Origin: Propylenella binzhouense | GTDB lineage: Bacteria > Pseudomonadota > Alphaproteobacteria > Rhizobiales > Afifellaceae | Assembly: GCF_009866965.1 (NCBI RefSeq) | Contig: NZ_SPKJ01000009.1 | Span: 1 to 64,000, forward strand | Direction of reading: 5' to 3' | DNA: 64,000 nt | Shown here: positions 1 through 64,000 of the stretch, one piece after another | Layout: each line of letters starts with the position of its first letter | Position numbering within the stretch: the first letter of the stretch is position 1 | The notes under the pieces: model-generated | Database searches by the model: none | The model's input: only the letters and a program-made list of their open reading frames with translations | Told to the model about the DNA's origin: nothing | Made by a program: the position numbers and the translations under genes

Positions 1-447
1 AAGCCCGCCCAGGCGGTGCCGGAACGGCGGGAGCGGACGGAGCGGCAAAGGCCGGAGCCGGCGAGGAACGCCCCGCCGCGCGCGGCCGCGAAAGCGAGCA
101 CCCCGGCTGCCGCCAAGGCGCCCGTCGCAGCCGCGCAGCAATCGAGCAGCGGCGCCGCGCCGACCGTTTCCCCCGCCAGGTGGCAGGCCCGCCTGCTCGC
201 CCATCTGGAGCGGCGGAAGCGCTATCCGGGGGCGGCGCGCGCGCGGGGCTCGGAAGGCACGGCCTCGGTGCGCTTTTCCATCGACGCGAGCGGCAACGTG
301 CTCGGCGCGAGCCTCGCCCGGTCCTCCGGCGTGCCCGAGCTCGACCAGGAGGTCGTGGCCATGGTCCGCCGCGCCTCCCCCGTGCCGGCGCCGCCCCCCG
401 GCGTCTCGAGAACGATCACCGTGCCCGTCCGCTTCAGCCTGCGCTGA
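1..447 (+). CDS. TonB-family C-terminal domain protein (5' end outside window)
   Basis: The reading frame is open to the first base, so the true start probably lies upstream; the first internal start is a GTG at 16. The first ~55 visible residues are an Ala/Pro/Arg-rich linker like the periplasm-spanning region of TonB proteins. The last ~85 residues match a TonB C-terminal domain, with the stretches YPGAARARGSEGTASVRF and GVPELDQEVVAMVRRASPVP. TonB couples inner-membrane proton-motive energy to outer-membrane receptors. No ExbB/ExbD or membrane anchor is visible because the gene is cut. The family is fairly sure; the receptor served is unknown. Confidence 0.75.
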   Translation, partial: KPAQAVPERRERTERQRPEPARNAPPRAAAKASTPAAAKAPVAAAQQSSSGAAPTVSPARWQARLLAHLERRKRYPGAARARGSEGTASVRFSIDASGNVLGASLARSSGVPELDQEVVAMVRRASPVPAPPPGVSRTITVPVRFSLR

Positions 448-499
448 GGCGGGCGAGCCGGGCACGCCCGGCGCCGGAGCGGGTGACCGAAGGGTCCGC

Positions 500-790
500 T
501 CAGCCGGAATTCCGGACCGTCGCGGCAAGCGACGCGAGTTCGCCCGGCCCGAGCCGCTTCTCCCCGCATGCGTCGCGCCCGACCTCGACCCGGATCCGCC
601 GGCCTCCGACGAGGGCCCAGAAGCGGCAGGCGCCCGTCTCCGCCATCGCGACGGCGGCCTCCGCCGACAGCGTCCAGCCGTCGCCTTCCGGGCCGCCTAT
701 GGCGGCGATCCGGAGCGCCGGGGGGCGGCCTTCGGCGACCACGCGGGTCACCTCGAAATCGCTGGGAATCGGCCGGGTTCTCTCGAGCAT
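500..790 (-). CDS. DUF3892-like small protein
   Basis: A 96-residue protein. Its middle resembles DUF3892: a hydrophobic strand followed by an IGGP..DGW segment, a helix AEAAVAMAETG, and a basic strand GGRRIRVEVG. The function of DUF3892 is unknown. The gene is convergent with the preceding TonB-like gene, with about 50 bases between the stops. There is no signal peptide or membrane segment, so a cytoplasmic location is expected. Family assignment is by eye from the IGG/DGW pattern. Confidence 0.6.
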   Translation of the reverse strand: MLERTRPIPSDFEVTRVVAEGRPPALRIAAIGGPEGDGWTLSAEAAVAMAETGACRFWALVGGRRIRVEVGRDACGEKRLGPGELASLAATVRNSG

Positions 791-1233
791 GGCATCCGCC
801 TCGGCGGGTCCGGATGCGGACCCGCGGCAGCGCCCAGTCTAGCGGGAGCCCCGCTTCCGATCGCGGCAGCGCGTGCTCAGCGGAGCGGGGAGCCTGAGCA
901 AAATCGCGCCGCCATCAAGGCCGTTCCCGAAACGGCGTTCGCCCTGCCTTACGGCGCTTCCGCCGGCGGCGAGCCGGACGGATGCGCAGGTTGCAGAGAA
1001 GAGCGGCGACGTCCCTCGCCGTGGTGCAGGTGGGTAGCGGGGTGTCATCGGGGCTTTCCGGTAGACGCATGCGCCGTCCGGCGCGCCCGATACATGGCGC
1101 TGGAAAGCGTCGGCCAGTTGAGCGATGATCCTTTCATCAGCCTGCCGGCCGTGGCGCGCCGATCGGCCCGGCCACGCCGGAGAGCACGGCGGCCGACGCC
1201 GCCAGCTCCGCCACACCGTGGGACAGCATCGAC
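791..1233. other. Intergenic region without a supported gene
   Basis: No frame here has convincing protein character. The right end (1164-1231) holds one copy of an imperfect repeat whose partner lies just beyond the next gene. The repeat runs up to the start codon at 1234, so it may contribute to the promoter or leader of that gene. Confidence 0.5.
1164..1231. repeat. Imperfect direct repeat, copy A
   Basis: This copy begins CGGCCCGGCCACGCC and ends near CCGTGGGACAGCATCG. It aligns to 1711-1777 with roughly three quarters identity by eye, including the first 15 bases exactly. The two copies bracket the SnoaL-like gene. Read on the minus strand, both copies encode a similar peptide (SHGVAELAAS versus SHGMVQLAPS), so they may be relics of a duplicated coding segment rather than a regulatory site. 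Confidence 0.6.
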
Positions 1234-1641
1234 ATGACCGACATTCGGGAGATGCTCGGCGAGTTGTGTGAGGCCTTCAATGCGCACGACCTCGACCGGA
1301 TCATGACTGCCTTTGCCGACGAGTGCGTCCTGGAGATGCCGAAGGGGCCGCATGCCTGGGGTGCCCGCTTTGAAGGAAAGCACGCAGTTCGCCAGGGGCT
1401 CGCCTCGAGGTTCGAAGGACTTCCCGACGTCCATTACGCAGACCCAACGCACTTCGTGGATGAGGCGCAACAGACCGGCATTTCGAAATGGACGCTGACG
1501 GGCACGACCGGCGACGGAAGACGCCTGGAAGTCCGAGGGTGCGATTTCTACACGTTCCGGAACGGCAAGGTGACGCGAAAGGATTCGTACTGGAAGATTG
1601 TCGAGGGCGCTCACGATCGCGATCGGACAGCGCCCTCCTGA
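1234..1641 (+). CDS. SnoaL-like / NTF2-fold protein
   Basis: A 135-residue protein with the typical SnoaL-like opening: a helix containing LCEAFNAHDLDRIMTAFADE, then the strand VLEMP. Later strands carry GCDFYTFRNGKV and an SYWKIVE end, as in polyketide-cyclase-like members of the NTF2 superfamily. The length fits a single-domain member. The family includes small-molecule isomerases and many proteins of unknown role, so no substrate can be named. It stands alone between two copies of an imperfect ~68-bp repeat, which suggests it may have arrived or been duplicated together with flanking DNA. Confidence 0.75.
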   Translation: MTDIREMLGELCEAFNAHDLDRIMTAFADECVLEMPKGPHAWGARFEGKHAVRQGLASRFEGLPDVHYADPTHFVDEAQQTGISKWTLTGTTGDGRRLEVRGCDFYTFRNGKVTRKDSYWKIVEGAHDRDRTAPS

Positions 1642-1710
1642 CCGATCAAGGCGATGAAGGGCTTGCGGCCGGGCGCTCGGCGCGGGCGATTCTCATTCGT
1701 GCCTGTGTCT

Positions 1711-1777
1711 CGGCCCGGCCACGCCGACGGCACGGCGATCGACGGCGCCAGCTGCACCATGCCGTGAGACACGATCG
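1711..1777. repeat. Imperfect direct repeat, copy B
   Basis: Partner of 1164-1231, in the same orientation. It shares CGGCCCGGCCACGCC, then GCACGGCG, CGACG, GCGCCAGCT-like and CCGTGAGACA-like blocks with short substitutions and a small gap. It lies between the end of the SnoaL-like gene and the end of the convergent oxygenase gene. Confidence 0.6.
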
Positions 1778-1813
1778 GAGCCGCCCGCAGCCCCGCGGGC
1801 GGATGACGGGGGA

Positions 1814-2437
1814 TCAGCGCCCGAACACGCCCTTGAGCACCTGCGCCAGCCTGTTCCTGCGCTGCTTGCGCTCGAGATCCTCGGCGCTGCGGACCCAGGC
1901 CACCTGGACGACGCGGCGTTCGCCGGAGAACGGCTTGTGCCCGTGCCAGGACTTGTCGGACCGCAGGAACGCGAAGACCGTTCCCATGGTCGGCGGAACC
2001 TCGATCACGTAATCGTCGAAGGATTTCGAATCGCGCAGCACCCGAAGCCTGCCGCTTTCGTCGGCCGACCACGCGTCGTTCATGTAGACGAGCATCGTCA
2101 TCACCTTCGAGGGGCCGTCGGTGTGGATCGCTCCGTAGCGCGGCTGCGAGCGGCGCATGATCGTCGTGATCCGCGGAAAGGGATGCAGGTCGAGGTCGAA
2201 CCGGCGCGACAGTTCCTCGGTGAGCTCGGGCCCCTCGAGCTCGTCGATGAAGCGCCTGAAGAGGCCCCCGACGTCCGCTTCGCCGACCGTGAGATAGCCC
2301 GGCTTGGTCAGGTTCGGAAAATCCTCGCGGAGCTCGGCGATCGCCTCCCGGCGGAGAAAGTCCGACCCGAGGAGGAAGTCGTACGGCTCGTGAGACAGGT
2401 CCGCCTCGCGAATGGCCGAGAGATCAACGGTCTGCAT
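1814..2437 (-). CDS. 2OG-Fe(II) dioxygenase family protein
   Basis: A 207-residue protein with the double-stranded beta-helix iron site. An HxD pair lies in AIHTDGPSK, and a distal His lies in SWHGHKPFSGERRVVQVAW, whose Arg is the likely 2-oxoglutarate anchor. The N-terminal half is helical (LLGSDFLRREAIAELREDF), as in prolyl-hydroxylase-like families found near surface-polysaccharide genes. I chose ATG 2437 because GGGGTGGG precedes it closely; an upstream ATG at 2497 would add 20 residues without domain content. The substrate is unknown. It is cytoplasmic by the absence of a signal sequence. Confidence 0.75.
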   Translation of the reverse strand: MQTVDLSAIREADLSHEPYDFLLGSDFLRREAIAELREDFPNLTKPGYLTVGEADVGGLFRRFIDELEGPELTEELSRRFDLDLHPFPRITTIMRRSQPRYGAIHTDGPSKVMTMLVYMNDAWSADESGRLRVLRDSKSFDDYVIEVPPTMGTVFAFLRSDKSWHGHKPFSGERRVVQVAWVRSAEDLERKQRRNRLAQVLKGVFGR

Positions 2438-2885
2438 GCCCACCCCGCAGGATGCCGCTCGCGGCCGGCTGGGAACGTCGCCAACCGGCATCGGCATCCG
2501 CTTTTAGCCTCAACCCTTCACCTTGACGAGCCGAATTGCGACCGACGGCGATCGTGCCGCAAGCTCGCCCGAAGCCAGGAAAGTCGCCAGCCTGCTCGGC
2601 AAACGGGCGCGGAATCGGCAGCGATTTTCCGCGCTTCCGAACGTAGTGACCGACCGGCATGAACGACCCGGATGTGGACCATTTGCGTGGACCGCTCGGG
2701 CGCCCCTCCAGGAGGATCGCGAAGCTGTTGGGGCGGCAGGAGCCCAGTGCCCGCAGCGACAGGAGGAGCAGGCTGACGAATCCGCTCGTCAGTTTGCTCA
2801 TCTCAGGGAAGAGCGGCGAGGACGAGCGCATGCTGCCGCGGCGCTCGCGATGGAGCGGAGCGTCCGCGGCGATCGAGCCGCCGCA
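2438..2885. other. Intergenic region, no supported gene
   Basis: A minus-strand frame starting near 2801 begins with a hydrophobic stretch (LTSGFVSLLLLSLRALGSC) that resembles a lipoprotein signal. The rest is low-complexity Arg/Ser/Gly and runs into the oxygenase start, so I do not call it a gene. No RNA gene or clear terminator was seen. Confidence 0.4.
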
Positions 2886-3836
2886 TCAGCCGCGCGGAAC
2901 GCTCGCGATGAAGACGGCGTGGGCCTCGGCACCCGCCCCTATCGAGGCGCCCTCGATCTCCACCCTCCCGTCTACCCGGGCGATGCGCGTCCGGATGGTG
3001 GCCCGGTCGTTCGCGAGGATCGGCTTCAGGAAGGTCGCGGTGATCTCGCCGCCCGAGAGGAAGGCGGGGCCGGCCCATCGGGTCAGCAGTTCGGACAGCC
3101 AGCACACGTTCATCAGCCCCTGCACGATGACGCGCGGATAACCCATCTCGGCGGCGATGCGCGGGTTGGTGTGGATGTTCTCGAACTCGTCGGCGATGCC
3201 GGAGAAGACGGCTGCCTGCGCCCGGTCCGCCGACACCTCGAGATCGGCGAGCCCGGTGCCCTTCGCGGCGTCGGCGAAGGCGACGCCCTCGCGCCGTGCC
3301 TCGAACGGACCGTCGACCCGGCGTGGGGCCGCCGGCCCGTCGCTCTCGGCGATGCCGGCGGGCGGCGACATCTCGATCAGCTCCGTGTTGATCTGGCTGA
3401 CGTAGAGCGTGCCGTCGGGCCCGCGGGCCTCGCTCTCGTGAATCAGGTAGCCGCGCCCGCGCTTCACGTACTTGGCGGTGTTCGTCCCCGTGACGACGAG
3501 CGGAATGCCGAACGGCACCGGCCGGTGGTAGCGGGCGACCTCGCGCTGATGGAATCCGCGCACGAGGCTGCGGTCATAGCGCGTCTGGTAGAACCACATC
3601 AGTTCCTTCAGCACCATCGCGCTCGGCACGATGCGCTCGCCGAACCGGTCGGTGGCGCCGAAGTACCAGGGATCCTGGCAGTCAATCGCGTAGCAGTACG
3701 CCTTGATCGCGGCATCCGTCGGATCATAGCGCGCCGGGTCGAACCTCTCCGGGATGGGGTAGGCCGAGAAGTCCGGCGGACGGATGTGGTCGCCGACCTT
3801 GAGGGCGGCGAGTTCGGGCAGGGCCGCGATATCCAT
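2886..3836 (-). CDS. MaoC-like acyl dehydratase/hydratase (double hot-dog)
   Basis: A 316-residue protein with two hot-dog halves. The N-terminal half has the FAS1-type dehydratase look (DAAIKAYCYAIDCQDPWYFG). The C-terminal half carries the MaoC hydratase signature, with Asp and His in DEFENIHTNPRIAAEMGYPR followed by VIVQGLMN. Such proteins add or remove water across enoyl-CoA double bonds. It is the last gene of the proximal operon, and its ATG overlaps the stop of the preceding fusion gene (TGATG), indicating translational coupling. Its presence implies a CoA-thioester intermediate in the pathway. The exact acyl substrate is unknown. Confidence 0.8.
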   Translation of the reverse strand: MDIAALPELAALKVGDHIRPPDFSAYPIPERFDPARYDPTDAAIKAYCYAIDCQDPWYFGATDRFGERIVPSAMVLKELMWFYQTRYDRSLVRGFHQREVARYHRPVPFGIPLVVTGTNTAKYVKRGRGYLIHESEARGPDGTLYVSQINTELIEMSPPAGIAESDGPAAPRRVDGPFEARREGVAFADAAKGTGLADLEVSADRAQAAVFSGIADEFENIHTNPRIAAEMGYPRVIVQGLMNVCWLSELLTRWAGPAFLSGGEITATFLKPILANDRATIRTRIARVDGRVEIEGASIGAGAEAHAVFIASVPRG

Positions 3837-5905
3837 CACGCCGTCCCCTCCCGGAGGGCGCCGGCCGGCGCGCCTTCGCCTGTCTTCAGCCACTCCCCCT
3901 CCTCCGGCGTGATGGTGACGTTCACGACGCCGAGCGAGTCGCGCAGCTCCGCGAGGCTGGCGGGGCCGATGATCGGGAACACCGGGAACGGCAGGGTGAA
4001 GAGGTAGGCCAGCGCAATGTGGGCCGGCGACACGCCCCGCGCGGCCGCGAGCGCGCGGACGCGGTCGCGCCGCTCGAAGTTGGTGTCGCTGTACCAGCTC
4101 GCGACCAGCGTGGGCTCGCCGAGCTTGTCGCGGCCGGCGCGGTCGGTGAAGAAGCCGCGGGCCTGGCTCGACCAGGCGAAGATCGGCGTCTGCGTGCGCT
4201 TCAGCCACGCCGTATCGTCCGGGCCGGAGGAGGAGATGCAGCCCGGCCACATCGGGGCCACCATCTCCGCCAGGCTGTAGTTGTTGGACAGGAGCTCGAA
4301 GCCGTGCTTGCCGGTGCGCTGCGCATAGGCGTTCGCCTCGTCGATGCGCGCCGTCGTCCAGTTCGAGCCGCCGAACTTGCCGATGCGGCCGGCGCGGCGC
4401 AGCGCGTCGAGCACGTCGACGAACTCGCCGACCGGCACGTCCGGATTGTCGCGGTGCATGAAGTAGAGGTCGAGGTGGTCCGTGCGCAGACGCTCCAGCG
4501 TTTCCTCGAGCTGCGGCGCGATGAACTCGGGCCGGCACAGCGGAGAATGGGCGCCCTTGCCGATGACCACGGCCTGGTCGCGCACCCCGCGGCTTTGGAG
4601 CCACTCGCCGAGGAGCTTGTCCATCAGCCCCTGACCGTAGATCCAGGCGCTGTCGAAAGTGGTGCCGCCAGCCTCGAAGAAGGAGTCGTAGACGATTGCG
4701 GCGTCGGGGAAGGTCTTGAGGAGCATGCCGCCGATGGCAAGGCGCGAGGCGGCCTTGCCGGGGGCGACGGTCTCGTCCGTCGGCATCGGCGCGCCCTCAC
4801 GCCGCCGCAGCGGGTGGCCCGCGACGGTGACGCGGCGGGCGGAGGATTCGGCCGGATAGGCAAGGCCGATCTCGCGCCGCCAGGCATCCAGCGTTCGCAT
4901 GTTGCCGAGCGTGTCGGCGTGGCTCGGCGCCGGCCACTCGATCTCGCCGGCAGCGACGCTGCGGGCGAAGAGGTCGGCCTCCAGCGCGTAGAGCCAATCC
5001 TCCGTCTCGATCGGCACCACGCGGCGCTGGTCCGGCCGCACGGCGACGACGATCTCGCTCCTGCCGCCCTGCCGGCCGGAGCAGAACCAGGGGCTCGTCA
5101 CCTCGATGGCGCCCCTGGTGCCGTGGATGCGGGCGGCGGCGTCCTGCACCGTGGTGATGCTCGCCGCGCCGTGGGCGAGGATGCCGCCGGGGAAGCGCAT
5201 CGCGATCGCCGCGCGCTCGTCCGCACCGGCGGTCCCGAGATGGCCGGTGCCCTTCACCTCAATCGGGTCGGCGAAGGGCTCGCCCCGCGCCACGCCCGCG
5301 ACGAGGCGGCACATGGAGGTGACGTAGCAGCCGATGTCGAGGATCGCGCCGCCGCCGAGCTCGGGATCGAAGTGGCGCTTCCTGGCGTCGAAGGCGGTAT
5401 TGTAGCCGAACACGGCGTCGATCATCGTGACCTCGCCGATCTCGCCGCTCCTGATGATGTCCACGATCGCCCGCGTCTGCGGATGGCCGCGGTACATGAA
5501 CGCTTCCATCAGCAGGCCGGGCGAGCGGGCGGCGACGTCGAGGACGGCGCTCGCCTCCGCCGCGTTCATCGCGAGCGGCTTCTCGCACAGGACGTGCTTG
5601 CCGGCTTCCAGCGCCGCGATCGCCTGCTCGGCGTGGGCTGGATGAGGCGAGGCGATGTAGACGGCGTCCACCTCCCCGTCCGCGAACAGCGCGGCGTGGC
5701 CCTTGTGGATACGCGCGCCACCGAACGGGTTGTCGGTCAACGCGCTGGGGTCGCGCGTCGCGACGGCAACGAGGGTGCCGTGTCGCGCCCGCTCCAGTGC
5801 GGCGGCGAACTGCCGCGCAATGGCGCCGGTGCCGACGATGCCCCAACGCAAGGACGGTGCGGTGCCCGTTCTGGCCGCGGTGTCGCGGGCCTCGGTCTGC
5901 AGCAT
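3836..5905 (-). CDS. Fused Gfo/Idh/MocA oxidoreductase + aldo-keto reductase
   Basis: A 689-residue two-domain protein. Residues ~15-340 are a Gfo/Idh/MocA dehydrogenase with a Rossmann loop (GIVGTGAIARQF) and the CEKPLA motif. Residues ~380-689 are an aldo-keto reductase with the expected tetrad: Asp and Tyr in FDSAWIYG, Lys in VVIGKGAHSP, His in LYFMHRDNP. Both families oxidise or reduce sugars and cyclitols with NAD(P). The fusion could interconvert or epimerise a sugar through successive redox steps, which is inference. I chose ATG 5905 because GGGAGAGAA precedes it; ATG 5944 is possible. It lies in the operon between a CoA-transferase-like pair and the MaoC gene. Confidence 0.85.
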   Translation of the reverse strand: MLQTEARDTAARTGTAPSLRWGIVGTGAIARQFAAALERARHGTLVAVATRDPSALTDNPFGGARIHKGHAALFADGEVDAVYIASPHPAHAEQAIAALEAGKHVLCEKPLAMNAAEASAVLDVAARSPGLLMEAFMYRGHPQTRAIVDIIRSGEIGEVTMIDAVFGYNTAFDARKRHFDPELGGGAILDIGCYVTSMCRLVAGVARGEPFADPIEVKGTGHLGTAGADERAAIAMRFPGGILAHGAASITTVQDAAARIHGTRGAIEVTSPWFCSGRQGGRSEIVVAVRPDQRRVVPIETEDWLYALEADLFARSVAAGEIEWPAPSHADTLGNMRTLDAWRREIGLAYPAESSARRVTVAGHPLRRREGAPMPTDETVAPGKAASRLAIGGMLLKTFPDAAIVYDSFFEAGGTTFDSAWIYGQGLMDKLLGEWLQSRGVRDQAVVIGKGAHSPLCRPEFIAPQLEETLERLRTDHLDLYFMHRDNPDVPVGEFVDVLDALRRAGRIGKFGGSNWTTARIDEANAYAQRTGKHGFELLSNNYSLAEMVAPMWPGCISSSGPDDTAWLKRTQTPIFAWSSQARGFFTDRAGRDKLGEPTLVASWYSDTNFERRDRVRALAAARGVSPAHIALAYLFTLPFPVFPIIGPASLAELRDSLGVVNVTITPEEGEWLKTGEGAPAGALREGTA

Positions 5906-5978
5906 GGACGTTCTCTCCCGCGCCGGTCGTGGCCGGCGTCTCATCTGTGCGGCCCCGGCCCGCGCCGGGACCGGCGGT

Positions 5979-6803
5979 TCAGTGCTCCGGCGCGCGGCCG
6001 AGGAGGAGGCCGCGCGGGTCGACCACGCGGCGCAAGAGGTCGAGCTCTTCGGCCGTCGGCTCCGGCGTCGCCGGCGCGTCCTCGAGGTCCGGCAGCGCGA
6101 AGCCGGTGACGCCGGCGAGCTCGCCGCGCCGCTCCTCGCGGTGGATGGATCTGAGGCGGATGCGGCCGGCTTCCTTGTCGAAGTCGAAAATGCACTCGGG
6201 CGTCACCACCCACTCCGGGCCGCCCTCGGGAATTCCGAGCGCCGCGCGTCCCGCAAGGCCGCCGGGGTAGCCGACGCCCGAGACGTAGTCGACCTTCTCC
6301 ACGAGGACGCGGGCGGTGTGATGCGGCAGCATCACGTATTCGCGGCGGAAGATCGTCATGTGCTCGGGCTGCAGGATCGGGCCGACGAGGCGCACCTTCG
6401 GCCGCGCGTGGTCGCCGATCACCACGGAATTCAGCGACCCCGTCACATCGAGCTGCACGCCGGAGGAGAAGCCGAAGTCGACGTGGCCGCGCTTGAAGGA
6501 GAACTGGCCCGGGTAGCGGACCGTCTGCGCCTCGCAGGGAAGGTCGAGGAGCGTCGAATCGAACTCCTGGTCGGGCAGCGCCGCCAGCGAGGCGAGGTCC
6601 GGATTGTGCGACCAGCCGGCGAGCAGGATCGTGAGGTTCGGCGCGTGCGTGAGCTTGGCGAACATCATCGCCGCGAGCGGGATCGAGGTGCCGTAGAGCA
6701 TGGCCGCCGCACCGGTGACGAGGCCGGTGAAGCCCACCTCGTGATCGGCGAAGCTCTTGGCGAGCGCGATGGTGATGATCTCGGGGATGGTCGCGGCGCT
6801 CAT
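5979..6803 (-). CDS. CoA-transferase family I-like beta subunit (pair 1, IpdB/GctB-like)
   Basis: A 274-residue protein of the GctB/IpdB fold. Typical pieces are LAKSFADHEVGFTGLVTG at the start, VGPILQPEHMTIF in the middle, and FDFDKEAGRIRLRSIHRE near the end. At the position where true transferases carry the catalytic Glu (IYESG or FEAG in members I remember), this protein reads TILLAGW, without Glu. Its ATG overlaps the stop of the alpha-subunit gene by four bases (ATGA), so the two should be made in equal amounts. It is the most divergent of three beta subunits here. It probably acts on a CoA thioester as hydrolase or lyase rather than moving CoA, which is inference. Confidence 0.75.
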   Translation of the reverse strand: MSAATIPEIITIALAKSFADHEVGFTGLVTGAAAMLYGTSIPLAAMMFAKLTHAPNLTILLAGWSHNPDLASLAALPDQEFDSTLLDLPCEAQTVRYPGQFSFKRGHVDFGFSSGVQLDVTGSLNSVVIGDHARPKVRLVGPILQPEHMTIFRREYVMLPHHTARVLVEKVDYVSGVGYPGGLAGRAALGIPEGGPEWVVTPECIFDFDKEAGRIRLRSIHREERRGELAGVTGFALPDLEDAPATPEPTAEELDLLRRVVDPRGLLLGRAPEH

Positions 6804-7735
6804 ATCGTGGCGATCTCCTGCAGGCGCATGACATGAGCCGCGCCGAGCTTTTCGAGATACGCCGCGTGATCGGCCGTCCCGCGCACCCATTCGTCGAGGT
6901 AGGCATCGAAGGCTTCGTCGCTGGCTGAGGCGGCGACGTAGGCCTGCATGTGCGCGTCGTCGATGACGAAGCGGCCGAGCGTCGGCGTTGGGTGCGCGCC
7001 GCAGGGAGCCTCGACGATGGCGGCGGTGCGGTAGGCGGGCAGCATGTTGAGCGTCGGGTTGCGGCGGACGAACTGGTTGGAGACGATCTTCTCCACCGTC
7101 ACGATCACCATCTCCGCGCTCTGCGCCGTGTCGAGGTCGAGCTCCTGCGGCATCAGCCGGCGGCTCGGCCACAGCACGTTGCCGGCCTCGTCGGCGGCGC
7201 CGGCGTGGATCACCACCACCTCCGGGTCCGCCGGCGGCACGGCGTAGAGCTTGCGGCCGGTCAGCGGGCAGTCGAACGCCTTGATGTCCGGGTTGTGGGT
7301 GAGGATGTCCGTGCCGCCGAGATAGGCGGAGGGCCAGAAGGTCAAGTTCTCGCGGCTCGCCCGGAACCGATCGAACGACAGGACCTCGGGGTAGTCGACG
7401 ATCTCGACCGTCCCCGCCTCGTTGCGCCGGCGAATGTTGCGGGCGAGGCCGTACTTCTCGAGGCCGACATATGAGGTCTCGACCTTCTTCAGCGCGCCGG
7501 CGCCGGCGAGCATGTCGACCTCGATGCCGCTGACCGTGCCGACGACGGTGAGGTCGCGCCGCCGCTGGCGCACGAGCTCGCGCACGAAGGCCATCGGCCG
7601 CTGGTAATTGGCGAAGCCGCCGATGGCGACCCGTGCGCCGTCCGGCACGAGGCTCGCCGCCTCGGCCATGGTGACGACCTTGCGGTCCGGGAACGGGATC
7701 GTCCGGCGCGGAGGGAGGAAGGAGGCGCTGGCCAT
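6800..7735 (-). CDS. CoA-transferase family I-like alpha subunit (pair 1, IpdA/GctA-like)
   Basis: A 311-residue alpha subunit. The glycine-rich CoA loop is VAIGGFANYQRPMAFVREL. The Glu in VDYPEVLSFDRF aligns with the Glu I recall as essential in mycobacterial IpdA. Further family pieces are GGTDILTHNP and VIVTVEKIVSNQF. It follows the preceding beta-subunit gene by 5 bases and overlaps its own partner. A leading segment of ~20 residues (ASFLPPRRTIPFPDRK) is longer than in the other two alpha subunits. A long upstream extension of this frame overlaps pair 2 and is not coding. Confidence 0.75.
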   Translation of the reverse strand: MASASFLPPRRTIPFPDRKVVTMAEAASLVPDGARVAIGGFANYQRPMAFVRELVRQRRRDLTVVGTVSGIEVDMLAGAGALKKVETSYVGLEKYGLARNIRRRNEAGTVEIVDYPEVLSFDRFRASRENLTFWPSAYLGGTDILTHNPDIKAFDCPLTGRKLYAVPPADPEVVVIHAGAADEAGNVLWPSRRLMPQELDLDTAQSAEMVIVTVEKIVSNQFVRRNPTLNMLPAYRTAAIVEAPCGAHPTPTLGRFVIDDAHMQAYVAASASDEAFDAYLDEWVRGTADHAAYLEKLGAAHVMRLQEIATI

Positions 7736-7740
7736 CGGCG

Positions 7741-8544
7741 TCAGACCCTCAGGAGCTTCTTGTCGGGGTCGATGACGGTGCGCACCAGCTCCACCGTCTC
7801 GGCGGCCGGCGGCGGCGTCTCGGCCAGATCCGGCGCGACGGCGGGGGCGAAGCCCATCGCGGCGGTCACCTCGTCCAGGGTGACGCCGGGGTGCAGCGAG
7901 CGCACGCGCATCACGTTGTCCTCGCCGGCGAAGTCGAACACCGCCTTGTCGGTGACAACGCGCTGCGGCCCCGGCCCCGGCAGCGCGTACTGCTCGCGGC
8001 GGGTGCCGCCCCGGCGGTAGCCGAAGCTCGTCACGTAGTCGACGTCCGGCACAAAGCGGCGCGGGTCGAGGTCCATGACGATGATGGGCTTCCTCACGAA
8101 GGCGAGGTGCTCGGGCTGCGCGAGGCAGCCGACGAGGCGCGTCTTGAGCGAGCCGTCCGGCCTGTCGAGGCGGGTGATGTTGAGGTTGCCGTAGCGGTCC
8201 ACCTGCGCGGCGGATTCGAACGAGATGTCGAACCGCGCCTTCCCCAGCATGTCGATCTTCTGCGAGGTCTCCTGCAGTTGCGCGGCGCAGGGCCAGGTCG
8301 TGAAGGCGTCCTGCAGCCACGCCTCCGGCATGCGCGACAGGTCCGGAGTGAGGAGGTTGCCCCAGTAGATGGAGGCGTCCGGCGCATGGCTCGCCTGCGC
8401 GATGCGGCTCGCGACGACGGGCAGGCCCACCGCCAGCGTGAAGGCGCGGCCCGCGGTGCCGACGCCGACGAAGATGAGGTCGCCGTCCTCGATCTCGCGC
8501 GCGATGGCAGCGGCCATCAGTTCGTTGGTGGTGTAGGCGCTCAT
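7741..8544 (-). CDS. CoA-transferase family I-like beta subunit (pair 2, IpdB/GctB-like)
   Basis: A 267-residue beta subunit starting MSAYTTNELMAAAIAREI, with the GVGTAGRAFTLAVGLP loop. The expected catalytic Glu position reads ASIYWGNLL, so Trp-Gly-Asn replaces Glu-Ser-Gly. Late motifs are TDKAVFDF and MRVRSLHPGVTLDEV, typical of this family. The start codon overlaps the stop of its alpha subunit (ATGA). It is closely similar to the pair 3 beta subunit at 15286-16086, which shares YWGNLL and the C-terminal IDP-K/N-LLR end. The missing Glu argues against classical CoA transfer. Confidence 0.75.
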   Translation of the reverse strand: MSAYTTNELMAAAIAREIEDGDLIFVGVGTAGRAFTLAVGLPVVASRIAQASHAPDASIYWGNLLTPDLSRMPEAWLQDAFTTWPCAAQLQETSQKIDMLGKARFDISFESAAQVDRYGNLNITRLDRPDGSLKTRLVGCLAQPEHLAFVRKPIIVMDLDPRRFVPDVDYVTSFGYRRGGTRREQYALPGPGPQRVVTDKAVFDFAGEDNVMRVRSLHPGVTLDEVTAAMGFAPAVAPDLAETPPPAAETVELVRTVIDPDKKLLRV

Positions 8545-9434
8545 CGGCCGACTCCGAGGCGGGCCTTCAGCGCCGCGAGGCCGCCGAAGGCGTCGAGGTA
8601 GGCCTCGTGCGAGCCGACGTGGACGTACTTGTCGAGGTAGTCCGCCGCTCCCGCGGCCGTCCTGCCGGCGGCGGCATAGGCGCGGATCGCCTCCTCATCC
8701 TCGTCGTGGACCGTGTCGCAGGCGAGCGGGTGGGCGCCGAAGGGCACCTCCACCACCGCTTCGACCCACTGGCTCGGGATGTAGGTGAGGTGCGGGTTCG
8801 CCTTCACCTCCTCATGCGGCACGATCCGCTCCACCGTGACGATGAGGCGGTTGGAGCCGCGGGCGATGATCTGGTCGACATCGTCCGCATCGCGCGCGAG
8901 CGGCCACTGGACATTGCCGTAGGCGTCGGCGGTGTAGCCGTGGATGACGGTGAAGTCCGGCTCGATGGCACGCATCGCGGTATAGCTCCTGCCGGTGAAG
9001 GGGCAGGTCATCTCCACCGTGATCTCGGGGTCCTGCTTCGCCATGTCGGTGCCGAGGAGCGCGCGGATCGGCATGAAGGAGTTGCCGTTGCAGGCGGCCT
9101 GGAAGCGGGCGACCTGCGCCGATTCGGAATAGTCGCGCACCTCGATCGCGCCCGCCTCGACGCCGCGGCGGAAGCTCGGCGCGAGGCCGTGCCAGAAGAG
9201 GCCCGCATAGACGCCCTCGTAACGCTTCAGAAGGCCGGCGGCAGCGAGCATATCGACAGCGAAGCCGCCGGCGAAGGAGTAGATGGTGAGGTCGCCGATC
9301 CGCTGCCGGATCAACTCGCGCGCGAAGGCGTTCACCTGGCGCCGCATGATGTTGCCGCCGAACGCGACCCTGGCGCCGGGCGGAATGCGGGCGGCGGCGT
9401 CCCGAAGCGAGACGACCTTTTCACGACTGGGCAA
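8541..9434 (-). CDS. CoA-transferase family I-like alpha subunit (pair 2), first gene of proximal operon
   Basis: A 297-residue alpha subunit with the VAFGGNIMRRQVNAFAREL loop, a Glu in RDYSESAQVARFQ aligned to the recalled IpdA Glu, and the family signature VTVERIVPHEEV. It is the first gene of a six-gene minus-strand operon that ends with the MaoC gene. Upstream on the same strand lie a good sigma-70-like promoter and a LacI-type operator (9503-9531). It is similar to the alpha subunit at 16090-16977, which suggests duplication of an ancestral pair across the two arms of the regulon. Confidence 0.75.
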   Translation of the reverse strand: MPSREKVVSLRDAAARIPPGARVAFGGNIMRRQVNAFARELIRQRIGDLTIYSFAGGFAVDMLAAAGLLKRYEGVYAGLFWHGLAPSFRRGVEAGAIEVRDYSESAQVARFQAACNGNSFMPIRALLGTDMAKQDPEITVEMTCPFTGRSYTAMRAIEPDFTVIHGYTADAYGNVQWPLARDADDVDQIIARGSNRLIVTVERIVPHEEVKANPHLTYIPSQWVEAVVEVPFGAHPLACDTVHDEDEEAIRAYAAAGRTAAGAADYLDKYVHVGSHEAYLDAFGGLAALKARLGVGR

Positions 9435-9502
9435 GGGCGTTCCTCTAGAGCTGCCGAGGTCCGGCCGCAGCGGACCAGCACCGATCTTGATTGCTGCATC
9501 CG

Positions 9503-9531
9503 ACGATAAAAACGATTTTAGAGGCGGTCAA
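9503..9531 (-). promoter_or_regulatory. Promoter of the proximal CoA-transferase-like operon
   Basis: Read on the minus strand, TTGACC (9531-9526) is followed after exactly 17 bases by TATCGT (9508-9503). This is a reasonable -35/-10 pair about 70 bases before the alpha-subunit start. The LacI-type operator lies in the spacer and touches the -10 box, which is the classic geometry for repression. Confidence 0.6.
9507..9520. promoter_or_regulatory. LacI-type operator, copy 1
   Basis: TAAAAACGATTTTA is a near-palindrome centred on CG (six of seven arm positions pair), the form of LacI/GalR-family operators. The same 13-base core AAAAACGATTTTA recurs at 20691-20703 ahead of the transporter operon. 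This copy lies between the LacI gene and the divergent operon, so it could also mediate autoregulation. Confidence 0.7.
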
Positions 9532-9619
9532 GCCGTCTGGGTGGTCGTTTGGCGGTATGGACTAGCGATTGCATACACGCGAAATTTCGCTCCCAGGAGC
9601 GACAGTTGGAGGGGCGATC

Positions 9620-10684
9620 TTGCCGAGGGCCAGCCGAGTGACCATCCGGGACGTCGCCTTCGAGGCCGGCCTTGCGGTTTCGACCGTGTCGAACGCGCTC
9701 GCGGGCAAGGACTGCGTGCGCGAGGAGACGCGGCGCAAGGTCGTCGACATCGCCGTCCGCCTCGGCTACCGCCCGTCTGCCCTCGCCCGCTCGCTGCGCA
9801 GCGGGCGCAGCCTCACCATGGGCGTGCTGGTGTCGGACGTGAGCAACCCCGCGCTCGTCGACTATGTCCGCGGCGTCGACGACGTCGCGGTGCGTGAGGG
9901 CTTCACGATCCTCCTCGGCAACACGGACGAGCGCATCGAGAAGCAGGTCGCCCAGATGAAGACGCTGATCGACCACGAGGTCGACGGCATGGTCCTGATC
10001 TCGCAGCATACCGAGGGCAAGGAGGTCCGCGAGCTCTTGAAGATCGTCCCTTACGTCTTCATCCAGCGCCGCAGCCCGCACTTCGTCGACGATTATGTCG
10101 GCGGCGACAACGCCGCCTCGACGCGGAAGGCCCTCACCTACCTCCACGAGCTCGGACATCGCCGCATCGGCATCATCACCGGTCCGACCGCGTCGAGCAC
10201 GGCGATGGAGCGTCTCGCGGCGTACAGGGCCTGCGTCGACGATCTCGGGTTCGACCGCGACGAAGACCTCGTCGTCTACGGCGACTACGATCTCGACGCC
10301 GGGCGGCGGGGGATGCACCGGCTGTGGTCCCTCCCCGAGCCGCCAACGGCCATCCTCGCCAGCAACGACATCTGCGCGCTCGGCGTGCAGGACGCGGCGC
10401 TGGAGCTAGGCGTGTCGATCCCGGACCAGCTTTCGCTGTGCGGATGCGACGACATCTCGCTCGCGGGGCTTCGCCAGATCGACCTCACCACCACGCATAT
10501 GCCGAAGCGACGCATCGGCACCGCCGCGGCGGAGCTGCTTCTCGGGAAGATCGAACAGGGGCCGAACCTGCCGCCGCAGGAGATCATCATCCCGGGCGAT
10601 CTCGTGATCCGCTCCTCGTGCGCCGCGCCGCGGGCGAAGAGGCGCCGGCGGCGGGCGGCCGCCGCACCGGTCGCCGCCGAATAG
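9620..10684 (+). CDS. LacI-family transcriptional regulator
   Basis: A 354-residue regulator. The N-terminal helix-turn-helix is VTIRDVAFEAGLAVSTVSNA, followed by the hinge helix GYRPSALARSLRSGRS and a periplasmic-binding-like effector domain (GVLVSDVSNP, GHRRIGIITGP, PTAILASNDICALG). I chose TTG 9620 because GGAGGGG lies 5-6 bases upstream and the DNA-binding domain then starts at residue ~6; a TTG at 9569 would add 17 odd residues. It is divergent from the CoA-transferase-like operon and ends 2 bases from the DhaL gene coming the other way. It probably represses both operons until a sugar-like inducer binds. The C-terminal tail is very basic (KRRRRRAAA). Confidence 0.9.
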   Translation: MPRASRVTIRDVAFEAGLAVSTVSNALAGKDCVREETRRKVVDIAVRLGYRPSALARSLRSGRSLTMGVLVSDVSNPALVDYVRGVDDVAVREGFTILLGNTDERIEKQVAQMKTLIDHEVDGMVLISQHTEGKEVRELLKIVPYVFIQRRSPHFVDDYVGGDNAASTRKALTYLHELGHRRIGIITGPTASSTAMERLAAYRACVDDLGFDRDEDLVVYGDYDLDAGRRGMHRLWSLPEPPTAILASNDICALGVQDAALELGVSIPDQLSLCGCDDISLAGLRQIDLTTTHMPKRRIGTAAAELLLGKIEQGPNLPPQEIIIPGDLVIRSSCAAPRAKRRRRRAAAAPVAAE

Positions 10685-10686
10685 GA

Positions 10687-11292
10687 TCAGCGGTCGACGA
10701 GCGCCCGCGCGATGCGTGCAAACGCGAGCATGCCGGGGTCGTCCAGACCCACGGTCTTGTCGCCGAACATGCGGGCGCGGCCGATGCGGTTCGGCTTCTC
10801 GCGGAATCCGGCGAGGGCGTCCTCGGCAGCACTCGCGACGGCCGCGCCGAGGTCGCCGGGCGCATCCCCCGCGAGGCGGCCTGCGACGCAGTCGAGGCTG
10901 TCGACCACCGTCTTGTCGCCGGGCGCGGCGCCGCCACGCTTGACGACGGCATCGCGCGCGAGGACTGCCAGCGCCGCCCACTCGGTCGGATCCACCGCCT
11001 CCATCCCCTTCGTCTCGCGCGAGATGGCGAGGAGCGCGGTCGCGAGCAGCGTGCCGAGGCTGGAGCCGGTCGCCGTCGCCGCGGCCTTGGCGAGGCCGGC
11101 GAAGGCCGCGCCCATGTCGGCGGCAGCGGCCGTGTCCGCCTTCGCCATGCGGTCGACAACGCGGGCGAGCATGGTGCCCGTGTCGCCGTCACCGATGCGG
11201 GCATCGGCGGCATTCAGCTCCTTCTCGAGCGTCGCCATCGCCGCCTTCGCCCTGGCGACGAGGTCGGCAAGGTCGGTGGCGCGAAGGCTCAT
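10687..11292 (-). CDS. dhaL: DhaL-like ATP-binding subunit of a dihydroxyacetone-type kinase
   Basis: A 201-residue helical protein of the DhaL family. The nucleotide/Mg site is DARIGDGDTGTMLARV, whose Asp residues coordinate the metal; GSSLGTLLATALLAISRE follows. The Thr after GDGD resembles ATP-dependent kinases rather than the phosphotransferase-linked type, and no DhaM is present. ATP use is therefore likely. It overlaps the DhaK gene by ATGA and is the last gene of the distal operon. It would phosphorylate a small ketose (dihydroxyacetone, erythrulose or similar) held by DhaK. The exact ketose is not visible. Confidence 0.88.
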   Translation of the reverse strand: MSLRATDLADLVARAKAAMATLEKELNAADARIGDGDTGTMLARVVDRMAKADTAAAADMGAAFAGLAKAAATATGSSLGTLLATALLAISRETKGMEAVDPTEWAALAVLARDAVVKRGGAAPGDKTVVDSLDCVAGRLAGDAPGDLGAAVASAAEDALAGFREKPNRIGRARMFGDKTVGLDDPGMLAFARIARALVDR

Positions 11293-12290
11293 GCGGCGCC
11301 CCGCCAGAACGGGCAGGATGTCGGCGCGGCGAGGAGCTCCATGAAGGCGCCGTCGACGACGCAGAGCGAGACCGACACGCCCGCCATCTCCATCGACGTC
11401 GCGTAATGGCCGACGAGGGGCATCACGACCTCGAGCCCGTCCGCCGCGAGGCGCTGCGCGATGCGGCGGTAGAGGATGTAGAGCTCCTCCAGCGGCGTCG
11501 CACCGAGGCTGTTGACGAGGACGGAGACCTGGCGGGCGCCGGAGAGCGGCGCGTCGGCGGTGAGGCGGTCGAGCATCTCGTCCGCCACCTCGTCGGCCGG
11601 CCTCAGCGGCGCGCGCCAGATGCCGGGCTCGCCGTGGATGCCCATCCCCATCTCGATCTCGTTCTCGCCGAGCGTGAAGGACGGCGCGCCGGAGCCGGGG
11701 ATAAGGCAGGGCGACAGCGCGACGCCGATCGTGCGGGTGCGGGCGACGGCATCGGCCGCCGTCGCCGTCACCTCGGCCAGCGAGGCGCCGCGGTCGGCCA
11801 TCGCGCCCGCCGCCTTGTAGGCGTAGAGGATGCCGGCGACGCCGCGGCGCTTCGCCCCCTCCTCCGGCGCGGCGCTCGCCACGTCGTCGATGCCGAGCAC
11901 GGTGGTGGACTCGATGCCGTCGGCCTCGGCGATCTCGCCGGCCATGTCGAAGTTCATGCGGTCGCCGCCGTAATTGCCGTAGAGGCGCAGCACGCCTGCC
12001 CCGCCGTCGGCCGCCTGGATCGCCTCCACGCAGGATCCGACCGTCGGCCCCTCGAACACGTTGCCGATGGCGCAGGCGTCGAGCATCCCCTCCGCGACGT
12101 AGCCCGTGAACAGCGGCAGATGGCCGGAACCGCCGCCCGACACGATGCCGACTTTCCCCCGCCGCGGTGCCGAAGCACGCCGGATGACGCGGCCCTCCTC
12201 GCCGGCGCGCGCGAGGTACGGGTGCGCCGCGACCAGGCCGTCCAGCATCTCGTCGACGTAGTTGCCGGGGGCGTTGATGAGCTTCTTCAT
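11289..12290 (-). CDS. dhaK: DhaK-like substrate-binding subunit of a dihydroxyacetone-type kinase
   Basis: A 333-residue DhaK. Recognisable motifs are VGIVSGGGSGHLPLF, LRLYGNYGGDRMNFDMA, and MGMGIHGEPG, whose His forms the covalent hemiaminal with the ketone substrate. Length and motif order are normal for the family. It is translationally coupled to DhaL downstream and begins 12 bases after the TPP-enzyme gene. It suggests that the pathway releases a short ketose or triose that is phosphorylated for entry into central metabolism. Confidence 0.9.
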   Translation of the reverse strand: MKKLINAPGNYVDEMLDGLVAAHPYLARAGEEGRVIRRASAPRRGKVGIVSGGGSGHLPLFTGYVAEGMLDACAIGNVFEGPTVGSCVEAIQAADGGAGVLRLYGNYGGDRMNFDMAGEIAEADGIESTTVLGIDDVASAAPEEGAKRRGVAGILYAYKAAGAMADRGASLAEVTATAADAVARTRTIGVALSPCLIPGSGAPSFTLGENEIEMGMGIHGEPGIWRAPLRPADEVADEMLDRLTADAPLSGARQVSVLVNSLGATPLEELYILYRRIAQRLAADGLEVVMPLVGHYATSMEMAGVSVSLCVVDGAFMELLAAPTSCPFWRGAA

Positions 12291-12302
12291 GGCGCTGGTC
12301 CG

Positions 12303-14048
12303 TCAGTAGGAGAGCGAGACGTCGTCGGCGAACGCGGTGATTGGCGGATAAGCGTGCTCGTCCGTCACGATGTCGACGACCGTCGTGATGTTCGCGGCGA
12401 GCGCCTTGCGGAAGACGTCGGCAAGGTCTTCCGCGCGCTCCACGCGGACTCCCTCGCAGCCGACGGCGCGGGCGATGGCGGCGTGGTCGACGGCGGTGAA
12501 GTCGCAGGCCTCGTCGTTGTAGTCGCCGAACGTCACCTTCTCGGCGTGCTTCTGGTAGCCGAGGATCTGGTTGTTGAGGATCGCGACCACGACCGGCAGC
12601 CCCATGCGCCGCGCGGTCTCAAGCTCGGACCAGGTGTGGGCGAAGCCGCCGTCGCCGCACAGCGCGAACACCGGCGCCTCCGGCCGCGCCGCCTTGGCGC
12701 CGAGCGCGAACGGCAGTCCCCAGCCGAGCCCGGCGAGGCCGCGCGGGGTGATGAAGCGCTGCCCGGCCTTACGCGAGGTGAGGAAGTTGCCGACCCAGAT
12801 CGAGGAATAGCTCGCGTCGGTGACGACGATGGTGTCGGGCGTCATCACCTCGTCCAGCGCGCGCATGATCCGTTCGGGCCGGATCGGCGTGGCGTTCGAG
12901 GACGCCTCGGCCTCCATGTCCTCGCGGCCCTTCTTCAGCCCCGCCGCGATCTTCGCCTCGAGCTGCGGCCGGGCCGCCATGCGCTTGCCGAGGTCGCGCG
13001 CCTTCAGCGCCTCCGTCAGCGCGGCGAGGCCCAGCTTCGCGTCGCCGACGAGGCGCATCGCCTCGTAGTTGCGGCCGATCTCCTGGCCGTCGACGTCCAG
13101 GTGGATGTAGCGCGCGTCCTTCGGGTAGAGCGACCAGGAGTCGGTGCCGTTCTGGTTCGTGCGGTTGCCGACGAGGAGGATGACGTCCGCCTCCGTCACG
13201 AGGTCGCGCAGGTGGCGGGTGCGGCTGCGCTTGCCCATGAAGTAGCCGACGACGCCGACGGAGAGCGGATGCGTCTCGTCGACCGTGCCCTTGCCCATCA
13301 GCGTGGTCGCGATGGGCAGCCCCGCCGCCTCCTGTAACGCCGCAAGCTCCGCGGCCGCCTGCGACAGGTGCACGCCTCCGCCGGCGATGACGAGCGGCCG
13401 CTCCGCCGAGGCGAGCAGGTCCGCCGCCTCCGCGACGCGCGCCGGATGCGGCCCGCAGCGGTCGAGCGGGAACGCGCCCAGGGAGGCGCCGCGCAGCACC
13501 GCCGGACGGTCCGGCGCCTCGGTGAAGATGTCCATCGGCGCCATCAGCACCGCCGGGCCGGGGCGGCCGGAGGCGGCGGCGGCGAAGGCCATGTCGACGA
13601 AGTCGTCGATGCGGCCGGCGTCGGGGATGCGCTTGATCCACTTCGCGACGCCCTTGAAGAGCTCCAGGTGGTCGAGCTCCTGGAAGGCGTTCTTCTCCAC
13701 GTAGGCCCGCGCCACGTCCTGCACCACCGCGACCACGGGAACGGACGCCTTGTAGGCCTCCGCGAGGCCCGGCACGAGGAGCGTCGCGGCGGGGCCGTTC
13801 TGCGCCGTCACCACAGCGACCTTGTTCGAGACGCGAGCGTAAGCGTCGGCCATCGCGGCGCCGGCGTTCTCGGTGCGGTAGCCGACCTGGCGGATGCCGT
13901 GATGCGGCGCGGCGAGGAACAGCGCCGTCGGGATCGACTGGCCGAACACCGTGTCGACCCCGTGGCGAGCGAGCGCCGCGGCGAACACGTGTGCGCCCGA
14001 GATGTTGCCGCGGTCGGGATGGTCTTCTGCGATCGCCTTCGATGTCAT
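12303..14048 (-). CDS. Thiamine pyrophosphate-dependent enzyme (acetolactate synthase-like)
   Basis: A 581-residue three-domain TPP enzyme. The N-terminal Pyr domain has the activating Glu in GYRTENAGAAMADAYAR and a KNAFQELDH stretch like acetolactate synthases. The central domain has PLVIAGGG. The C-terminal PP domain carries the Mg-TPP motif from GDGGFAHTWSELETA to ILNN. The family includes acetolactate synthases, oxalyl-CoA decarboxylases, 2-hydroxyacyl-CoA lyases and carboligases. The neighbouring family III CoA-transferase makes an acyl-CoA substrate possible, but I see no motif that fixes this. It lies 39 bases after the family III CoA-transferase gene. Confidence 0.85.
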   Translation of the reverse strand: MTSKAIAEDHPDRGNISGAHVFAAALARHGVDTVFGQSIPTALFLAAPHHGIRQVGYRTENAGAAMADAYARVSNKVAVVTAQNGPAATLLVPGLAEAYKASVPVVAVVQDVARAYVEKNAFQELDHLELFKGVAKWIKRIPDAGRIDDFVDMAFAAAASGRPGPAVLMAPMDIFTEAPDRPAVLRGASLGAFPLDRCGPHPARVAEAADLLASAERPLVIAGGGVHLSQAAAELAALQEAAGLPIATTLMGKGTVDETHPLSVGVVGYFMGKRSRTRHLRDLVTEADVILLVGNRTNQNGTDSWSLYPKDARYIHLDVDGQEIGRNYEAMRLVGDAKLGLAALTEALKARDLGKRMAARPQLEAKIAAGLKKGREDMEAEASSNATPIRPERIMRALDEVMTPDTIVVTDASYSSIWVGNFLTSRKAGQRFITPRGLAGLGWGLPFALGAKAARPEAPVFALCGDGGFAHTWSELETARRMGLPVVVAILNNQILGYQKHAEKVTFGDYNDEACDFTAVDHAAIARAVGCEGVRVERAEDLADVFRKALAANITTVVDIVTDEHAYPPITAFADDVSLSY

Positions 14049-14087
14049 CGTTTTCTAGCCTTTCGGGTGGGTGCGGCGGAGCGGTCG

Positions 14088-15278
14088 TCAGATGACGGCT
14101 TCGGCCCGCAGTCCCTCGATCTCCTCGGCCGACATGCCGAGCCAGGTCATCAGCACCTCGTCGGTGTCGTGGCCGAGCGGCGGCGCCGGCCGGTGCACCG
14201 CCGTCGGCGTTCTCGACAGCCGCTGCGCCGGCGCCGGCGAGGGCACCACGCCCGCCACAGGGTGCTCGATGTCGACGATGTGGCCGGCGTCCCGCGCATA
14301 GGGGTCGCGCAGCGCCTCGCCGACGGTGCGGACCTTCGCGGATGGCAGCTCGGCCTTGGAGACCGCCGCCATCACCTCGTCCACCGTGTGCGCCTTCGCC
14401 CATTGCGCGACGACGCCCTCCACGGCGTCGACGTTCTGCAGCCGCGCCTCGAGCCGGGCGAAGCGCGGGTCCTGCAGCAGCTCGGGCTGGCCGATCATCC
14501 GGGCGAGCCGAGGGAAGTGCGCGTCGCTGCCCCCGATGATGTGCACCCAGTGGCCGTCCTTCGTCTCGAAGGTGTTGGCGGGCGCCACGTAGCGGTCGCG
14601 GTTTCCCATGCGGCTCATCTCGCGGCCGAACACGAGGTATTCGGGGATAGCCGTCATCAGCATGGCGGAGGCGCTGCCCATCAGGCTGACGTCGACCATC
14701 TGCCCTTCGCCGGACTGCATCCGGTGCATCAGGGCGCCGAGGACGCCGCAGGCGGCGTTCATGCCGGTCGCGTAGTCGACCAGGAAGGTGCCGGCCAGCA
14801 TCGGCCGCCCGTCCACCTCTCCGGTGAGGTCCATGATGCCGGAGAGCGCCTGCGCGATGGCGTCGAAGCACGGCTCACAGGTGAGGCGGTTGCCGAGGCC
14901 GAAGCCCGACAGGCTCGCCATCACGAGGCGCGGGTTCAGCTCGTGCAGCGTCTCCCAGCCGCAGCCCATCTTGTCCATGGTGCCGGGGCGGAAGTTCTCG
15001 ATGAGGACGTCCGCCTCGGTGGCCAGACGGCGGATGAGCTCCTGCGCCTTGTTGTGGCGGAAGTCGACCGTCAGGCTCCGCTTGTTGCGGTTGAACATCA
15101 TGAAGTAGACGCTCTCGCCCTGGATGAACGGGGCGAGGAGACGGGAATCCTCGCCCGTCATCGTCTTCTCGACCTTGACGACGTCGGCGCCGAGATCGCC
15201 GAGGATCATCGCGCAGTGGGGACCGGCGATGAAGCGGGAGAGGTCGAGGACCTTCAGCCCGGAGAGTGGACCTGCCAT
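14088..15278 (-). CDS. Family III CoA-transferase (CaiB/BaiF type)
   Basis: A 396-residue family III CoA-transferase, opening LSGLKVLDLSRFIAGPHCAM with GADVVKVEK. The Asp in FLVDYATGMNAA matches the catalytic Asp that forms the aspartyl-CoA intermediate. These enzymes move CoA from a donor thioester to a carboxylic acid. Here it would activate an acid produced from the imported compound. I chose ATG 15278 because the fold begins directly after it; an upstream in-frame start at 15344 overlaps the preceding gene. It starts 7 bases after the pair 3 beta-subunit gene. Confidence 0.88.
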   Translation of the reverse strand: MAGPLSGLKVLDLSRFIAGPHCAMILGDLGADVVKVEKTMTGEDSRLLAPFIQGESVYFMMFNRNKRSLTVDFRHNKAQELIRRLATEADVLIENFRPGTMDKMGCGWETLHELNPRLVMASLSGFGLGNRLTCEPCFDAIAQALSGIMDLTGEVDGRPMLAGTFLVDYATGMNAACGVLGALMHRMQSGEGQMVDVSLMGSASAMLMTAIPEYLVFGREMSRMGNRDRYVAPANTFETKDGHWVHIIGGSDAHFPRLARMIGQPELLQDPRFARLEARLQNVDAVEGVVAQWAKAHTVDEVMAAVSKAELPSAKVRTVGEALRDPYARDAGHIVDIEHPVAGVVPSPAPAQRLSRTPTAVHRPAPPLGHDTDEVLMTWLGMSAEEIEGLRAEAVI

Positions 15279-15285
15279 GGTTAGC

Positions 15286-16086
15286 CTATTCGCGCAGCAG
15301 AATGTTGTTGGGGTCGATACGGAGGCGGATCGCGTCGAGGTCATCGGCGCGCGGCGGATCGGTGACGGCGATGCTGTCCGGCACCGCAGGGCGGAAGCCC
15401 ATGCGGTCGGTGACGTCGCCCAGCGCCACGCCCGGGTGGAGCGAGACGAGCCTCATCTCGCGGGTCTCGGGGGTGAAATCGAAGACCGCGAGGTCGGTGA
15501 CAACGCGGTGCGGGCCGCCCGGCGCGAGGCCGGCCGCCTCGCGTGAGGTGCCGCCATCGAGGTGGCCGACGCTGGTGACGAAATCGACGCGCTCCACGAA
15601 GCTGCGGCGGTCGAGGTCCATCACGATGTACGGCCGGCGCACGAAGGCGGCGTGGTCCGGCTGGGCGAGCGCCCCGACGAGCCGGACCTTCGGCCGGTCG
15701 CGATCGCCGATCGCCGTGATGTTCATGTTGCCGTGCCGGTCGATCTGCGCGGCGCTGTTGAAGCAGACGTCGAAGCGGCCGCGCGAGAGCATGTCGCACT
15801 TGATGCCGGTGTCTGTCGGCGCCGCGGCGCCCGGCCAGCGGGTGAACGCGTCCTGGTTCAGCCGCTCGGGGAAGGCGGAAAGGTCCGGCTCCAGGAGGTT
15901 GCCCCAGTAGACCGCGGCGCCCGGCGCGTGGCGCATCTGCGCGAGGCGGACGGCAGCGAGCGGGATGCCGACGGCCAGCGTGAAGGCGCGCCCGTTGGTG
16001 CCGACGCCGACGAAGCAGAGATCGCCGTCCTCGATCTCGCGGGCGAGGTAGGCGACGATCAGCTCGTTCATGGAGAACGCGGCCAT
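15286..16086 (-). CDS. CoA-transferase family I-like beta subunit (pair 3, IpdB/GctB-like)
   Basis: A 266-residue beta subunit with MNELIVAYLAREIEDGDL, GVGTNGRAFTLAVGIP and SLHPGVALGDVTDRMGF. As in pair 2, the expected catalytic Glu site reads AAVYWGNLLEPDLS. It follows its alpha subunit by 3 bases and precedes the family III CoA-transferase. An operon with both this pair and a genuine family III transferase supports the view that this pair does something other than CoA transfer. Confidence 0.75.
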   Translation of the reverse strand: MAAFSMNELIVAYLAREIEDGDLCFVGVGTNGRAFTLAVGIPLAAVRLAQMRHAPGAAVYWGNLLEPDLSAFPERLNQDAFTRWPGAAAPTDTGIKCDMLSRGRFDVCFNSAAQIDRHGNMNITAIGDRDRPKVRLVGALAQPDHAAFVRRPYIVMDLDRRSFVERVDFVTSVGHLDGGTSREAAGLAPGGPHRVVTDLAVFDFTPETREMRLVSLHPGVALGDVTDRMGFRPAVPDSIAVTDPPRADDLDAIRLRIDPNNILLRE

Positions 16087-16089
16087 CGC

Positions 16090-16977
16090 TCAGCCCTTCG
16101 CCACGTCGAACGCGCGGAGCGCCTCGATCCCGCCGACCGCGGCGAGGTAGGAGGCGTGGTCGCGGTGGCGCACGTACCGGTCGAGATATTCAGCCGCCCC
16201 ATCGCCGCTGCGGCACGCCAGCGCGAAGGCTTCGAGATGCGCCTCGTCTGCGTCGTAGAAGGCGTCGCAGGCGGCGGGGTGGGAGCCGTATGGCACCTCC
16301 ACGACGCTCTCCACCCACTGGCCGGGGATGTAGGTGAGCGTCGGCTGCGCCTTCACCAGCTCGTGCGGCACGATGCGCTCGACGGTGACGATGAGGCGCG
16401 TAGCGGCGGCGGCGAACACCGGATCGACGTCGTCGGTGTCGCGCACGACCGGCCAGACGATGTTGCCGTACTCGTCGCCCATGTAGCCGTGGATGAGGGT
16501 GAAGTCCGTCGCGGCGGGCGGAACCGCCTGAAGGAGGTCGCCGGTGAAGGGGCAGGTGACGGTCCTGATCTGGTCGGGGTTCCGCACGGCGATGTCGGAG
16601 CCGAACAGGCCGCGGATTGGCAGGAACGGGACGCCCTGCGCCGCGGCGCGCAGCCGGGCGACCCACGCCGTCTCGGAAAACTCCCGGGCGACGATGCGCC
16701 CCTCCTCCACGCCGCGGCGGAAGTTCGGCGCGAGGCCGTGGTTGAAGAGGCCGACATATATGCCTTCCCAGCGCCTGATCGCGCCGGCGGCGGCGAGGAA
16801 GTCGACCGCCGTCGTCGCGGCCCAAGAGAGCACGGTGAGATCGGAGACGCCGCGGGCGACGAGGTTGCGCACCGCCGCGTTGGGCTGGCGCCGCAACAGC
16901 GACCCTCCGATCGCGACGCTCGCCCCCGACGAGATCGGGGCGAGCGCCTCCTCCAACGACTTCCGCTTGACGCGCAA
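16090..16977 (-). CDS. CoA-transferase family I-like alpha subunit (pair 3, IpdA/GctA-like)
   Basis: A 295-residue alpha subunit with VAIGGSLLRRQPNAAVRNL, a Glu in REFSETAWVARLR at the recalled IpdA position, and VTVERIVPHELV. The start is TTG 16977, with GGAG about 9 bases upstream. It is the first catabolic gene after the three transporter genes, about 110 bases past the binding-protein stop. It is clearly paralogous to the alpha subunit at 8541-9434. Confidence 0.75.
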   Translation of the reverse strand: MRVKRKSLEEALAPISSGASVAIGGSLLRRQPNAAVRNLVARGVSDLTVLSWAATTAVDFLAAAGAIRRWEGIYVGLFNHGLAPNFRRGVEEGRIVAREFSETAWVARLRAAAQGVPFLPIRGLFGSDIAVRNPDQIRTVTCPFTGDLLQAVPPAATDFTLIHGYMGDEYGNIVWPVVRDTDDVDPVFAAAATRLIVTVERIVPHELVKAQPTLTYIPGQWVESVVEVPYGSHPAACDAFYDADEAHLEAFALACRSGDGAAEYLDRYVRHRDHASYLAAVGGIEALRAFDVAKG

Positions 16978-17084
16978 CAGGATGTTCTCCGGAACTCAGG
17001 CGTGCCGGCGGGCGCGGGGCGCGCAGGGACGACCTGCGCGACCCTCGGGGCTCAGTGCCCGCCGATCATCGTGGTGGGTTGGGC

Positions 17085-18098
17085 TCAGCCGCCCGGCTGG
17101 AAGCGCGAGCTGGCGACCTTGGCCTTGCCCGTGTCGGGATCGTAGTAGTCGAGCACGTTCGCCTTGCTGATGAAGGGCGACGGGAACTTGTAGTCCTTCT
17201 TGACGGCCTCGCCGCGCAGCACCGCAGCGGCGGCGTCGACGCCTTCCGTGCCGAACGGAGCGTAGTACCAGACGCCCTCGATCTCGCCTTCCATGATGTC
17301 TTGCAGGATCTCCGGGCTGACGCCGTCATAGCCGGTAATGAACATCTCATCGAGCCGCCCGGCCTCCTTCACGGCCTGGAGCGCGCCCATCGCCATGTCC
17401 TCGGAGTGGGTGTAGACGGCGTCGATGTGGCCGTGCGCCTGGAGCATGTCCTCCATGCCGCGGAGCGCCTTGGCGCGGTCATAGTCGGCCTGCACCTGGC
17501 CAATGACCTCGATCTCCGGCACCTTGTCGATGACCGAGTGCCAGCCCTCGCCGCGGTGCTGGTTCACCGTGGAGCCCGGTGAGCCGAGGATCTGGATGAC
17601 CTTGCCCTTCCCGTTCAGCTTCTTGACGTAGTAGTCGCCGGCGTCCTTCGCCGTTGCGAGCGTGTCGGTACCAAGGTGCACGGTATAGTCGACGCCCGGC
17701 TGCAGCGCAGAGGACAGCACGATGAGCGGGATGCCGGCCTCGTTGACGTGCCGGACCGCCGGGGAGATCGCCTCGGAATAGTAGGTTGACAGGATGATCG
17801 CGTCGACGCGGCGGGTCACCAGATCTTCGAGGTCGGTGATCTGCTTGGTCGGCTGGTGGTTGGCGTCGGTGACGATGGTCTCGAGGCCGTACTTCTTGGC
17901 CGTCTGGATCACGCCCTCGCGCTGCGCCTTGATCCAGTTCGTGGTGACATACGACTGTGAGAAGCCGATCGTCTTGCCCGCGAGCCCGCCCTGGGCGGAG
18001 GCGAACTTCGAAATAAAGGGGGTGGCGAGCACGCCGCCGGCGGCGGCGGCACCGAGCTTTAGAAGCTTACGGCGATCGACGTGTGAGTTGATAGGCAC
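17085..18098 (-). CDS. Sugar ABC transporter substrate-binding protein (ribose type)
   Basis: A 337-residue periplasmic binding protein. The N-terminus carries a twin-arginine-like signal (DRRKLLKLGAAAAGGVLATP), with cleavage likely near SAQ at ~residue 36. The body is the RbsB-like fold: KTIGFSQSYVTTNW, then VDAIILSTYYSEAISPAV for the sugar cleft, GKGKVIQILGSPGS, and AVYTHSEDMAMGAL. It should capture a monosaccharide-sized ligand for the permease and ATPase encoded just upstream in the operon. The ligand cannot be read from sequence. The binding protein is the third transporter gene rather than the first. Confidence 0.9.
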   Translation of the reverse strand: MPINSHVDRRKLLKLGAAAAGGVLATPFISKFASAQGGLAGKTIGFSQSYVTTNWIKAQREGVIQTAKKYGLETIVTDANHQPTKQITDLEDLVTRRVDAIILSTYYSEAISPAVRHVNEAGIPLIVLSSALQPGVDYTVHLGTDTLATAKDAGDYYVKKLNGKGKVIQILGSPGSTVNQHRGEGWHSVIDKVPEIEVIGQVQADYDRAKALRGMEDMLQAHGHIDAVYTHSEDMAMGALQAVKEAGRLDEMFITGYDGVSPEILQDIMEGEIEGVWYYAPFGTEGVDAAAAVLRGEAVKKDYKFPSPFISKANVLDYYDPDTGKAKVASSRFQPGG

Positions 18099-18126
18099 TT
18101 CTTGTCCTCCCGTTTTGTATGGTGGA

Positions 18127-19122
18127 TCAGACGCGGCGCTTGCGAAGCTCGCTGACGACGACAGCGAGGACGATGATGACCCCCTTGAGAAGCATCTGCA
18201 TGTAAGGGGACACCCCGACGAGGTTCAGAATATTGGCGAGGAAGGCGAGGATCATGATGCCGATGACCGTGCCTCCGACGCTTCCGACGCCGCCGTCGAA
18301 GGTCGTGCCGCCGATCAGCGTCGCGGCGATCGCATCGAGCTCGAACAGGGTGCCCGCGTTCGGATCGCCGACCGTAAGGCGCGCCGTCAGCAGGATGCCG
18401 GCGAGGCCTGCGCACAGGCCGCTGATGACGTAGACCGAAATCTGGTTGCGCTGGACGTGGATGCCGGACAGGCGCGCCGCCTCCTCGTTGGCGCCCACGG
18501 CGTAGACCTCCCGGCCGAAGATGGTGCTCTTGAGAACGACGGCGCCGATCAGCGCGACGAGCGCGAAGACGATCACCGGCATCGGCACGGGACCGAGATA
18601 GCCGGAGCCGAGGAAGCGCATCGCCGAGGGGGCGTCCGAGACGACGATCGGGCTGCCGTCGGAATAGACGTAGACCAGGCCGCGGGCGAAGATCATCATG
18701 CCGAGCGTGGCGATGAAGGGCTGCAGCTTCAGCTGCGTGATGAGGAGGCCGTTGCCGAGGCCGAGCAGGCCGGCGAACAGCACCGGCGCGATGACCCAGC
18801 CGAGGACGCCGTATTCGGCGAGCCCCGCCGACAGGATCGCCGCGACGCCGACGATCGAGCCGACCGACAGGTCGATGCCCCGGTTCAGGATGACGTAGGT
18901 CATCCCGATCGCGACGATGCCGACCATGCTCGTGCCGCGCATCACGTTGAAGATGTTCGTTACGTCGAGGAAGTACGGCGACAGCGACGCGCCGACGGCG
19001 AGCAGGATGGCGAGCGCGAGAATGTTGCTGCCCGTCACCGCGTAGTGGACGAGCATGCGGCGGGACGACGTGAGCCAGGCGCTCCCGCCGGCGATCATTT
19101 CGCCGCTGGAACCGTCAGCCAT
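18127..19122 (-). CDS. Sugar ABC transporter permease (RbsC type)
   Basis: A 331-residue inner-membrane protein with about eight to ten hydrophobic segments. It contains the family hallmarks DLSVGSIVGVAA and YAVGANEEAARLSGI, the latter a cytoplasmic coupling region. I chose ATG 19122 because it overlaps the end of the ATPase gene by 8 bases and starts the typical short polar N-terminus. It forms the channel of the importer together with the double ATPase before it and the Tat-exported binding protein after it. Confidence 0.9.
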   Translation of the reverse strand: MADGSSGEMIAGGSAWLTSSRRMLVHYAVTGSNILALAILLAVGASLSPYFLDVTNIFNVMRGTSMVGIVAIGMTYVILNRGIDLSVGSIVGVAAILSAGLAEYGVLGWVIAPVLFAGLLGLGNGLLITQLKLQPFIATLGMMIFARGLVYVYSDGSPIVVSDAPSAMRFLGSGYLGPVPMPVIVFALVALIGAVVLKSTIFGREVYAVGANEEAARLSGIHVQRNQISVYVISGLCAGLAGILLTARLTVGDPNAGTLFELDAIAATLIGGTTFDGGVGSVGGTVIGIMILAFLANILNLVGVSPYMQMLLKGVIIVLAVVVSELRKRRV

Positions 19123-20629
19123 GCATTCTTTCCTTCTTGGTTTGCGGTACGGCGAGCTCCATGATCGCGGGCTCGGTGGCCTGCGCACGCGACAGCTCGC
19201 CGCTGATGCGACCACCTTCCATCACCAGGATCCGGTCGCCCATGCCGAGAACTTCGGGGAGCTCGGAGGAAATCATCAGGATGGCCCGCCCTTCGGCGGC
19301 GAGCGCGTGGATCAGCTGGTAGATCTCGCGCTTGGTGCCGATGTCGATGCCCCGGGTGGGCTCGTCGAAGATGAGGACTTCGCTGTCGCGCAGGAGCCAG
19401 CGGGCGATGACGCATTTCTGCTGGTTTCCGCCGGAGAGCTGGCCGGCGAGCTGGTCGATCCCGGTCGCGCGGACCTTGAGGCGTTGGGCGTAATCGGCGG
19501 CGACGGCGCGCTCCTTGGCGCTGCGCATGATGCCGTAATGCGCGAGGTCGTTGCGCGCCGCGAGCGTGATGTTGTGCATGACCGAGAGCGGCCGCAGCAC
19601 GCTGTCGCGGCGGTCCTCGGCGAGATAGGCGATCCCCGCCGCCGTTCCGTCCGACGCGGAGCCGAACTTCACCGGCTTGCCGTCCCGCACCAGGCGGCCG
19701 CCGGTGATGCGTTCGGCGCCGCACAAGGCTCTCGCGAGCTCGGTGCGGCCGGCGCCGATCAGCCCGGCGAGGCCGACGATCTCGCCGCGGCGCAGCTCCA
19801 GCGAAACGTTCCGGAAGCCGCGGCCCGAAATGCCTTCCGCCCGAAGCGCGACCTCCCCCGCCGCGCGCTCGCCGTGGTCGGGGAAGTGCGCGGCGAGATC
19901 GCGGCCGACCATGTAGCGGATCAGCTCGGCCTTGTCGGTTTCGCCGACGTCGAGCGTCGTGACGAGAGAGCCGTCCTTCAATACGCTGACGCGGTCGGCG
20001 ATCTCGAAGATCTCGTCGAGATGGTGGGATATGTAGATGAACGCGGTGCCCCGCTCCTTGAGGCGCCGCATCAAGGCGAACAGCTGGGCCGTATCGACCG
20101 GGGTGAGGCTCGCCGTCGGCTCGTCAAGGATGATGAGCCGCGCGTCGAGCGTGACCGCCTTCGCGAACTGGACGAACTGCCGGGCGGCGATCGGCAGCTG
20201 GCCGACGACGTCGTTCGCCTTCAGCGGCAGTCCGAGATCGGACAGCACCTGGTCGGTGTTGCGGCGCAGCGCTCCGGCATCGACCACGCCGCCCGCCTTG
20301 CGCGGCAGGCGCCCCATGTAGACGTTCTCGGCGACCGTCAGCGGTGCGGCGAGCTTCGGCTCCTGGTGGACCATTGCGATGCCGCTCGCGAGGGCGTCCG
20401 AGGGGCCGGAGAAGTGGAGAACCTTGCCGTCGACGGCGATGGTCCCCTCGTCGGGCTGCAGCGCGCCGTTGATGATGTTCATCAGCGTCGACTTGCCGGC
20501 GCCGTTCTCGCCGACGATGGCGTGAACCTCGCCCCGGGCGACGTCGATGCTGACGTCGTTGAGCGCGGTGTTGCTCCCGAATCGCTTCACGATGGCGGAG
20601 ACGCTGACGAGGCGTCGATCGTCGACCAA
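19115..20629 (-). CDS. Sugar ABC transporter ATP-binding protein (double cassette, RbsA type)
   Basis: A 504-residue protein with two fused ABC domains. The first has Walker A GENGAGKSTLMN and Walker B LIILDEPTASL. The second has the degenerate Walker A region GLAGLIGAGRTELARAL, signature LSGGNQQK and Walker B LIFDEPTRGID, the normal asymmetry of ribose-type ATPases. The start is TTG 20629, with GGAGGA about 8 bases upstream; no better ATG exists. It is the first gene of the long distal operon, and a LacI-type operator lies ~60 bases upstream. Confidence 0.92.
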   Translation of the reverse strand: MVDDRRLVSVSAIVKRFGSNTALNDVSIDVARGEVHAIVGENGAGKSTLMNIINGALQPDEGTIAVDGKVLHFSGPSDALASGIAMVHQEPKLAAPLTVAENVYMGRLPRKAGGVVDAGALRRNTDQVLSDLGLPLKANDVVGQLPIAARQFVQFAKAVTLDARLIILDEPTASLTPVDTAQLFALMRRLKERGTAFIYISHHLDEIFEIADRVSVLKDGSLVTTLDVGETDKAELIRYMVGRDLAAHFPDHGERAAGEVALRAEGISGRGFRNVSLELRRGEIVGLAGLIGAGRTELARALCGAERITGGRLVRDGKPVKFGSASDGTAAGIAYLAEDRRDSVLRPLSVMHNITLAARNDLAHYGIMRSAKERAVAADYAQRLKVRATGIDQLAGQLSGGNQQKCVIARWLLRDSEVLIFDEPTRGIDIGTKREIYQLIHALAAEGRAILMISSELPEVLGMGDRILVMEGGRISGELSRAQATEPAIMELAVPQTKKERMHG

Positions 20630-21130
20630 AGGCTTTCCTCCGTTTCGCGCTTCAGCTCACGCAGGGCGTCGTGGCGCGATTAACGGTATAAAAAACGATT
20701 TTATGGCGGTGTGCAAGGCCGACCGTACCCCCGCGCGCAAGGTGTGTATCCGGATCCGGCAGGGGCGATATCAGACCGTGGGGGTCACGGGCTCGGCTGG
20801 CCGGCGGCAGCGGATACCGCGCGGCGGCTGCCCTCGGTGGCGCGACGAAGCGTCAGCGTGGGAGCGACCGGTTGCCCCGGCAGGCGTCGCGACAGGCGAA
20901 CACGATGCGCGGAGCCGACCGCGAACCAGCCTCCAAATTCCGTTCGCGGCTGTCGCGGGCTGCGGGACCGACATTGATCTCGAAGCGTGCTCGGACGAAG
21001 GGTCTGGAGCGGTTCGAGGGTATCAGGCAATCGCTCGGCCGGCATCTCGCGACCGGCGACAGGGTCCTGAAAGACTTGTATCGAACTATATATACGTCAG
21101 AGGCCGCAAGAAAATACTGCGGGAAGACCG
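20630..21130. other. Divergent intergenic region with promoter and operator
   Basis: The left part holds the promoter and operator of the transporter operon. The remaining ~400 bases contain only low-complexity frames that I do not regard as genes. Just before the epimerase gene there is an A/T-rich stretch (CTATATATACG near 21086), the likeliest place for its promoter. Confidence 0.5.
20689..20703. promoter_or_regulatory. LacI-type operator, copy 2, at the transporter operon promoter
   Basis: TAAAAAACGATTTTA shares the 13-base core AAAAACGATTTTA with the copy at 9508-9520. On the minus strand it follows a possible -35 box TTGCAC (20721-20716) and overlaps an A/T-rich -10 region (TTTATA). 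It therefore occupies the same position relative to a promoter as copy 1. This ties the transporter operon to the LacI regulator encoded 10 kb away at the other end of the operon. Confidence 0.7.
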
Positions 21131-22015
21131 ATGAAGGTTCTACTGATCGGCGGCACGCGCTTTATTGGCGCACATGTGGCGCGGCGTCTTCACGATGCCG
21201 GCGCAGAGATTGCTGCCTTTCACCGCGGCTCCAGCGCCAACCGCATCCTTCCCGACATCGAGCATGTGCTGGACCCGAAAGCGGAATATCCGGTGACGGA
21301 TTTTCCTGAACGGCTGCGTCGTGATTGGGATGTCGTGGTCCACATGGTGGCGATGGGCAAAGCCGACGCCGAGGCCGCTGTTCGCGCGTTCCGGGGCCGA
21401 ACCGGGCGATTGGTCCTCATCTCGAGCTGCGATGTGTATCGCGCCTATGGACGGCTGACGAAAGCGGAGCCTGGGCCGCCAGATCCGCTTCCTTTGACGG
21501 AAGATGATCCGCTCCGTTCGGCTCTCTATCCCTATCGCGGGATGGAGGCGCAGCTCGGCGCATTCGCGCACGATTATGAAAAGATACTGGCCGAACAGAC
21601 CGTGCAGGGCGCGGCGGGTCTCGACTGGACGGTCCTTCGTCTCCCCAAGGTTTACGGAGCGGAGGACAATGGCGACCTTTCGACCGTTTACGGCTTCGCG
21701 GCGGCCCCTGAGTGGCGATGGACCCATGGCCATGTCGAGAACGTCGCCGCCGCGATCGTCACGGCGGCGACGCACCTGGCCGCGCGCAACGAGATCTTCA
21801 ATGTCGGAGAAGAGTCCACGCCGACGATGCGCGAAAGACTCTCCTGGCTGCCCGCGCGAGACAGCGAGCTGCCGGACCCTCCGCCGTTCGACTTCAGGCA
21901 GTCCCTCGTCATCGACACCAGCAAGATCCGCAGTCGGCTCGGTTATACCGACGTCATCGACGAAAAAGCAGCCATGCTGGCATTGGCAACCAGCCGGCTC
22001 CGCCCAAGGCGTTGA
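21131..22015 (+). CDS. NAD-dependent epimerase/dehydratase-like protein (extended SDR)
   Basis: A 294-residue extended short-chain dehydrogenase. The nucleotide loop is IGGTRFIGAHVARRL, later strands give RLVLISSCDVYRAYG, and the active-site region is YPYRGME. The usual YxxxK lysine is not at the expected place, so catalytic activity or lysine position is uncertain. GGGAAGA precedes the ATG. Base composition is lower in G+C than the upstream operon. It ends 10 bases before the tRNA fragment that bounds the island, so it lies just outside the element. Substrate unknown. Confidence 0.75.
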   Translation: MKVLLIGGTRFIGAHVARRLHDAGAEIAAFHRGSSANRILPDIEHVLDPKAEYPVTDFPERLRRDWDVVVHMVAMGKADAEAAVRAFRGRTGRLVLISSCDVYRAYGRLTKAEPGPPDPLPLTEDDPLRSALYPYRGMEAQLGAFAHDYEKILAEQTVQGAAGLDWTVLRLPKVYGAEDNGDLSTVYGFAAAPEWRWTHGHVENVAAAIVTAATHLAARNEIFNVGEESTPTMRERLSWLPARDSELPDPPPFDFRQSLVIDTSKIRSRLGYTDVIDEKAAMLALATSRLRPRR

Positions 22016-22024
22016 AAAGCCTGG

Positions 22025-22062
22025 GGAGGAGGGACTTGAACCCCCGACACGCGGAATATGAT
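22025..22062 (-). repeat. tRNA-Met 3' half copy (attachment-site-like repeat, distal)
   Basis: These 38 bases match 24220-24257 inside the intact tRNA-Met gene with one mismatch (22056 against 24251). They cover most of the acceptor 3' strand, the T arm, the variable loop and the anticodon arm up to the loop. The sequence then diverges, so this is a tRNA fragment and not a functional tRNA. It is the pattern left when an element integrates into a tRNA gene. Confidence 0.85.
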
Positions 22063-22285
22063 AAAGGGCGCATATCCCGAGCAGCGCGTTCTAAGCTGTT
22101 TCAGGCTGCCAGGCTAACTGATTGAGCATGCTCGGGAATGGGTGCTCAAGCCCACCCGAACCGACCCACCCCGCTTCATTCGAGCCAGTCGTTCTTGAAC
22201 CCCAGTGAAACCCAGAGGCGCTACACCTTGGACCCGAATAGTGTAGAGAAATGGGCCTGACTCTTCATTTGGCCGAGTATCTCGA

Positions 22286-22975
22286 ATGGGACGTGCACCG
22301 AAGGTCGATCATGTTCGCGATGCGTTCATTGGAGAAGTGGATGCAGCAATAGCTCTAGTTGCCGCTATCCAAGCTCTGCCATCCAGGGTCCGGCCATCAA
22401 ACAAGCCCGGACTACATCCAAAGTATTCTGGCCAAGTCGTTGGCCTGGCCTTCATGGGACTTGTGGCATCGTGGGAGGAGTTCATCGAACGCACGCTTGT
22501 TCGCTACTTGGCTGGCGCGCAGACCAAGAGCGGTTACCTGCCCAAACCCAAGGTGGGTACTGCCGATGACATTTCTCACGCTTACGAGTTGCTCTCTCTG
22601 GACCCCGACTACAACCCGTCGAGAGACTACCTGAGGGTCACAAACACAAGGTGGGTCACCCGCACCGCTGACTTTTACTTTGTCACCCATCCATACGGAT
22701 GCCTGACAAACCAGTCAGACCTTCTCAAGCACGCATCGAGCATACGAAATCGGGTGGCGCACGACTCGGACAAGTGCAAGGCCGCATTCAAGGCAACTGC
22801 GATTGCCTTTCTCCAGCCGCCCAACGATCACCTTAGCCAGGGATATGGGCCCGGAGCCCTGTTGACAGCCAAGGTGCAGCGGCACTTTGGACAACAGGCG
22901 ATCCAAACGCAGAAGTCGCATTTTAACGCGTACGCAGACCCATACAGGGGTCTGGCAAGGAAGATCGTACCGTAG
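22286..22975 (+). CDS. HEPN-domain protein (RiboL-PSP-HEPN-like), putative RNase or toxin
   Basis: A 229-residue, mostly helical protein. The core helix VGLAFMGLVASWEEFIERTL and the later motif SSIRNRVAHDS (Arg-x4-His) are the marks of HEPN domains, which often act as metal-independent RNases in toxin-antitoxin, abortive-infection and CRISPR systems. No signal peptide or membrane span is present. The ATG at 22286 lacks a strong ribosome site, so the start could be slightly different. The next gene begins 13 bases after its stop with a good ribosome site, forming a two-gene operon. A defence or addiction role is inferred from HEPN chemistry and the island setting. Confidence 0.7.
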   Translation: MGRAPKVDHVRDAFIGEVDAAIALVAAIQALPSRVRPSNKPGLHPKYSGQVVGLAFMGLVASWEEFIERTLVRYLAGAQTKSGYLPKPKVGTADDISHAYELLSLDPDYNPSRDYLRVTNTRWVTRTADFYFVTHPYGCLTNQSDLLKHASSIRNRVAHDSDKCKAAFKATAIAFLQPPNDHLSQGYGPGALLTAKVQRHFGQQAIQTQKSHFNAYADPYRGLARKIVP

Positions 22976-22988
22976 ATTAGGAGCGCAG

Positions 22989-24101
22989 ATGGCCCGGTCT
23001 GACAACGGTCGCGACTACGACCTGACCTGCTGGTATTTGAACCTACGACGGGTGGCTGAGCTCGTCGGAATGGAAGGGAGTGAACTCCGTGACATCGCTG
23101 CAATAGGCGACATGAACGACAATCTGCGAGTTCTCGCTACGCTCAGCTACTTCAAGGATCGCCTAGGCGCTTGGCTACGGTCTGCCACTCCCCCAACGCT
23201 CGGCGAGTTGGTCTTGAACGACACCCTGCGCGAGGGTGCCATCTTCACACACTTCTCCAACTACTACTTCAAGGGGCTGCCTAAGGTGCATCAAGCGATA
23301 AAGCGCGGTGCCTCTCAGCCGCCGATGGCGGAGGGCTACGCTAAGCTTGATGCACTCAAGTCCGGGTTGGTCGCTAGGTTCAGTTTCAGCCACGAGCATC
23401 TCACTTCGAACTCGGCCTGGACGGAGCTTTCGGGGCAGAAGCAAATGCTTCTCCTCGGGGTGGTTTCCAGCATCACGGATAACGACATTCATGTTGTCCC
23501 GTACGTCCTGGCATATCCCTTCATCCACTTGTTGGACGGTGGTGCCAGCGTGGTCGGTGGACGATGGCGCTGGTATTTGGAAACACATGTTGATCTGATC
23601 GATACCTTCAGCCGCGTCCACGCATTTGAAAGACCACGCTCACGAACCGAACTTCGCGTCCTTCAGGCGGTATCCGAGGCGAGCGTCAAAGCGGCCTTCG
23701 CAGAGATCATCGGCGAGCCAACCATTCCAAATGACTGGGGTGGGGAACGATCCGACCTCTTCAGTTCTCGCGTGGAAATCAACGGTCGGCGTGTACCGGC
23801 AGCATTTGCGTTCAAGGGACCCGCAAAGTTTCACCCCATGACGCTGGCTGATCTTGGAAAGAATGGTGATCAGATCGATCGGCTTTTCTCGGAACCGGCG
23901 GACTTAGTGGTCCTGCAACACTGTCATGAAATCACGCCCCCCGTGCGCAGTATGATGCGTGCTTATGCGCAGAGGATGGGGCAACCAAGGACCTTTTGCG
24001 TTATCGACGGGTACGACACCCTCAGGATATTAGCGGCGTACGACAAATGCGGGCTTGGTGAGGCGCTAAAGCAACTGCCAGCATCGTCGCCGCGGGCCTG
24101 A
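22989..24101 (+). CDS. Unknown island protein with a possible nuclease-like C-terminal domain
   Basis: A 370-residue protein I do not recognise as a named family. The first ~210 residues are helical. The last ~130 form an alpha/beta region with GGERSDLFSSRVEI, VPAAFAFKGPAKF, GKNGDQIDRL, LVVLQHCHEI and TFCVIDGYDTLRILAAY. The order Asp - strand with Lys (AFAFKG) - GDQ resembles PD-(D/E)xK nucleases, but the Glu two residues before the Lys is Ala. The call is therefore tentative. ATG 22989 follows TAGGAG. Its coupling to the HEPN gene suggests a paired effector or regulator. No close neighbour explains its role. Confidence 0.6.
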   Translation: MARSDNGRDYDLTCWYLNLRRVAELVGMEGSELRDIAAIGDMNDNLRVLATLSYFKDRLGAWLRSATPPTLGELVLNDTLREGAIFTHFSNYYFKGLPKVHQAIKRGASQPPMAEGYAKLDALKSGLVARFSFSHEHLTSNSAWTELSGQKQMLLLGVVSSITDNDIHVVPYVLAYPFIHLLDGGASVVGGRWRWYLETHVDLIDTFSRVHAFERPRSRTELRVLQAVSEASVKAAFAEIIGEPTIPNDWGGERSDLFSSRVEINGRRVPAAFAFKGPAKFHPMTLADLGKNGDQIDRLFSEPADLVVLQHCHEITPPVRSMMRAYAQRMGQPRTFCVIDGYDTLRILAAYDKCGLGEALKQLPASSPRA

Positions 24102-24212
24102 TGACGGGAAACAACAGCCCCTGCAATCGGGAGATTCATGTCGACGGCCCTCCGCACGGAAACACGTCCGCACGGACCATCACCCAACCGATTGAAATTT
24201 CATTGAAAAGCT

Positions 24213-24289
24213 TGGTAGCGGAGGAGGGACTTGAACCCCCGACACGCGGATTATGATTCCGCTGCTCTAACCAACTGAGCTACTCCGCC
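24213..24289 (-). tRNA. tRNA-Met (anticodon CAT)
   Basis: Read on the minus strand, the 77 bases fold as a cloverleaf. The acceptor stem is GGCGGAG with CTCCGCT (one G-U at the end), the D arm GCTC/GAGC, the anticodon stem GCGGA/TCCGC with loop ATCATAA, and the T arm GGGGG/CCCTC with loop TTCAAGT; CCA is encoded. The anticodon is CAT. The sequence looks like the elongator tRNA-Met of alphaproteobacteria, although a lysidine-modified tRNA-Ile(CAT) cannot be fully excluded. Its 3' half is duplicated at 22025-22062. Confidence 0.92.
24220..24257 (-). repeat. Attachment-site-like repeat within tRNA-Met (proximal copy)
   Basis: This segment of the intact tRNA gene is repeated with one mismatch at 22025-22062. 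It is the likely crossover region for the integration event that created the island. The repeat stops at the anticodon loop, a common place for tyrosine-recombinase attachment sites in tRNA genes. Confidence 0.75.
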
Positions 24290-24527
24290 GCCGGTGCCGC
24301 GCATATAAGGGTCGCTGCCTGCCGAGGTCAAGCGCGGCGGGCCGCCGTTTCGGCGCCGGACCGGCCGCCCGCTCCCGCGCCGGACCGGCCGCCGCTTCGG
24401 CACCGGGGCGGGCCCCGCCGGGAGGACAGGGCGCACGGCCGGAAGCCGTCTTGATTTCCCGCAAGGCGGGGGCTCTTGTCTCCCGGCACGGTCAGCCAGA
24501 GACCCGAACGGGCGAGAGGAGAACGAC

Positions 24528-25358
24528 ATGGACGCCGCGGCGCTTCGCACGATTGCAGTTCACATCCCGACGGAGGAGCTCACCGAGCGCCTGCTCGACG
24601 TCGCCGGCCCGCTCGCAAGCGCCTGCCATGCGCGGATCGTCGGCGTCCACGCGCTCCCCTCGGTGGTGGTCTATGCCGACGTGACCGTGCCGGTCTCGGC
24701 CGAATTCATCATGGCGCAGCAGGAATCCTTCCAGAAGACCGCGAAGGCGATCGGCGAGCGCTTTCGCGCCCGCGCCAGCTTCCTCGGGCTCGAAAGCGAG
24801 TGGCGGGCGCCGGAATCGGATGCCGGCGCGCCCATGCCGATGGCGATCGACGCCTGCCGGACGGCCGATCTCGTCGTGGCGAGCCAGTGGGACGACAGCA
24901 TTCCCGCCTCGAGCGGCTACAGCCCGGCGGACCTGGTGATGGCCGTCGGACGCCCCGTCCTCCTGGTCCCGACCGCCGGCCGGTTCGGCGAGGTCGGGCG
25001 GAACGTCGTGGTCACCTGGAACGGATCGCGCGAATCCGCCCGCGCGGCGTTCGACGCCCTCCCTCTCCTCCAGGACAATGCGCAGGTGCATTTGCTATCG
25101 GTCGGGGACGACGGGGCGGAGAGCGCGCAGGCGATGGCCGACGCGCTCGCCCGGCACGGGCTCTCGGTCGAGGTCGCGACGGCGCATGGCAGCGAGATCC
25201 CGCCCGCCGACGAGATCCTGTCGCGGAGCGCCGATCTCGGCGCCGACCTGATCGTGATGGGCTGCTACGGCCATTCGCGCATGCGCGAGACCGTGTTCGG
25301 CGGCGTCACCAGCAGCATGCTCCGCCAGATGACCGCACCGGTGCTGATGTCGCACTGA
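24528..25358 (+). CDS. Universal stress protein, tandem domains
   Basis: A 276-residue protein with two UspA-like halves. The second half has the ATP-type motif DLIVMGCYGHSRMRE followed by FGGVTSSML (G-x2-G-x9-G-S/T pattern). The first half has IVGVHALP and ADLVVASQW but a degenerate nucleotide loop. Such proteins are cytoplasmic and associated with stress survival. The ATG follows GAGAGGAGAACGAC, a strong ribosome site. It is convergent with the DUF3309 gene across a clear hairpin terminator. Confidence 0.88.
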   Translation: MDAAALRTIAVHIPTEELTERLLDVAGPLASACHARIVGVHALPSVVVYADVTVPVSAEFIMAQQESFQKTAKAIGERFRARASFLGLESEWRAPESDAGAPMPMAIDACRTADLVVASQWDDSIPASSGYSPADLVMAVGRPVLLVPTAGRFGEVGRNVVVTWNGSRESARAAFDALPLLQDNAQVHLLSVGDDGAESAQAMADALARHGLSVEVATAHGSEIPPADEILSRSADLGADLIVMGCYGHSRMRETVFGGVTSSMLRQMTAPVLMSH

Positions 25359-25374
25359 GGCCGGCCGCGGGCGA

Positions 25375-25404
25375 CAGGGACCGTCGGGAGCCGACCGGTC
25401 CCTG
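25375..25404. terminator. Bidirectional hairpin terminator
   Basis: CAGGGACCG at 25375-25383 pairs with CGGTCCCTG at 25396-25404. The inner TCGG/CCGA arms flank a GAG loop, giving a 13-bp stem with one bulged C. It lies between two convergent stops (25358 and 25423). There is no long T-run, so termination may be only partly intrinsic. Confidence 0.6.
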
Positions 25405-25422
25405 CGGACGCCGCCGGGCCGG

Positions 25423-25581
25423 TCAGATCCGCCCCATCAGCAGCAGGATGATGAGGATGATCAGCAGGACGCCGACGATCCCCGAAGGCCCGTAGCCCCA
25501 GCCGCGGCTGTAGGGCCAGGCGGGGACCGCGCCGATCACCAGCAGGATCAGGATGATGAGAAGGATCGTTCCGACGGACAT
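25423..25581 (-). CDS. DUF3309 small membrane protein
   Basis: A 52-residue protein of two hydrophobic segments (TILLIILILLVIGAVPAWP and IVGVLLIILIILLLMG) separated by the conserved YSRGWGYGPSG loop. This is the DUF3309 arrangement common in alphaproteobacteria. It should sit in the inner membrane; no function is known. I chose ATG 25581 because the whole family domain begins there; a longer upstream frame is not coding. Confidence 0.9.
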   Translation of the reverse strand: MSVGTILLIILILLVIGAVPAWPYSRGWGYGPSGIVGVLLIILIILLLMGRI

Positions 25582-25714
25582 CGTGTTTCCTCGTCTTGCC
25601 GCATCCGGGCCGCAGGCCGCCGCCTCCCGGGCGGAACAAGCGAGCCGGCTCAGGGAGAACGGCCGAGGAAAGTCCAAGTTCCTCAACCCGCTCGGGGCGC
25701 AGTGAACGGCAACG

Positions 25715-25777
25715 GGCCCCGTGACGTTCGGCTTCGCCGGCACCGATGTCGAGCGGGTCGATCACGAGGACGACCAC
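25715..25777 (+). pseudogene. Decayed 3' end of a HigB-like toxin gene
   Basis: In the frame of GTG 25721, the codons read VTFGFAGTDVERVDHEDDH. This resembles the end of HigB toxins, which usually read like RF..G.D...VDYxDYH and stop just before higA. Here the following codon is CGA where a TGA stop would be expected, and the upstream frame is closed by TGA at 25703. The toxin body is therefore missing. The call rests on about 20 residues. Confidence 0.5.
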
Positions 25778-25790
25778 CGAGGAGTGCACC

Positions 25791-26072
25791 ATGATGAAGA
25801 ACCCGGGCCATCCCGGCGCGATCCTTCGCGAACTGGTCGTCGCCGAGCTGAACCTCACGGTGAAGGAGATCGCGCGACGCCTCAGCGTGAGCCGCGCGGC
25901 GCTCTCGCGCGTCCTGAACGAGAAGGCGGGCATCAGCGCGGATCTGGCGATCAGGCTCGAGAAGGCGGGCATCAGCAGCGCGGCGTTCTGGATGAACCTG
26001 CAGTCGAACTGGGAGCTGGCCCAGGCGCTCAAGCGCGAGCGGCCGCCGATCGAGCCGCTGACGGCTGTGTAA
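25791..26072 (+). CDS. HigA-family antitoxin-like HTH protein, apparently orphan
   Basis: A 93-residue XRE-type helix-turn-helix protein of the HigA family. NPGHPGAILRELV is the family opening, LSVSRAALSRVLNEKAGIS is the recognition helix region, and FWMNLQSNWELAQA is the dimer helix. ATG 25791 follows GAGGAGTGCACC. Antitoxins of this type bind their own operator and neutralise HigB. No intact HigB is present; only a possible remnant of its last residues lies immediately upstream. It may now act as a plain regulator. Confidence 0.85.
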   Translation: MMKNPGHPGAILRELVVAELNLTVKEIARRLSVSRAALSRVLNEKAGISADLAIRLEKAGISSAAFWMNLQSNWELAQALKRERPPIEPLTAV

Positions 26073-26126
26073 CGACCGAGGCAGCAGCGCAGCCAGAAGA
26101 GGCGCGGGAAAAGGCAGGCTGGGCGC

Positions 26127-26783
26127 ATGTGCAATCTCTACAGCGTCACCAAGGGCCAGGCGGCGATTCGGCAGTTCACGGGCGCGATGCAGGACCGGAC
26201 CGGCAATCTGCCGCCTCTGCCGGGGATTTTTCCCGACTACCTCGCCCCGGTCGTTCGGGCTCTCGAAGATGGCGAGCGCGCGCTCGTGATGATGCGCTGG
26301 GGCATGCCGTGCCCGCCGCAATATGGCGGCCAGCCGGTGACGAACATCCGGAACACCCAGTCCTCGCACTGGCGCCGCTGGCTCGGGCCGGAGCACCGCT
26401 GCCTCGTGCCGGCGACCTCGTTCTGCGAATATCAGGACGCCAAGCCGCGCAAGATCCCGATCTGGTTTGCGCTCTCGCCGGAGCGCCCGCTCTTCGTCTT
26501 CGCGGGACTCTGGACGCGCTGGCACGGCGCGCGCGGGCCGAAATCAGCGCCGGTCGAGGGCGAGCATCTGCTCTTCGGCTTTCTGACCACCGAGGCCAAC
26601 GCCGAGGTCGCGCCGATCCACCCCAAGGCGATGCCGGTGGTCCTCACCACGGCCGAGGAGATGAACGTCTGGTTGCGGGCGCCCTGGGCGGAGGCGCGCG
26701 CCCTGCAGCGGCCGCTGCCGGACGGCACGCTCGCGATCGTCGCGCGGGGCGAGCGCAAGGACGAGGGTCCGCTCGCCGCGTGA
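26127..26783 (+). CDS. SOS response-associated peptidase (SRAP/YedK/HMCES family)
   Basis: A 218-residue SRAP protein. Cys2 directly after the initiator Met is the residue that cross-links to abasic sites in single-stranded DNA. The other active-site features are present: VTNIRNT (Asn), TSFCEYQ (Glu) and [10 protein letters not shown] (His). The family protects abasic sites during replication. It lies 54 bases after the HigA-like gene and may share its transcript. Length and motif spacing are normal. Confidence 0.92.
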
Positions 26784-27065
26784 GCACTCCTTCCGGGCCG
26801 CGCTTGACAGTTGGCTCGGGGGAATTGACCCTCCGCTACGGGATCAAATCTGCACCACGAAGTGCACCGCGCAATGAACCACGCCTACCCGGCGTCAATG
26901 TAGCTTCCGTGCTTGACCCGCGCGATTCCGGCGTTCTCGGCAGCCAACTCGAATCCTCTGCTGCCCGTTGCAGGCCCGGAGATACAGCGCAGCGGCCGCA
27001 GGAATGGGCCGCCCGATCGGTGAATTGCCGCAAGCCTCGACCGACCGCGCGGTCGCGACGGAGTG

Positions 27066-27872
27066 CTACAATCTTTCCTGCGGGCGGGATTTCGAGCGCG
27101 GCTCCGGAGCGCCGTCAGGGCCCTTCATCCGCCGCTTCACGGCGTGGGTCATCCAGACGACGAGCACGACGGTCGCGGCGAAGCCAATCCCGAGAAAGGC
27201 CCAGTTCGCCGCGCTCGCCTCCCCGCCCGCCGCGGTTCGTCCGAGCACGCCGACCCACACATTCAGGATCGTGCCGGGCACGATGCCGACGAAGGTCGCC
27301 GCGAGATAGCCGGGCAGCGTGACGCCGGTGACGCCGAACGCATAGTTCTCCATCGCGAAGGGCGTGACGGGCGTGAGCCGCGCAAGCAGGATCGTCTTGA
27401 AGCTCTCGTCATGGGCGACGCCATCGATCGCCTTCAGCTTCGGATGCCGCGCGATCACGCGCTCGATCGGCCGGCGGGCGATCGTGCGGCCGATCAGGAA
27501 GGCGAGAAGCGCCGCCGTCATGCCGCCGCCGAGCGCGATCGGGATCGCCCACCAGCCATAGGCGACGGCGACGAGAAGGGTGAGCGGCCAGCCGGGGACG
27601 CAGGCGAGCGTGCCGAGCACGTAGGCGGCGCAGACGATCGCGACGCCTGCCGCGCCCCAGCCCCGCGCCCAGGCGCCGAAGGCGCTCATCCAGTCGGCGA
27701 GCGGAAGCAGGTACCACGCCGCCATCAGGGCGCAGGCGGCGAGCGCCGCAAGCCCGATCCAGACACAGCGGCGGCCGGGCGCGGCATGCGGCGGCCCGGA
27801 GGGCGAGGCGGAGGGCGAGGCCGCGGAGCGGACCTGCGAGGGGGAAGCGGATCGAGCTTGCATCGCGGTCAT
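27066..27872 (-). CDS. TVP38/TMEM64 (DedA-superfamily) membrane protein
   Basis: A 268-residue membrane protein with about six hydrophobic segments. The SNARE-associated/VTT core shows [18 protein letters not shown], a re-entrant G-rich loop ([17 protein letters not shown]), and the family signature [18 protein letters not shown]. Related proteins transport or scramble polyprenyl phosphates and lipids. The N-terminus is a Ser/Ala/Pro-rich cytoplasmic tail, and the start could be ATG 27872 or 27863. The ~280 bases between this gene and the SRAP gene appear empty. Confidence 0.88.
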
Positions 27873-28007
27873 GCGCAGATGAACGCTGCTGCCCGCCCGG
27901 CGTTCCGGCTTCGTTCGGCGCGGCGGCGTCGGGACCCGCCGTCCCGACGGACTGCCCGCTTCCGCGCCTTCACCCTATATTGTCGGCGGACCACCCGGGA
28001 GATGGAG

Positions 28008-28481
28008 ATGACGCAAGCGCACGACGCCATGGAGAGAAGGGTTTCGGCCACCGGCTACGATCTCGGACCGCTTTCCGCGGCGGAGACAGACCGGCTCGCC
28101 GAGAAGCTCACCCCGGAGGAACGGCGCATCCTGCTCGACCATGGCACCGAGCGGCCGTTCTGCGGCGCTCTCCTCGACAGCAAGGAGAGGGGCGTCTACG
28201 CCTGCCGGCTCTGCGGGCTCCCGCTCTTCCGCTCCGGAGACAAGTTCAATTCCGGCACCGGCTGGCCGAGTTTCTTCCAGCCGTTCGATCCGGCCCATGT
28301 CCGGGAGATCGAGGACCGCTCATACGGAATGGTCCGCACCGAGACGCGCTGCGTGCGCTGCGACAGCCATCTCGGCCACGTCTTCCCCGACGGCCCGCCG
28401 CCGACCGGGCTCCGGTACTGCATGAACTCCGCCGCGCTCGAATTCTATCCCGACGGCACGGAGCCGAAGCCCGACGCCTGA
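28008..28481 (+). CDS. msrB: Peptide-methionine (R)-S-oxide reductase MsrB
   Basis: A 157-residue MsrB that reduces methionine-R-sulfoxide in proteins. Two zinc CxxC pairs are visible (ACRLCGLP and [13 protein letters not shown]). GTGWPSF and the catalytic Cys in [12 protein letters not shown] are intact. ATG 28008 is preceded by GGGAGATGGAG. Its stop lies two bases from the stop of the KpsC gene coming the other way. No MsrA gene is adjacent. Confidence 0.94.
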
Positions 28482-28483
28482 CG

Positions 28484-30505
28484 TCACCGGCGAAACCGGT
28501 TCCGCAGCCAGCCTGCGGCGAAGCCGGCACCGTCCAGGATCAGGTCGCCGGCGCCTCGGCGGCCGGCATCCGGGGCGGCCAGGCGCTCGACCACCAGTTC
28601 CGGCGGACACGGGAGCCGCGTCTTCGGGTCGACATAGCGCGGATAGAGGATGAGGGCGGCGGCGACGAGCATGTCGAGGCTGAGCCGCCGTCCGCGCCTC
28701 GGGGCCTCGAGCCGGTCGTCGGTGAGGCCCCAGCCGGCATAGAACGGCAGGCCATGGGTGCCGACCGGCTTGCCGCGCATCAGCGCCTCGAATCCGGCGA
28801 GCGACGTCATCGTCTCGACCCGGTCGCACCACGCGAAGAGCGGCCCGATCGCCGCGCCGAACACGATGTCGTCGGCGTGGCGGAGCGCTTCCGCGCGGCC
28901 GATACGCCCCCGCCGCATCGCGGCCTCGACGTCTGGATGCGGCTTGTAGAGCACGAAGGCGCCGGGAAAGCGCGACCGCACGGCCTCGAGCAGCGCCAGG
29001 TTGCTCTTCAGGGCCGGGGATCCGAAGCGGATCGAAGCGTCATCCTCCACCTGGCCCGGAACCAGGATCCGGAGCCGGCCCTCCTCGCGCGGAAGCCCCT
29101 GACGGATCTCGCCGACATTATACTTGGTGATTCCGGTCGCGACGATCTGCTCCCGCAGACGGGCGGCACGGGCGAGGATCGCCTCGTCGAACGCCGTGCT
29201 CCCGGCGATCTCCTCGAAGCGGCTCGGATGGCGGGCGTCGAAATAGAGCCCGACCGGATCGAGGATCAGGGAGGCGGGAAGCGTCAGCGCCGCCCCGAGG
29301 CCGCGCGAGCGGAGAAAGCCGTCCTCGAGCCGGAGGAGCGCAGGCGCGCCAACGCCGCGCTCCGCGCCCGCGCTCCAGACGGCCACCCTCCCCCCGATCC
29401 GCGCCGCTTCCGCCGCCGCGGCAGCCAGGTCGCGGCGGTGCAGGGGGGGACCTTCGGGGCCGTCGAGGAACGGCGCCACCGCCCGCCGCCGCCAGGGCGA
29501 GAAGCCGGCAGTCACCGTGCGGGGACTGTTCTCGTGGAAGCGATCGCGCAGGAATGCGAGATGCTCGGCCGCCTGCTCGAACGCGACCTCACGCCGGTTG
29601 TAGGGGTCGAGGTAGCGCGCATAGCGGAAATATGCGGCGGCGAACACCTGTTCGAGGCTGCGCACGCCCCCACCATGCGCGACCGCGGCGCGATCGTCCG
29701 TCAGCCCCCAGCCGGCATAGAAGGGCGCGCCGAAGCAGACGACCGGCACGCCCGCCATCAGCGCTTCGAAGCCGAGGAGGCTCGACACGACATAGGCCGC
29801 ACGGCACCGCTCGAGCAGCAGCCACGGATTGACGGACTCCGCCGTGATCGTGGCCCCGTAGCGCTCCGCCGAGCCCGCGAGATGGCCGCCGGATCCGGCG
29901 CGGGCATTGTCCGGATGCGTCTTGACGAGGATCGTGCGGCCCGGATGCTCGCGGGCAGCCGCCGCCAATGCGGCCTCGAAGGCGTCCGGGCCGGCGCCCG
30001 CGCCGGCAATCGACGCGTCGCCGAGGGACTGGTCGACGACGAGGACGAAGTCTCGCGCCTCCCGAAGCGATTCGGGCAGGCGCAGCCGCCCGTCATTATA
30101 TTTCGACAGCCGCCTGGAGCGCAGCAGTTCGATCCCGGCGCGCGCGCGGGCGGCCTCGCCCGGATCGTCCGGCGCGGCAGCGATCAGGCCCCGCAGGTCG
30201 TTCGGGCGGGCGGAAGCGTAGTAGATCCCGGTCCGGTCGACGACATAGGAGAGGGACCGCTCGCCGCGGCCCGGCCGGACGCTCCGTAGAAAGCCGTCCT
30301 CGATCGAGACCAACGGGATTCCGGCACGCGCCGCGACGGCCGTGGCCCGCCGCCCGGGCGCCTTCTCGCCCCAGCGCGCCACAGCGTCGACGGCCGGCAT
30401 GCCGCTCCCCAAGAGGAAGACGGGGGCGAGCCCCGTCAGCCGTCCGACGTCGTCGCGCAGACGCCAGAGGCCGGGATTGCAGATGCCGATCCGGCGGGAC
30501 TTCAT
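28484..30505 (-). CDS. kpsC: KpsC-like capsule Kdo transferase (two GT modules)
   Basis: A 673-residue protein made of two homologous halves. Each half repeats SIEDGFLRS or RLEDGFLRS, a KYN turn, THPD or PHPD, and FYAGWGLTDDR. KpsC builds the poly-beta-Kdo linker on phosphatidylglycerol that anchors group 2-type capsules, working with KpsS. ATG 30505 fits the start of the conserved RIGICNPGLW strand; ATG 30574 would add 23 residues. It is downstream of the export-lipoprotein gene on the same strand. KpsS and Kdo-supply genes (KpsF/KpsU) are not in the window. Confidence 0.9.
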   Translation of the reverse strand: MKSRRIGICNPGLWRLRDDVGRLTGLAPVFLLGSGMPAVDAVARWGEKAPGRRATAVAARAGIPLVSIEDGFLRSVRPGRGERSLSYVVDRTGIYYASARPNDLRGLIAAAPDDPGEAARARAGIELLRSRRLSKYNDGRLRLPESLREARDFVLVVDQSLGDASIAGAGAGPDAFEAALAAAAREHPGRTILVKTHPDNARAGSGGHLAGSAERYGATITAESVNPWLLLERCRAAYVVSSLLGFEALMAGVPVVCFGAPFYAGWGLTDDRAAVAHGGGVRSLEQVFAAAYFRYARYLDPYNRREVAFEQAAEHLAFLRDRFHENSPRTVTAGFSPWRRRAVAPFLDGPEGPPLHRRDLAAAAAEAARIGGRVAVWSAGAERGVGAPALLRLEDGFLRSRGLGAALTLPASLILDPVGLYFDARHPSRFEEIAGSTAFDEAILARAARLREQIVATGITKYNVGEIRQGLPREEGRLRILVPGQVEDDASIRFGSPALKSNLALLEAVRSRFPGAFVLYKPHPDVEAAMRRGRIGRAEALRHADDIVFGAAIGPLFAWCDRVETMTSLAGFEALMRGKPVGTHGLPFYAGWGLTDDRLEAPRRGRRLSLDMLVAAALILYPRYVDPKTRLPCPPELVVERLAAPDAGRRGAGDLILDGAGFAAGWLRNRFRR

Positions 30506-30601
30506 GAAGGCGCGGCCGCCATGGCGTTCCGGTCCAGGGGCCACCGGGTGGGGCCCCTTCGGAGTTCTCCGCAACCGGCGCGGTCTACCGCCGCCGACGT
30601 G

Positions 30602-31756
30602 CTAGAAGCGCTTGATGTCGCGGGCGAAGCCGACGCCTTCGCGGAGACCGCCCACGATGGTCATGAACTTCAGGAACTCCACGCCCGAGGCGTTCGCGAC
30701 ATAGATCACGTCCTTGTCGCGGACGGGGAAGGCCTGCGCCACGATGTACGACGCCGGATCCTTGAGGTTGAGCCGGTAGACGACCGGCACCTGCTCCGTG
30801 GACCACTTCTCGCCCTTGGTCGCCACCGCCGTCGGGCGATGCAGGATCTGATCGACGAGCGCGCGATCCTCGTAGCGGAAGACGAAGATGCCCGTCGCGT
30901 CGGCACGCTCGTCGGCCAGGCCGCCCGTGAGGCCGACCGCCTCGATCAGGCTGATGCGCTCCTCGGCGAACTTGATCTGGCCCGGAACCTTTACCGCGCC
31001 GAGCGCCGTGAAGGTCTGCGGATCGTGAATGACGAAGATGCGGTCTCCCGGCCGCACGAAGACGTTCTCGCTCGGCCGGTCGACGAGCGTCTGCATGAGC
31101 ACGCGCGCCTCGACATTGCCGCGCGACAGCGACACATAGCTTTCATAGGCCGGATTCTGCGGCCCGCCGGCCAAAGCGATGACGTCGAGGACGCGGTTCC
31201 CGGAGGTCGCGATCGGGACCCGCTGGGGCGCACCGACGGCACCGTTCACGTAGACGACCCGGGAATTGTTCTCGGTGATCTGGACCGTCGCGTCCGGCTC
31301 AAGCGCGCGCTCCAGAAGCGCGGTATTGATGGTCGCACGCACCTCCGCAGTCGTACGACCCGCCGCCTGGACGCTCCCCACATAGGGGACGACGATCCGG
31401 CCGGACGAATCAACGGACACCTGCAGCGGCGTCTGCTTGCGCTCCACGGTGGAGAAAAGACCGTCCGGGCCGGCCTCGTAGATCGTGATCGTCAGGATGT
31501 CGCCGACGCCGATCTCCTCGCGGGCGGCACCGGCGCTCGACCCGAAGCGCTCCTCGAATACCGAGGTGCCGTACCAGGCCAGGAGATTGGCAACCTCCGA
31601 ATCGACGTCCACCACCGTGTAGGCGAACTGGGCATTGTCGGAGGCCAATTCGATGGTGCTCGCGAGAGGCCCTTCGCTCGGAACCGAACCGCAGGCGGCG
31701 AGAGACAGCAGGACCGGGAGCGCAGCCCCGGCAGCCAACGTCCTTCTTATCCGCAC
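30602..31756 (-). CDS. Polysaccharide export outer-membrane lipoprotein (Wza/KpsD-like)
   Basis: A 384-residue secreted protein. The signal peptide ends in a lipobox, LLSLAACGS. A poly_export domain follows (IGVGDILTITIYEAG ... VPYVGSVQAAGRTTAEV), then SLBB-like repeats around VVYVNGAVGAPQRVPI and GAVKVPGQIKF. It should form the outer-membrane exit for the capsule chain. I chose GTG 31756 because AAGGGTGAG precedes it and it places the signal peptide at the start; the first upstream ATG adds 22 polar residues. It is divergent from the KpsE/M/T genes. Confidence 0.88.
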   Translation of the reverse strand: MRIRRTLAAGAALPVLLSLAACGSVPSEGPLASTIELASDNAQFAYTVVDVDSEVANLLAWYGTSVFEERFGSSAGAAREEIGVGDILTITIYEAGPDGLFSTVERKQTPLQVSVDSSGRIVVPYVGSVQAAGRTTAEVRATINTALLERALEPDATVQITENNSRVVYVNGAVGAPQRVPIATSGNRVLDVIALAGGPQNPAYESYVSLSRGNVEARVLMQTLVDRPSENVFVRPGDRIFVIHDPQTFTALGAVKVPGQIKFAEERISLIEAVGLTGGLADERADATGIFVFRYEDRALVDQILHRPTAVATKGEKWSTEQVPVVYRLNLKDPASYIVAQAFPVRDKDVIYVANASGVEFLKFMTIVGGLREGVGFARDIKRF

Positions 31757-31938
31757 CGCGCGCTCACCCTTGCAGATCCTGCTCACGAACGGGTGAGTAC
31801 GGGAGTGACGGACGGGTGACAAGCAGAAGGAAACCGCCGGGGCACGTTCCTGCGGCGGTGTGGCTCCGGCGGCACAGTTCCCTTCGGCGCTGCAACACGT
31901 TAATATCCGCCCTACTCAAGGCCTCATTCGGTGTCAGG
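31757..31938. promoter_or_regulatory. Divergent capsule-export promoter region with short repeats
   Basis: This region separates the export lipoprotein from the KpsE/M/T operon. Three related short words, ACGGGTGA, ACGGGAGTGA and ACGGGTGA, occur in the same orientation at 31789, 31799 and 31812. They could be a regulator binding array, but no protein can be named. Confidence 0.35.
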
Positions 31939-33189
31939 ATGCTAGACCGCCCGGAGCGGAAGCCGCAGCAACCGGCCAACGTCACTCCGCTCGCGAAGGG
32001 GCCCGCCCCTGAGCCGAAGCGGCGGAGCGCGTTCTCGTCGACGATCGTCAAGCGCAGGCTGGTGCCGAAGCGGCTCCTGCGGCTCTCGGTCCTGGTCTGC
32101 ATCGTGCTGCCGACGCTGCTGACGGCGTTCTACTACCTGTTCATCGCGAGCGACCAATACGGCGTGCGCACGCAATTCGCCGTCCGTGGTGTCACTTCCG
32201 GGCTCGATCAGCTCGGGTTCAGCCAGTTCCTCGGCTCAAGCTCGTCGGTGACGTCCGATTCCTATATCGTGGTCGACTACATTCTCTCCGCCGAGGTCAT
32301 CGAGGACATTCTGCGGGATCAGGGACTCGATCTCAGGAAGGTGTTCGCCAGCGACCAGGCCGACTGGTTCGTCCGCGCCGATCCCGACGACCCGATCAAC
32401 CTCTTCGTCGATTATTGGGACGACCGGATCGACGTGGGCTTCAATTCGACGACCGGCATCATCACGTTCGACGTCCGGGCGTTTTCGGCGGAGGACGCCG
32501 CGAAGGTCGCGCAGGCGGTGCTGACCGCCAGCGAGCGCCTCGTCAACCTGCTTTCGGAGAAGGCGCGCCAGGAGCTCGTCCGGGTGGCGCGCGCGGAGGT
32601 CGACCGTACCGAGGTCAGGCTGCGCGAAGCCCGGCAGCGCATGCAGCAGTTCCGCGAGAAGGAGCAGACGATCGATCCGTCGCAGATCGCCACCAGCCAG
32701 CTGAAGCTGATCGGCGACCTCGAATCGCAGCTCGCCGAGCTCCGCGCGCGCCGCGACGCCCTCCTGCAGTCGGTCGACCCCAACTCGCCGTCGGTTCGCG
32801 TGCTCGACAGGCAGGTCGCCGCAATGAACCGGCAGATCGAGGAGCAGCGCGCCCGGCTCGGAACCGGAACGAACAATTTCGCCTCGGCCGATTCCTCGGA
32901 CCTAAGCCAGCGGACGCTCAGCAGCGTATTCGGCGACTACACCGAACTGGCGGTCGAACAGGAATTCGCCGAGAAGGCCTACACGAGCGCGCTCGCCGCG
33001 CTTGAGGCCGCCGTCACGGAAGGCCGCAAGCAGCAGCGCTATTTCGGGATCTTCGTCGAGCCGCGGGCCCCCGACATCTCGCTCTACCCCGAGCGCCTGC
33101 TCAACACGTTCCTGGTGTTCCTGGCCTCGGTCGGGCTCTGGGGCATCAGCATGCTGACGGTGGCAGCCGTTCGGGAGCACACGCTCTAG
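31939..33189 (+). CDS. kpsE: Capsule export inner-membrane protein (KpsE/Wzz-like co-polymerase family)
   Basis: A 416-residue protein with a cytoplasmic basic N-terminus, a first membrane segment (LSVLVCIVLPTLLTAFYYLF), a long periplasmic part rich in coiled coil (VDRTEVRLREARQRMQQFRE), and a C-terminal membrane segment (NTFLVFLASVGLWGISML). This is the KpsE plan. It links the ABC exporter with the outer-membrane lipoprotein. ATG 31939 was chosen as the start of the basic tail; the ribosome site is weak. It is followed by the exporter permease and ATPase. Confidence 0.85.
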   Translation: MLDRPERKPQQPANVTPLAKGPAPEPKRRSAFSSTIVKRRLVPKRLLRLSVLVCIVLPTLLTAFYYLFIASDQYGVRTQFAVRGVTSGLDQLGFSQFLGSSSSVTSDSYIVVDYILSAEVIEDILRDQGLDLRKVFASDQADWFVRADPDDPINLFVDYWDDRIDVGFNSTTGIITFDVRAFSAEDAAKVAQAVLTASERLVNLLSEKARQELVRVARAEVDRTEVRLREARQRMQQFREKEQTIDPSQIATSQLKLIGDLESQLAELRARRDALLQSVDPNSPSVRVLDRQVAAMNRQIEEQRARLGTGTNNFASADSSDLSQRTLSSVFGDYTELAVEQEFAEKAYTSALAALEAAVTEGRKQQRYFGIFVEPRAPDISLYPERLLNTFLVFLASVGLWGISMLTVAAVREHTL

Positions 33190-33208
33190 GGATCAGGAGC
33201 CACTCACG

Positions 33209-34018
33209 TTGCCGGCATTTTCCGCCAGCCCGGGCTGGTCCGCCCCGAAGCCGGGCTCGCTGCGGCTGTTCCTGAGGGTGGTGGCAGCCCTCATCCTGCG
33301 CGAGACGCGGACGCGCTACGGCCGCCAGCGCCTGGGCTATGCCTGGGCCCTGCTGGAGCCCGGCGCCTACGTCACGCTGTTCGTCGTCATCCACTCCTAC
33401 ATCTCGCACGTACCGCCCTTCGGCCAGAGCTCGGCGCTGTTCTACACGACCGGGGTGCTTTCGTTCAGGATGATCGCTGCCATCTCCGGCCAGGTGCAGA
33501 GTGCGATCAAAGCCAATCAGCAATTGCTCAACTATCCGATCGTGCGGCCGCTCGACCTCGTCGTCGCCCGCGCCCTTTCCGAGTTTTCGATCCGGCTCGT
33601 CGTCGCCCTGCTCGCCTGGATGGCGCTCGCCATCTACGAGGGCATTCGCATCGTCCATCACCCGGACACGGTGGTGATCGTCCTGCTCGCCATGCTCTTC
33701 CTGGCGGTGGCGGTCGGTTACTTCAATTCCGTCCTCTCCGTGTTCTTCCCGCTGTGGGACCAGATCTGGGGCATCCTGTCCTTCCCGATCTTCATCACGT
33801 CCGGCATGTTCTACGTTCCGAGCCAGCTGCCGCCGGCGATCCTGAACATCGTCAAATGGTCTCCCTATCTCCATTGCGTCGAGTGGTTCCGGACCGGGAT
33901 CTATCTTGACTACACGCCGGTGCTCGACCGCAGCTACGTCCTCTCGATCGCGTCCGTCCTGTTCCTCGCCGCCATGCTGCTGGAGCGGCTCGCGCGCAAC
34001 AAGCTGAACGAGTCATGA
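33209..34018 (+). CDS. kpsM: Capsule polysaccharide ABC exporter permease (KpsM-like)
   Basis: A 269-residue ABC-2 type permease with six hydrophobic segments. The amphipathic start (ALILRETRTRYGRQRLGYAW) is typical of KpsM/Wzm proteins, and the C-terminal membrane segment is preceded by EWFRTGIYLDY. The start is TTG 33209, with AGGAG about 9 bases upstream. It overlaps the ATPase gene by four bases (ATGA). With the ATPase it exports the lipid-linked capsule chain across the inner membrane. Confidence 0.9.
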   Translation: MPAFSASPGWSAPKPGSLRLFLRVVAALILRETRTRYGRQRLGYAWALLEPGAYVTLFVVIHSYISHVPPFGQSSALFYTTGVLSFRMIAAISGQVQSAIKANQQLLNYPIVRPLDLVVARALSEFSIRLVVALLAWMALAIYEGIRIVHHPDTVVIVLLAMLFLAVAVGYFNSVLSVFFPLWDQIWGILSFPIFITSGMFYVPSQLPPAILNIVKWSPYLHCVEWFRTGIYLDYTPVLDRSYVLSIASVLFLAAMLLERLARNKLNES

Positions 34019-34668
34019 TCGTCCTTCGCGACGTGGTGAAGACCTATCCCGTCCGCGGCGGGCGGCGGGTCATCTTCGACCGCTTCTCCACCGAGTTTCC
34101 GCCTTATCGGAGCATCGGCATCCTGGGGCACAACGGGGCGGGCAAATCCACCCTCATCCGCCTGATCTCCGGGATCGAGACCCCGGACAGCGGGGAGATC
34201 ATCCGGCACGGCAGCGTCTCCTGGCCGCTCGGATTCGGCGGCGGGTTCGCGCCGCTGATGACGGGCGCCGAGAACCTGCGCTTCGCCTGCCGGATCTACG
34301 ATCGCGACATCGAGGAAGTCTCGGAATTCGTGTCGTGGTTCGCCGAGCTCGGGGAATACATGGACCTGCCGGTCCGCAGCTATTCGTCAGGCATGAAGGC
34401 CCGGCTCGCCTTCGGCCTCAGCATGGCTTTCGAGTTCGACTACTACCTCATCGACGAGGTGATCGCGGTTGGCGACAAGCGCTTTCGCGAGCGCTCGCTG
34501 GAGGTGTTCGCCGAACGGCGGGAGCGGTCCGCGATCATCATGGTCTCGCACAGCGACGACCTTCTGCGCCGCTTCTGCGATGCCGGAGGCGTGGTCCATG
34601 GCGGCCGCATCACGTTCTACGATACGCTTGACGAAGCGATCGAAGTGCACAAGGCGAACCAGGGCTGA
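34015..34668 (+). CDS. kpsT: Capsule polysaccharide ABC exporter ATPase (KpsT-like)
   Basis: A 217-residue ABC ATPase with Walker A GHNGAGKSTLI, signature SYSSGMKARLAFGLSMA and Walker B YYLIDEVIAV. The short length and the SSGM signature are characteristic of KpsT rather than Wzt, which has a C-terminal sugar-binding domain. It ends in a convergent hairpin with the sulfotransferase gene. It powers export through KpsM. Confidence 0.92.
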   Translation: MIVLRDVVKTYPVRGGRRVIFDRFSTEFPPYRSIGILGHNGAGKSTLIRLISGIETPDSGEIIRHGSVSWPLGFGGGFAPLMTGAENLRFACRIYDRDIEEVSEFVSWFAELGEYMDLPVRSYSSGMKARLAFGLSMAFEFDYYLIDEVIAVGDKRFRERSLEVFAERRERSAIIMVSHSDDLLRRFCDAGGVVHGGRITFYDTLDEAIEVHKANQG

Positions 34669-34693
34669 GGCCGGCCCGTCGATCGCGGCTCAG
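34665..34693. terminator. Hairpin overlapping two convergent stops
   Basis: CTGAG-G-CCG (34665-34673) pairs with CGGCTCAG (34686-34693) around a 12-base loop. The hairpin overlaps both stop codons and probably limits read-through between the KpsT and sulfotransferase transcripts. There is no T-run. Confidence 0.35.
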
Positions 34694-35520
34694 CGGCGCG
34701 GAACCTTCCCGATCGCGTGCGCCAGCTCCGCCGCGAACTGTGCCTTGAACTCCGCCTTGCGCTCGTCCTCCTGACGCTTGAGCTTCATCTGCCGCGGCTT
34801 GTGCGGCGCCGGCTCCATCCCGAGGTGGAGGAACACCTGCCGGATCGTCGCGCCGGGCCATCTGAGCAGATGCTCGTAGATGACCACCGCGGGATCGAGC
34901 CCGAGCCCGCCGACGATCCGCGCGAGATTGGCGTTGTTCTTCGAAATGCCGCGCATCCGGCTCGCGATCTCGGAGAAGCTGTAGGGGACGTCGGTGCCGT
35001 TCCCCTCCTGCTCGCTGGTCCATTGCTGCGTCGCCTGGGCGAGGTAGAGCGAGATCGCCTGGCCGAGGAGGTCCGCGCGCTGGATCCAGATCCACTTCGT
35101 CTGCGGAAAGACGCCCGGAATGATGCCGGCCCGTACGAGGAACAGGAGCTGCTGCACGTTCACCTTCAGGCCGAAGGTCGGCGCGCCCTGTCCGTGCGAC
35201 TGGTGCAGCCGGTGGTAGTATTCGGCCAGGCTGCCGGCCTGCCAGCTGCGCGCATGATTGATGACCGTCTCACAGTTCGTGTACTCGCCGAAGCCGCAGA
35301 ACGCGCCGGTCGAATTCAGCACGTCCCCCAGAAAGTTCGAGCCGGAGCGATTGGTGAACAGGAGAAAGCAGACGGGAGCCTCCACGACCGGATCGCCGGG
35401 CTGGAACTTCGTCCGGCGTCCGAAGAAAGCCGTGATCTCCTTTTCGTGCTGAGAGGCCGTGATGTCGTGAAAGAACGTCTTCGGGGTTTCGCCGCGGAGG
35501 GCATCCGACCGCCAAATCAA
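34690..35520 (-). CDS. Stf0-like sulfotransferase
   Basis: A 276-residue PAPS-dependent sulfotransferase-like protein. The 5'-phosphosulfate loop is LLFTNRSGSNFLGDVL; further family pieces are FGLKVNVQQLLFLV and WIWIQRADLLGQAISLYLA. The start is a TTG that overlaps the stop of the glycosyltransferase gene before it (TTGA), with GAGGAG six bases upstream. Context with CysD/CysNC, which make PAPS, and a capsule locus supports sulfation of capsule sugars, although the acceptor is unknown. Two other sulfotransferase genes lie further downstream. Confidence 0.8.
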   Translation of the reverse strand: MIWRSDALRGETPKTFFHDITASQHEKEITAFFGRRTKFQPGDPVVEAPVCFLLFTNRSGSNFLGDVLNSTGAFCGFGEYTNCETVINHARSWQAGSLAEYYHRLHQSHGQGAPTFGLKVNVQQLLFLVRAGIIPGVFPQTKWIWIQRADLLGQAISLYLAQATQQWTSEQEGNGTDVPYSFSEIASRMRGISKNNANLARIVGGLGLDPAVVIYEHLLRWPGATIRQVFLHLGMEPAPHKPRQMKLKRQEDERKAEFKAQFAAELAHAIGKVPRR

Positions 35521-38324
35521 GTGTACTCCTCTCCCCGCTCGCTCAAGACGCTCTCCCGGACGCGGTTCTCCAGGAACTCCCGGCAGAGGAAGTCGGGATC
35601 GTCCCATTTGGAGAGCGGCAACAGAATGCCCCGCTCGTGAGGGCGCAGCCGCTCCGCTATGGCGCCGATATCGAAGGCCATGATGGGCAGTCCCGTCCTC
35701 AGCGCGATGGAGAGCGTATACGAATAGGTCTCCGGCCAGACGGACGGCAACCAGATGAAATCGAGGTCCTGCTTCCGGATGAACTCGTCCACGCTGTCGT
35801 GGTGGTACATGCCGGTGACCTGGACCCCGTAGCGCGTCAGCTGCCGGTCGTTCATCGTATAGCCGACGACCACGAACTGGATCGGGAGCCGGTGCTGGCG
35901 GGCGTGGATGGCGCATTGCCGGATGACATCGAAGCCCTTGATCCGGCTGATCGCACCGATGATCCCGACCCGCAGGACACGCCGCTCGGACAGGCGGGGA
36001 CGGAACGGCGAGGGATCGGAATCGTCGTGCGGGCGGACCGTGATGGCGAGCCCGGGGAAATAGCGCAGGAGGCGCTTGCTGACGTCCTCGCTCGGCACGA
36101 TCACCTCGGCCGCTTCCTCGAGAAGCCGGCGGTGCTCGCGCCGCCAGAGGCCGATGCTGGTGACGGCATGTTCGCTGCCGTTCTTCCTGAGGCAGGCATT
36201 GCATGCGGTCGGCGGCGGCTCGCCGCAATAGACCTGCTCCCGTCCGATCAGATTGATGCGGGGGCAGATGACGGCGTAATCGTGCACCGTGAACGTGTAG
36301 GGGATGGCGATCTCCCTGAACACAGTCCGGAACCGCTCCGCCGCGTCGGGCGTGAAGTCCATCAGGTGATGGATGTGGGCCTCGCTGACCTGCAGATCCG
36401 TCAGGATCTGCCGAAGCGCCCCGGAGCGGTCGTGCAGGAAGAACGGGCCGACATTCGGGAAGTTCTGCGCGGCGAGATGCGAGAGCCGGATCTCGCTCCG
36501 CGAACCGCCCGCGGCGCGCAGGAAGAAGACCGAGGCGCCCGTCGCGGCGAGCGTGCCCGCCTGCTGCTGAACGTTCTGCTCCGTGCCGCCGCCCCGCGTG
36601 TGGCTGAGGATGACCACGTTGCGGTCGCCGCGCAGGCGCCGGAGCCGCGCGGTGTCGACCTGGGCCCGCGCCTGGCGCAGCGGATCCCGGGCGATGAACT
36701 CGTGCACGGCCGGGCGGTAGTGCGGATACTTCCTGTCGAGGATCTTCAGGGCGCGTTCGACCCGCTCCTGCCGCTCGCCCCGGAACGAGGTTCCGCCGAG
36801 ATGGCGCACGAAGACGTCGCAGGCGATGACGTCGCTCCAGCCGAGCCGCTGCGCGCGCAGACAGAAATCGTTCTCCTCGCCATAGCCGCGGCCGAACGTC
36901 TCGACGTCGAAGAGGCCCACCTCCTCGAGCGCCTGCCGGCGGATATAGGCGCAGAACCCCACGGCGGTCGGGACGGTGACCGCAACGCCGGCGTTCACGT
37001 CGGCGAAGGTGCGGTCGAGAGCGGCGTAGGAGAGCTCGAGCGGGATCGGGTTGTCGCTGCAGAACCGGGGATAGCTCGCGATCGTCCCGTTGTTCGTCAT
37101 CGGGGTGACGGTCGCGATCCGCTCGCTTGCATAGGCTGCCCGGCGCAGACGATCGATCCAGTCGCCGTAGACCTCGGTATCGGAATTCAGAATGATGACG
37201 TCGCGGTCGCGATTGAGGACCAGGCCGCGATTGATGCTGGCACAGAAGCCCTGGCTCTCCTCGTGCCTGTGGAGGTCGAAGAGCCCCTTGGCGGCGAGCC
37301 GGCCGAGCGCCTCGGAGAGTTCCTTCTCCGGTGAGCCGTCATCGACCACCACGAGCCGGAAGGCCGTCTCGTTCTCTGCCGTGAGGACATGGTAGAGACA
37401 CGAGAGCGTCTCCTCGACCCCCCGGTAGACCGGGACGACGACGTCCACGCAGACGGCGGAACCGGCGTCCTGAGGCGGCGGCAGCCGCTCCAGCCGCTCG
37501 AGATAGTCTATCTCGACCGACCCCGGCATGACCGGCCTCTGCCAGACGACGTCCAGCAGGTCCGAGTCGAGGCTCGCTCCGGCATGCGAGCGCAGGAAGT
37601 GCTCGAGCGCCGAAATGCCGCTGTCCGAGAAGCCGGGCGACTGCTCGAGATATTTTCGCGGATCGAACCACTGGCTGGCCTTCCGGTTCTCCCGCAGACC
37701 ATGCCGGCAGAAATGGAGGAACGGCTCGATCCCGGCGCGCCTGACGTCCTGGTTGCATTCCAGGTAGACATCCCGGTCGAACCACGGACTCGGGCTGAGA
37801 CGCCGCCTGGCACCGGCGAGCATGTAATGCACGAGCGGGTTGAGGGCCCGTTCGGTGGGATCGGTCACCTGCTCCCGGTAATGCCGCGTGTTGAAGACAA
37901 GGTGCGGCGAGCGCCCCTCCTTGTGCCCGTAGCGGATGAAGTGGACGAGCGGCGACATTCCGGAATCGGCCACGTCCCGATATTCGCGACGGTAGAATTC
38001 CGCGCTGAACATCGGCGAACGCGCGAGCCAGATCCGCTGGACCCAATGCCAGGGCCTTCGAAGCGGACGCCGCTCGAGGAGGGGCGAGAGTGCGAGAAGC
38101 GTGGAAAGCAGTGCCACCTGAACCGCAGGCTGGGCCAGCAGCGTACGCGGGCCAAGCCTCCTCACATGTTTCACCGTCGTGCGAAGGCCGAGCCGGAATT
38201 GCGCGCCGTAGCTCACCGAGCCGCGACGGGCCAGGCCGAAGCGACGGCGCACTTCTTCCTCTTCATCGACGTCGAGCCCACGCGTCCCGAAAGCATCCTC
38301 GGCATAATCGCGGGCTCGAACCAA
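35517..38324 (-). CDS. Large bifunctional glycosyltransferase (repeat region + GT2 + GT4-like)
   Basis: A 935-residue protein. Residues ~105-255 carry three to four short repeats of the form F..xxYxxxxxDV...G..PLxHFxxxGxxEGR. Residues ~295-540 are a GT2 domain (CVDVVVPVYRG, VVVDDGSPEKELSE, ILNSDTEVYG). Residues ~560-930 are a GT4-like domain (VVILSHTRGGGTEQN, VGIIGAISRIKGFDV, WLPSVWPETYSYTL). The start is TTG 38324 after GGGGGAA. It probably adds two sugars to the capsule repeat. The same repeat type occurs in the WbsX protein and the GT2 protein of this locus. Confidence 0.85.
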   Translation of the reverse strand: MVRARDYAEDAFGTRGLDVDEEEEVRRRFGLARRGSVSYGAQFRLGLRTTVKHVRRLGPRTLLAQPAVQVALLSTLLALSPLLERRPLRRPWHWVQRIWLARSPMFSAEFYRREYRDVADSGMSPLVHFIRYGHKEGRSPHLVFNTRHYREQVTDPTERALNPLVHYMLAGARRRLSPSPWFDRDVYLECNQDVRRAGIEPFLHFCRHGLRENRKASQWFDPRKYLEQSPGFSDSGISALEHFLRSHAGASLDSDLLDVVWQRPVMPGSVEIDYLERLERLPPPQDAGSAVCVDVVVPVYRGVEETLSCLYHVLTAENETAFRLVVVDDGSPEKELSEALGRLAAKGLFDLHRHEESQGFCASINRGLVLNRDRDVIILNSDTEVYGDWIDRLRRAAYASERIATVTPMTNNGTIASYPRFCSDNPIPLELSYAALDRTFADVNAGVAVTVPTAVGFCAYIRRQALEEVGLFDVETFGRGYGEENDFCLRAQRLGWSDVIACDVFVRHLGGTSFRGERQERVERALKILDRKYPHYRPAVHEFIARDPLRQARAQVDTARLRRLRGDRNVVILSHTRGGGTEQNVQQQAGTLAATGASVFFLRAAGGSRSEIRLSHLAAQNFPNVGPFFLHDRSGALRQILTDLQVSEAHIHHLMDFTPDAAERFRTVFREIAIPYTFTVHDYAVICPRINLIGREQVYCGEPPPTACNACLRKNGSEHAVTSIGLWRREHRRLLEEAAEVIVPSEDVSKRLLRYFPGLAITVRPHDDSDPSPFRPRLSERRVLRVGIIGAISRIKGFDVIRQCAIHARQHRLPIQFVVVGYTMNDRQLTRYGVQVTGMYHHDSVDEFIRKQDLDFIWLPSVWPETYSYTLSIALRTGLPIMAFDIGAIAERLRPHERGILLPLSKWDDPDFLCREFLENRVRESVLSERGEEYT

Positions 38325-38728
38325 TTGCGCATTCCCCCTGCTGAATCGCGGGCCGGCGGGACCAAGGTTGCGGGCCCTCGAACCGAGCCGAGATGCGGAC
38401 GGCTACCGGAATACCTGATCGAAAGCTTGGCGAGATCAAGCTCAGCCAAGCCGAATCAAGGTCTTACGACCCTCCTCGAGTTCCCCCAGCTTCCGCATTG
38501 AAGCGCTCATGCCGGTCTGCCTTCGCGCTCGCAGGAAGTCAACTGCCTCCACAGGCGTTCGCAATCACGGGAAAGAGATCGGAGAGGGAAACCTCGCAGC
38601 CGGCCCGCGCCGGCACCCGGCCGCGGGATGGCATCCGAGCCGCCGGGAAAGCCGACCCGGGTACCGGCCCTTGAGCCGAGCCACATCGTCCTGTAATGAC
38701 GCGGAGTAGCTCATGTTGCGGTGCACGC
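38325..38728. other. Divergent intergenic region between glycosyltransferase and CysD genes
   Basis: No coding frame is convincing. The 3' part is G+C-rich and the 5' part is somewhat A+T-richer around 38400-38480. It must hold the promoters of both divergent transcripts, but no clear -35/-10 pair or operator stood out. Confidence 0.4.
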
Positions 38729-39631
38729 ATGTCCGATCGCCTTTCCCACCTCGAGCGGCTCGAAGCCGAAAGCATGCACATCATCCGGGAGGTCGCCGCG
38801 GAGTCGCGCCATCCGGTCATGCTCTACTCGATCGGGAAGGATTCCTCGGTCATGCTCCATCTGGCGATGAAGGCGTTCGCGCCCGCGCCGCCGCCCTTCC
38901 CGCTCATGCACATCGACACGACCTGGAAGTTCAGGGAGATGATCGCCTTCCGGGACGAGATGGCGAAGAAGGCCGGCATGCGCCTGATCGTCCACACGAA
39001 CCAGGAAGGGGTCGCGGCAGGCTACAATCCGTTCGACCACGGCGCCAACTACACCCGGATCATGAAGACGGAGGCGCTGAAGCAGGCGCTCGACATGCAC
39101 GGGTTCGATGCCGCCTTCGGTGGCGCGAGGCGCGACGAGGAGAAGAGCCGGGCCAAGGAGCGCGTGTTCTCGTTCCGGAGCAGGTCGCACGCCTGGGATC
39201 CGAAGAACCAGCGTCCCGAGCTCTGGAGCCTCTACAACACACGCGTGCATGACGGGGAGTCGATGCGCGTATTCCCGCTGTCGAACTGGACCGAGCTCGA
39301 CATCTGGGCCTACATCATGCGCGAGCAGATCCCGATCGTGCCGCTCTATTTCGCGGCGGAGCGGCCGGTGGTCGAGCGTGCCGACCAGCTGATCATGGTC
39401 GACGACCACCGCATGCGCCTGCACGACGGCGAGACGCCGCAGATGCGGATGGTGCGGTTCAGAACCCTCGGCTGCTACCCGCTCACGGGAGCCGTGGAAT
39501 CGAATGCGATCACCCTCGAGGCGATCGTCGCCGAGATGATGGCGGCACGCACCTCCGAGCGCGGCGGCCGGCTGATCGATCGGGAGTCTTCCGCCTCGAT
39601 GGAGCGTAAGAAGCGCGAGGGGTATTTCTGA
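38729..39631 (+). CDS. cysD: Sulfate adenylyltransferase subunit 2 (CysD)
   Basis: A 300-residue ATP sulfurylase small subunit. The PP-loop is [16 protein letters not shown], followed by [14 protein letters not shown] and [17 protein letters not shown], all typical. It forms adenosine phosphosulfate from sulfate and ATP together with the CysN part of the next gene. ATG 38729 fits the usual N-terminus ([16 protein letters not shown]); ATG 38696 is possible. Its stop overlaps the start of CysNC (TGATG). Its place inside the capsule locus suggests a dedicated sulfate-activation supply. Confidence 0.94.
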
Positions 39632-41526
39632 TGAATGTCGGTGCGTTCTCACTCGAGGCCGTGTCGGCGGCCGCCTCCGCCGACACGCTCCGCTTCCTGA
39701 CCTGCGGCAGCGTCGACGACGGCAAATCGACCCTTATTGGACGGCTGCTCTACGACTCCCACCTTCTGATGGAGGACCAGGTCGCCGAGCTTCAGCGCGA
39801 TTCGGAGAAGCACGGCACGGCTGGCGACGAGATCGACTTCGCATTGCTGGTGGACGGCCTCGAAGCCGAACGCGAGCAGGGCATCACGATCGACGTGGCC
39901 TATCGGTTCTTCGCCACGCCCAAGCGCCGCTTCATCGTCGCGGACACCCCCGGCCACGAACAGTACACGCGCAACATGGCGACGGGCGCCTCGACGGCCG
40001 ACCTCGCCATCCTGCTCGTCGACGCCACCAAGGGCCTCCTCACGCAGACGCGCCGCCATGCCGTGATCGCGTCGCTGCTCGGCATCCGCAATATCGTGCT
40101 GGCGGTCAACAAGATGGACCTCGTCGACTTCGATGAGGCCACGTTCCGCGCCATCACGCAGGATTTCGAGGGCTTCGCCGACAGCCTGTCGCTGCCGAAC
40201 ATCGTCGCGATCCCGATTTCCGCCCGCGCCGGCGACAACGTGACGACGCGCAGCGAGCGGACTCCCTGGTACGACGGACCCGCCTTGCTCGATCATCTCG
40301 AGGCGGTCGAGATCGCATCGGCGGCCGCGGAGGAGCCGTTCCGCTTCCCGGTGCAGTGGGTCTGCCGTCCCGACCGGACCTTCCGCGGCTTCGCCGGAAC
40401 GGTCGCGTCCGGCAGGATCGCGGTCGGCGATCCGGTGATGGTGGCGAGCTCCGGCCGCGCGAGCCGGGTCGCGAGCATCGGGCTCGGCGGCACGCCGCTC
40501 GAGCATGCCGTGGCGGGCCAGTCCGTCATGATCACGCTCGCCGACGAGATCGACATCAGCCGTGGCGAGCTTCTCGTCACGCCGGAGCATCGTCCGGAGG
40601 TCAGCGACCAGTTCGCCGCCCACCTGATCTGGATGGATCCGGAGCAGCTGCTGCCCGGGCGCCAGTACCTCCTGAAGGTCGCGACCCGCGTCGTTCCGGT
40701 CCAGATCACGGATCTGAAATACCGGCTGGACGTGAACTCGCTCGAACACATCGCCGCCAAGGTGCTCGAGATGAACGAAGTCGGCTTCGTCAATCTCGCC
40801 GCCAGCGATCCCGTCGCCTTCGATCCCTATTCCCAGAACCGGGATACGGGCGCGTTCATCCTGATCGACCGCTTCTCCAACGCGACCGTCGCGGCCGGCA
40901 TGTTGGCCTTCTCGCTGCGGCGGGCCTCGAACATCCACTGGCAGGCGCTCGAGATCGACAAGACGGCCCGCGGCCGGCTGAAGAACCAGAGGCCGACGGT
41001 GCTCTGGTTCACCGGGCTGTCCGGCTCCGGCAAGTCGACGATCGCCAACCTGCTCGACCGCAAGCTCTACGCGCGCGGCCGGCACACCTACATGCTCGAC
41101 GGCGACAATGTCCGGCACGGCATCAACCGCGACCTGGGCTTCACCGACGTCGACCGCGTGGAGAACATCCGCCGCGTCTCGGAAATCGCCAAGCTGATGG
41201 CGGATGCCGGGCTCATTGTCCTCGTGTCGTTCATTTCGCCGTTCCGTTCGGAGCGCGAGATGGCGCGGCGCCTCCTGCCGGAAGGCGAGTTCGTCGAGAT
41301 CTTCATCGATACGCCGCTCGAGCTCTGCCGGCAGCGCGATCCGAAGGGCCTCTATGCCCGTGCGGACGCCGGCGAGATCAAGAATTTCACCGGAATCGAT
41401 TCGCCCTACGAGGAGCCCGAGGCACCCGAGCTGCATCTGCGGACGGCGGAAGGCGCACCGGAGACCATGGCCGACGCGATCATCGCGTATCTCGAGGCTC
41501 ACGGCCGGCTCGCCGGGGCGCAATGA
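39631..41526 (+). CDS. cysNC: Bifunctional sulfate adenylyltransferase subunit 1 / APS kinase (CysNC)
   Basis: A 631-residue fusion. The N-terminal ~430 residues are the CysN GTPase with [27 protein letters not shown] and NKMD. The C-terminal ~190 are APS kinase with Walker [16 protein letters not shown] and the Asp-rich [15 protein letters not shown]. With CysD it makes PAPS, the donor for sulfotransferases. The three sulfotransferase genes around it would use this product. It is translationally coupled to CysD and overlaps a tiny frame at its end. Confidence 0.95.
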
Positions 41527-41579
41527 CCCCGGTGGGGATCGCCGTCCGGCACGAGTTCGCTCCCGCCAGCGGGGCCTGA
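41523..41579 (+). CDS. Possible 18-residue coupling ORF between CysNC and WbsX genes
   Basis: ATGACC at 41523 overlaps the CysNC stop, and the TGA at 41577-41579 overlaps the ATG of the next gene, so ribosomes could pass through without a new ribosome site. The peptide ([18 protein letters not shown]) has no recognisable domain. It may simply be a reinitiation bridge rather than a functional protein. Confidence 0.3.
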
Positions 41580-43852
41580 TGGGCTCGTCTCGCATGCCGG
41601 CCTCGTTCCAGGGCGTAGGCAAGCGGTTCGTCGGACTGGTCCGGTCGGCCGGTGCCGGGTGGACCAGCGTGGTCCCGCTGTTCCGGTGCCCGGGCCAGGT
41701 CACGTGGCCGCTCGAACTCGGCATCACCGCCGGTGCGTCGGGCCGACTGACGCTCGCTTTCGGCAGGAGCGGCGCGCCGGCCGCTCCCATCTCCCTCGCC
41801 GTCCGCCGGGCGGGGGAGACGGGCAGGCTGAGCCCCGATCCGACCATCGGCCCGGACGGTCGCGTCACGATCGACATTCCCGCCTTCGAAGCGGATTGGG
41901 GGTTGCTGATCGAGCCGGCGGACAAGACCTCCGCCTCCGATCCCGCCGCGTTCACGGTGGCGGCTTTCGCGTTCGTGGCCGATGCGCGGCACCGTCCCCG
42001 CCGAACCGGGACAGCCGCGCTCATCCGCGCGAGCGGCCTCTTCGATCCGAGCTGGTACGCCCGGCACGGGCGGTCGTTCGGCAGCGCCGACGAGGCGTTC
42101 GGCCATTTCTATTTCATCGGCCGCCCCGAGGGACTGTCTCCGTCCTTCTATTTCGACCCGGCCTGGTACCTCGCGATCAATCCGGACGTCTCCGGAGCGG
42201 GCCAGGATCCGCTCGTCCACTTCCTGAACCACGGCGAGCGCGAGGGCAGGCGCCCGATCCCGCTCTTCGATCCCGCGTGGTACCGGGAAACCTATCGGCT
42301 CGACGGGAGCGACGTCTCGGCGCTGCGCGACTATCTCGACCGCCTCGGCAGCGATCCGCGGAACCCCTGCCCCGAGTTCGACGTGGCGTTCTACCGCGCG
42401 ACCTATCCGGAGGTGTCGCAGTCCGGGCTCGACCCGCTCCAGCATTACGCGCTGATCGGCTACCGGGCTAACTACGATCCTTCCGCCGGATTCGACACGT
42501 CGAGCTATGTCGCCCGGTATCTCGACGGAAGCTACGAGGCGAATCCGCTCGTTCACTACGTGCTCGAGGGACGCAGGCAGGGCTTTCTTCCGCTCAGCGC
42601 CGATCGCGGCATGGCCGGCGAGATCGCAGCTTTCGTGCAGGAGGGCGACGGCTTCGAGGAATTCCGCCCCGCCGCGATCGCCGGCGAAGCGCCGGCAAAG
42701 GTGATCGCGCTCTACCTGCCTCAGTTCCACGCCATTCCCGAGAACGACGCGTGGTGGGGACCGGGCTTCACCGAATGGCGCAACCTCGCGCGCGGCGCTC
42801 CTCGCTTCCGCGGCCATTATCAGCCGCGGATTCCGCGCGATCTCGGCTTCTACGATCTTTCCGATCCGGCCATCATCAGGCGCCAGACGGCTCTCGCCGC
42901 GGCCGCCGGCATCCACGGCTTCTGCTTCTATTACTACTGGTTCAACGGAAGGCGGCTGCTCGAGCGCCCGCTCGACCTCTTCGCAGGCGACGGCGCGATC
43001 GATTTTCCGTTCTGCCTGATGTGGGCGAACGAGAACTGGACCAGGCGCTGGGACGGGGCGGAGGACGAGCTCCTCATCCGCCAGGACTACCGCGAGGAGG
43101 ACGACGACGCCTTCGTCGATTGCCTGGCCGGATATTTCAATCACCCCCGCTACATCCGGATCGGCGGGCGGCCGCTCCTCTCGATCTACCGGGCCGATCA
43201 CGTCCCGGATGCCGCCGCAAGGATCGAGCGCTGGAGGAAATTGTGGCGGGAGCGCCACGGCCTGAACCCGCTCTTCCTGATGGCACAGTCCTTCAGGAAC
43301 CTGGACCCGCGTCCGTTCGGGCTCGACGGCGCGCTCGAATTCCCGCCCCACAAATTCGTCGGGCGGGTACGCGGAATCCCGCACGACAAGCTCGACATCC
43401 TCGATCCGGGCTTCGCCTCGGCGGTGTTTCCCTACGAGCGGATCGTCGCGGACGCGCTGGCGGAAGAAGCCCCTCCCTACCCGCTCGTGAAGACGGTCTC
43501 GCCATCCTGGGACAACGACGCGCGGCGGCAGGGGCGCGGCACGATGCTGCACGGCTCCACCCCCGAGCTGTTCGAGACCTGGCTCACCGGCGCGGTCGAG
43601 TTCGCGCGGCGCAACCCGCTCTCCGGCGAGCCGCTCGTGTTCGTGAACGCATGGAACGAGTGGGCGGAGGGTGCCTATCTCGAGCCCGACGTGCATTTCG
43701 GCTCAGCCTATCTGAACGTCGTCGCGCGGACATTGTCGGACCGCCACCCGGAACGGTCCGGCGCGCCGGGGCCGGCGGCCGGTCTGGACAATCGTCGGGC
43801 GCCCCCGCACATTGTCGAGCAAGGAGTTGGGCGATGGCGGGCGACGAGGTGA
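41579..43852 (+). CDS. WbsX-like glycosyltransferase/GH99-like protein with N-terminal repeats
   Basis: A 757-residue protein. After a beta-rich N-terminal region, residues ~155-340 carry four YxxxxP-type repeats such as FDPAWYLAINPDV and DPLVHFLNHGEREGRRP. From residue ~375 on it is the WbsX domain, with VIALYLPQFHAIPENDAWWG, GFTEWRNL, FCFYYYWFNGRR and NAWNEWAEGAYLEPD. WbsX domains occur in O-antigen and capsule clusters and are related to GH99 endo-alpha-mannosidases. Its role is probably in assembling or trimming the glycan. The small protein gene after it overlaps its last 19 bases. Confidence 0.8.
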   Translation: MGSSRMPASFQGVGKRFVGLVRSAGAGWTSVVPLFRCPGQVTWPLELGITAGASGRLTLAFGRSGAPAAPISLAVRRAGETGRLSPDPTIGPDGRVTIDIPAFEADWGLLIEPADKTSASDPAAFTVAAFAFVADARHRPRRTGTAALIRASGLFDPSWYARHGRSFGSADEAFGHFYFIGRPEGLSPSFYFDPAWYLAINPDVSGAGQDPLVHFLNHGEREGRRPIPLFDPAWYRETYRLDGSDVSALRDYLDRLGSDPRNPCPEFDVAFYRATYPEVSQSGLDPLQHYALIGYRANYDPSAGFDTSSYVARYLDGSYEANPLVHYVLEGRRQGFLPLSADRGMAGEIAAFVQEGDGFEEFRPAAIAGEAPAKVIALYLPQFHAIPENDAWWGPGFTEWRNLARGAPRFRGHYQPRIPRDLGFYDLSDPAIIRRQTALAAAAGIHGFCFYYYWFNGRRLLERPLDLFAGDGAIDFPFCLMWANENWTRRWDGAEDELLIRQDYREEDDDAFVDCLAGYFNHPRYIRIGGRPLLSIYRADHVPDAAARIERWRKLWRERHGLNPLFLMAQSFRNLDPRPFGLDGALEFPPHKFVGRVRGIPHDKLDILDPGFASAVFPYERIVADALAEEAPPYPLVKTVSPSWDNDARRQGRGTMLHGSTPELFETWLTGAVEFARRNPLSGEPLVFVNAWNEWAEGAYLEPDVHFGSAYLNVVARTLSDRHPERSGAPGPAAGLDNRRAPPHIVEQGVGRWRATR

Positions 43853-44013
43853 AGGCGGCGGCACTCAAGGCTGCCACCGCCATTCTGGCCAAGGCAGACC
43901 TGCGATCCCCGCAAGCATCCGCACGCGAAATCGCCAGGATCGCAGCAGCCATCCTGCGGGAGTTCGAGCGCGAGCTCGCCAGGGATGCCGTGCGGAGCAG
44001 AGAGCCCGAATGA
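43834..44013 (+). CDS. Small helical protein of unknown function (59 aa)
   Basis: A 59-residue, Ala/Glu/Arg-rich protein predicted to be almost all helix (AALKAATAILAKADLRSPQA, ARIAAAILREFERELARDAV). It has a strong ribosome site (AAGGAGTTGGGCG), overlaps the end of the WbsX gene in another frame, and overlaps the start of the next glycosyltransferase gene (ATGA). These features support real translation. I do not recognise it. It could be a small partner for one of the neighbouring glycosyltransferases or for the KpsE assembly. Confidence 0.6.
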   Translation: MAGDEVKAAALKAATAILAKADLRSPQASAREIARIAAAILREFERELARDAVRSREPE

Positions 44014-45626
44014 AGAAGCCGGCCGGAATTTCACAATCGCTCCAGGGCCTGGTGCGCGGACTGGGCGGCGCTCCGGAAGCCGAGGGACGCAGCCAGGGCG
44101 AGACCGGCGCTCCGAACGGCGCGCCGGCCGCAAGGCGCCCCCTCCCCCGCCCCGCCGCGGGCCCGGCCGCGGACCTGCCGAGGCAGATCATCGTCTTCGA
44201 CGAGCAATTCTATCTCGAGCGCAACGGCGATGTCCGCGCCAGCGTGGAGAGCGGGACGCGGACGGCGCTCGATCATTTCCTCGCCTACGGCCATTCGGAG
44301 GGGCGCGCGCCCAATCCGCACTTCCTGCGCGAGTACCGCGGCGAGATCGAGCGCGTCCTCGTGTTCCAGGACACGGTCTTCGTTTCGGGGTGGCTCGAGG
44401 TCCCGCTGCGGGAGGCCCGCTCCGCCACGCTGAGGTTCGGCCCGCATTCCATCAATATCGGCGAGAGCGCATTCCAGTACCGGCGGCCCGACGTCTGCGC
44501 GGCGATCGGCGCGCCCGAGCACGCGAAGCTCGGCTTCGCCGTGCTGACGCGGATCGAGCTCGATCCGCCGGTCTCGACCGAGTTCACGCTGCGGGCCGAC
44601 GGGTTCGGCCGGATCCTGCGGCCGCAATACATCCAGAAGGCCGGCGATTTTCTCGACGACATCCTGAAATACCTGTCCTATTTCTCGACGGTGGAGGGCG
44701 GGCTGAGCGGCCTCTACCGGATTCCGCCCTCCTTCGTGGCGGTGCTGCAATCGCTCTTCCGCACCTTTGTCGCCGAGAGCGCCAACCCGGGGAAGTCAAT
44801 CACCTCCTCGCCGGCTCCGAAGGGCCGCGATTGCGCCGTCATCTTCGTCCAGTGCGGGCCGCTGCCGCTCCTGCCGGCGATCTTCCACTATCTCCGCTCG
44901 GCGCGGCACCGGATGGAGGTGATCGTCGCGAACAACAGCCGCGACTATCGCGCGGCCGCGCTCGGCGTGCTCAACGAACTGGAAACGCTCTACGAAATCC
45001 CGTGGCGCTACATCGAGTTCGACAGGAACCTGGGCTTCAGCCATGCATGCAACGTGGCCGCGCTTGCAACCGACGCCGAACACCTGGTGTTCCACAACAA
45101 CGACGTCTTCACCGACGAGCCCGCCGACTACGACAAGGTGGTCGACGCGCTTATCGCCCAGCCGACCGGGGTGGTGGGCGTCCGCCAGCGCTTCCCGAGC
45201 GGCGGCATCATGCATGACGGCCTCAGGGTCGGCCGGCTCGACCCGGTCGTGACCGGCGGCCTCGACGGGGTGCTCTCCGGCATCTCGGACGGGCGCGGCG
45301 CGCCGCCCGGCGAGGTGGCCGGCCCGGTCTTCACCTCCGGCTCGTTCCTGGCGCTCCGCCGCGACCTCTTCCAGTCGGCCGGCGGCTTCTCGGGCGATTA
45401 TCTGTTCGGCCATTTCGAGGATCTCGACCTCTGCCTGAGGCTCGCCGAGCAGGGCTCGGCCACGACCATCCTGAAGGACGTCGCCTTCATCCATTGCGAG
45501 GGCAGCGGATCGGCCGTGCCCGAGCACATCACGCGGACGGTGCCGGTGATCAACCGCATGATCTTCACGCGCCGCTGGCAGGAGCGGACCGCCCCCTGGT
45601 TCGCGGGAGACGACGCGCATGGCTAG
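44010..45626 (+). CDS. GT2 family glycosyltransferase with one N-terminal repeat
   Basis: A 538-residue protein. After a disordered Pro/Ala start, residues ~60-110 form one copy of the locus repeat (FDEQFYLERNGDV ... HFLAYGHSEGRAPN). The catalytic part, from ~residue 265, is GT2-like, with VIFVQCGPLPLLPAI, EVIVANNSRDYRAA, FHNNDVFTDEP in place of the usual DxD region, and HFEDLDLCLRLAEQG. It is coupled by ATGA to the small protein gene before it and overlaps the next gene by 8 bases. It probably adds one capsule sugar. Confidence 0.8.
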   Translation: MKKPAGISQSLQGLVRGLGGAPEAEGRSQGETGAPNGAPAARRPLPRPAAGPAADLPRQIIVFDEQFYLERNGDVRASVESGTRTALDHFLAYGHSEGRAPNPHFLREYRGEIERVLVFQDTVFVSGWLEVPLREARSATLRFGPHSINIGESAFQYRRPDVCAAIGAPEHAKLGFAVLTRIELDPPVSTEFTLRADGFGRILRPQYIQKAGDFLDDILKYLSYFSTVEGGLSGLYRIPPSFVAVLQSLFRTFVAESANPGKSITSSPAPKGRDCAVIFVQCGPLPLLPAIFHYLRSARHRMEVIVANNSRDYRAAALGVLNELETLYEIPWRYIEFDRNLGFSHACNVAALATDAEHLVFHNNDVFTDEPADYDKVVDALIAQPTGVVGVRQRFPSGGIMHDGLRVGRLDPVVTGGLDGVLSGISDGRGAPPGEVAGPVFTSGSFLALRRDLFQSAGGFSGDYLFGHFEDLDLCLRLAEQGSATTILKDVAFIHCEGSGSAVPEHITRTVPVINRMIFTRRWQERTAPWFAGDDAHG

Positions 45627-46938
45627 GCTCGCCATCCTGACGCTCTTCCATTCGCTGCTCTACCGCGGCGGTGCGCAGCAATGCGCCTATTCGCTCTTCA
45701 GCGCGCTGCGCGAGAGCGGCGAGGACTGCCTCTTCGTCGCCGCCGACCCGGACTGGTTCGCGCACAACCGCAAGGCCGACAGCTTCGTCCGCCCGTCCGG
45801 GATGGGCGCCAACGAATATCTCTTCTCGCTGCCGGAATACGACTATTTCTGGCATCGGACGAACAGCGCCTACGCCAAGCGCACCCTCCTCGACTTCCTG
45901 TCGGCGGAGGGCGTGACGCATGTCTTCCTGTCCCATTTCATGCATTTCGGCATCGACCTCGTGCCGCTCCTCGCCGAGCGCGGCATGAAGGTGTTCGTCG
46001 GCTTCCACGAGATGCAGGCCTCCTGCTACGCCAACGGCCAGATGATCACGCGGAACACCCGCGAGCTCTGCTCGGTGTCGACGCCGGAGCGCTGCGCCCA
46101 GTGCTTCCCGGACATTTCCCCGGACCTCTTCTTCCTGCGCAACCGGCACTTCAAGAAGTGCCTCGACCATGCCGCCGGGTTCATCTCGCCTTCCCTCTTC
46201 CTGCGCGACCGGATGGTCGGCTGGGGGCTCGACCGCTCCAAGTTCACCGTGATCTGGCACGGCATCGACGAGGCGAGCTTCCAGGTCGGCGCCGGCGTCG
46301 GGCGCGCCCGGAAGCGGAACTCCCCCTTCGCGAGCGATCCGCGGCAGCGCCTCGTCCGGTTCGGCTATTTCGGCCAGCTCGTCGACAACAAGGGCGTCCA
46401 GACGCTGCTCGAGGCGGCGAAGCTCCTGGAGGAGCGCGATATCGGCCCGTTCCAGCTCGCCATCAACGGCGCCAACCTCGAAGCCGGCAGCGAGGCGTTC
46501 CGGACCGCCTTCGAGCGCACCATCGCCGACAGCGCCGACTGGATGAATGGCAGGATCCAGGTGCGCGGCCCCTATCTCCACGACACGCTGCCCTTCCGCA
46601 TGGCGGAGGTCGACGTCGTCGTGGTGCCGTCGCTCTGGTGGGAGATCTACTGCATGGTGGTGGACGAGGCGAAGTTCTTCGGGAAGCCGCTGATCGCCTC
46701 CGCCATCGGCGGCATTCCCGAGCGCTTCGACCCGGCGTCCGACGGCTTCCTCGTCGCGCCCGGCGACGCCGTCGGCATCGCCGACGCGATGGAGCGGTTC
46801 ATGAGCGAGGAGCTCGCCTTCGCGCCCCGGATCGAGCCGGAGCAGAGCTGGCCGGCGATCGCGCGCCGCTATCTCGCGCTCTTCTACGACGCGCCGGCCG
46901 CCGGCGCGCTGCCACGCGCCGCGGAGGCCGTGGCTTGA
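45619..46938 (+). CDS. GT4-like glycosyltransferase
   Basis: A 439-residue GT-B type transferase. The N-terminal domain shows RGGAQQCAYSLFSAL. The C-terminal domain shows FGYFGQLVDNKGVQTLLEAA and VVPSLWWEIYCMVVDEAKFF, the nucleotide-sugar site of GT4 enzymes. A Cys-containing segment (SVSTPERCAQCFPD) resembles one in the GT4 half of the 935-residue protein. It follows the GT2 gene with overlapping frames. Donor and acceptor cannot be read from sequence. Confidence 0.85.
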   Translation: MARLAILTLFHSLLYRGGAQQCAYSLFSALRESGEDCLFVAADPDWFAHNRKADSFVRPSGMGANEYLFSLPEYDYFWHRTNSAYAKRTLLDFLSAEGVTHVFLSHFMHFGIDLVPLLAERGMKVFVGFHEMQASCYANGQMITRNTRELCSVSTPERCAQCFPDISPDLFFLRNRHFKKCLDHAAGFISPSLFLRDRMVGWGLDRSKFTVIWHGIDEASFQVGAGVGRARKRNSPFASDPRQRLVRFGYFGQLVDNKGVQTLLEAAKLLEERDIGPFQLAINGANLEAGSEAFRTAFERTIADSADWMNGRIQVRGPYLHDTLPFRMAEVDVVVVPSLWWEIYCMVVDEAKFFGKPLIASAIGGIPERFDPASDGFLVAPGDAVGIADAMERFMSEELAFAPRIEPEQSWPAIARRYLALFYDAPAAGALPRAAEAVA

Positions 46939-47051
46939 CGGAGGCGGCGCCCACGGCGGATATCGCCGCTGCCGCAGGTGCGGAGATTCCCTTGCGCTCC
47001 GGCGCCCAGAACAAGAATGCGTCCAGGCCGGACGAGGCGGATGAAGGAACG

Positions 47052-48080
47052 ATGAACGAGAACACATCTGGGGAGATGTCGGAGTCCGAGCGCTACATCC
47101 GCGACCTCTATACCCATCTCCTTGCACGCGATCCCGGCGAACGGGAACTCCGGGACTGGGTGCAGGCGGCCGAGCACGGCGCGAGCCCGCGCGACCTGTT
47201 CTACCACTTCCTCTCGTCCGCCGAATATAAGAGCCGTGCGGGCGTGCGACCGGGACATCCGGTCGGCCACTATTACTCCCCTGTCGTCAACCCGGCCGAA
47301 CTGGTCGGTCCGCGCCGGCCGAGACGCGACATCGAACCCGACGCGATCGCCGGCATCGACCTCTCCGTCACACGGATGCGCAATTTCTGGATGCAGAACG
47401 CGGACGCCATCCGGGCGACGCCATTCCCCGACTCCCTCGATCCGGCGCGCCGGTACTACGCCGTGAACGACATCTTCGCCATCGGCGACGCGACGATCCT
47501 GCGCGCGATGATCCTCGCCAACCGGCCGAGACGCATTATCGAGATCGGCTCCGGCTTCTCCTCGGCGGTGATGCTCGACACGATCGACGAGGCGCATCTC
47601 GATACCACGCTGCTTCTCATCGAGCCCTATACGGAGCGGCTGCGATCACGGTTGAAAGCCGAGGACGATGCGCGGGTCGAGATCCTCGAAAGCCCGGTTC
47701 AGGACGTCCCTCCGGAGACCTTCTCGGTTCTCGAGGCGAACGACATCCTCTTCATCGATTCAACACATGTGCTGAAGACGGGGAGCGATGTCCACTACGA
47801 GCTGTTCTCGATCCTTCCCGTCCTGAAGCCAGGCGTGGTCATTCACTTTCACGACATCCCGTTCCCGTTCGAGTATGCCGACGAGTGGATTTTCGAGCGG
47901 AGATATTCCTGGAACGAAGCCTATGCGGTTCGAGCGTTCCTCATGCACAATTATGCCTACCGGGTCGAATTCATGAACAGCCTGTTCCATTCGAAGGCTC
48001 AGGATGCAATCCAAGCGATCTTCCCTCGCTTCAATGTGAATCCGGGAGCAAGCCTGTGGATCAGGAAGTGCGCCCAATGA
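47052..48080 (+). CDS. DUF4214 + class I SAM-dependent methyltransferase
   Basis: A 342-residue protein. Residues ~10-60 are a DUF4214-like helical domain (YIRDLYTHLLARDPGERELR). The rest is a class I methyltransferase with motif I IEIGSGFSSAVMLDTI and acidic IDSTHVLKTGSDVHYE. FHDIPFPFEYADEW is typical of Methyltransf_24-like enzymes in polysaccharide clusters. I chose ATG 47052 because GAAGGAA precedes it; a TTG at 46935 overlapping the previous stop is an alternative that adds 39 polar residues. It may O-methylate a capsule sugar. Confidence 0.78.
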   Translation: MNENTSGEMSESERYIRDLYTHLLARDPGERELRDWVQAAEHGASPRDLFYHFLSSAEYKSRAGVRPGHPVGHYYSPVVNPAELVGPRRPRRDIEPDAIAGIDLSVTRMRNFWMQNADAIRATPFPDSLDPARRYYAVNDIFAIGDATILRAMILANRPRRIIEIGSGFSSAVMLDTIDEAHLDTTLLLIEPYTERLRSRLKAEDDARVEILESPVQDVPPETFSVLEANDILFIDSTHVLKTGSDVHYELFSILPVLKPGVVIHFHDIPFPFEYADEWIFERRYSWNEAYAVRAFLMHNYAYRVEFMNSLFHSKAQDAIQAIFPRFNVNPGASLWIRKCAQ

Positions 48081-48225
48081 TGAACACGCCCGACAGAGCC
48101 AAGTCTCCAAACTCAGACATAACGTGAACTTCCTTATTGCGAGCTAGGTTTTTACTTTTTTGCAGAGCTCATATGCGGTCGGCTTCCGTTGCGGCTGCGC
48201 TGGTGAAAGGTTTGCTGAGGACGCC

Positions 48226-49065
48226 ATGAATTTCACGCTGCTTTTGACCTACGGGCGGACAGGCTCAACGGCGTTCATGCGCGCTCTTTCTGCTCATCCC
48301 GCATTCGTTGTGAGCGAACCTTTCCCTTACGAAGTGCGATTGGTGCAGTATATCCTTGCTACTCAGTCGTGCCCTGTGCCTGCCGGGTTCGCACCGGTGA
48401 CTGTAGGCAACGCCGAATATCGCGCCGTTCTTCCAGGCAATCAAACCCTCCTGGACGCAGCAAAAACCGCATTCGCGGAGAGCGGTGATTATAGTCAGAA
48501 GGCGCAGGCCGGGTACGGAGTGATAGCCGCGGCTCAACAGAAATCTCGACCTGAGATCATTCTCGAAAAGGGCTTCGGCCTGAATCTGGCTCCCACGATC
48601 CTACAAACATGGCCCGGATCCAGGTCGGTCATCCTCCTTCGCGACCCGCGCTCTGCCTTTTTTTCGATCAAGTCATTCAACAAAAAGCGCGGTTACCTGA
48701 GCTTCGGGGAAGCGAACGGTGATGAATTTTTATTCAACAGCATTGTTCAGTACTATATGTCGGCGAGAAAGTTGCTCGCGCAATTTTTGGATGAAGGGCG
48801 GATACTTGAGGTCAGGTACGAAGAAATGATGGCCAATCCTGACGAATTTTTCAGCAGAATCGTTTCATTTCACGGAATTCCTGTCGATCCAGACGAGATC
48901 ATCGGAATGGAGGCCGCTGTCACGCTCGCCGACCATCACACCGAAGGTCATCAAACATCGAATCAAAGCAGAAGCATAGCTCGTTGGGAGGATGATGCCG
49001 AAGACGATCATCGCTCCATATTCAGTTCACGGGCGAGGGAGCTCGCGCTCCTTGGGTACCAATAG
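48226..49065 (+). CDS. Sulfotransferase family protein
   Basis: A 279-residue sulfotransferase. The PAPS-binding parts are LLTYGRTGSTAFMRAL (5'-phosphosulfate loop) and SVILLRDPRSAFFSIKSF (3'-phosphate site), with EVRYEEMMANPDEFFSRI later. ATG 48226 follows GAGGACGCC. Base composition is clearly lower in G+C than the glycosyltransferase genes before it, suggesting separate acquisition. It is followed after 13 bases by a second, broken sulfotransferase gene. The acceptor is presumably a capsule sugar. Confidence 0.82.
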   Translation: MNFTLLLTYGRTGSTAFMRALSAHPAFVVSEPFPYEVRLVQYILATQSCPVPAGFAPVTVGNAEYRAVLPGNQTLLDAAKTAFAESGDYSQKAQAGYGVIAAAQQKSRPEIILEKGFGLNLAPTILQTWPGSRSVILLRDPRSAFFSIKSFNKKRGYLSFGEANGDEFLFNSIVQYYMSARKLLAQFLDEGRILEVRYEEMMANPDEFFSRIVSFHGIPVDPDEIIGMEAAVTLADHHTEGHQTSNQSRSIARWEDDAEDDHRSIFSSRARELALLGYQ

Positions 49066-49078
49066 GGGCTCAGGCCGA

Positions 49079-49888
49079 ATGACAGACGCTACGGGCCCCA
49101 TTTTCATCGTTGGATCGGGTCGGTCCGGCACCTCCGTATTGTACAACCTGGTTGTGCGAGGGACAGGACTGCCGGGGTTTCCGGAAGGCCATTTCCTGTC
49201 TCTGGCAGACCACATTGAGACCGCCTTCGAGCAATTCTTCAGGGCTCGAGCCGAAGCGCTCAAGCGAGAGAAGCGCCTGATCGCCAATGTTGATCGCGAC
49301 CGGCTGAAGCTTTCGCTGCTCGCCGCCATTCGCGATGAAGCGGAGCGGGTTCACGGAGGACGACAGTTCGTCGACAAGACCCCGATGGTGGAAATGATCT
49401 CGGCGGCGCCCACCCTGGTGCGGATGTGACCCGACGCCCGGTTCATTTTCGCCAAGCGGCGAGGGATAGAGAACGTCCTTTCCCGCCTTCGCAAGTTTCC
49501 CGCCGTGCCGCTCGAGCGCCATGCATTCCTTTGGAGCGAATGCATGGCGGAGTGGGCCAGAGTGCGAACCGCGCTAACGGCCCCCTATATCGAGATAGAT
49601 CAACTCGATCTTCTGCGCAGGCCGGAGGAGACAGTTCAGTCGCTTGCGCAGTTTCTTTCGATCGATGACGACGGGATCAAGCGGATGGAGGCGATCTTGT
49701 CCGGGCCGCGCCCGCAGGGCACGCAAGAGGGGCACTATGACGTAGTCTCGCTGGCCGGAACCAACTGGAGCCCGGCGGAGCAGGAGAGCTTCGTCCGGAT
49801 CGCGGGACCGGAGATGCGACGTTATAATTACAGTCTTGACGACCAATATTACGCTCTCTCGCCGCTCGCAGCGGAGACCGCCTCGTGA
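49079..49888 (+). pseudogene. Sulfotransferase gene interrupted by an in-frame TGA
   Basis: A single frame of 270 codons is intact except for TGA at 49427-49429. Upstream it encodes IFIVGSGRSGTSVLYNLV (phosphosulfate loop) and FVDKTPMVEM. Directly after the stop it continues PDARFIFAKRRGIENVLSRL, the 3'-phosphate site. Family members usually have Trp before PDARFIF, so a TGG to TGA change explains the stop. Without read-through, the first 116 residues would be a useless stub. It could also be a sequencing error. Confidence 0.8.
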
Positions 49889-49923
49889 TGCGGCAACTCG
49901 CACGCCCAGTCTGATTTCCACAA

Positions 49924-50940
49924 GTGACGGCAGTCCACTCCTTCCTTGGCCGCCCTTTGTCGCCTGCGATCGAGTCAGTCTCGCGCGCCTATTTGACTCC
50001 GTTCAGGTTCGATTCCGACACCCGCACCTATTCCGGGGCTGCCTACGACTCGCGCGGCGTCCTTGTCCTCAGTTCATTGCGGCCGGCATATCCCAGCGAG
50101 AATTCCGCTCCGGCCGATCCTGTCTGCATTCGGGTTGCGCAATTTTCCGAGTGCGAGGAAGTGGGAGAAGCCATCTTCGGAGGCCACTTCTTTCCGACCT
50201 GGGGTCATATAATCTATGAGTCCATGACCACTGCCTATGCGGGCAGCGGGCTACCCGATTGCCCGGTGTTGTTCCTGCCCTTCGCGGCTTCCCCGAACGT
50301 CAATTGGCTGAAGGCACCTCTGAAGCGCATGGAGCCCTTGCTGTCTGCGGCTGGTTGGGGGCACCGCCCCATCCGGCTTCAACTCGGGCCACTCCGGGTG
50401 CGAACCCTGCATGTTCCGGAGCGGATCGCGGTATTTGGGACGCCTATCGGACAGACTGGCGTGCATCCGATTGCGTGCGAGGTCTATTCAAACATTCGCG
50501 CTGCTTATGCCTGCTCCGGTGCTCGCCACCCGATCGTCGCCAGACGTCCTGCCGGTCATATGCGTGCGCACCCCGCCGAGGAGGCCTTATACGACCATTG
50601 GAGACGATCGGGCTTCGAGGTCATCGACGGCGCCACCCTTAGCCCGGAAGAGCAGGCGCGCGCATTTGGCTCCGCATCCGCATTGATCGGATTCTCGGGA
50701 AGCAATCTGCATAATTCCATCTTCTGCGCGATGGGAACTCCGGTTATCGAAATTGGCGACCGGCGCGCAGCATCCCGCGTTGAACCGCGCAACGCTACGC
50801 AGTGGCAGATTTCGACCGTGCTCGGACAACCGTACCGCTTCGTAAGTGGTTTTCATGCGGACGGACATACGGCTCGCACGCCCGGCGACCTGCTCGATTC
50901 GCTCGCGGCACTTGATCTGGCTGAGATAAACTCAGTGTGA
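49924..50940 (+). CDS. GT61-like glycosyltransferase
   Basis: A 338-residue protein of the GT61 (DUF563) family. GGHFFPTWGHIIYES resembles the N-terminal family motif. FGSASALIGFSGSNLHNSIF and MGTPVIEIGDRR form the conserved C-terminal block. The start is GTG 49924 soon after the pseudogene. GT61 enzymes transfer pentoses or other sugars in eukaryotes and are common in bacterial capsule clusters. The ~200 bases before the RmlC gene are empty. Confidence 0.78.
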   Translation: MTAVHSFLGRPLSPAIESVSRAYLTPFRFDSDTRTYSGAAYDSRGVLVLSSLRPAYPSENSAPADPVCIRVAQFSECEEVGEAIFGGHFFPTWGHIIYESMTTAYAGSGLPDCPVLFLPFAASPNVNWLKAPLKRMEPLLSAAGWGHRPIRLQLGPLRVRTLHVPERIAVFGTPIGQTGVHPIACEVYSNIRAAYACSGARHPIVARRPAGHMRAHPAEEALYDHWRRSGFEVIDGATLSPEEQARAFGSASALIGFSGSNLHNSIFCAMGTPVIEIGDRRAASRVEPRNATQWQISTVLGQPYRFVSGFHADGHTARTPGDLLDSLAALDLAEINSV

Positions 50941-51140
50941 CGGCCCCTTCCAGCGGACCCGTACGCGCAATCGACAAAGTTGCAGAAGCATGTCCAAATG
51001 CGCCCGCTCCGGCTTGCGAACCGGGCAGTCCAGGTTCCCTCTCCGGTCGCATTGCCGCGGCGGCTTCCCGCCCTCTGCGCCAGGGCGCTTGACCAAAGCG
51101 GCACCTCCCCTCTACCAATGCCTCAAGACAGGCAGGAAAC

Positions 51141-51719
51141 GTGCCACGCATGCTGGACATTAGCCCGCTCGGAGGGCTCCCGGAAGTCAAGGTCATCAGG
51201 CCGCAGCGCTTCATGGACGAGAGGGGGTTCTTTTCCGAGACCTGGAACGAGGAGGCGATGCGCGAGGCGGGGCTCGACCTGCATTTCGTCCAGGACAACC
51301 ATTCGCTTTCGCGCACCAAGGGAACGCTCCGCGGCCTCCACTTCCAGAGCCCGCCCTTCGAGCAGGCGAAGCTCGTGCGCGTGGTGCGCGGTTCCGTGCT
51401 CGACGCGGTGGTGGACATCCGCCACGGCTCGCCGACCTTCGGGCACCACGTCTCCACCGTGATCAGCGTGGATGCGTGGAACCAGATCCTGGTTCCGGTC
51501 GGCTTCGTGCACGGATTCGTGACGCTCGAACCGGACACCGAAGTCGTATACAAGGTCACCAACCTCTATTCGCGGGAGCATGACAAGGGGGTGCGCTGGA
51601 ACGATCCCGAGCTCGGGATCGACTGGGGCGTCTCCGAGGCCGAGGCCGTGCTTTCCGAGAAGGACAGGAACCAGCCGCTGCTCAAGCAGCTCGACGTCGA
51701 CTTCGTCTACACCGGGTAA
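51141..51719 (+). CDS. rfbC: dTDP-4-dehydrorhamnose 3,5-epimerase (RmlC)
   Basis: A 192-residue RmlC. The cupin fold shows [26 protein letters not shown] with the catalytic His region, [15 protein letters not shown], and [13 protein letters not shown]. It carries out the third step of dTDP-L-rhamnose synthesis. The start is GTG 51141 or ATG 51150. It is followed by RmlB and RmlD. RmlA, the thymidylyltransferase, is absent from the window. Confidence 0.94.
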
Positions 51720-51748
51720 GGCGCCGCCGATCCCGCCGGAGGTATCGC

Positions 51749-52816
51749 ATGAAGGTCTTGGTCACCGGCGGGGCGGGTTTCATCGGATCGGCCGTCTGCC
51801 GGCATCTCGTGGGCGATCTCGGCGTCTCGGTGATCAACGTCGACAAGCTGACCTACGCTGCGAACCTCGCCTCGCTCGCCCCGATCGCCGACAGCCCGCT
51901 CTACGGCTTCGCCAGGCTCGACATCTGCGACGGCCACGGGCTCGACGCGCTGCTTGCGAAGGAACGGCCGGACGCGATCATGCATCTCGCCGCCGAATCC
52001 CATGTCGACCGCTCGATCACCGGGGCGGCGGAATTCATCCAGAGCAACATCGTCGGCACCTATACGCTGCTCGAGGCGGCGCGGCGCTACTGGAACTCGC
52101 TCGCGGGCGAGAAGCGCGACGGCTTCCGCTTCCTGCACGTCTCCACCGACGAGGTCTACGGCACGCTCGGCGAGGACGGCCTCTTCAGCGAGACGACGCC
52201 CTACAGCCCCAACTCGCCCTATTCGGCGAGCAAGGCCGCCTCCGACCACCTCGCCAATGCCTGGTACCACACCTACGGCCTGCCGGTCGTCATCTCCAAC
52301 TGCTCGAACAATTACGGGCCGTATCACTTCCCCGAGAAGCTGATCCCGCTCGTCATCCTGAACGCGCTCGAGGGCAAGCCGCTGCCGGTCTACGGCCGCG
52401 GCGACAACATCCGCGACTGGCTCTATGTCGAGGACCATGCGCGCGCGCTCTTCCTGGTGCTGACCCAGGGGCGGCTCGGGGAGAAGTACAATATCGGCGG
52501 GCGCAACGAGCGCACCAATCTCGCCGTCGTCGAGGCGATCTGCGACCGGCTCGACGAACTCCGCCCGAACGGCAGCCCGCGGCGCTCGCTCATCACCTTT
52601 GTCACCGACCGGCCGGGCCACGACCAGCGCTACGCGATCGACGCGACGAAGCTGGAGACCGAGCTCGGCTGGCGGGCACGCGAGAACTTCGAGACCGGGC
52701 TCGCGCGGACCATCGCCTGGTACCTCGCCAACGAGGCCTGGTGGCGGCCGCTGCGCGAGGGCGTCTATTCCGGCGAGCGGCTCGGGCTCATCGCGGGTCG
52801 AAAACGCGCTTCCTGA
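51749..52816 (+). CDS. rfbB: dTDP-glucose 4,6-dehydratase (RmlB)
   Basis: A 355-residue extended [19 protein letters not shown] is the NAD loop, [12 protein letters not shown] and [13 protein letters not shown] give the catalytic TDE and YxxxK, and [18 protein letters not shown] is the family signature. It forms the 4-keto-6-deoxy intermediate. CCGGAGGT lies just upstream of the ATG. It stops one base before the GTG start of RmlD. Confidence 0.95.
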
Positions 52817-52817
52817 C

Positions 52818-53735
52818 GTGGCGGTTTCCGGAGGTCCTTCACGCACCCTGCTGGTCGCCGGCCGATCCGGACAACTGGCGCATGCGCTCGCGGGAAGCGC
52901 GGCGCCGCCCGGCTGGCGCATCGTCTGCCGCGGGCGGGAGGACGGCTTCGAGCTCACCGACCCGGCCAGCATGCGGGCGCAGATCGGAGCGCTCGCCCCC
53001 GCCGCGATCGTGAACACCGCCGCCTATACCGCGGTCGACCGGGCGGAGACCGACGCTGACGCGGCCTATGCGGTCAACCGCGACGGCCCGGCCGCGCTCG
53101 CCGAGCTCGCCGCCGCGGCCGGCGTGCCCCTCCTCCACATCTCGACCGACTATGTGTTCGACGGGCGGAAGGCCGAAGCCTATGTCGAGACCGATCCGGT
53201 CTGCCCGGTCGGCGTCTACGGCGCTTCCAAGGCGGATGGCGAGGAGGCCGTGCGGCAGCGCCTGCCGGCACACCTGATCCTCAGGACGAGCTGGGTCTAC
53301 AGCCCCTTCGCCGGCAATTTCGTGAAGACGATGCTGAAGCTCGCCGAGACGCGCGAGGAGGTCGCCGTGGTGGCGGACCAGCGCGGATGCCCGACCGCGG
53401 CCTGCGACCTCGCCGCGGCGATCCTTGCGGTCGTCGACCGGATCGGCACCGGCGCACCGATGCCCTACGGGACGTACCACGTCGCGGGCTCGGGCGAGAC
53501 GACCTGGTACGATTTCGCCCGCTTCGTCTTCGCATGCGCCGCCCACCGGCGGAAGGTGCCGAAGGTGCGGCCGGTCACGACGGCCGACTATCCCACGCCG
53601 GCAGTGCGTCCGGCGAATTCCCGCCTCGACTGCGCGAAGTTCGAACGGGCGTTCGGGCTCCGCCTGCCCGCCTGGCAGGCGAGCGTGCGGCAATGCGTGG
53701 ACGTCTTGACGCACGAGCCCTGCACGAGCGGGTGA
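52818..53735 (+). CDS. rfbD: dTDP-4-dehydrorhamnose reductase (RmlD)
   Basis: A 305-residue SDR. LLVAGRSGQLAHALAG is the nucleotide loop, LHISTDYVFDG and VYGASKADGEEAV give the active site, and LRTSWVYSPFAGNFVKTM is the family signature. It makes dTDP-L-rhamnose. The start is GTG 52818 directly after the RmlB stop; upstream extension of the frame is not coding. It is convergent with the metal ATPase gene, with 13 bases between the stops. Confidence 0.93.
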   Translation: MAVSGGPSRTLLVAGRSGQLAHALAGSAAPPGWRIVCRGREDGFELTDPASMRAQIGALAPAAIVNTAAYTAVDRAETDADAAYAVNRDGPAALAELAAAAGVPLLHISTDYVFDGRKAEAYVETDPVCPVGVYGASKADGEEAVRQRLPAHLILRTSWVYSPFAGNFVKTMLKLAETREEVAVVADQRGCPTAACDLAAAILAVVDRIGTGAPMPYGTYHVAGSGETTWYDFARFVFACAAHRRKVPKVRPVTTADYPTPAVRPANSRLDCAKFERAFGLRLPAWQASVRQCVDVLTHEPCTSG

Positions 53736-53748
53736 GCGGGGGTACCGC

Positions 53749-55653
53749 TCAGCCGGAACGGGCGCCTGGACGGCCGCCGGACCCGCCGCCGAGCGCGCGC
53801 AGCGCGTTCAGGATGACGGCGAGATCGATCGCCTCCTGGATCAGCGCGCCCTGGATCGGCGGGATGTGGCCGAGCGCCGCGGCGATCATGCCGAGGGTCG
53901 AAAGGCCGATGCCGGCGAACACGCTCTGCCGCGCGATCCGCAGGCTGTCGCGTGCGATCGAGACACCGGCGGCGAGGCGCGCGAGATCGTCGGCGAGGAG
54001 CACGACATCGGCCGCCTCCGCGCTCGCGGCCGCCCCGTGCCCGCCCATGGCGACGCCCACGTCGGCGGCGGCGAGCGCGGGGGCGTCGTTGACGCCGTCG
54101 CCGACCATCATGACGCGGCCGCCGGCGCGCTCGGCCGTCACGATCGCGACCTTCGCCTCCGGTGCGAGCTCGGCATGGACGGCATCGAAGCCGAGCTCGC
54201 GCGCGATCGGCTCCGCGACGGCGCGGCGGTCGCCTGTCGCGAGCACGGCACGCATGAAGCCGAGCCGCCGCAGCGCGCCGAGCGCATCCCGCGCCTCCGG
54301 CCGGACCCGGTCGGCGAGATAGAAGATCTCGGCGAGATCGCCGTCGATCCCGACCGCGACGGAGAGATGGTCCTCCGCTCTCCGCGCGGCGCCTCCACCG
54401 CGGCTGACGACGCGCTCGGCGACGAAGGCGGGACGCCCGACCACCACCGCATGGCCCCCGACATTGCCGGCGATCCCCAGCCCGGGCTCTTCCCGGACGT
54501 CGGACGGCGGCACGAGCGGCAGGCCCCGCGCGCGGGCGGCGCGCACGATCGCCTCCGCGACCGGATTGCGGGAGGCGAGTTCCAGGGAAGCCGCAAGCCC
54601 GAGTGCGGCGTCCGGATCCGGCGCGAGGTCCGCGCGGCCGACCAGCTCGGCGCGGCCGGTCGTCAGCGTGCCGGTCTTGTCGACCACGAGCACGCCGACC
54701 GCCGCGAGCGCCTCGAGCACCGCCGCCCCCTTGACCAGGATCCCGCGCCGGGCCGCACGCGAGACCCCGGCAATGAGCGCGATCGGAACCGCGAGGATGA
54801 GCGGACAGGGCGTGGCGATCACCAGGACGGCGAGCGCGCGGCGCGGATCGCCGGAAGCGAGCCAGGCCGCCGCCGTGAGCCCGACCGTGAGCGCCAGGAA
54901 GACGAGCGCGTAGCGATCCGCAAGCCGCACCATCGGCGCCTTCGAGGCTTCCGCCGCGGCGACCAGCCGGACGATGCCGGCCATCGTGCTCTCCGCCGCG
55001 GGCCGGGCGACGCGGAGGTCGAAGGCGCCATCGGCGTTGATCGCGCCGCTCAGCACGTCCTCGCCCTCCCCGCGGCGCACCGGCATCGATTCGCCGGTGA
55101 GCGCGGACTGATCGAGGAGGGCCGCGCCGCTCGCCAGGACGCCGTCGGCGGGAACGACGTCCCCCTGCCGCACGAGCACGCGGTCGCCCGGGCCGATCGC
55201 CTCGAGCGGCACCTCGACGAGAGCGCCGTCCCGGTAGAGGGCCGCCGTGTGCGGGACGCGGGCGAGAAGGGCGGCCAGCTCGCGCCGGGCCCGCCGGCCG
55301 GCATAGGTCTCCAGGAACTGGCCGCCGGAATACATGAGCGCCACCACCAGCCCGGCGAGCGGCTCGCCGAGCAGGAGCGCGGCGGCCATCGCGAGGGCGG
55401 CAATCAGGTCGAGGCCGACCTCGCCGCGGCGGAGCGAGGTCAGAATCTCGACCAGGAGCCCGGTGAGCACCGGGATGACGGCCAGCCCCCACGCCCAGCG
55501 CGCGATCGCCGCCTCGCCGAGCATGGCGGCGAAGGTGCCGGCGAGAAGTCCGGCCAAGGCGATGGCCACCAGGGCGACATCCACGCGGGTCCGCAGGCTG
55601 CTCAGCCCTGTCGCCCGGCGGAGCGGCGGCGTTGGCGGTGGAATTCGCGTCAT
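53749..55653 (-). CDS. P1B-type heavy-metal transporting ATPase
   Basis: A 634-residue P-type ATPase. The phosphorylation motif is DKTGTLTTG, the actuator motif LTGES, the membrane metal site TPCPLILAVPIALIAG, and the hinge GDGVNDAPALA. There is no N-terminal heavy-metal-associated domain or His-rich tail. The usual HP motif of P1B ATPases reads SRNPVAEAIV, with Asn for His. The metal is uncertain (Cd/Zn/Co-like subgroup). I chose ATG 55653; an upstream extension of the frame is antisense to the deacetylase gene. It is divergent from that gene, with 57 bases between the starts. Confidence 0.88.
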   Translation of the reverse strand: MTRIPPPTPPLRRATGLSSLRTRVDVALVAIALAGLLAGTFAAMLGEAAIARWAWGLAVIPVLTGLLVEILTSLRRGEVGLDLIAALAMAAALLLGEPLAGLVVALMYSGGQFLETYAGRRARRELAALLARVPHTAALYRDGALVEVPLEAIGPGDRVLVRQGDVVPADGVLASGAALLDQSALTGESMPVRRGEGEDVLSGAINADGAFDLRVARPAAESTMAGIVRLVAAAEASKAPMVRLADRYALVFLALTVGLTAAAWLASGDPRRALAVLVIATPCPLILAVPIALIAGVSRAARRGILVKGAAVLEALAAVGVLVVDKTGTLTTGRAELVGRADLAPDPDAALGLAASLELASRNPVAEAIVRAARARGLPLVPPSDVREEPGLGIAGNVGGHAVVVGRPAFVAERVVSRGGGAARRAEDHLSVAVGIDGDLAEIFYLADRVRPEARDALGALRRLGFMRAVLATGDRRAVAEPIARELGFDAVHAELAPEAKVAIVTAERAGGRVMMVGDGVNDAPALAAADVGVAMGGHGAAASAEAADVVLLADDLARLAAGVSIARDSLRIARQSVFAGIGLSTLGMIAAALGHIPPIQGALIQEAIDLAVILNALRALGGGSGGRPGARSG

Positions 55654-55710
55654 GGTCTGGTCCGGCAGGTTCGGAATCCTTAGAACAACGAGAGCTCGCA
55701 CGGGACATTG

Positions 55711-56403
55711 ATGCGCATCATCGGCTTCGGCGCCCACCCGGACGATGCCGAGATCTATTTCCTCGGCCTGATGCTCGCCGCCCGGGCACGCGGCGACGAG
55801 ATCGGCTGGACGGTGGCGACCGACGGCGCCCGCGGCGGCGCGGGCGACCGCGACCTGCTTGCAGCCCGACGACGGCACGAGGCGATCGCGGCCGCCGGCC
55901 TCGCCGGCGTCGCTCCGCGCTTCCTCGGCCGGGAGGACGGCGGGCTTGCCGCGGACGGCGAACTCGCCGGCCTCCTCGCCGCGGAGATCGGCGCGCTCGC
56001 GCCGGACCTCGTCGTCACGCACGCGCTCAACGACTACCACCCCGACCACCGGGCGCTCGCGGCCGCGGTCGTGACCGCCGCGGCCTTCGACGTCCCTGTC
56101 CTTCACGCCGACACCATGGCCGGCGCCGGCTTCGAGCCGACGCATTATGTCGACGTGACGGCGGCGATGGCGACGAAGCGCGCGGCGATCCGCATGCATG
56201 AAAGCCAGCGGCCCGAGCGGTTCGTCGAGATGGCGGAAACGCTCAACCGCCTCCGGGCGATGCAGTGCCACGGGCCGGCCGGCACCTACGCCGAAGCGTA
56301 CCGTTTCGCGCCGCGCTTCCCCTTCGCCGACATCCGCGATCTCCTGCCGCCCGCCCCGCTCGTGCGCCCCTTCGGGGGCGGCAACCCGCGAGCCGATCCG
56401 TGA
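55711..56403 (+). CDS. PIG-L family deacetylase
   Basis: A 230-residue zinc deacetylase of the GlcNAc-PI de-N-acetylase (LmbE) family. The metal and catalytic motifs are GFGAHPDDAEIYFLG and LNDYHPDHRALAA. Substrates in the family are N-acetylated sugars or glycoconjugates. ATG 55711 fits the RIIGFGAHPDD opening; a TTG directly before it is possible. It overlaps the D-lyxose isomerase-like gene by four bases (GTGA), suggesting a joint role in using an amino- or pentose-type sugar. Confidence 0.85.
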   Translation: MRIIGFGAHPDDAEIYFLGLMLAARARGDEIGWTVATDGARGGAGDRDLLAARRRHEAIAAAGLAGVAPRFLGREDGGLAADGELAGLLAAEIGALAPDLVVTHALNDYHPDHRALAAAVVTAAAFDVPVLHADTMAGAGFEPTHYVDVTAAMATKRAAIRMHESQRPERFVEMAETLNRLRAMQCHGPAGTYAEAYRFAPRFPFADIRDLLPPAPLVRPFGGGNPRADP

Positions 56404-57098
56404 AGCGCTCCGCCATCAACGCCATCATCGAGGACGGCCGGCGCGCGATCGACCGGTTCGGCTTCGCCCTGCCTCCGTTCGCGGACTGGTCGCCGCAGGA
56501 ATTCGGCCGCCGCCGCGAGCGCATCGGCCCGATCCTTTCCGCCCGGCTCGGCTGGGACGTCACCGATTTCGGGTCGGGCGAATTCCGGCGGACCGGCCTC
56601 CTGCTCTTCACGCTCCGCAACGGGGCTCCGCCCGCGGCCGGCGGAAGCCCGAGACCGCCTTATTGCGAGAAGGCGATGATCGTCCGCCGCGGACAGAGCT
56701 GCCCGATGCACAAGCACGCCTGGAAGACGGAGGACATCATCAACCGGGCCGGCGCGGTGCTCGCCGTCGAGCTCTTCGGTTCCGGACCCGACGGCGCTCC
56801 CGCCTCCGACGCCGAGGTGGCGGTGCTCGCCGACGGGCGGGAGCGGCGCCTCGGCGCGGGCGGACGGATCCGGCTCTATCCCGGCGAGAGCGTGACGCTG
56901 ACTCCGGGCATCTGGCACGCCTTTCAGGCGGAACTCGGCGACGTCCTCGTCGGCGAGGTATCGACGGTCAACGACGACCTCGCCGACAACATCTTCCTGG
57001 ACGCGGTGCCCCGCTTTCCCGAAATCGAGGAGGACGAGCCGCCGTTCCGCCTTCTCGTCGGCGACTACGACACGCTGGGGCCACGCTCCGCGCCCTGA
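56400..57098 (+). CDS. D-lyxose isomerase-family cupin
   Basis: A 232-residue protein matching the D-lyxose ketol-isomerase family. It opens KRSAINAIIEDGRRAIDRFG, has the metal site MHKHAWKTEDIINRAG (two His and a Glu) and the last ligand in PGIWHAFQAE. Known members interconvert D-lyxose with D-xylulose and D-mannose with D-fructose. The start is GTG 56400, overlapping the deacetylase stop. No kinase or transporter is adjacent. Confidence 0.85.
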   Translation: MKRSAINAIIEDGRRAIDRFGFALPPFADWSPQEFGRRRERIGPILSARLGWDVTDFGSGEFRRTGLLLFTLRNGAPPAAGGSPRPPYCEKAMIVRRGQSCPMHKHAWKTEDIINRAGAVLAVELFGSGPDGAPASDAEVAVLADGRERRLGAGGRIRLYPGESVTLTPGIWHAFQAELGDVLVGEVSTVNDDLADNIFLDAVPRFPEIEEDEPPFRLLVGDYDTLGPRSAP

Positions 57099-57210
57099 CG
57101 CCGGGGCGGCATTCTTTCGGGCGCAAAGGCGCGGTTGCAGCTGCGCCGGAACTCGCGGCCCGGCAGGCGAGTTGAACAAGCCGTTCCTTTGCCGGTGAAG
57201 ACGGGATCGG

Positions 57211-57648
57211 ATGACAGGGACTTTCGCGGTGCATGCTCGTGTTCCGCGCATCCGGTTCGCGGCACGCGCGAAGCTTCGGCCTCCCGACCCGGGCCCATGC
57301 GGAAGAGGCAATTGCCGGCCGGCGACGGCACCGCTCGCCGTCCTCGCCCTCGCCGGCTGCAGCGGACCGCAATCCGCCCTCGATCCGCAAGGCCCGGCGG
57401 CGGAGCGGATCGCCGATCTCTTCTGGCTCTTCACGGCGACCCTGACGACGATCTGGCTCCTCGTCCTGCTCGGCCTTGCCGTGGCGATCATGCGTGCGCG
57501 GCGCGCTCCCCTCGCCGATCCGCTCGCGCTCGACCCGGCCTTCGAGGCCCGCGCCCGCCGCGTGGTCGGGATCCTGGTCGTCCTGACGGCCGCGATCGTC
57601 GCCGCATTCACCATCCTCAGCTACGGCGCCAGCAGGCCCCTCGCATGA
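57211..57648 (+). CDS. Truncated cytochrome oxidase subunit II-like protein (no CuA domain)
   Basis: A 145-residue protein. A lipobox-like LALAGCSG is followed by two membrane helices (LFWLFTATLTTIWLLVLLG and RVVGILVVLTAAIVAAFTIL), as in the N-terminal hairpin of oxidase subunit II. The protein then stops at SYGASRPLA, just where the periplasmic CuA cupredoxin domain should begin. No cupredoxin or cytochrome c domain is encoded nearby. Its stop overlaps the subunit I start (ATGA), so it belongs to that operon. The N-terminal ~45 residues do not look like a normal signal, so the start is uncertain. Confidence 0.65.
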   Translation: MTGTFAVHARVPRIRFAARAKLRPPDPGPCGRGNCRPATAPLAVLALAGCSGPQSALDPQGPAAERIADLFWLFTATLTTIWLLVLLGLAVAIMRARRAPLADPLALDPAFEARARRVVGILVVLTAAIVAAFTILSYGASRPLA

Positions 57649-59558
57649 CCGCCGAGGCGCCGCCGCTCGACCGCGAGATCCGGGATCGCGACCTCGACGA
57701 CGCGGCGCTGCGGGCGGCGCTCGCCAGGACATGGGCGACGCGGTCCAGCCTGTCCGGCTGGATCGGCGAGGTCGACCACAAGCGGATCGCGCTCCGCTTC
57801 GTCCTGACCGCGCTCTTCTTCCTGCTGCTCGGCGGCAGCGCGGCCCTCGTGATGCGCCTGCAGCTCGCCCGCCCGGAAAGCGGTCTGATCGGTCCCGACC
57901 TCTACAACCAGCTCTTCAGCATGCACGGCACGACGATGATGTTCCTCTTCGCCGTGCCGGTGATGGAGACGATCGGCCTCTATTTCGTGCCGCTGATGGT
58001 CGGCGCGCGGCAGGTGGCGTTCCCCCGCCTCGTCAACTTCGCCTACTGGATGTTCCTGTTCGGCGGGCTGATGCTCTGGATCGCCTTCCTGCTGAACACC
58101 GGCGCCGATACCGGCTGGTTCAGCTACGTGCCGCTCTCCTCGCTGCAATATTCGCCGACGAAGCGCGTCGACTTCTGGGCGCAGATGGTCACCTTCACGG
58201 AGGTGTCCTCGCTCGCGGTCGCGGTGTCGCTGATCGTGACCGTCCTCAAGCACCGCGCCCCCGGCATGACGCTCGACCGCATCCCGCTCTTCGTCTGGGC
58301 CGAGTTCGTCAACGCCTTCGTGATCATGTTCGCCATGCCCTCCGTCATGATCGCCAGCACGCTGCTGATCCTCGACCGCCTCGTCGAGACCAGGTTCTTC
58401 GAGACCAGCGCCGGCGGCGACGCTTTGCTCTGGCAGCACCTCTTCTGGTTCTTCGGGCATCCGGAGGTCTACATCATCTTCATCCCGGGCACCGGCATGG
58501 TCTCGGCCATCATCGCGACGTTCGCGACCCGGCCCGTCTTCGGCTACGTGCCGCTCGTCCTGGCGCTGATCGCGACCGGCTTCCTGTCCTTCGGGCTTTG
58601 GGTCCACCACATGTTCGCGACCGGGCTGCCGAAGCTCGGCGAGAGCTTCTTCACCGCCTCCTCCATGCTGATCGCGGTGCCGAGCGGAATCCAGATCTTC
58701 TGCTGGATCGCGACCTTGTGGGGCGGGCGGCCGCGCTTCCACACGCCGCTTCTGTTCGTGCTCGGATTCGTCTTCATCTTCGTCGCGGGCGGGATGACCG
58801 GCGTCATGGTCGCCTCGGTGCCGATCGACCTGCAGGTCCACGACACCTTCTTCGTCGTCGCCCATTTCCACTACGTGCTGATAGGCGGCGCCGTGTTCCC
58901 GCTCCTCGGCGCGATCTACTACTGGTTCCCGAAGGTCACCGGCAGGCTCATGAGCGAGCGGCTCGGGGCGTGGAACTTCGGCCTCGCCTTCGCCGGCTTC
59001 AACCTCGCCTTCTTCCCGATGCACATTCTCGGCCTTCAGGGCATGCCCCGGCGCGTCTACACCTATCCGGCGGAGCTCGGCTGGGGCGGGCTCAACCTCC
59101 TTGCGACGACCGGCGCCTTGATGTTCGCCGCAAGCTTCGCGCTCCTCGTCGTCAACGCGGTGACGAGCTACCGCTCGGGCCGGGCGGCGGGTTCCAATCC
59201 CTGGGGCGCCGGCACGCTCGAATGGGCGACCGCCTCGCCGCCGCCGCCCTACAATTTCGCGCTGACGCCCCTCGTCACGAGCCGCGAGCCGCTCTGGAGC
59301 GAGCGCACGGCGCTTCCGGTCGTCACCGGCCTGCGGGTGGACCGCCGCGAGACCTTCGTGACCTCGCCCGCGGAAGCGCGGCCGGAGCTCCGGGACATGG
59401 CGGTCGAGCCCTCCATCTGGCCGTTCGTCGCCGCGCTCTTCTCGGGCCTCACCCTGTTCGGCTCGATCTACACGCCCTGGGCGGTGGTCGCCGGATCCCC
59501 CTTCATCGCGGCCGCTCTCGTCGGCTGGTTCTGGCCGAAGAGCGCGAAGGAGGAATGA
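57645..59558 (+). CDS. Haem-copper oxidase subunit I (accessory aa3-like)
   Basis: A 637-residue subunit I with 12 or more membrane segments. Haem and CuB ligands are present: SMHGTTMMF, FWFFGHPEVYIIF with the His-Tyr pair and Glu, LWVHHMFATG, and VHDTFFVVAHFHYVL. By comparison with remembered type A sequences, the D-channel Asp in GAPDMAFPR is replaced (GARQVAFPR) and the K-channel Lys in PTGIKIF is replaced (PSGIQIF). The ATG overlaps the truncated subunit II stop. It is probably an accessory terminal oxidase with altered proton handling (inference). Confidence 0.88.
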   Translation: MTAEAPPLDREIRDRDLDDAALRAALARTWATRSSLSGWIGEVDHKRIALRFVLTALFFLLLGGSAALVMRLQLARPESGLIGPDLYNQLFSMHGTTMMFLFAVPVMETIGLYFVPLMVGARQVAFPRLVNFAYWMFLFGGLMLWIAFLLNTGADTGWFSYVPLSSLQYSPTKRVDFWAQMVTFTEVSSLAVAVSLIVTVLKHRAPGMTLDRIPLFVWAEFVNAFVIMFAMPSVMIASTLLILDRLVETRFFETSAGGDALLWQHLFWFFGHPEVYIIFIPGTGMVSAIIATFATRPVFGYVPLVLALIATGFLSFGLWVHHMFATGLPKLGESFFTASSMLIAVPSGIQIFCWIATLWGGRPRFHTPLLFVLGFVFIFVAGGMTGVMVASVPIDLQVHDTFFVVAHFHYVLIGGAVFPLLGAIYYWFPKVTGRLMSERLGAWNFGLAFAGFNLAFFPMHILGLQGMPRRVYTYPAELGWGGLNLLATTGALMFAASFALLVVNAVTSYRSGRAAGSNPWGAGTLEWATASPPPPYNFALTPLVTSREPLWSERTALPVVTGLRVDRRETFVTSPAEARPELRDMAVEPSIWPFVAALFSGLTLFGSIYTPWAVVAGSPFIAAALVGWFWPKSAKEE

Positions 59559-59560
59559 GG

Positions 59561-60163
59561 ATGCGGGAGCGGCGCGTCGCGGACTATTCCGCGCTCCCGG
59601 ACTACGGCTTCGGGCCGAAGAGCCCGATGTGGTGGGGAACGCTCGGCTTCTGCGCGCTCGAGGGCATGGGCTTCGCGATCGCCTGCGCGACCTACCTCTA
59701 TCTCGCCTTCGTGAACCCGGAATGGCCGATCAATGCGCGGCCGCCGGACCTCCTGGCGGGAACGCTCGTGACGATCCTGCTCCTCGCCAGCGTGGTGCCG
59801 AACCACATCCTGAAGGCGGCGGCGGAGCGGGAGAGCATCCGCGCGGTGCGGATCTGGATGCCCGTCATGTCGGCATTCGGGGCGGCTCCGCTCGTCCTGC
59901 GCTGGTTCGAGTTCGGCATGCTGAACATAAGATGGGACAGCAACGCCTACGGCTCGGCCGTGTGGGTGCTGCTCGGCCTGCATACGACGCACCTCATCAC
60001 CGATGTCGGCGACACGCTCGTCCTCGCGGCGCTGATGTGGACCCGGTTCGGCCGATCGGGGAAGCGCTTCAGCGACGTGTCGGACAACGCCTTCTACTGG
60101 GACTTCGTGGTGCTCACCTGGCTGCCGCTCTACGTGCTCATCTACTGGGTGCCGCGGCTGTGA
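59561..60163 (+). CDS. Cytochrome oxidase subunit III-like protein
   Basis: A 200-residue protein with about five membrane segments (WWGTLGFCALEGMGFAIACA, LLAGTLVTILLLASVVPNH, AVWVLLGLHTTHLITDVGDT). The GLHTTHLITDVGD and FYWDFVVLTWLPLYVLIYW patterns are subunit III hallmarks. ATG 59561 has GGAGG seven bases upstream; ATG 59555 overlapping the previous stop is too close to that site. It sits directly after subunit I and overlaps the next gene by GTGA. Confidence 0.82.
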   Translation: MRERRVADYSALPDYGFGPKSPMWWGTLGFCALEGMGFAIACATYLYLAFVNPEWPINARPPDLLAGTLVTILLLASVVPNHILKAAAERESIRAVRIWMPVMSAFGAAPLVLRWFEFGMLNIRWDSNAYGSAVWVLLGLHTTHLITDVGDTLVLAALMWTRFGRSGKRFSDVSDNAFYWDFVVLTWLPLYVLIYWVPRL

Positions 60164-60522
60164 GGCCGCGCCCCGACCGCCGGCAAGGACGCTGGCTGCC
60201 CTGGTCCGGGCTCGCCTTAGGCGCGGCCGCATGGGCGGTCTCGACCCAGCTCAACTACGCGCTCGTGCCCTGGGTCTGCGCGACGGGCATCAACGTCGTC
60301 CCGGCCGTCGCGCTGGCGCTCGCGCTGCTTGCGGCGGCGGGCGGCGCGCTGTCCTGGCATTCCTGGCGGAAGCTCGCGAAGTCCGGCTCGCTCGAGCGGC
60401 CGGAGGCGGGGTTCCCGCACCGGCTCGGCGCGGCAGTCGGGATGTCCGCGGCGGCCCTCTTCACGCTCGTCATCCTGCTCCATGCGAGCGCCGGCCTCTT
60501 CTTCTCGGGCTGCGAGCGCTGA
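60160..60522 (+). CDS. Small membrane protein of the oxidase operon
   Basis: A 120-residue protein with three hydrophobic segments (WSGLALGAAAWAVSTQLNYA, VPAVALALALLAAAGGALSW, AVGMSAAALFTLVILLHASA). The start is GTG overlapping the subunit III stop. Its final position in the operon resembles the CoxP-type last gene of alternative alphaproteobacterial oxidases, but I cannot assign it by motif. It probably assembles with or stabilises the complex. Confidence 0.65.
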   Translation: MRPRPDRRQGRWLPWSGLALGAAAWAVSTQLNYALVPWVCATGINVVPAVALALALLAAAGGALSWHSWRKLAKSGSLERPEAGFPHRLGAAVGMSAAALFTLVILLHASAGLFFSGCER

Positions 60523-60586
60523 GGCGCTGCGCCCGAACGGCAAGGAACGGGTGGACAGGCCCGCCCGGCGGCGCGAGACCGGCGCC

Positions 60587-61216
60587 ATGCGCAGGCCCGG
60601 CAGCGTCAGGGGACTGGAGGAGCTCGGCAGGGTCCGGCTCTCGCGCTCGTTCTTCCTGCGCGACTTCCTGCATTCCGAGGTGGCGAGCCTCTACGGCCTT
60701 CCGAACGTGCCGGACGACCCCGATCGCGCGATCGCGGCCGGGCGGCGGCTCTGCGAGGACCTGCTCGAGCCGCTCGCGGACGCCTTCGGACGGATCTCGA
60801 TCCGCTCCGGCTACCGCTCCGCCGAGGTGAACCGGGTCTGCAACGCGCGCGGCCACAATTGCGCGCGCAACGAGGCCGACCGCGCCCGCCACATCTGGGA
60901 CGCGCCCGACGCGGAGGGACGGACGGGCGCGATGGCGACGGTGATCGTCAACGCCTTCATCCCCTATTACGAGCGCACCGGCGACTGGGAGGCGATCGCC
61001 TGGTGGATCGACGACCATTTGCCCTATTCCGAGCTGCAGGTCTTCCCGCGCTACGCCGCCTTCAACATCGGCTGGCGCGAGGTGCCGAAGCGCAGCATCT
61101 ACAGCTACGTCCCGCCCCGCCGCGGCTGGCTTCGCCGGCCGGGCACGGCGGCAGGCGGCGGGCCGCACCCGGAGCGCTACGCCGATTTCCTGACGGAATT
61201 CGTCAGAAATAAATAA
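60587..61216 (+). CDS. Peptidase M15-like / DD-peptidase-fold protein
   Basis: A 209-residue cytoplasmic-looking protein without a signal peptide. It has an early helix segment (RSFFLRDFLHSEVASLYG), then RISIRSGYRSAEVNRVCNA, which resembles the SGYRS motif of Hedgehog/DD-peptidase-fold M15 proteins. However, the later His/Asp zinc ligands are not clearly placed (ARHIWD, WWIDDHLPYSELQVFP). It may be catalytic on peptidoglycan, phage-lysin-like, or inactive. An alternative GTG start at 60551 has AAGGAA just upstream. Confidence 0.5.
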   Translation: MRRPGSVRGLEELGRVRLSRSFFLRDFLHSEVASLYGLPNVPDDPDRAIAAGRRLCEDLLEPLADAFGRISIRSGYRSAEVNRVCNARGHNCARNEADRARHIWDAPDAEGRTGAMATVIVNAFIPYYERTGDWEAIAWWIDDHLPYSELQVFPRYAAFNIGWREVPKRSIYSYVPPRRGWLRRPGTAAGGGPHPERYADFLTEFVRNK

Positions 61217-61295
61217 GTCGGCAAAGCGTCATGACGGCGTGAAGCCGACGTCACAGGGCAATGGTGTGAGTGCCTCCTCGACAGAGGAGGACCCT

Positions 61296-62864
61296 ATGCA
61301 GATCAGCGTGTCTCGTCGAAAATTCCTGCTTTCGTCCGCCGCGACCGGCCTCGCGGCGGCATCCTCGCTCGCCATGCCGGCGATCGTGCGCGCGCAGTCG
61401 CGTCCGATCGCAAGCCACGGCCTCCAGTCCGGCGATGTCGGCTTCGACCGCGCGGTGCTCTGGTCGCGCGCCGATCGGCCGTCCAAGGCCTTCTTCGAAT
61501 GGGCGACGACCGAGAGCTTCAAGAACCCGGTGCGGCTGCCCGCGATCGACGCGCTGCCCGACACCGACCTCACGGCGAAGCTCATGGCGCTCGACCTGCC
61601 GGCCGGGCAGGACATCTTCTACCGCGTCCGCTTCGAGGACCTGAACGACATCAACGCCGTCAGCGAGCCCCTCGTCGGCCGCCTGCGCACCGCGCCGAAC
61701 GGGCTGCGCGACATCTCCTTCACCTGGTCGGGCGACACCGCCGGACAGGGCTGGGGCATCGACACCGCGCGCGGCGGCATGACGGCCTACCGCACGATGC
61801 TGAAGCACGCGCCGGACTTCTTCATCCATTCCGGCGACAACATCTATGCCGACGGCGTCATCCAGGCGGAGGTCAGCCTCCCCGACGGCTCCGTCTGGAA
61901 GAACATCGTGACGGCGGAGAAGTCGAAGGTCGCCGAGACGCTCGACGAGTTCCGCGGCCAGTACAAGTACAACTTCATGGACGAGAACGTCCGCAGCCTC
62001 TATGCGGCCGTCCCGGTGCTGACGCAGTGGGACGACCACGAGGTGACCAACAACTGGTCGTCCGCGAAGGACCTCGCCGCGGACGACCGCTACAAGGTGA
62101 AGTCGATCGAGCTGCTGGCGGCCCGCGCGGCGCGCGCCTTCCACGAATACATGCCGATCGCGACGACGCTCGCCGAGCCCCAGCGCGTCTACCGCAAGGT
62201 CGCCTACGGTCCGCTCCTCGACATCTTCTTCCTCGACATGCGGACCTATCGCGGGCCGAACACCGAGAACCGCCAGCCCGAGGAAGGTCCGGAGACGGTG
62301 TTCCTGGGAACCGACCAGATCGACTGGCTGAAGCGCGAGCTGACCGCCTCCCGCGCGACCTGGAAGGTGATCGCCGCCGACATGCCGATCGGCCTCATCG
62401 TCCCGGACAAGCTGAAGGGCGGGGTGCCCGGCTCCGAGGCGATCGCGCAGGGGGACGGCGCGCCGCTCGGCCGCGAGCTCGAATTCGCGGGCCTGCTCTC
62501 CTTCATCAAGCACGCCAAGGTGCGGAACACGGTGTGGCTCACCGCCGACGTGCACTACACGGCCGCCCATTACTACAATCCCGACAAGGCCGAGTTCCAG
62601 GATTTCGAGCCGTTCTGGGAGTTCGTGTCGGGCCCGATCCATGCCGGCACGTTCGGGCCGAACCAGCTCGAGAACACGTTCGGACCGGAACTGCGCTACG
62701 TGAAGGCGCCGGAAGACGGCCAGGCGAACCTGCCGCCCTCGGCCGGCCTGCAGTTCTTCGGCCATGTCCGGATCGCCGCCGACACGCGCATGATGACGGT
62801 GAGCCTGCTCGACGCGGCCGACACCGTGCTCTGGTCGACCGATCTGGAGCCGAAGCTCGGCTGA
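61296..62864 (+). CDS. phoD: PhoD-like alkaline phosphatase/phosphodiesterase
   Basis: A 522-residue secreted metallo-phosphatase. The N-terminus is a twin-arginine signal (VSRRKFLLSSAATGLAAASS). The PhoD metal motifs follow: SGDTAGQG, FIHSGDNIYADG, WDDHEVTNNW and LTADVHYTAAHYY. ATG 61296 follows AGAGGAGGACCCT. It releases phosphate from phospho-diesters or monoesters in the periplasm. It ends at a strong hairpin and is convergent with the amidohydrolase. Confidence 0.92.
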   Translation: MQISVSRRKFLLSSAATGLAAASSLAMPAIVRAQSRPIASHGLQSGDVGFDRAVLWSRADRPSKAFFEWATTESFKNPVRLPAIDALPDTDLTAKLMALDLPAGQDIFYRVRFEDLNDINAVSEPLVGRLRTAPNGLRDISFTWSGDTAGQGWGIDTARGGMTAYRTMLKHAPDFFIHSGDNIYADGVIQAEVSLPDGSVWKNIVTAEKSKVAETLDEFRGQYKYNFMDENVRSLYAAVPVLTQWDDHEVTNNWSSAKDLAADDRYKVKSIELLAARAARAFHEYMPIATTLAEPQRVYRKVAYGPLLDIFFLDMRTYRGPNTENRQPEEGPETVFLGTDQIDWLKRELTASRATWKVIAADMPIGLIVPDKLKGGVPGSEAIAQGDGAPLGRELEFAGLLSFIKHAKVRNTVWLTADVHYTAAHYYNPDKAEFQDFEPFWEFVSGPIHAGTFGPNQLENTFGPELRYVKAPEDGQANLPPSAGLQFFGHVRIAADTRMMTVSLLDAADTVLWSTDLEPKLG

Positions 62865-62878
62865 CGGTCGAGCGAAGT

Positions 62879-62902
62879 CCGGCGGAGCCTCCGCTCCGCC
62901 GG
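62879..62902. terminator. Strong bidirectional hairpin
   Basis: CCGGCGGAGC (62879-62888) and GCTCCGCCGG (62893-62902) form a perfect 10-bp stem with a CTCC loop. It lies 14 bases after the PhoD stop and before the convergent amidohydrolase stop at 62947, so it can terminate both transcripts. Confidence 0.7.
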
Positions 62903-62946
62903 GTTCCGCGGCGCCGGACCTTCCGCCGCCACAGCGCCGGACGCGC

Positions 62947-64000
62947 TCAGGCGTCGGCGTTCGCAGGGAAGTAGGCGGAGGGATCGACCGCGGCCGGCCG
63001 GCCCTCGAGATGGAGCACGCTCCGCTCCGGCTCGGCCTCCGCGACGACCCTGCCGCGCCGGATCACGGCGAGCCGGCGGGCGCGCAGCCGGATCGCCTCG
63101 ACCGGATCGTGGGCCTGAAGCACGACCATATCGGCATTGCAGCCGACCGCGAGGCCGTAGCCCTCCAGGCCCATGACCGCGGCCGCGTGGGACGTGACCG
63201 CCTCGAAGCAGAAGCGCATCGCCTCGCGCGAGGTCATCTGCGCGACATGCAGGCCCATATGCGCGACGTCGAGCATGTCCGCGCCGCCGAGCGAGTACCA
63301 GGGATCCATCGTGCAGTCCTGGCCGAAGGCGGCGTTGATGCCATAGGCGCGCATCTCCGGCACCCGCGTCAGTCCGCGCCGCTTCGGATAGGTGTCGTGG
63401 CGGCCCTGGAGGACGATGTTGATGAGCGGGTTCGCGACCACGTGCACGCCCGCCTCCGCGATCAGCGGCAGGAGCTTGGAGACGTAGTAATTGTCCATGG
63501 AATGCATGGAGGTGAGGTGCGAGCCCGTCACCCGCCCCTGCAGGCCGAGCCGCTCCGTCTCGTAGGCGAGCGTCTCGATGTGGCGCGACATCGGGTCGTC
63601 GCTCTCGTCGCAATGGATGTCGACGCGGAGCCCGCGCCCCGCCGCGATCTCGCAGAGCGCCTTCAGGCTCGCGGCGCCTTCCGCCATGGTGCGCTCGAAA
63701 TGCGGGATCCCGCCGACCACGTCGAGACCCCTGTCGAGCGCGCGCTCGAGGTTTCCCGCAGCGGTGGGCGAGCGGTAGTAGCCGTCCTGCGGAAACGCGA
63801 CGAGCTGCAGGTCGATATAGGGGGCGACCGTGCGCTTCACCTCGAGCAGCGCGTCGACGGCGGTCAGCCGGTCGTCGCAGACATCGACATGGGACCGGAT
63901 CGCGAGCAGGCCCTTCGAGACGGCGAGGTCGCAATAGCGGAGCGCGCGCTCGACGACCGCCTCGACGGTAAGGAGCGGCTTCAGCTCGCCCCAGAGCGCG
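62947..64000 (-). CDS. Cytosine deaminase-like amidohydrolase (5' end outside window)
   Basis: The frame is open to the window edge, so the start lies beyond 64000. About 350 residues are visible. Motifs of the CodA-type amidohydrolase barrel are AIRSHVDVCDDRL, LRVDIHCDESDDPMS, GSHLTSMHSMDNYYV and GQDCTMDPWYSLGGADML. The last resembles the metal/active-site Asp strand. The C-terminal strand domain is GCNADMVVLQAHDPVEAIRL. The family deaminates cytosine, isoguanine or related heterocycles; the exact substrate is unknown. Confidence 0.85.
   Translation of the reverse strand, partial: ALWGELKPLLTVEAVVERALRYCDLAVSKGLLAIRSHVDVCDDRLTAVDALLEVKRTVAPYIDLQLVAFPQDGYYRSPTAAGNLERALDRGLDVVGGIPHFERTMAEGAASLKALCEIAAGRGLRVDIHCDESDDPMSRHIETLAYETERLGLQGRVTGSHLTSMHSMDNYYVSKLLPLIAEAGVHVVANPLINIVLQGRHDTYPKRRGLTRVPEMRAYGINAAFGQDCTMDPWYSLGGADMLDVAHMGLHVAQMTSREAMRFCFEAVTSHAAAVMGLEGYGLAVGCNADMVVLQAHDPVEAIRLRARRLAVIRRGRVVAEAEPERSVLHLEGRPAAVDPSAYFPANADA

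Follow-up and report, generated by a model that had tools for sequence, protein, structure and literature searches.

What kind of enzyme is encoded by an operon in which subunit II (SII) of a haem-copper oxidase ends right after its membrane hairpin and subunit I (SI) lacks the customary residues of both proton channels? The operon lies at 57211–60522 of the window, by which we mean the whole stretch of 64,000 nucleotides that was analysed (Propylenella binzhouense, NZ_SPKJ01000009.1, positions 1–64,000, forward strand). Its four overlapping genes, in the order truncated SII (SII′), SI, SIII, SIV (Table 1), make up a reduced cytochrome oxidase operon of the caa3 type (COX operon type a-II/CoxMNOP-like). 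A first-pass annotation, made from the sequence alone, had treated the CuA loss and the channel loss as the peculiarity of one type of enzyme. The two differ in origin: the loss of CuA is private to the window genome, whereas the channel changes are shared by a whole clade. On balance, the operon most likely encodes a cytochrome c oxidase that is crippled or in decay, in which a probably recent deletion has struck a member of a clade with rewired channels.

Table 1. Genes and channel residues of the oxidase operon (positions in the window; residue equivalents in Paracoccus numbering)
Feature	Position	Strand	Remarks
Truncated SII (CoxB/CoxM type)	57211..57648	+	145 aa; lipobox LAGC, QSALDPQG motif, two-helix hairpin
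ATGA overlap of SII stop (TGA) and SI start (ATG)	57645..57648	+	
SI, A-family haem-copper oxidase	57645..59558	+	637 aa; C-terminal two-helix extension, COX4-like
E108 = position 109	57966..57968	+	carboxylate, four residues ahead of the lost N113; canonical enzymes have A/G/L/V here, the D124-less clade E/Q/H
Q123 = D124 (D-channel)	58011..58013	+	N (33/39), S or E in other clade members
V130 = N131 (D-channel)	58032..58034	+	N in 39/39 other clade members; private to the window
E186 = G190 (helix IV SGASS motif)	58200..58202	+	E in 68/68 of the branch; all sampled enzymes with K354 have G
E274 = E278 (D-channel end glutamate)	58464..58466	+	kept
Q350 = K354 (K-channel)	58692..58694	+	Q throughout the clade
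SIII, short form	59561..60163	+	200 aa; 56% identity to S. medicae pSMED03 SIII, full length
Small membrane protein, SIV-like	60160..60522	+	53% identity to the "hypothetical protein" after SIII in S. medicae

Judged from its sequence, the homology of SI is unambiguous and chance is not an issue. SI scores 498 bits against Pfam PF00115 and 694 bits against NCBIfam TIGR02891 (CtaD/CoxA), above the model cut-off of 670.75, and its reading frame is free of stops and frameshifts. In Paracoccus numbering, which was anchored through the aa3 SI of the same genome to PDB 1ar1, the equivalents of H94, H276, Y280, H325/H326, H411, H413, E278, R473/R474 and the Mg-site HD are retained. All haem and CuB ligands are present, as had been noted at first pass, and the haem a, haem a3 and CuB histidines and the HPEVY tyrosine place SI in the A family, as do its position in the tree and its TIGR02891 score. 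SI departs from near-invariant columns at only 3 of 148 positions and shows little sign of decay.

For A-type enzymes, the D-channel is described by D124, N199, N113, N131, Y35, S134, S193 and E278 and the K-channel by K354, T351, S291 and Y280 (PMC3084760). The window SI keeps S193 and E278 of the A1 D-channel set, with Q, S, L, V, F and A at the other six positions; in the K-channel, S291 and Y280 are kept and K354 and T351 are replaced by Q and S. The motifs GARQVAFPR and PSGIQIF, which the first-pass annotation had picked out as replacing the usual ones, are both there, and they put Q at D124 and at K354. E109 and E190 are present in the window enzyme, position 199 is S, and the residue that follows N131 is, like N131 itself, privately changed.

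Are these changes peculiar to the window? A scan of bacterial genomes and order-, class- and phylum-wide searches found many SI relatives at 54–69% identity, and 100 A-family SI sequences were placed in a tree by a quick method with SH-aLRT support; the sequences were picked for their resemblance to the window, and the counts of losses given here hold for that sample. One branch (100% SH-aLRT) separates 15 sequences with K354 from the other 85, at the base of which K354 was lost. Nested within these is a branch of 68 (98%) in which N113 gave way to V/I/L or similar residues, with E at 190 in 68/68, E/Q/H at 109 and, in most members, E at 199. A branch of 40 inside the 68 (99%), to which the window belongs, has N, S, E or Q for D124. 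Support for the nesting overall is 97–99% SH-aLRT, and Q354, N131, E190 and E278 occur in all 39 members of the 40-row branch other than the window. The relatives come from Rhizobium, Sinorhizobium, Mesorhizobium, Bradyrhizobium, Acetobacteraceae, Burkholderiales and Acidobacteria, and are of caa3 type, resembling COX operon type a-II. The first-pass annotation was right that the usual channel residues are missing, and had named alternative conserved channel residues as what would speak against its reading; at the level of sequence these exist, namely E109 (E/Q/H), E190 (68/68) and, in most members, E199.

Other combinations occur in the A family. Two I+III fusions outside the 40-row branch (L075 and L085) have E for D124 and Q for K354. 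Another A-family variant, with HPWVY for HPEVY (W278), is without the D-channel glutamate; it has A or S at K354 and keeps D124 and N113 (G000 contig C210 [L003], L049, L053–L055, L058 and L065). In L057, W278 occurs together with Q354.

The history of SII is a different one. The window SII matches residues 4–108 of the 334-amino-acid Sinorhizobium medicae SII at 57313–57633 and then ends, so that, as the first-pass annotation had it, the 145-residue protein stops after its membrane hairpin and contains no CuA. It aligns to its relatives through both helices and up to its last residue, which lies at the expected start of the cupredoxin; neither this CuA-bearing domain nor the fused cytochrome c of all close relatives is present. 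The protein has zero Pfam matches and, in NCBIfam, only weak N-terminal matches to CoxB/QoxA. A stop or frameshift hiding the CuA domain was ruled out, as tblastn with the S. medicae SII finds CuA in no frame of the window.

Among the relatives, the SII directly upstream of SI contains a CuA motif (for example CAEFCGLQHAHM) at 47 of the 47 clade and near-clade loci checked, which rules out a family-wide CuA-less enzyme and makes the CuA loss a private deletion. The fused haem c motif is found in 45 of these 47, being missing in L025 and L122, and the window alone lacks both CuA and haem c. The SII hairpin as a query in 61 genomes gave weak matches only and no clear counterpart, and none of the close-SI relatives of the same order, class or phylum has another hairpin-only SII. 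The simplest history would be a lineage-specific deletion of the stretch between the hairpin and the start of SI. In L027 and L030 a complete SII closes with an identical ATGA overlap, so the stop in the window could be the ancestral one. In L025 (Mesorhizobium sp. B2-7-2), the SII upstream of 6001 keeps CuA, and the alignment shows its fused cytochrome c domain to be gone; this is an independent reduction of the donor side within the same clade.

The 5′ end of the SII gene is also unusual. An ATG at 57297 (MRKRQL...) has the usual spacing to the lipobox but reads in a different frame from the hairpin (region 57297–57358). The one ATG that is in frame precedes the lipobox Cys by 49 codons, a distance that is mostly 11–27 in relatives. 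A frameshift or a sequencing error at 57297–57358 is possible. L026 and L114 likewise have no in-frame ATG at a typical signal-peptide distance. Third-position GC tracks each frame of the operon from about 57330 onward and is strong in SI, SIII and SIV.

The rest of the operon is complete. A GTGA overlap joins SIII and SIV, both full length by tblastn with the S. medicae relative, and an ATGA overlap is given for the end of SI at 59558. On S. medicae pSMED03 the order is PQQ-alcohol dehydrogenase, substrate-binding protein, c-type cytochrome, SII, SI, SIII, SIV and CtaG, and tblastn of this module against the window matched the SII hairpin, SI, SIII and SIV only; the PQQ dehydrogenase, substrate-binding protein, cytochrome c and CtaG were not found in the window. 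Two CtaG genes are present elsewhere in the genome. Full-length relatives are common on rhizobial plasmids, for example L146 (S. medicae pSMED03) and L147 (R. etli CIAT 652 pC), and on pSMED03 the PQQ alcohol dehydrogenase, c-type cytochrome and oxidase form one apparent respiratory module.

Could another protein supply the missing CuA? The genome has five COX1 and three COX2 CuA domains, and each CuA adjoins its own COX1; the fifth COX1 (C172), which stands far from the rest, is probably cbb3-like. A query with the clade CuA and cytochrome c domain matched the paired SII genes and a cytochrome-like sequence on C210. The genome search for a separate CuA protein that had been suggested at first pass thus turned up none that is unpaired in the assembly.

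We favor decay because of the out-of-frame ATG at 57297, the missing neighbors and the N131V change, and we infer that the deletion was recent and disabling. The genome has four other haem-copper oxidases. Against decay, SI, SIII and SIV are intact and there is no general decay yet; these intact genes fit a recent deletion and retained use alike. The preserved SII stop and ATGA overlap would also be produced by selection for the hairpin.

It is also possible, if doubtful, that the operon encodes a working oxidase without CuA, in which the hairpin-only SII would scaffold assembly and haem a would be reduced directly by a c-type cytochrome or other periplasmic donor. This would fit the four genes still overlapping in order, the hairpin that is still coding-like, the clean deletion with its translational coupling preserved, the retention of all redox ligands, Y280 and R473/R474, and an SI nearly free of deviations beyond the D-channel region. 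However, no other clade member works in this way, the cytochrome c gene of the relatives is missing here, and no coding-like ORF of the window has a cytochrome c (CXXCH) motif. Moreover, cytochrome c oxidase activity is known to be very low in oxidases with a defective CuA. A private deletion, with CuA in 47/47 relatives, does not establish an alternative route of electron entry for the family; the first-pass annotation had held that the enzyme would need one. That this is a natural A-family oxidase working without CuA, with haem a reduced directly by way of the hairpin-only SII and an E109/E190-to-E278 path replacing D124/K354, seems unlikely.

Has the missing part of SII simply been lost in assembly? 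The sequence is GC-rich, the draft is fragmented into 229 contigs and the genus is represented by one genome only, all of which would favor an artefact in which ~650 bases were dropped from a full-length SII. We think this quite unlikely, given that the junction is clean, with the hairpin frame closing on the ATGA overlap and not on a random frameshift, that completeness of the genome is given as 100% and that no CuA fragment of the operon lies elsewhere in the assembly.

Conversion to a quinol oxidase, as in cytochrome bo3 after CuA loss, is very improbable. Such enzymes are also A-family oxidases without CuA, and the best PDB match by phmmer is the SI of the aa3-600 menaquinol oxidase. However, an Arg and an Asp line the quinol site in bo3 and aa3-600, and the window has L and A in their place (LLGGSAALVMR vs FRGGVDGLMMR in aa3-600), on which grounds the reading was rejected; in addition, quinol oxidases keep the SII cupredoxin fold that is absent here, and the NCBIfam CyoB/QoxB scores are far under cut-off. 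A nitric oxide reductase-like enzyme or other superfamily member that does not reduce oxygen, suggested by the unusual channels and donor side, is the least credible and was rejected, since the window and all clade members retain the cross-link tyrosine Y280, E278 and the three CuB histidines, and the tree places SI inside the A-family oxygen reductases.

How would protons and electrons move through such enzymes? K354 and D124 were lost long ago in the SI clade, with new carboxylates arising along helices II and IV. From the alignment, D-side uptake probably runs through E109 and E190, and E199 where present, to E278, so that both active-site protons and any that are pumped would enter by the helix II/IV carboxylates. 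Without K354, conduction on the Y280/S291 side might rely on water and Q354, or the helix II/IV path might carry all of the protons. A later clean deletion in the window lineage would then have taken the CuA and haem c domains of SII and left the hairpin and its translational coupling to SI. With CuA gone, the normal path of electrons from cytochrome c to haem a would be cut; the complex may still assemble, most likely with little or no cytochrome c oxidase activity, and very low turnover of cytochrome c would be expected unless haem a is reduced directly.

In COX operon type a-II, a COX1 of 630–670 amino acids is fused with COX4, COX2 usually carries a cytochrome c and a PQQ dehydrogenase is often encoded (PMC4013037). 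The window operon resembles this type in its 637-residue SI, which aligns over its full length with its relatives and has a C-terminal extension whose likeness to COX4 is taken from PMC4013037, in its short SIII and small SIV and in its order II-I-III-IV; in its closest plasmid relative, moreover, the oxidase genes are preceded by those for a PQQ alcohol dehydrogenase and cytochrome c. Unlike that type, its SII has neither CuA nor cytochrome c, and PQQ dehydrogenase, cytochrome c and CtaG are absent beside it. The likeness to alternative alphaproteobacterial oxidases in gene order that was pointed out at first pass holds for both CoxMNOP and COX operon type a-II. The window operon resembles the rhizobial CoxMNOP alternative oxidase in gene order and taxonomic setting and differs from it in the truncated SII; in R. 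etli, a coxN mutant has no growth defect (PMC4274787). A1-type aa3 enzymes (Paracoccus 1ar1, Rhodobacter 1m56) have the same haem a, haem a3 and CuB ligands, Y280, E278 and R473/R474, but in the window D124, N113, N131, N199, Y35, S134 and K354 are replaced and CuA is absent.

Channel loss in the A family is of a kind not unknown: K-channel variants and losses have been reported, chiefly in an archaeal tree (PMC8239418). In a 2011 survey of 1216 sequences, only four lacked the channel residues of their own family and were assigned to type B (PMC3084760). We found no description of a branch without D124 and K354 and with new carboxylates in the literature searched.

The window copy is a natural experiment in CuA loss. 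The rewiring of proton uptake in the clade is the more interesting and testable result. The A family is classed by its D- and K-channel residues, and a well-supported branch of 40 sequences without D124, K354 and N113 departs from this. In its members, nature offers counterparts of the classical D132N, N121 and K362 mutants together with candidate compensations, and the minimal needs of a pumping A-family enzyme thereby become testable.
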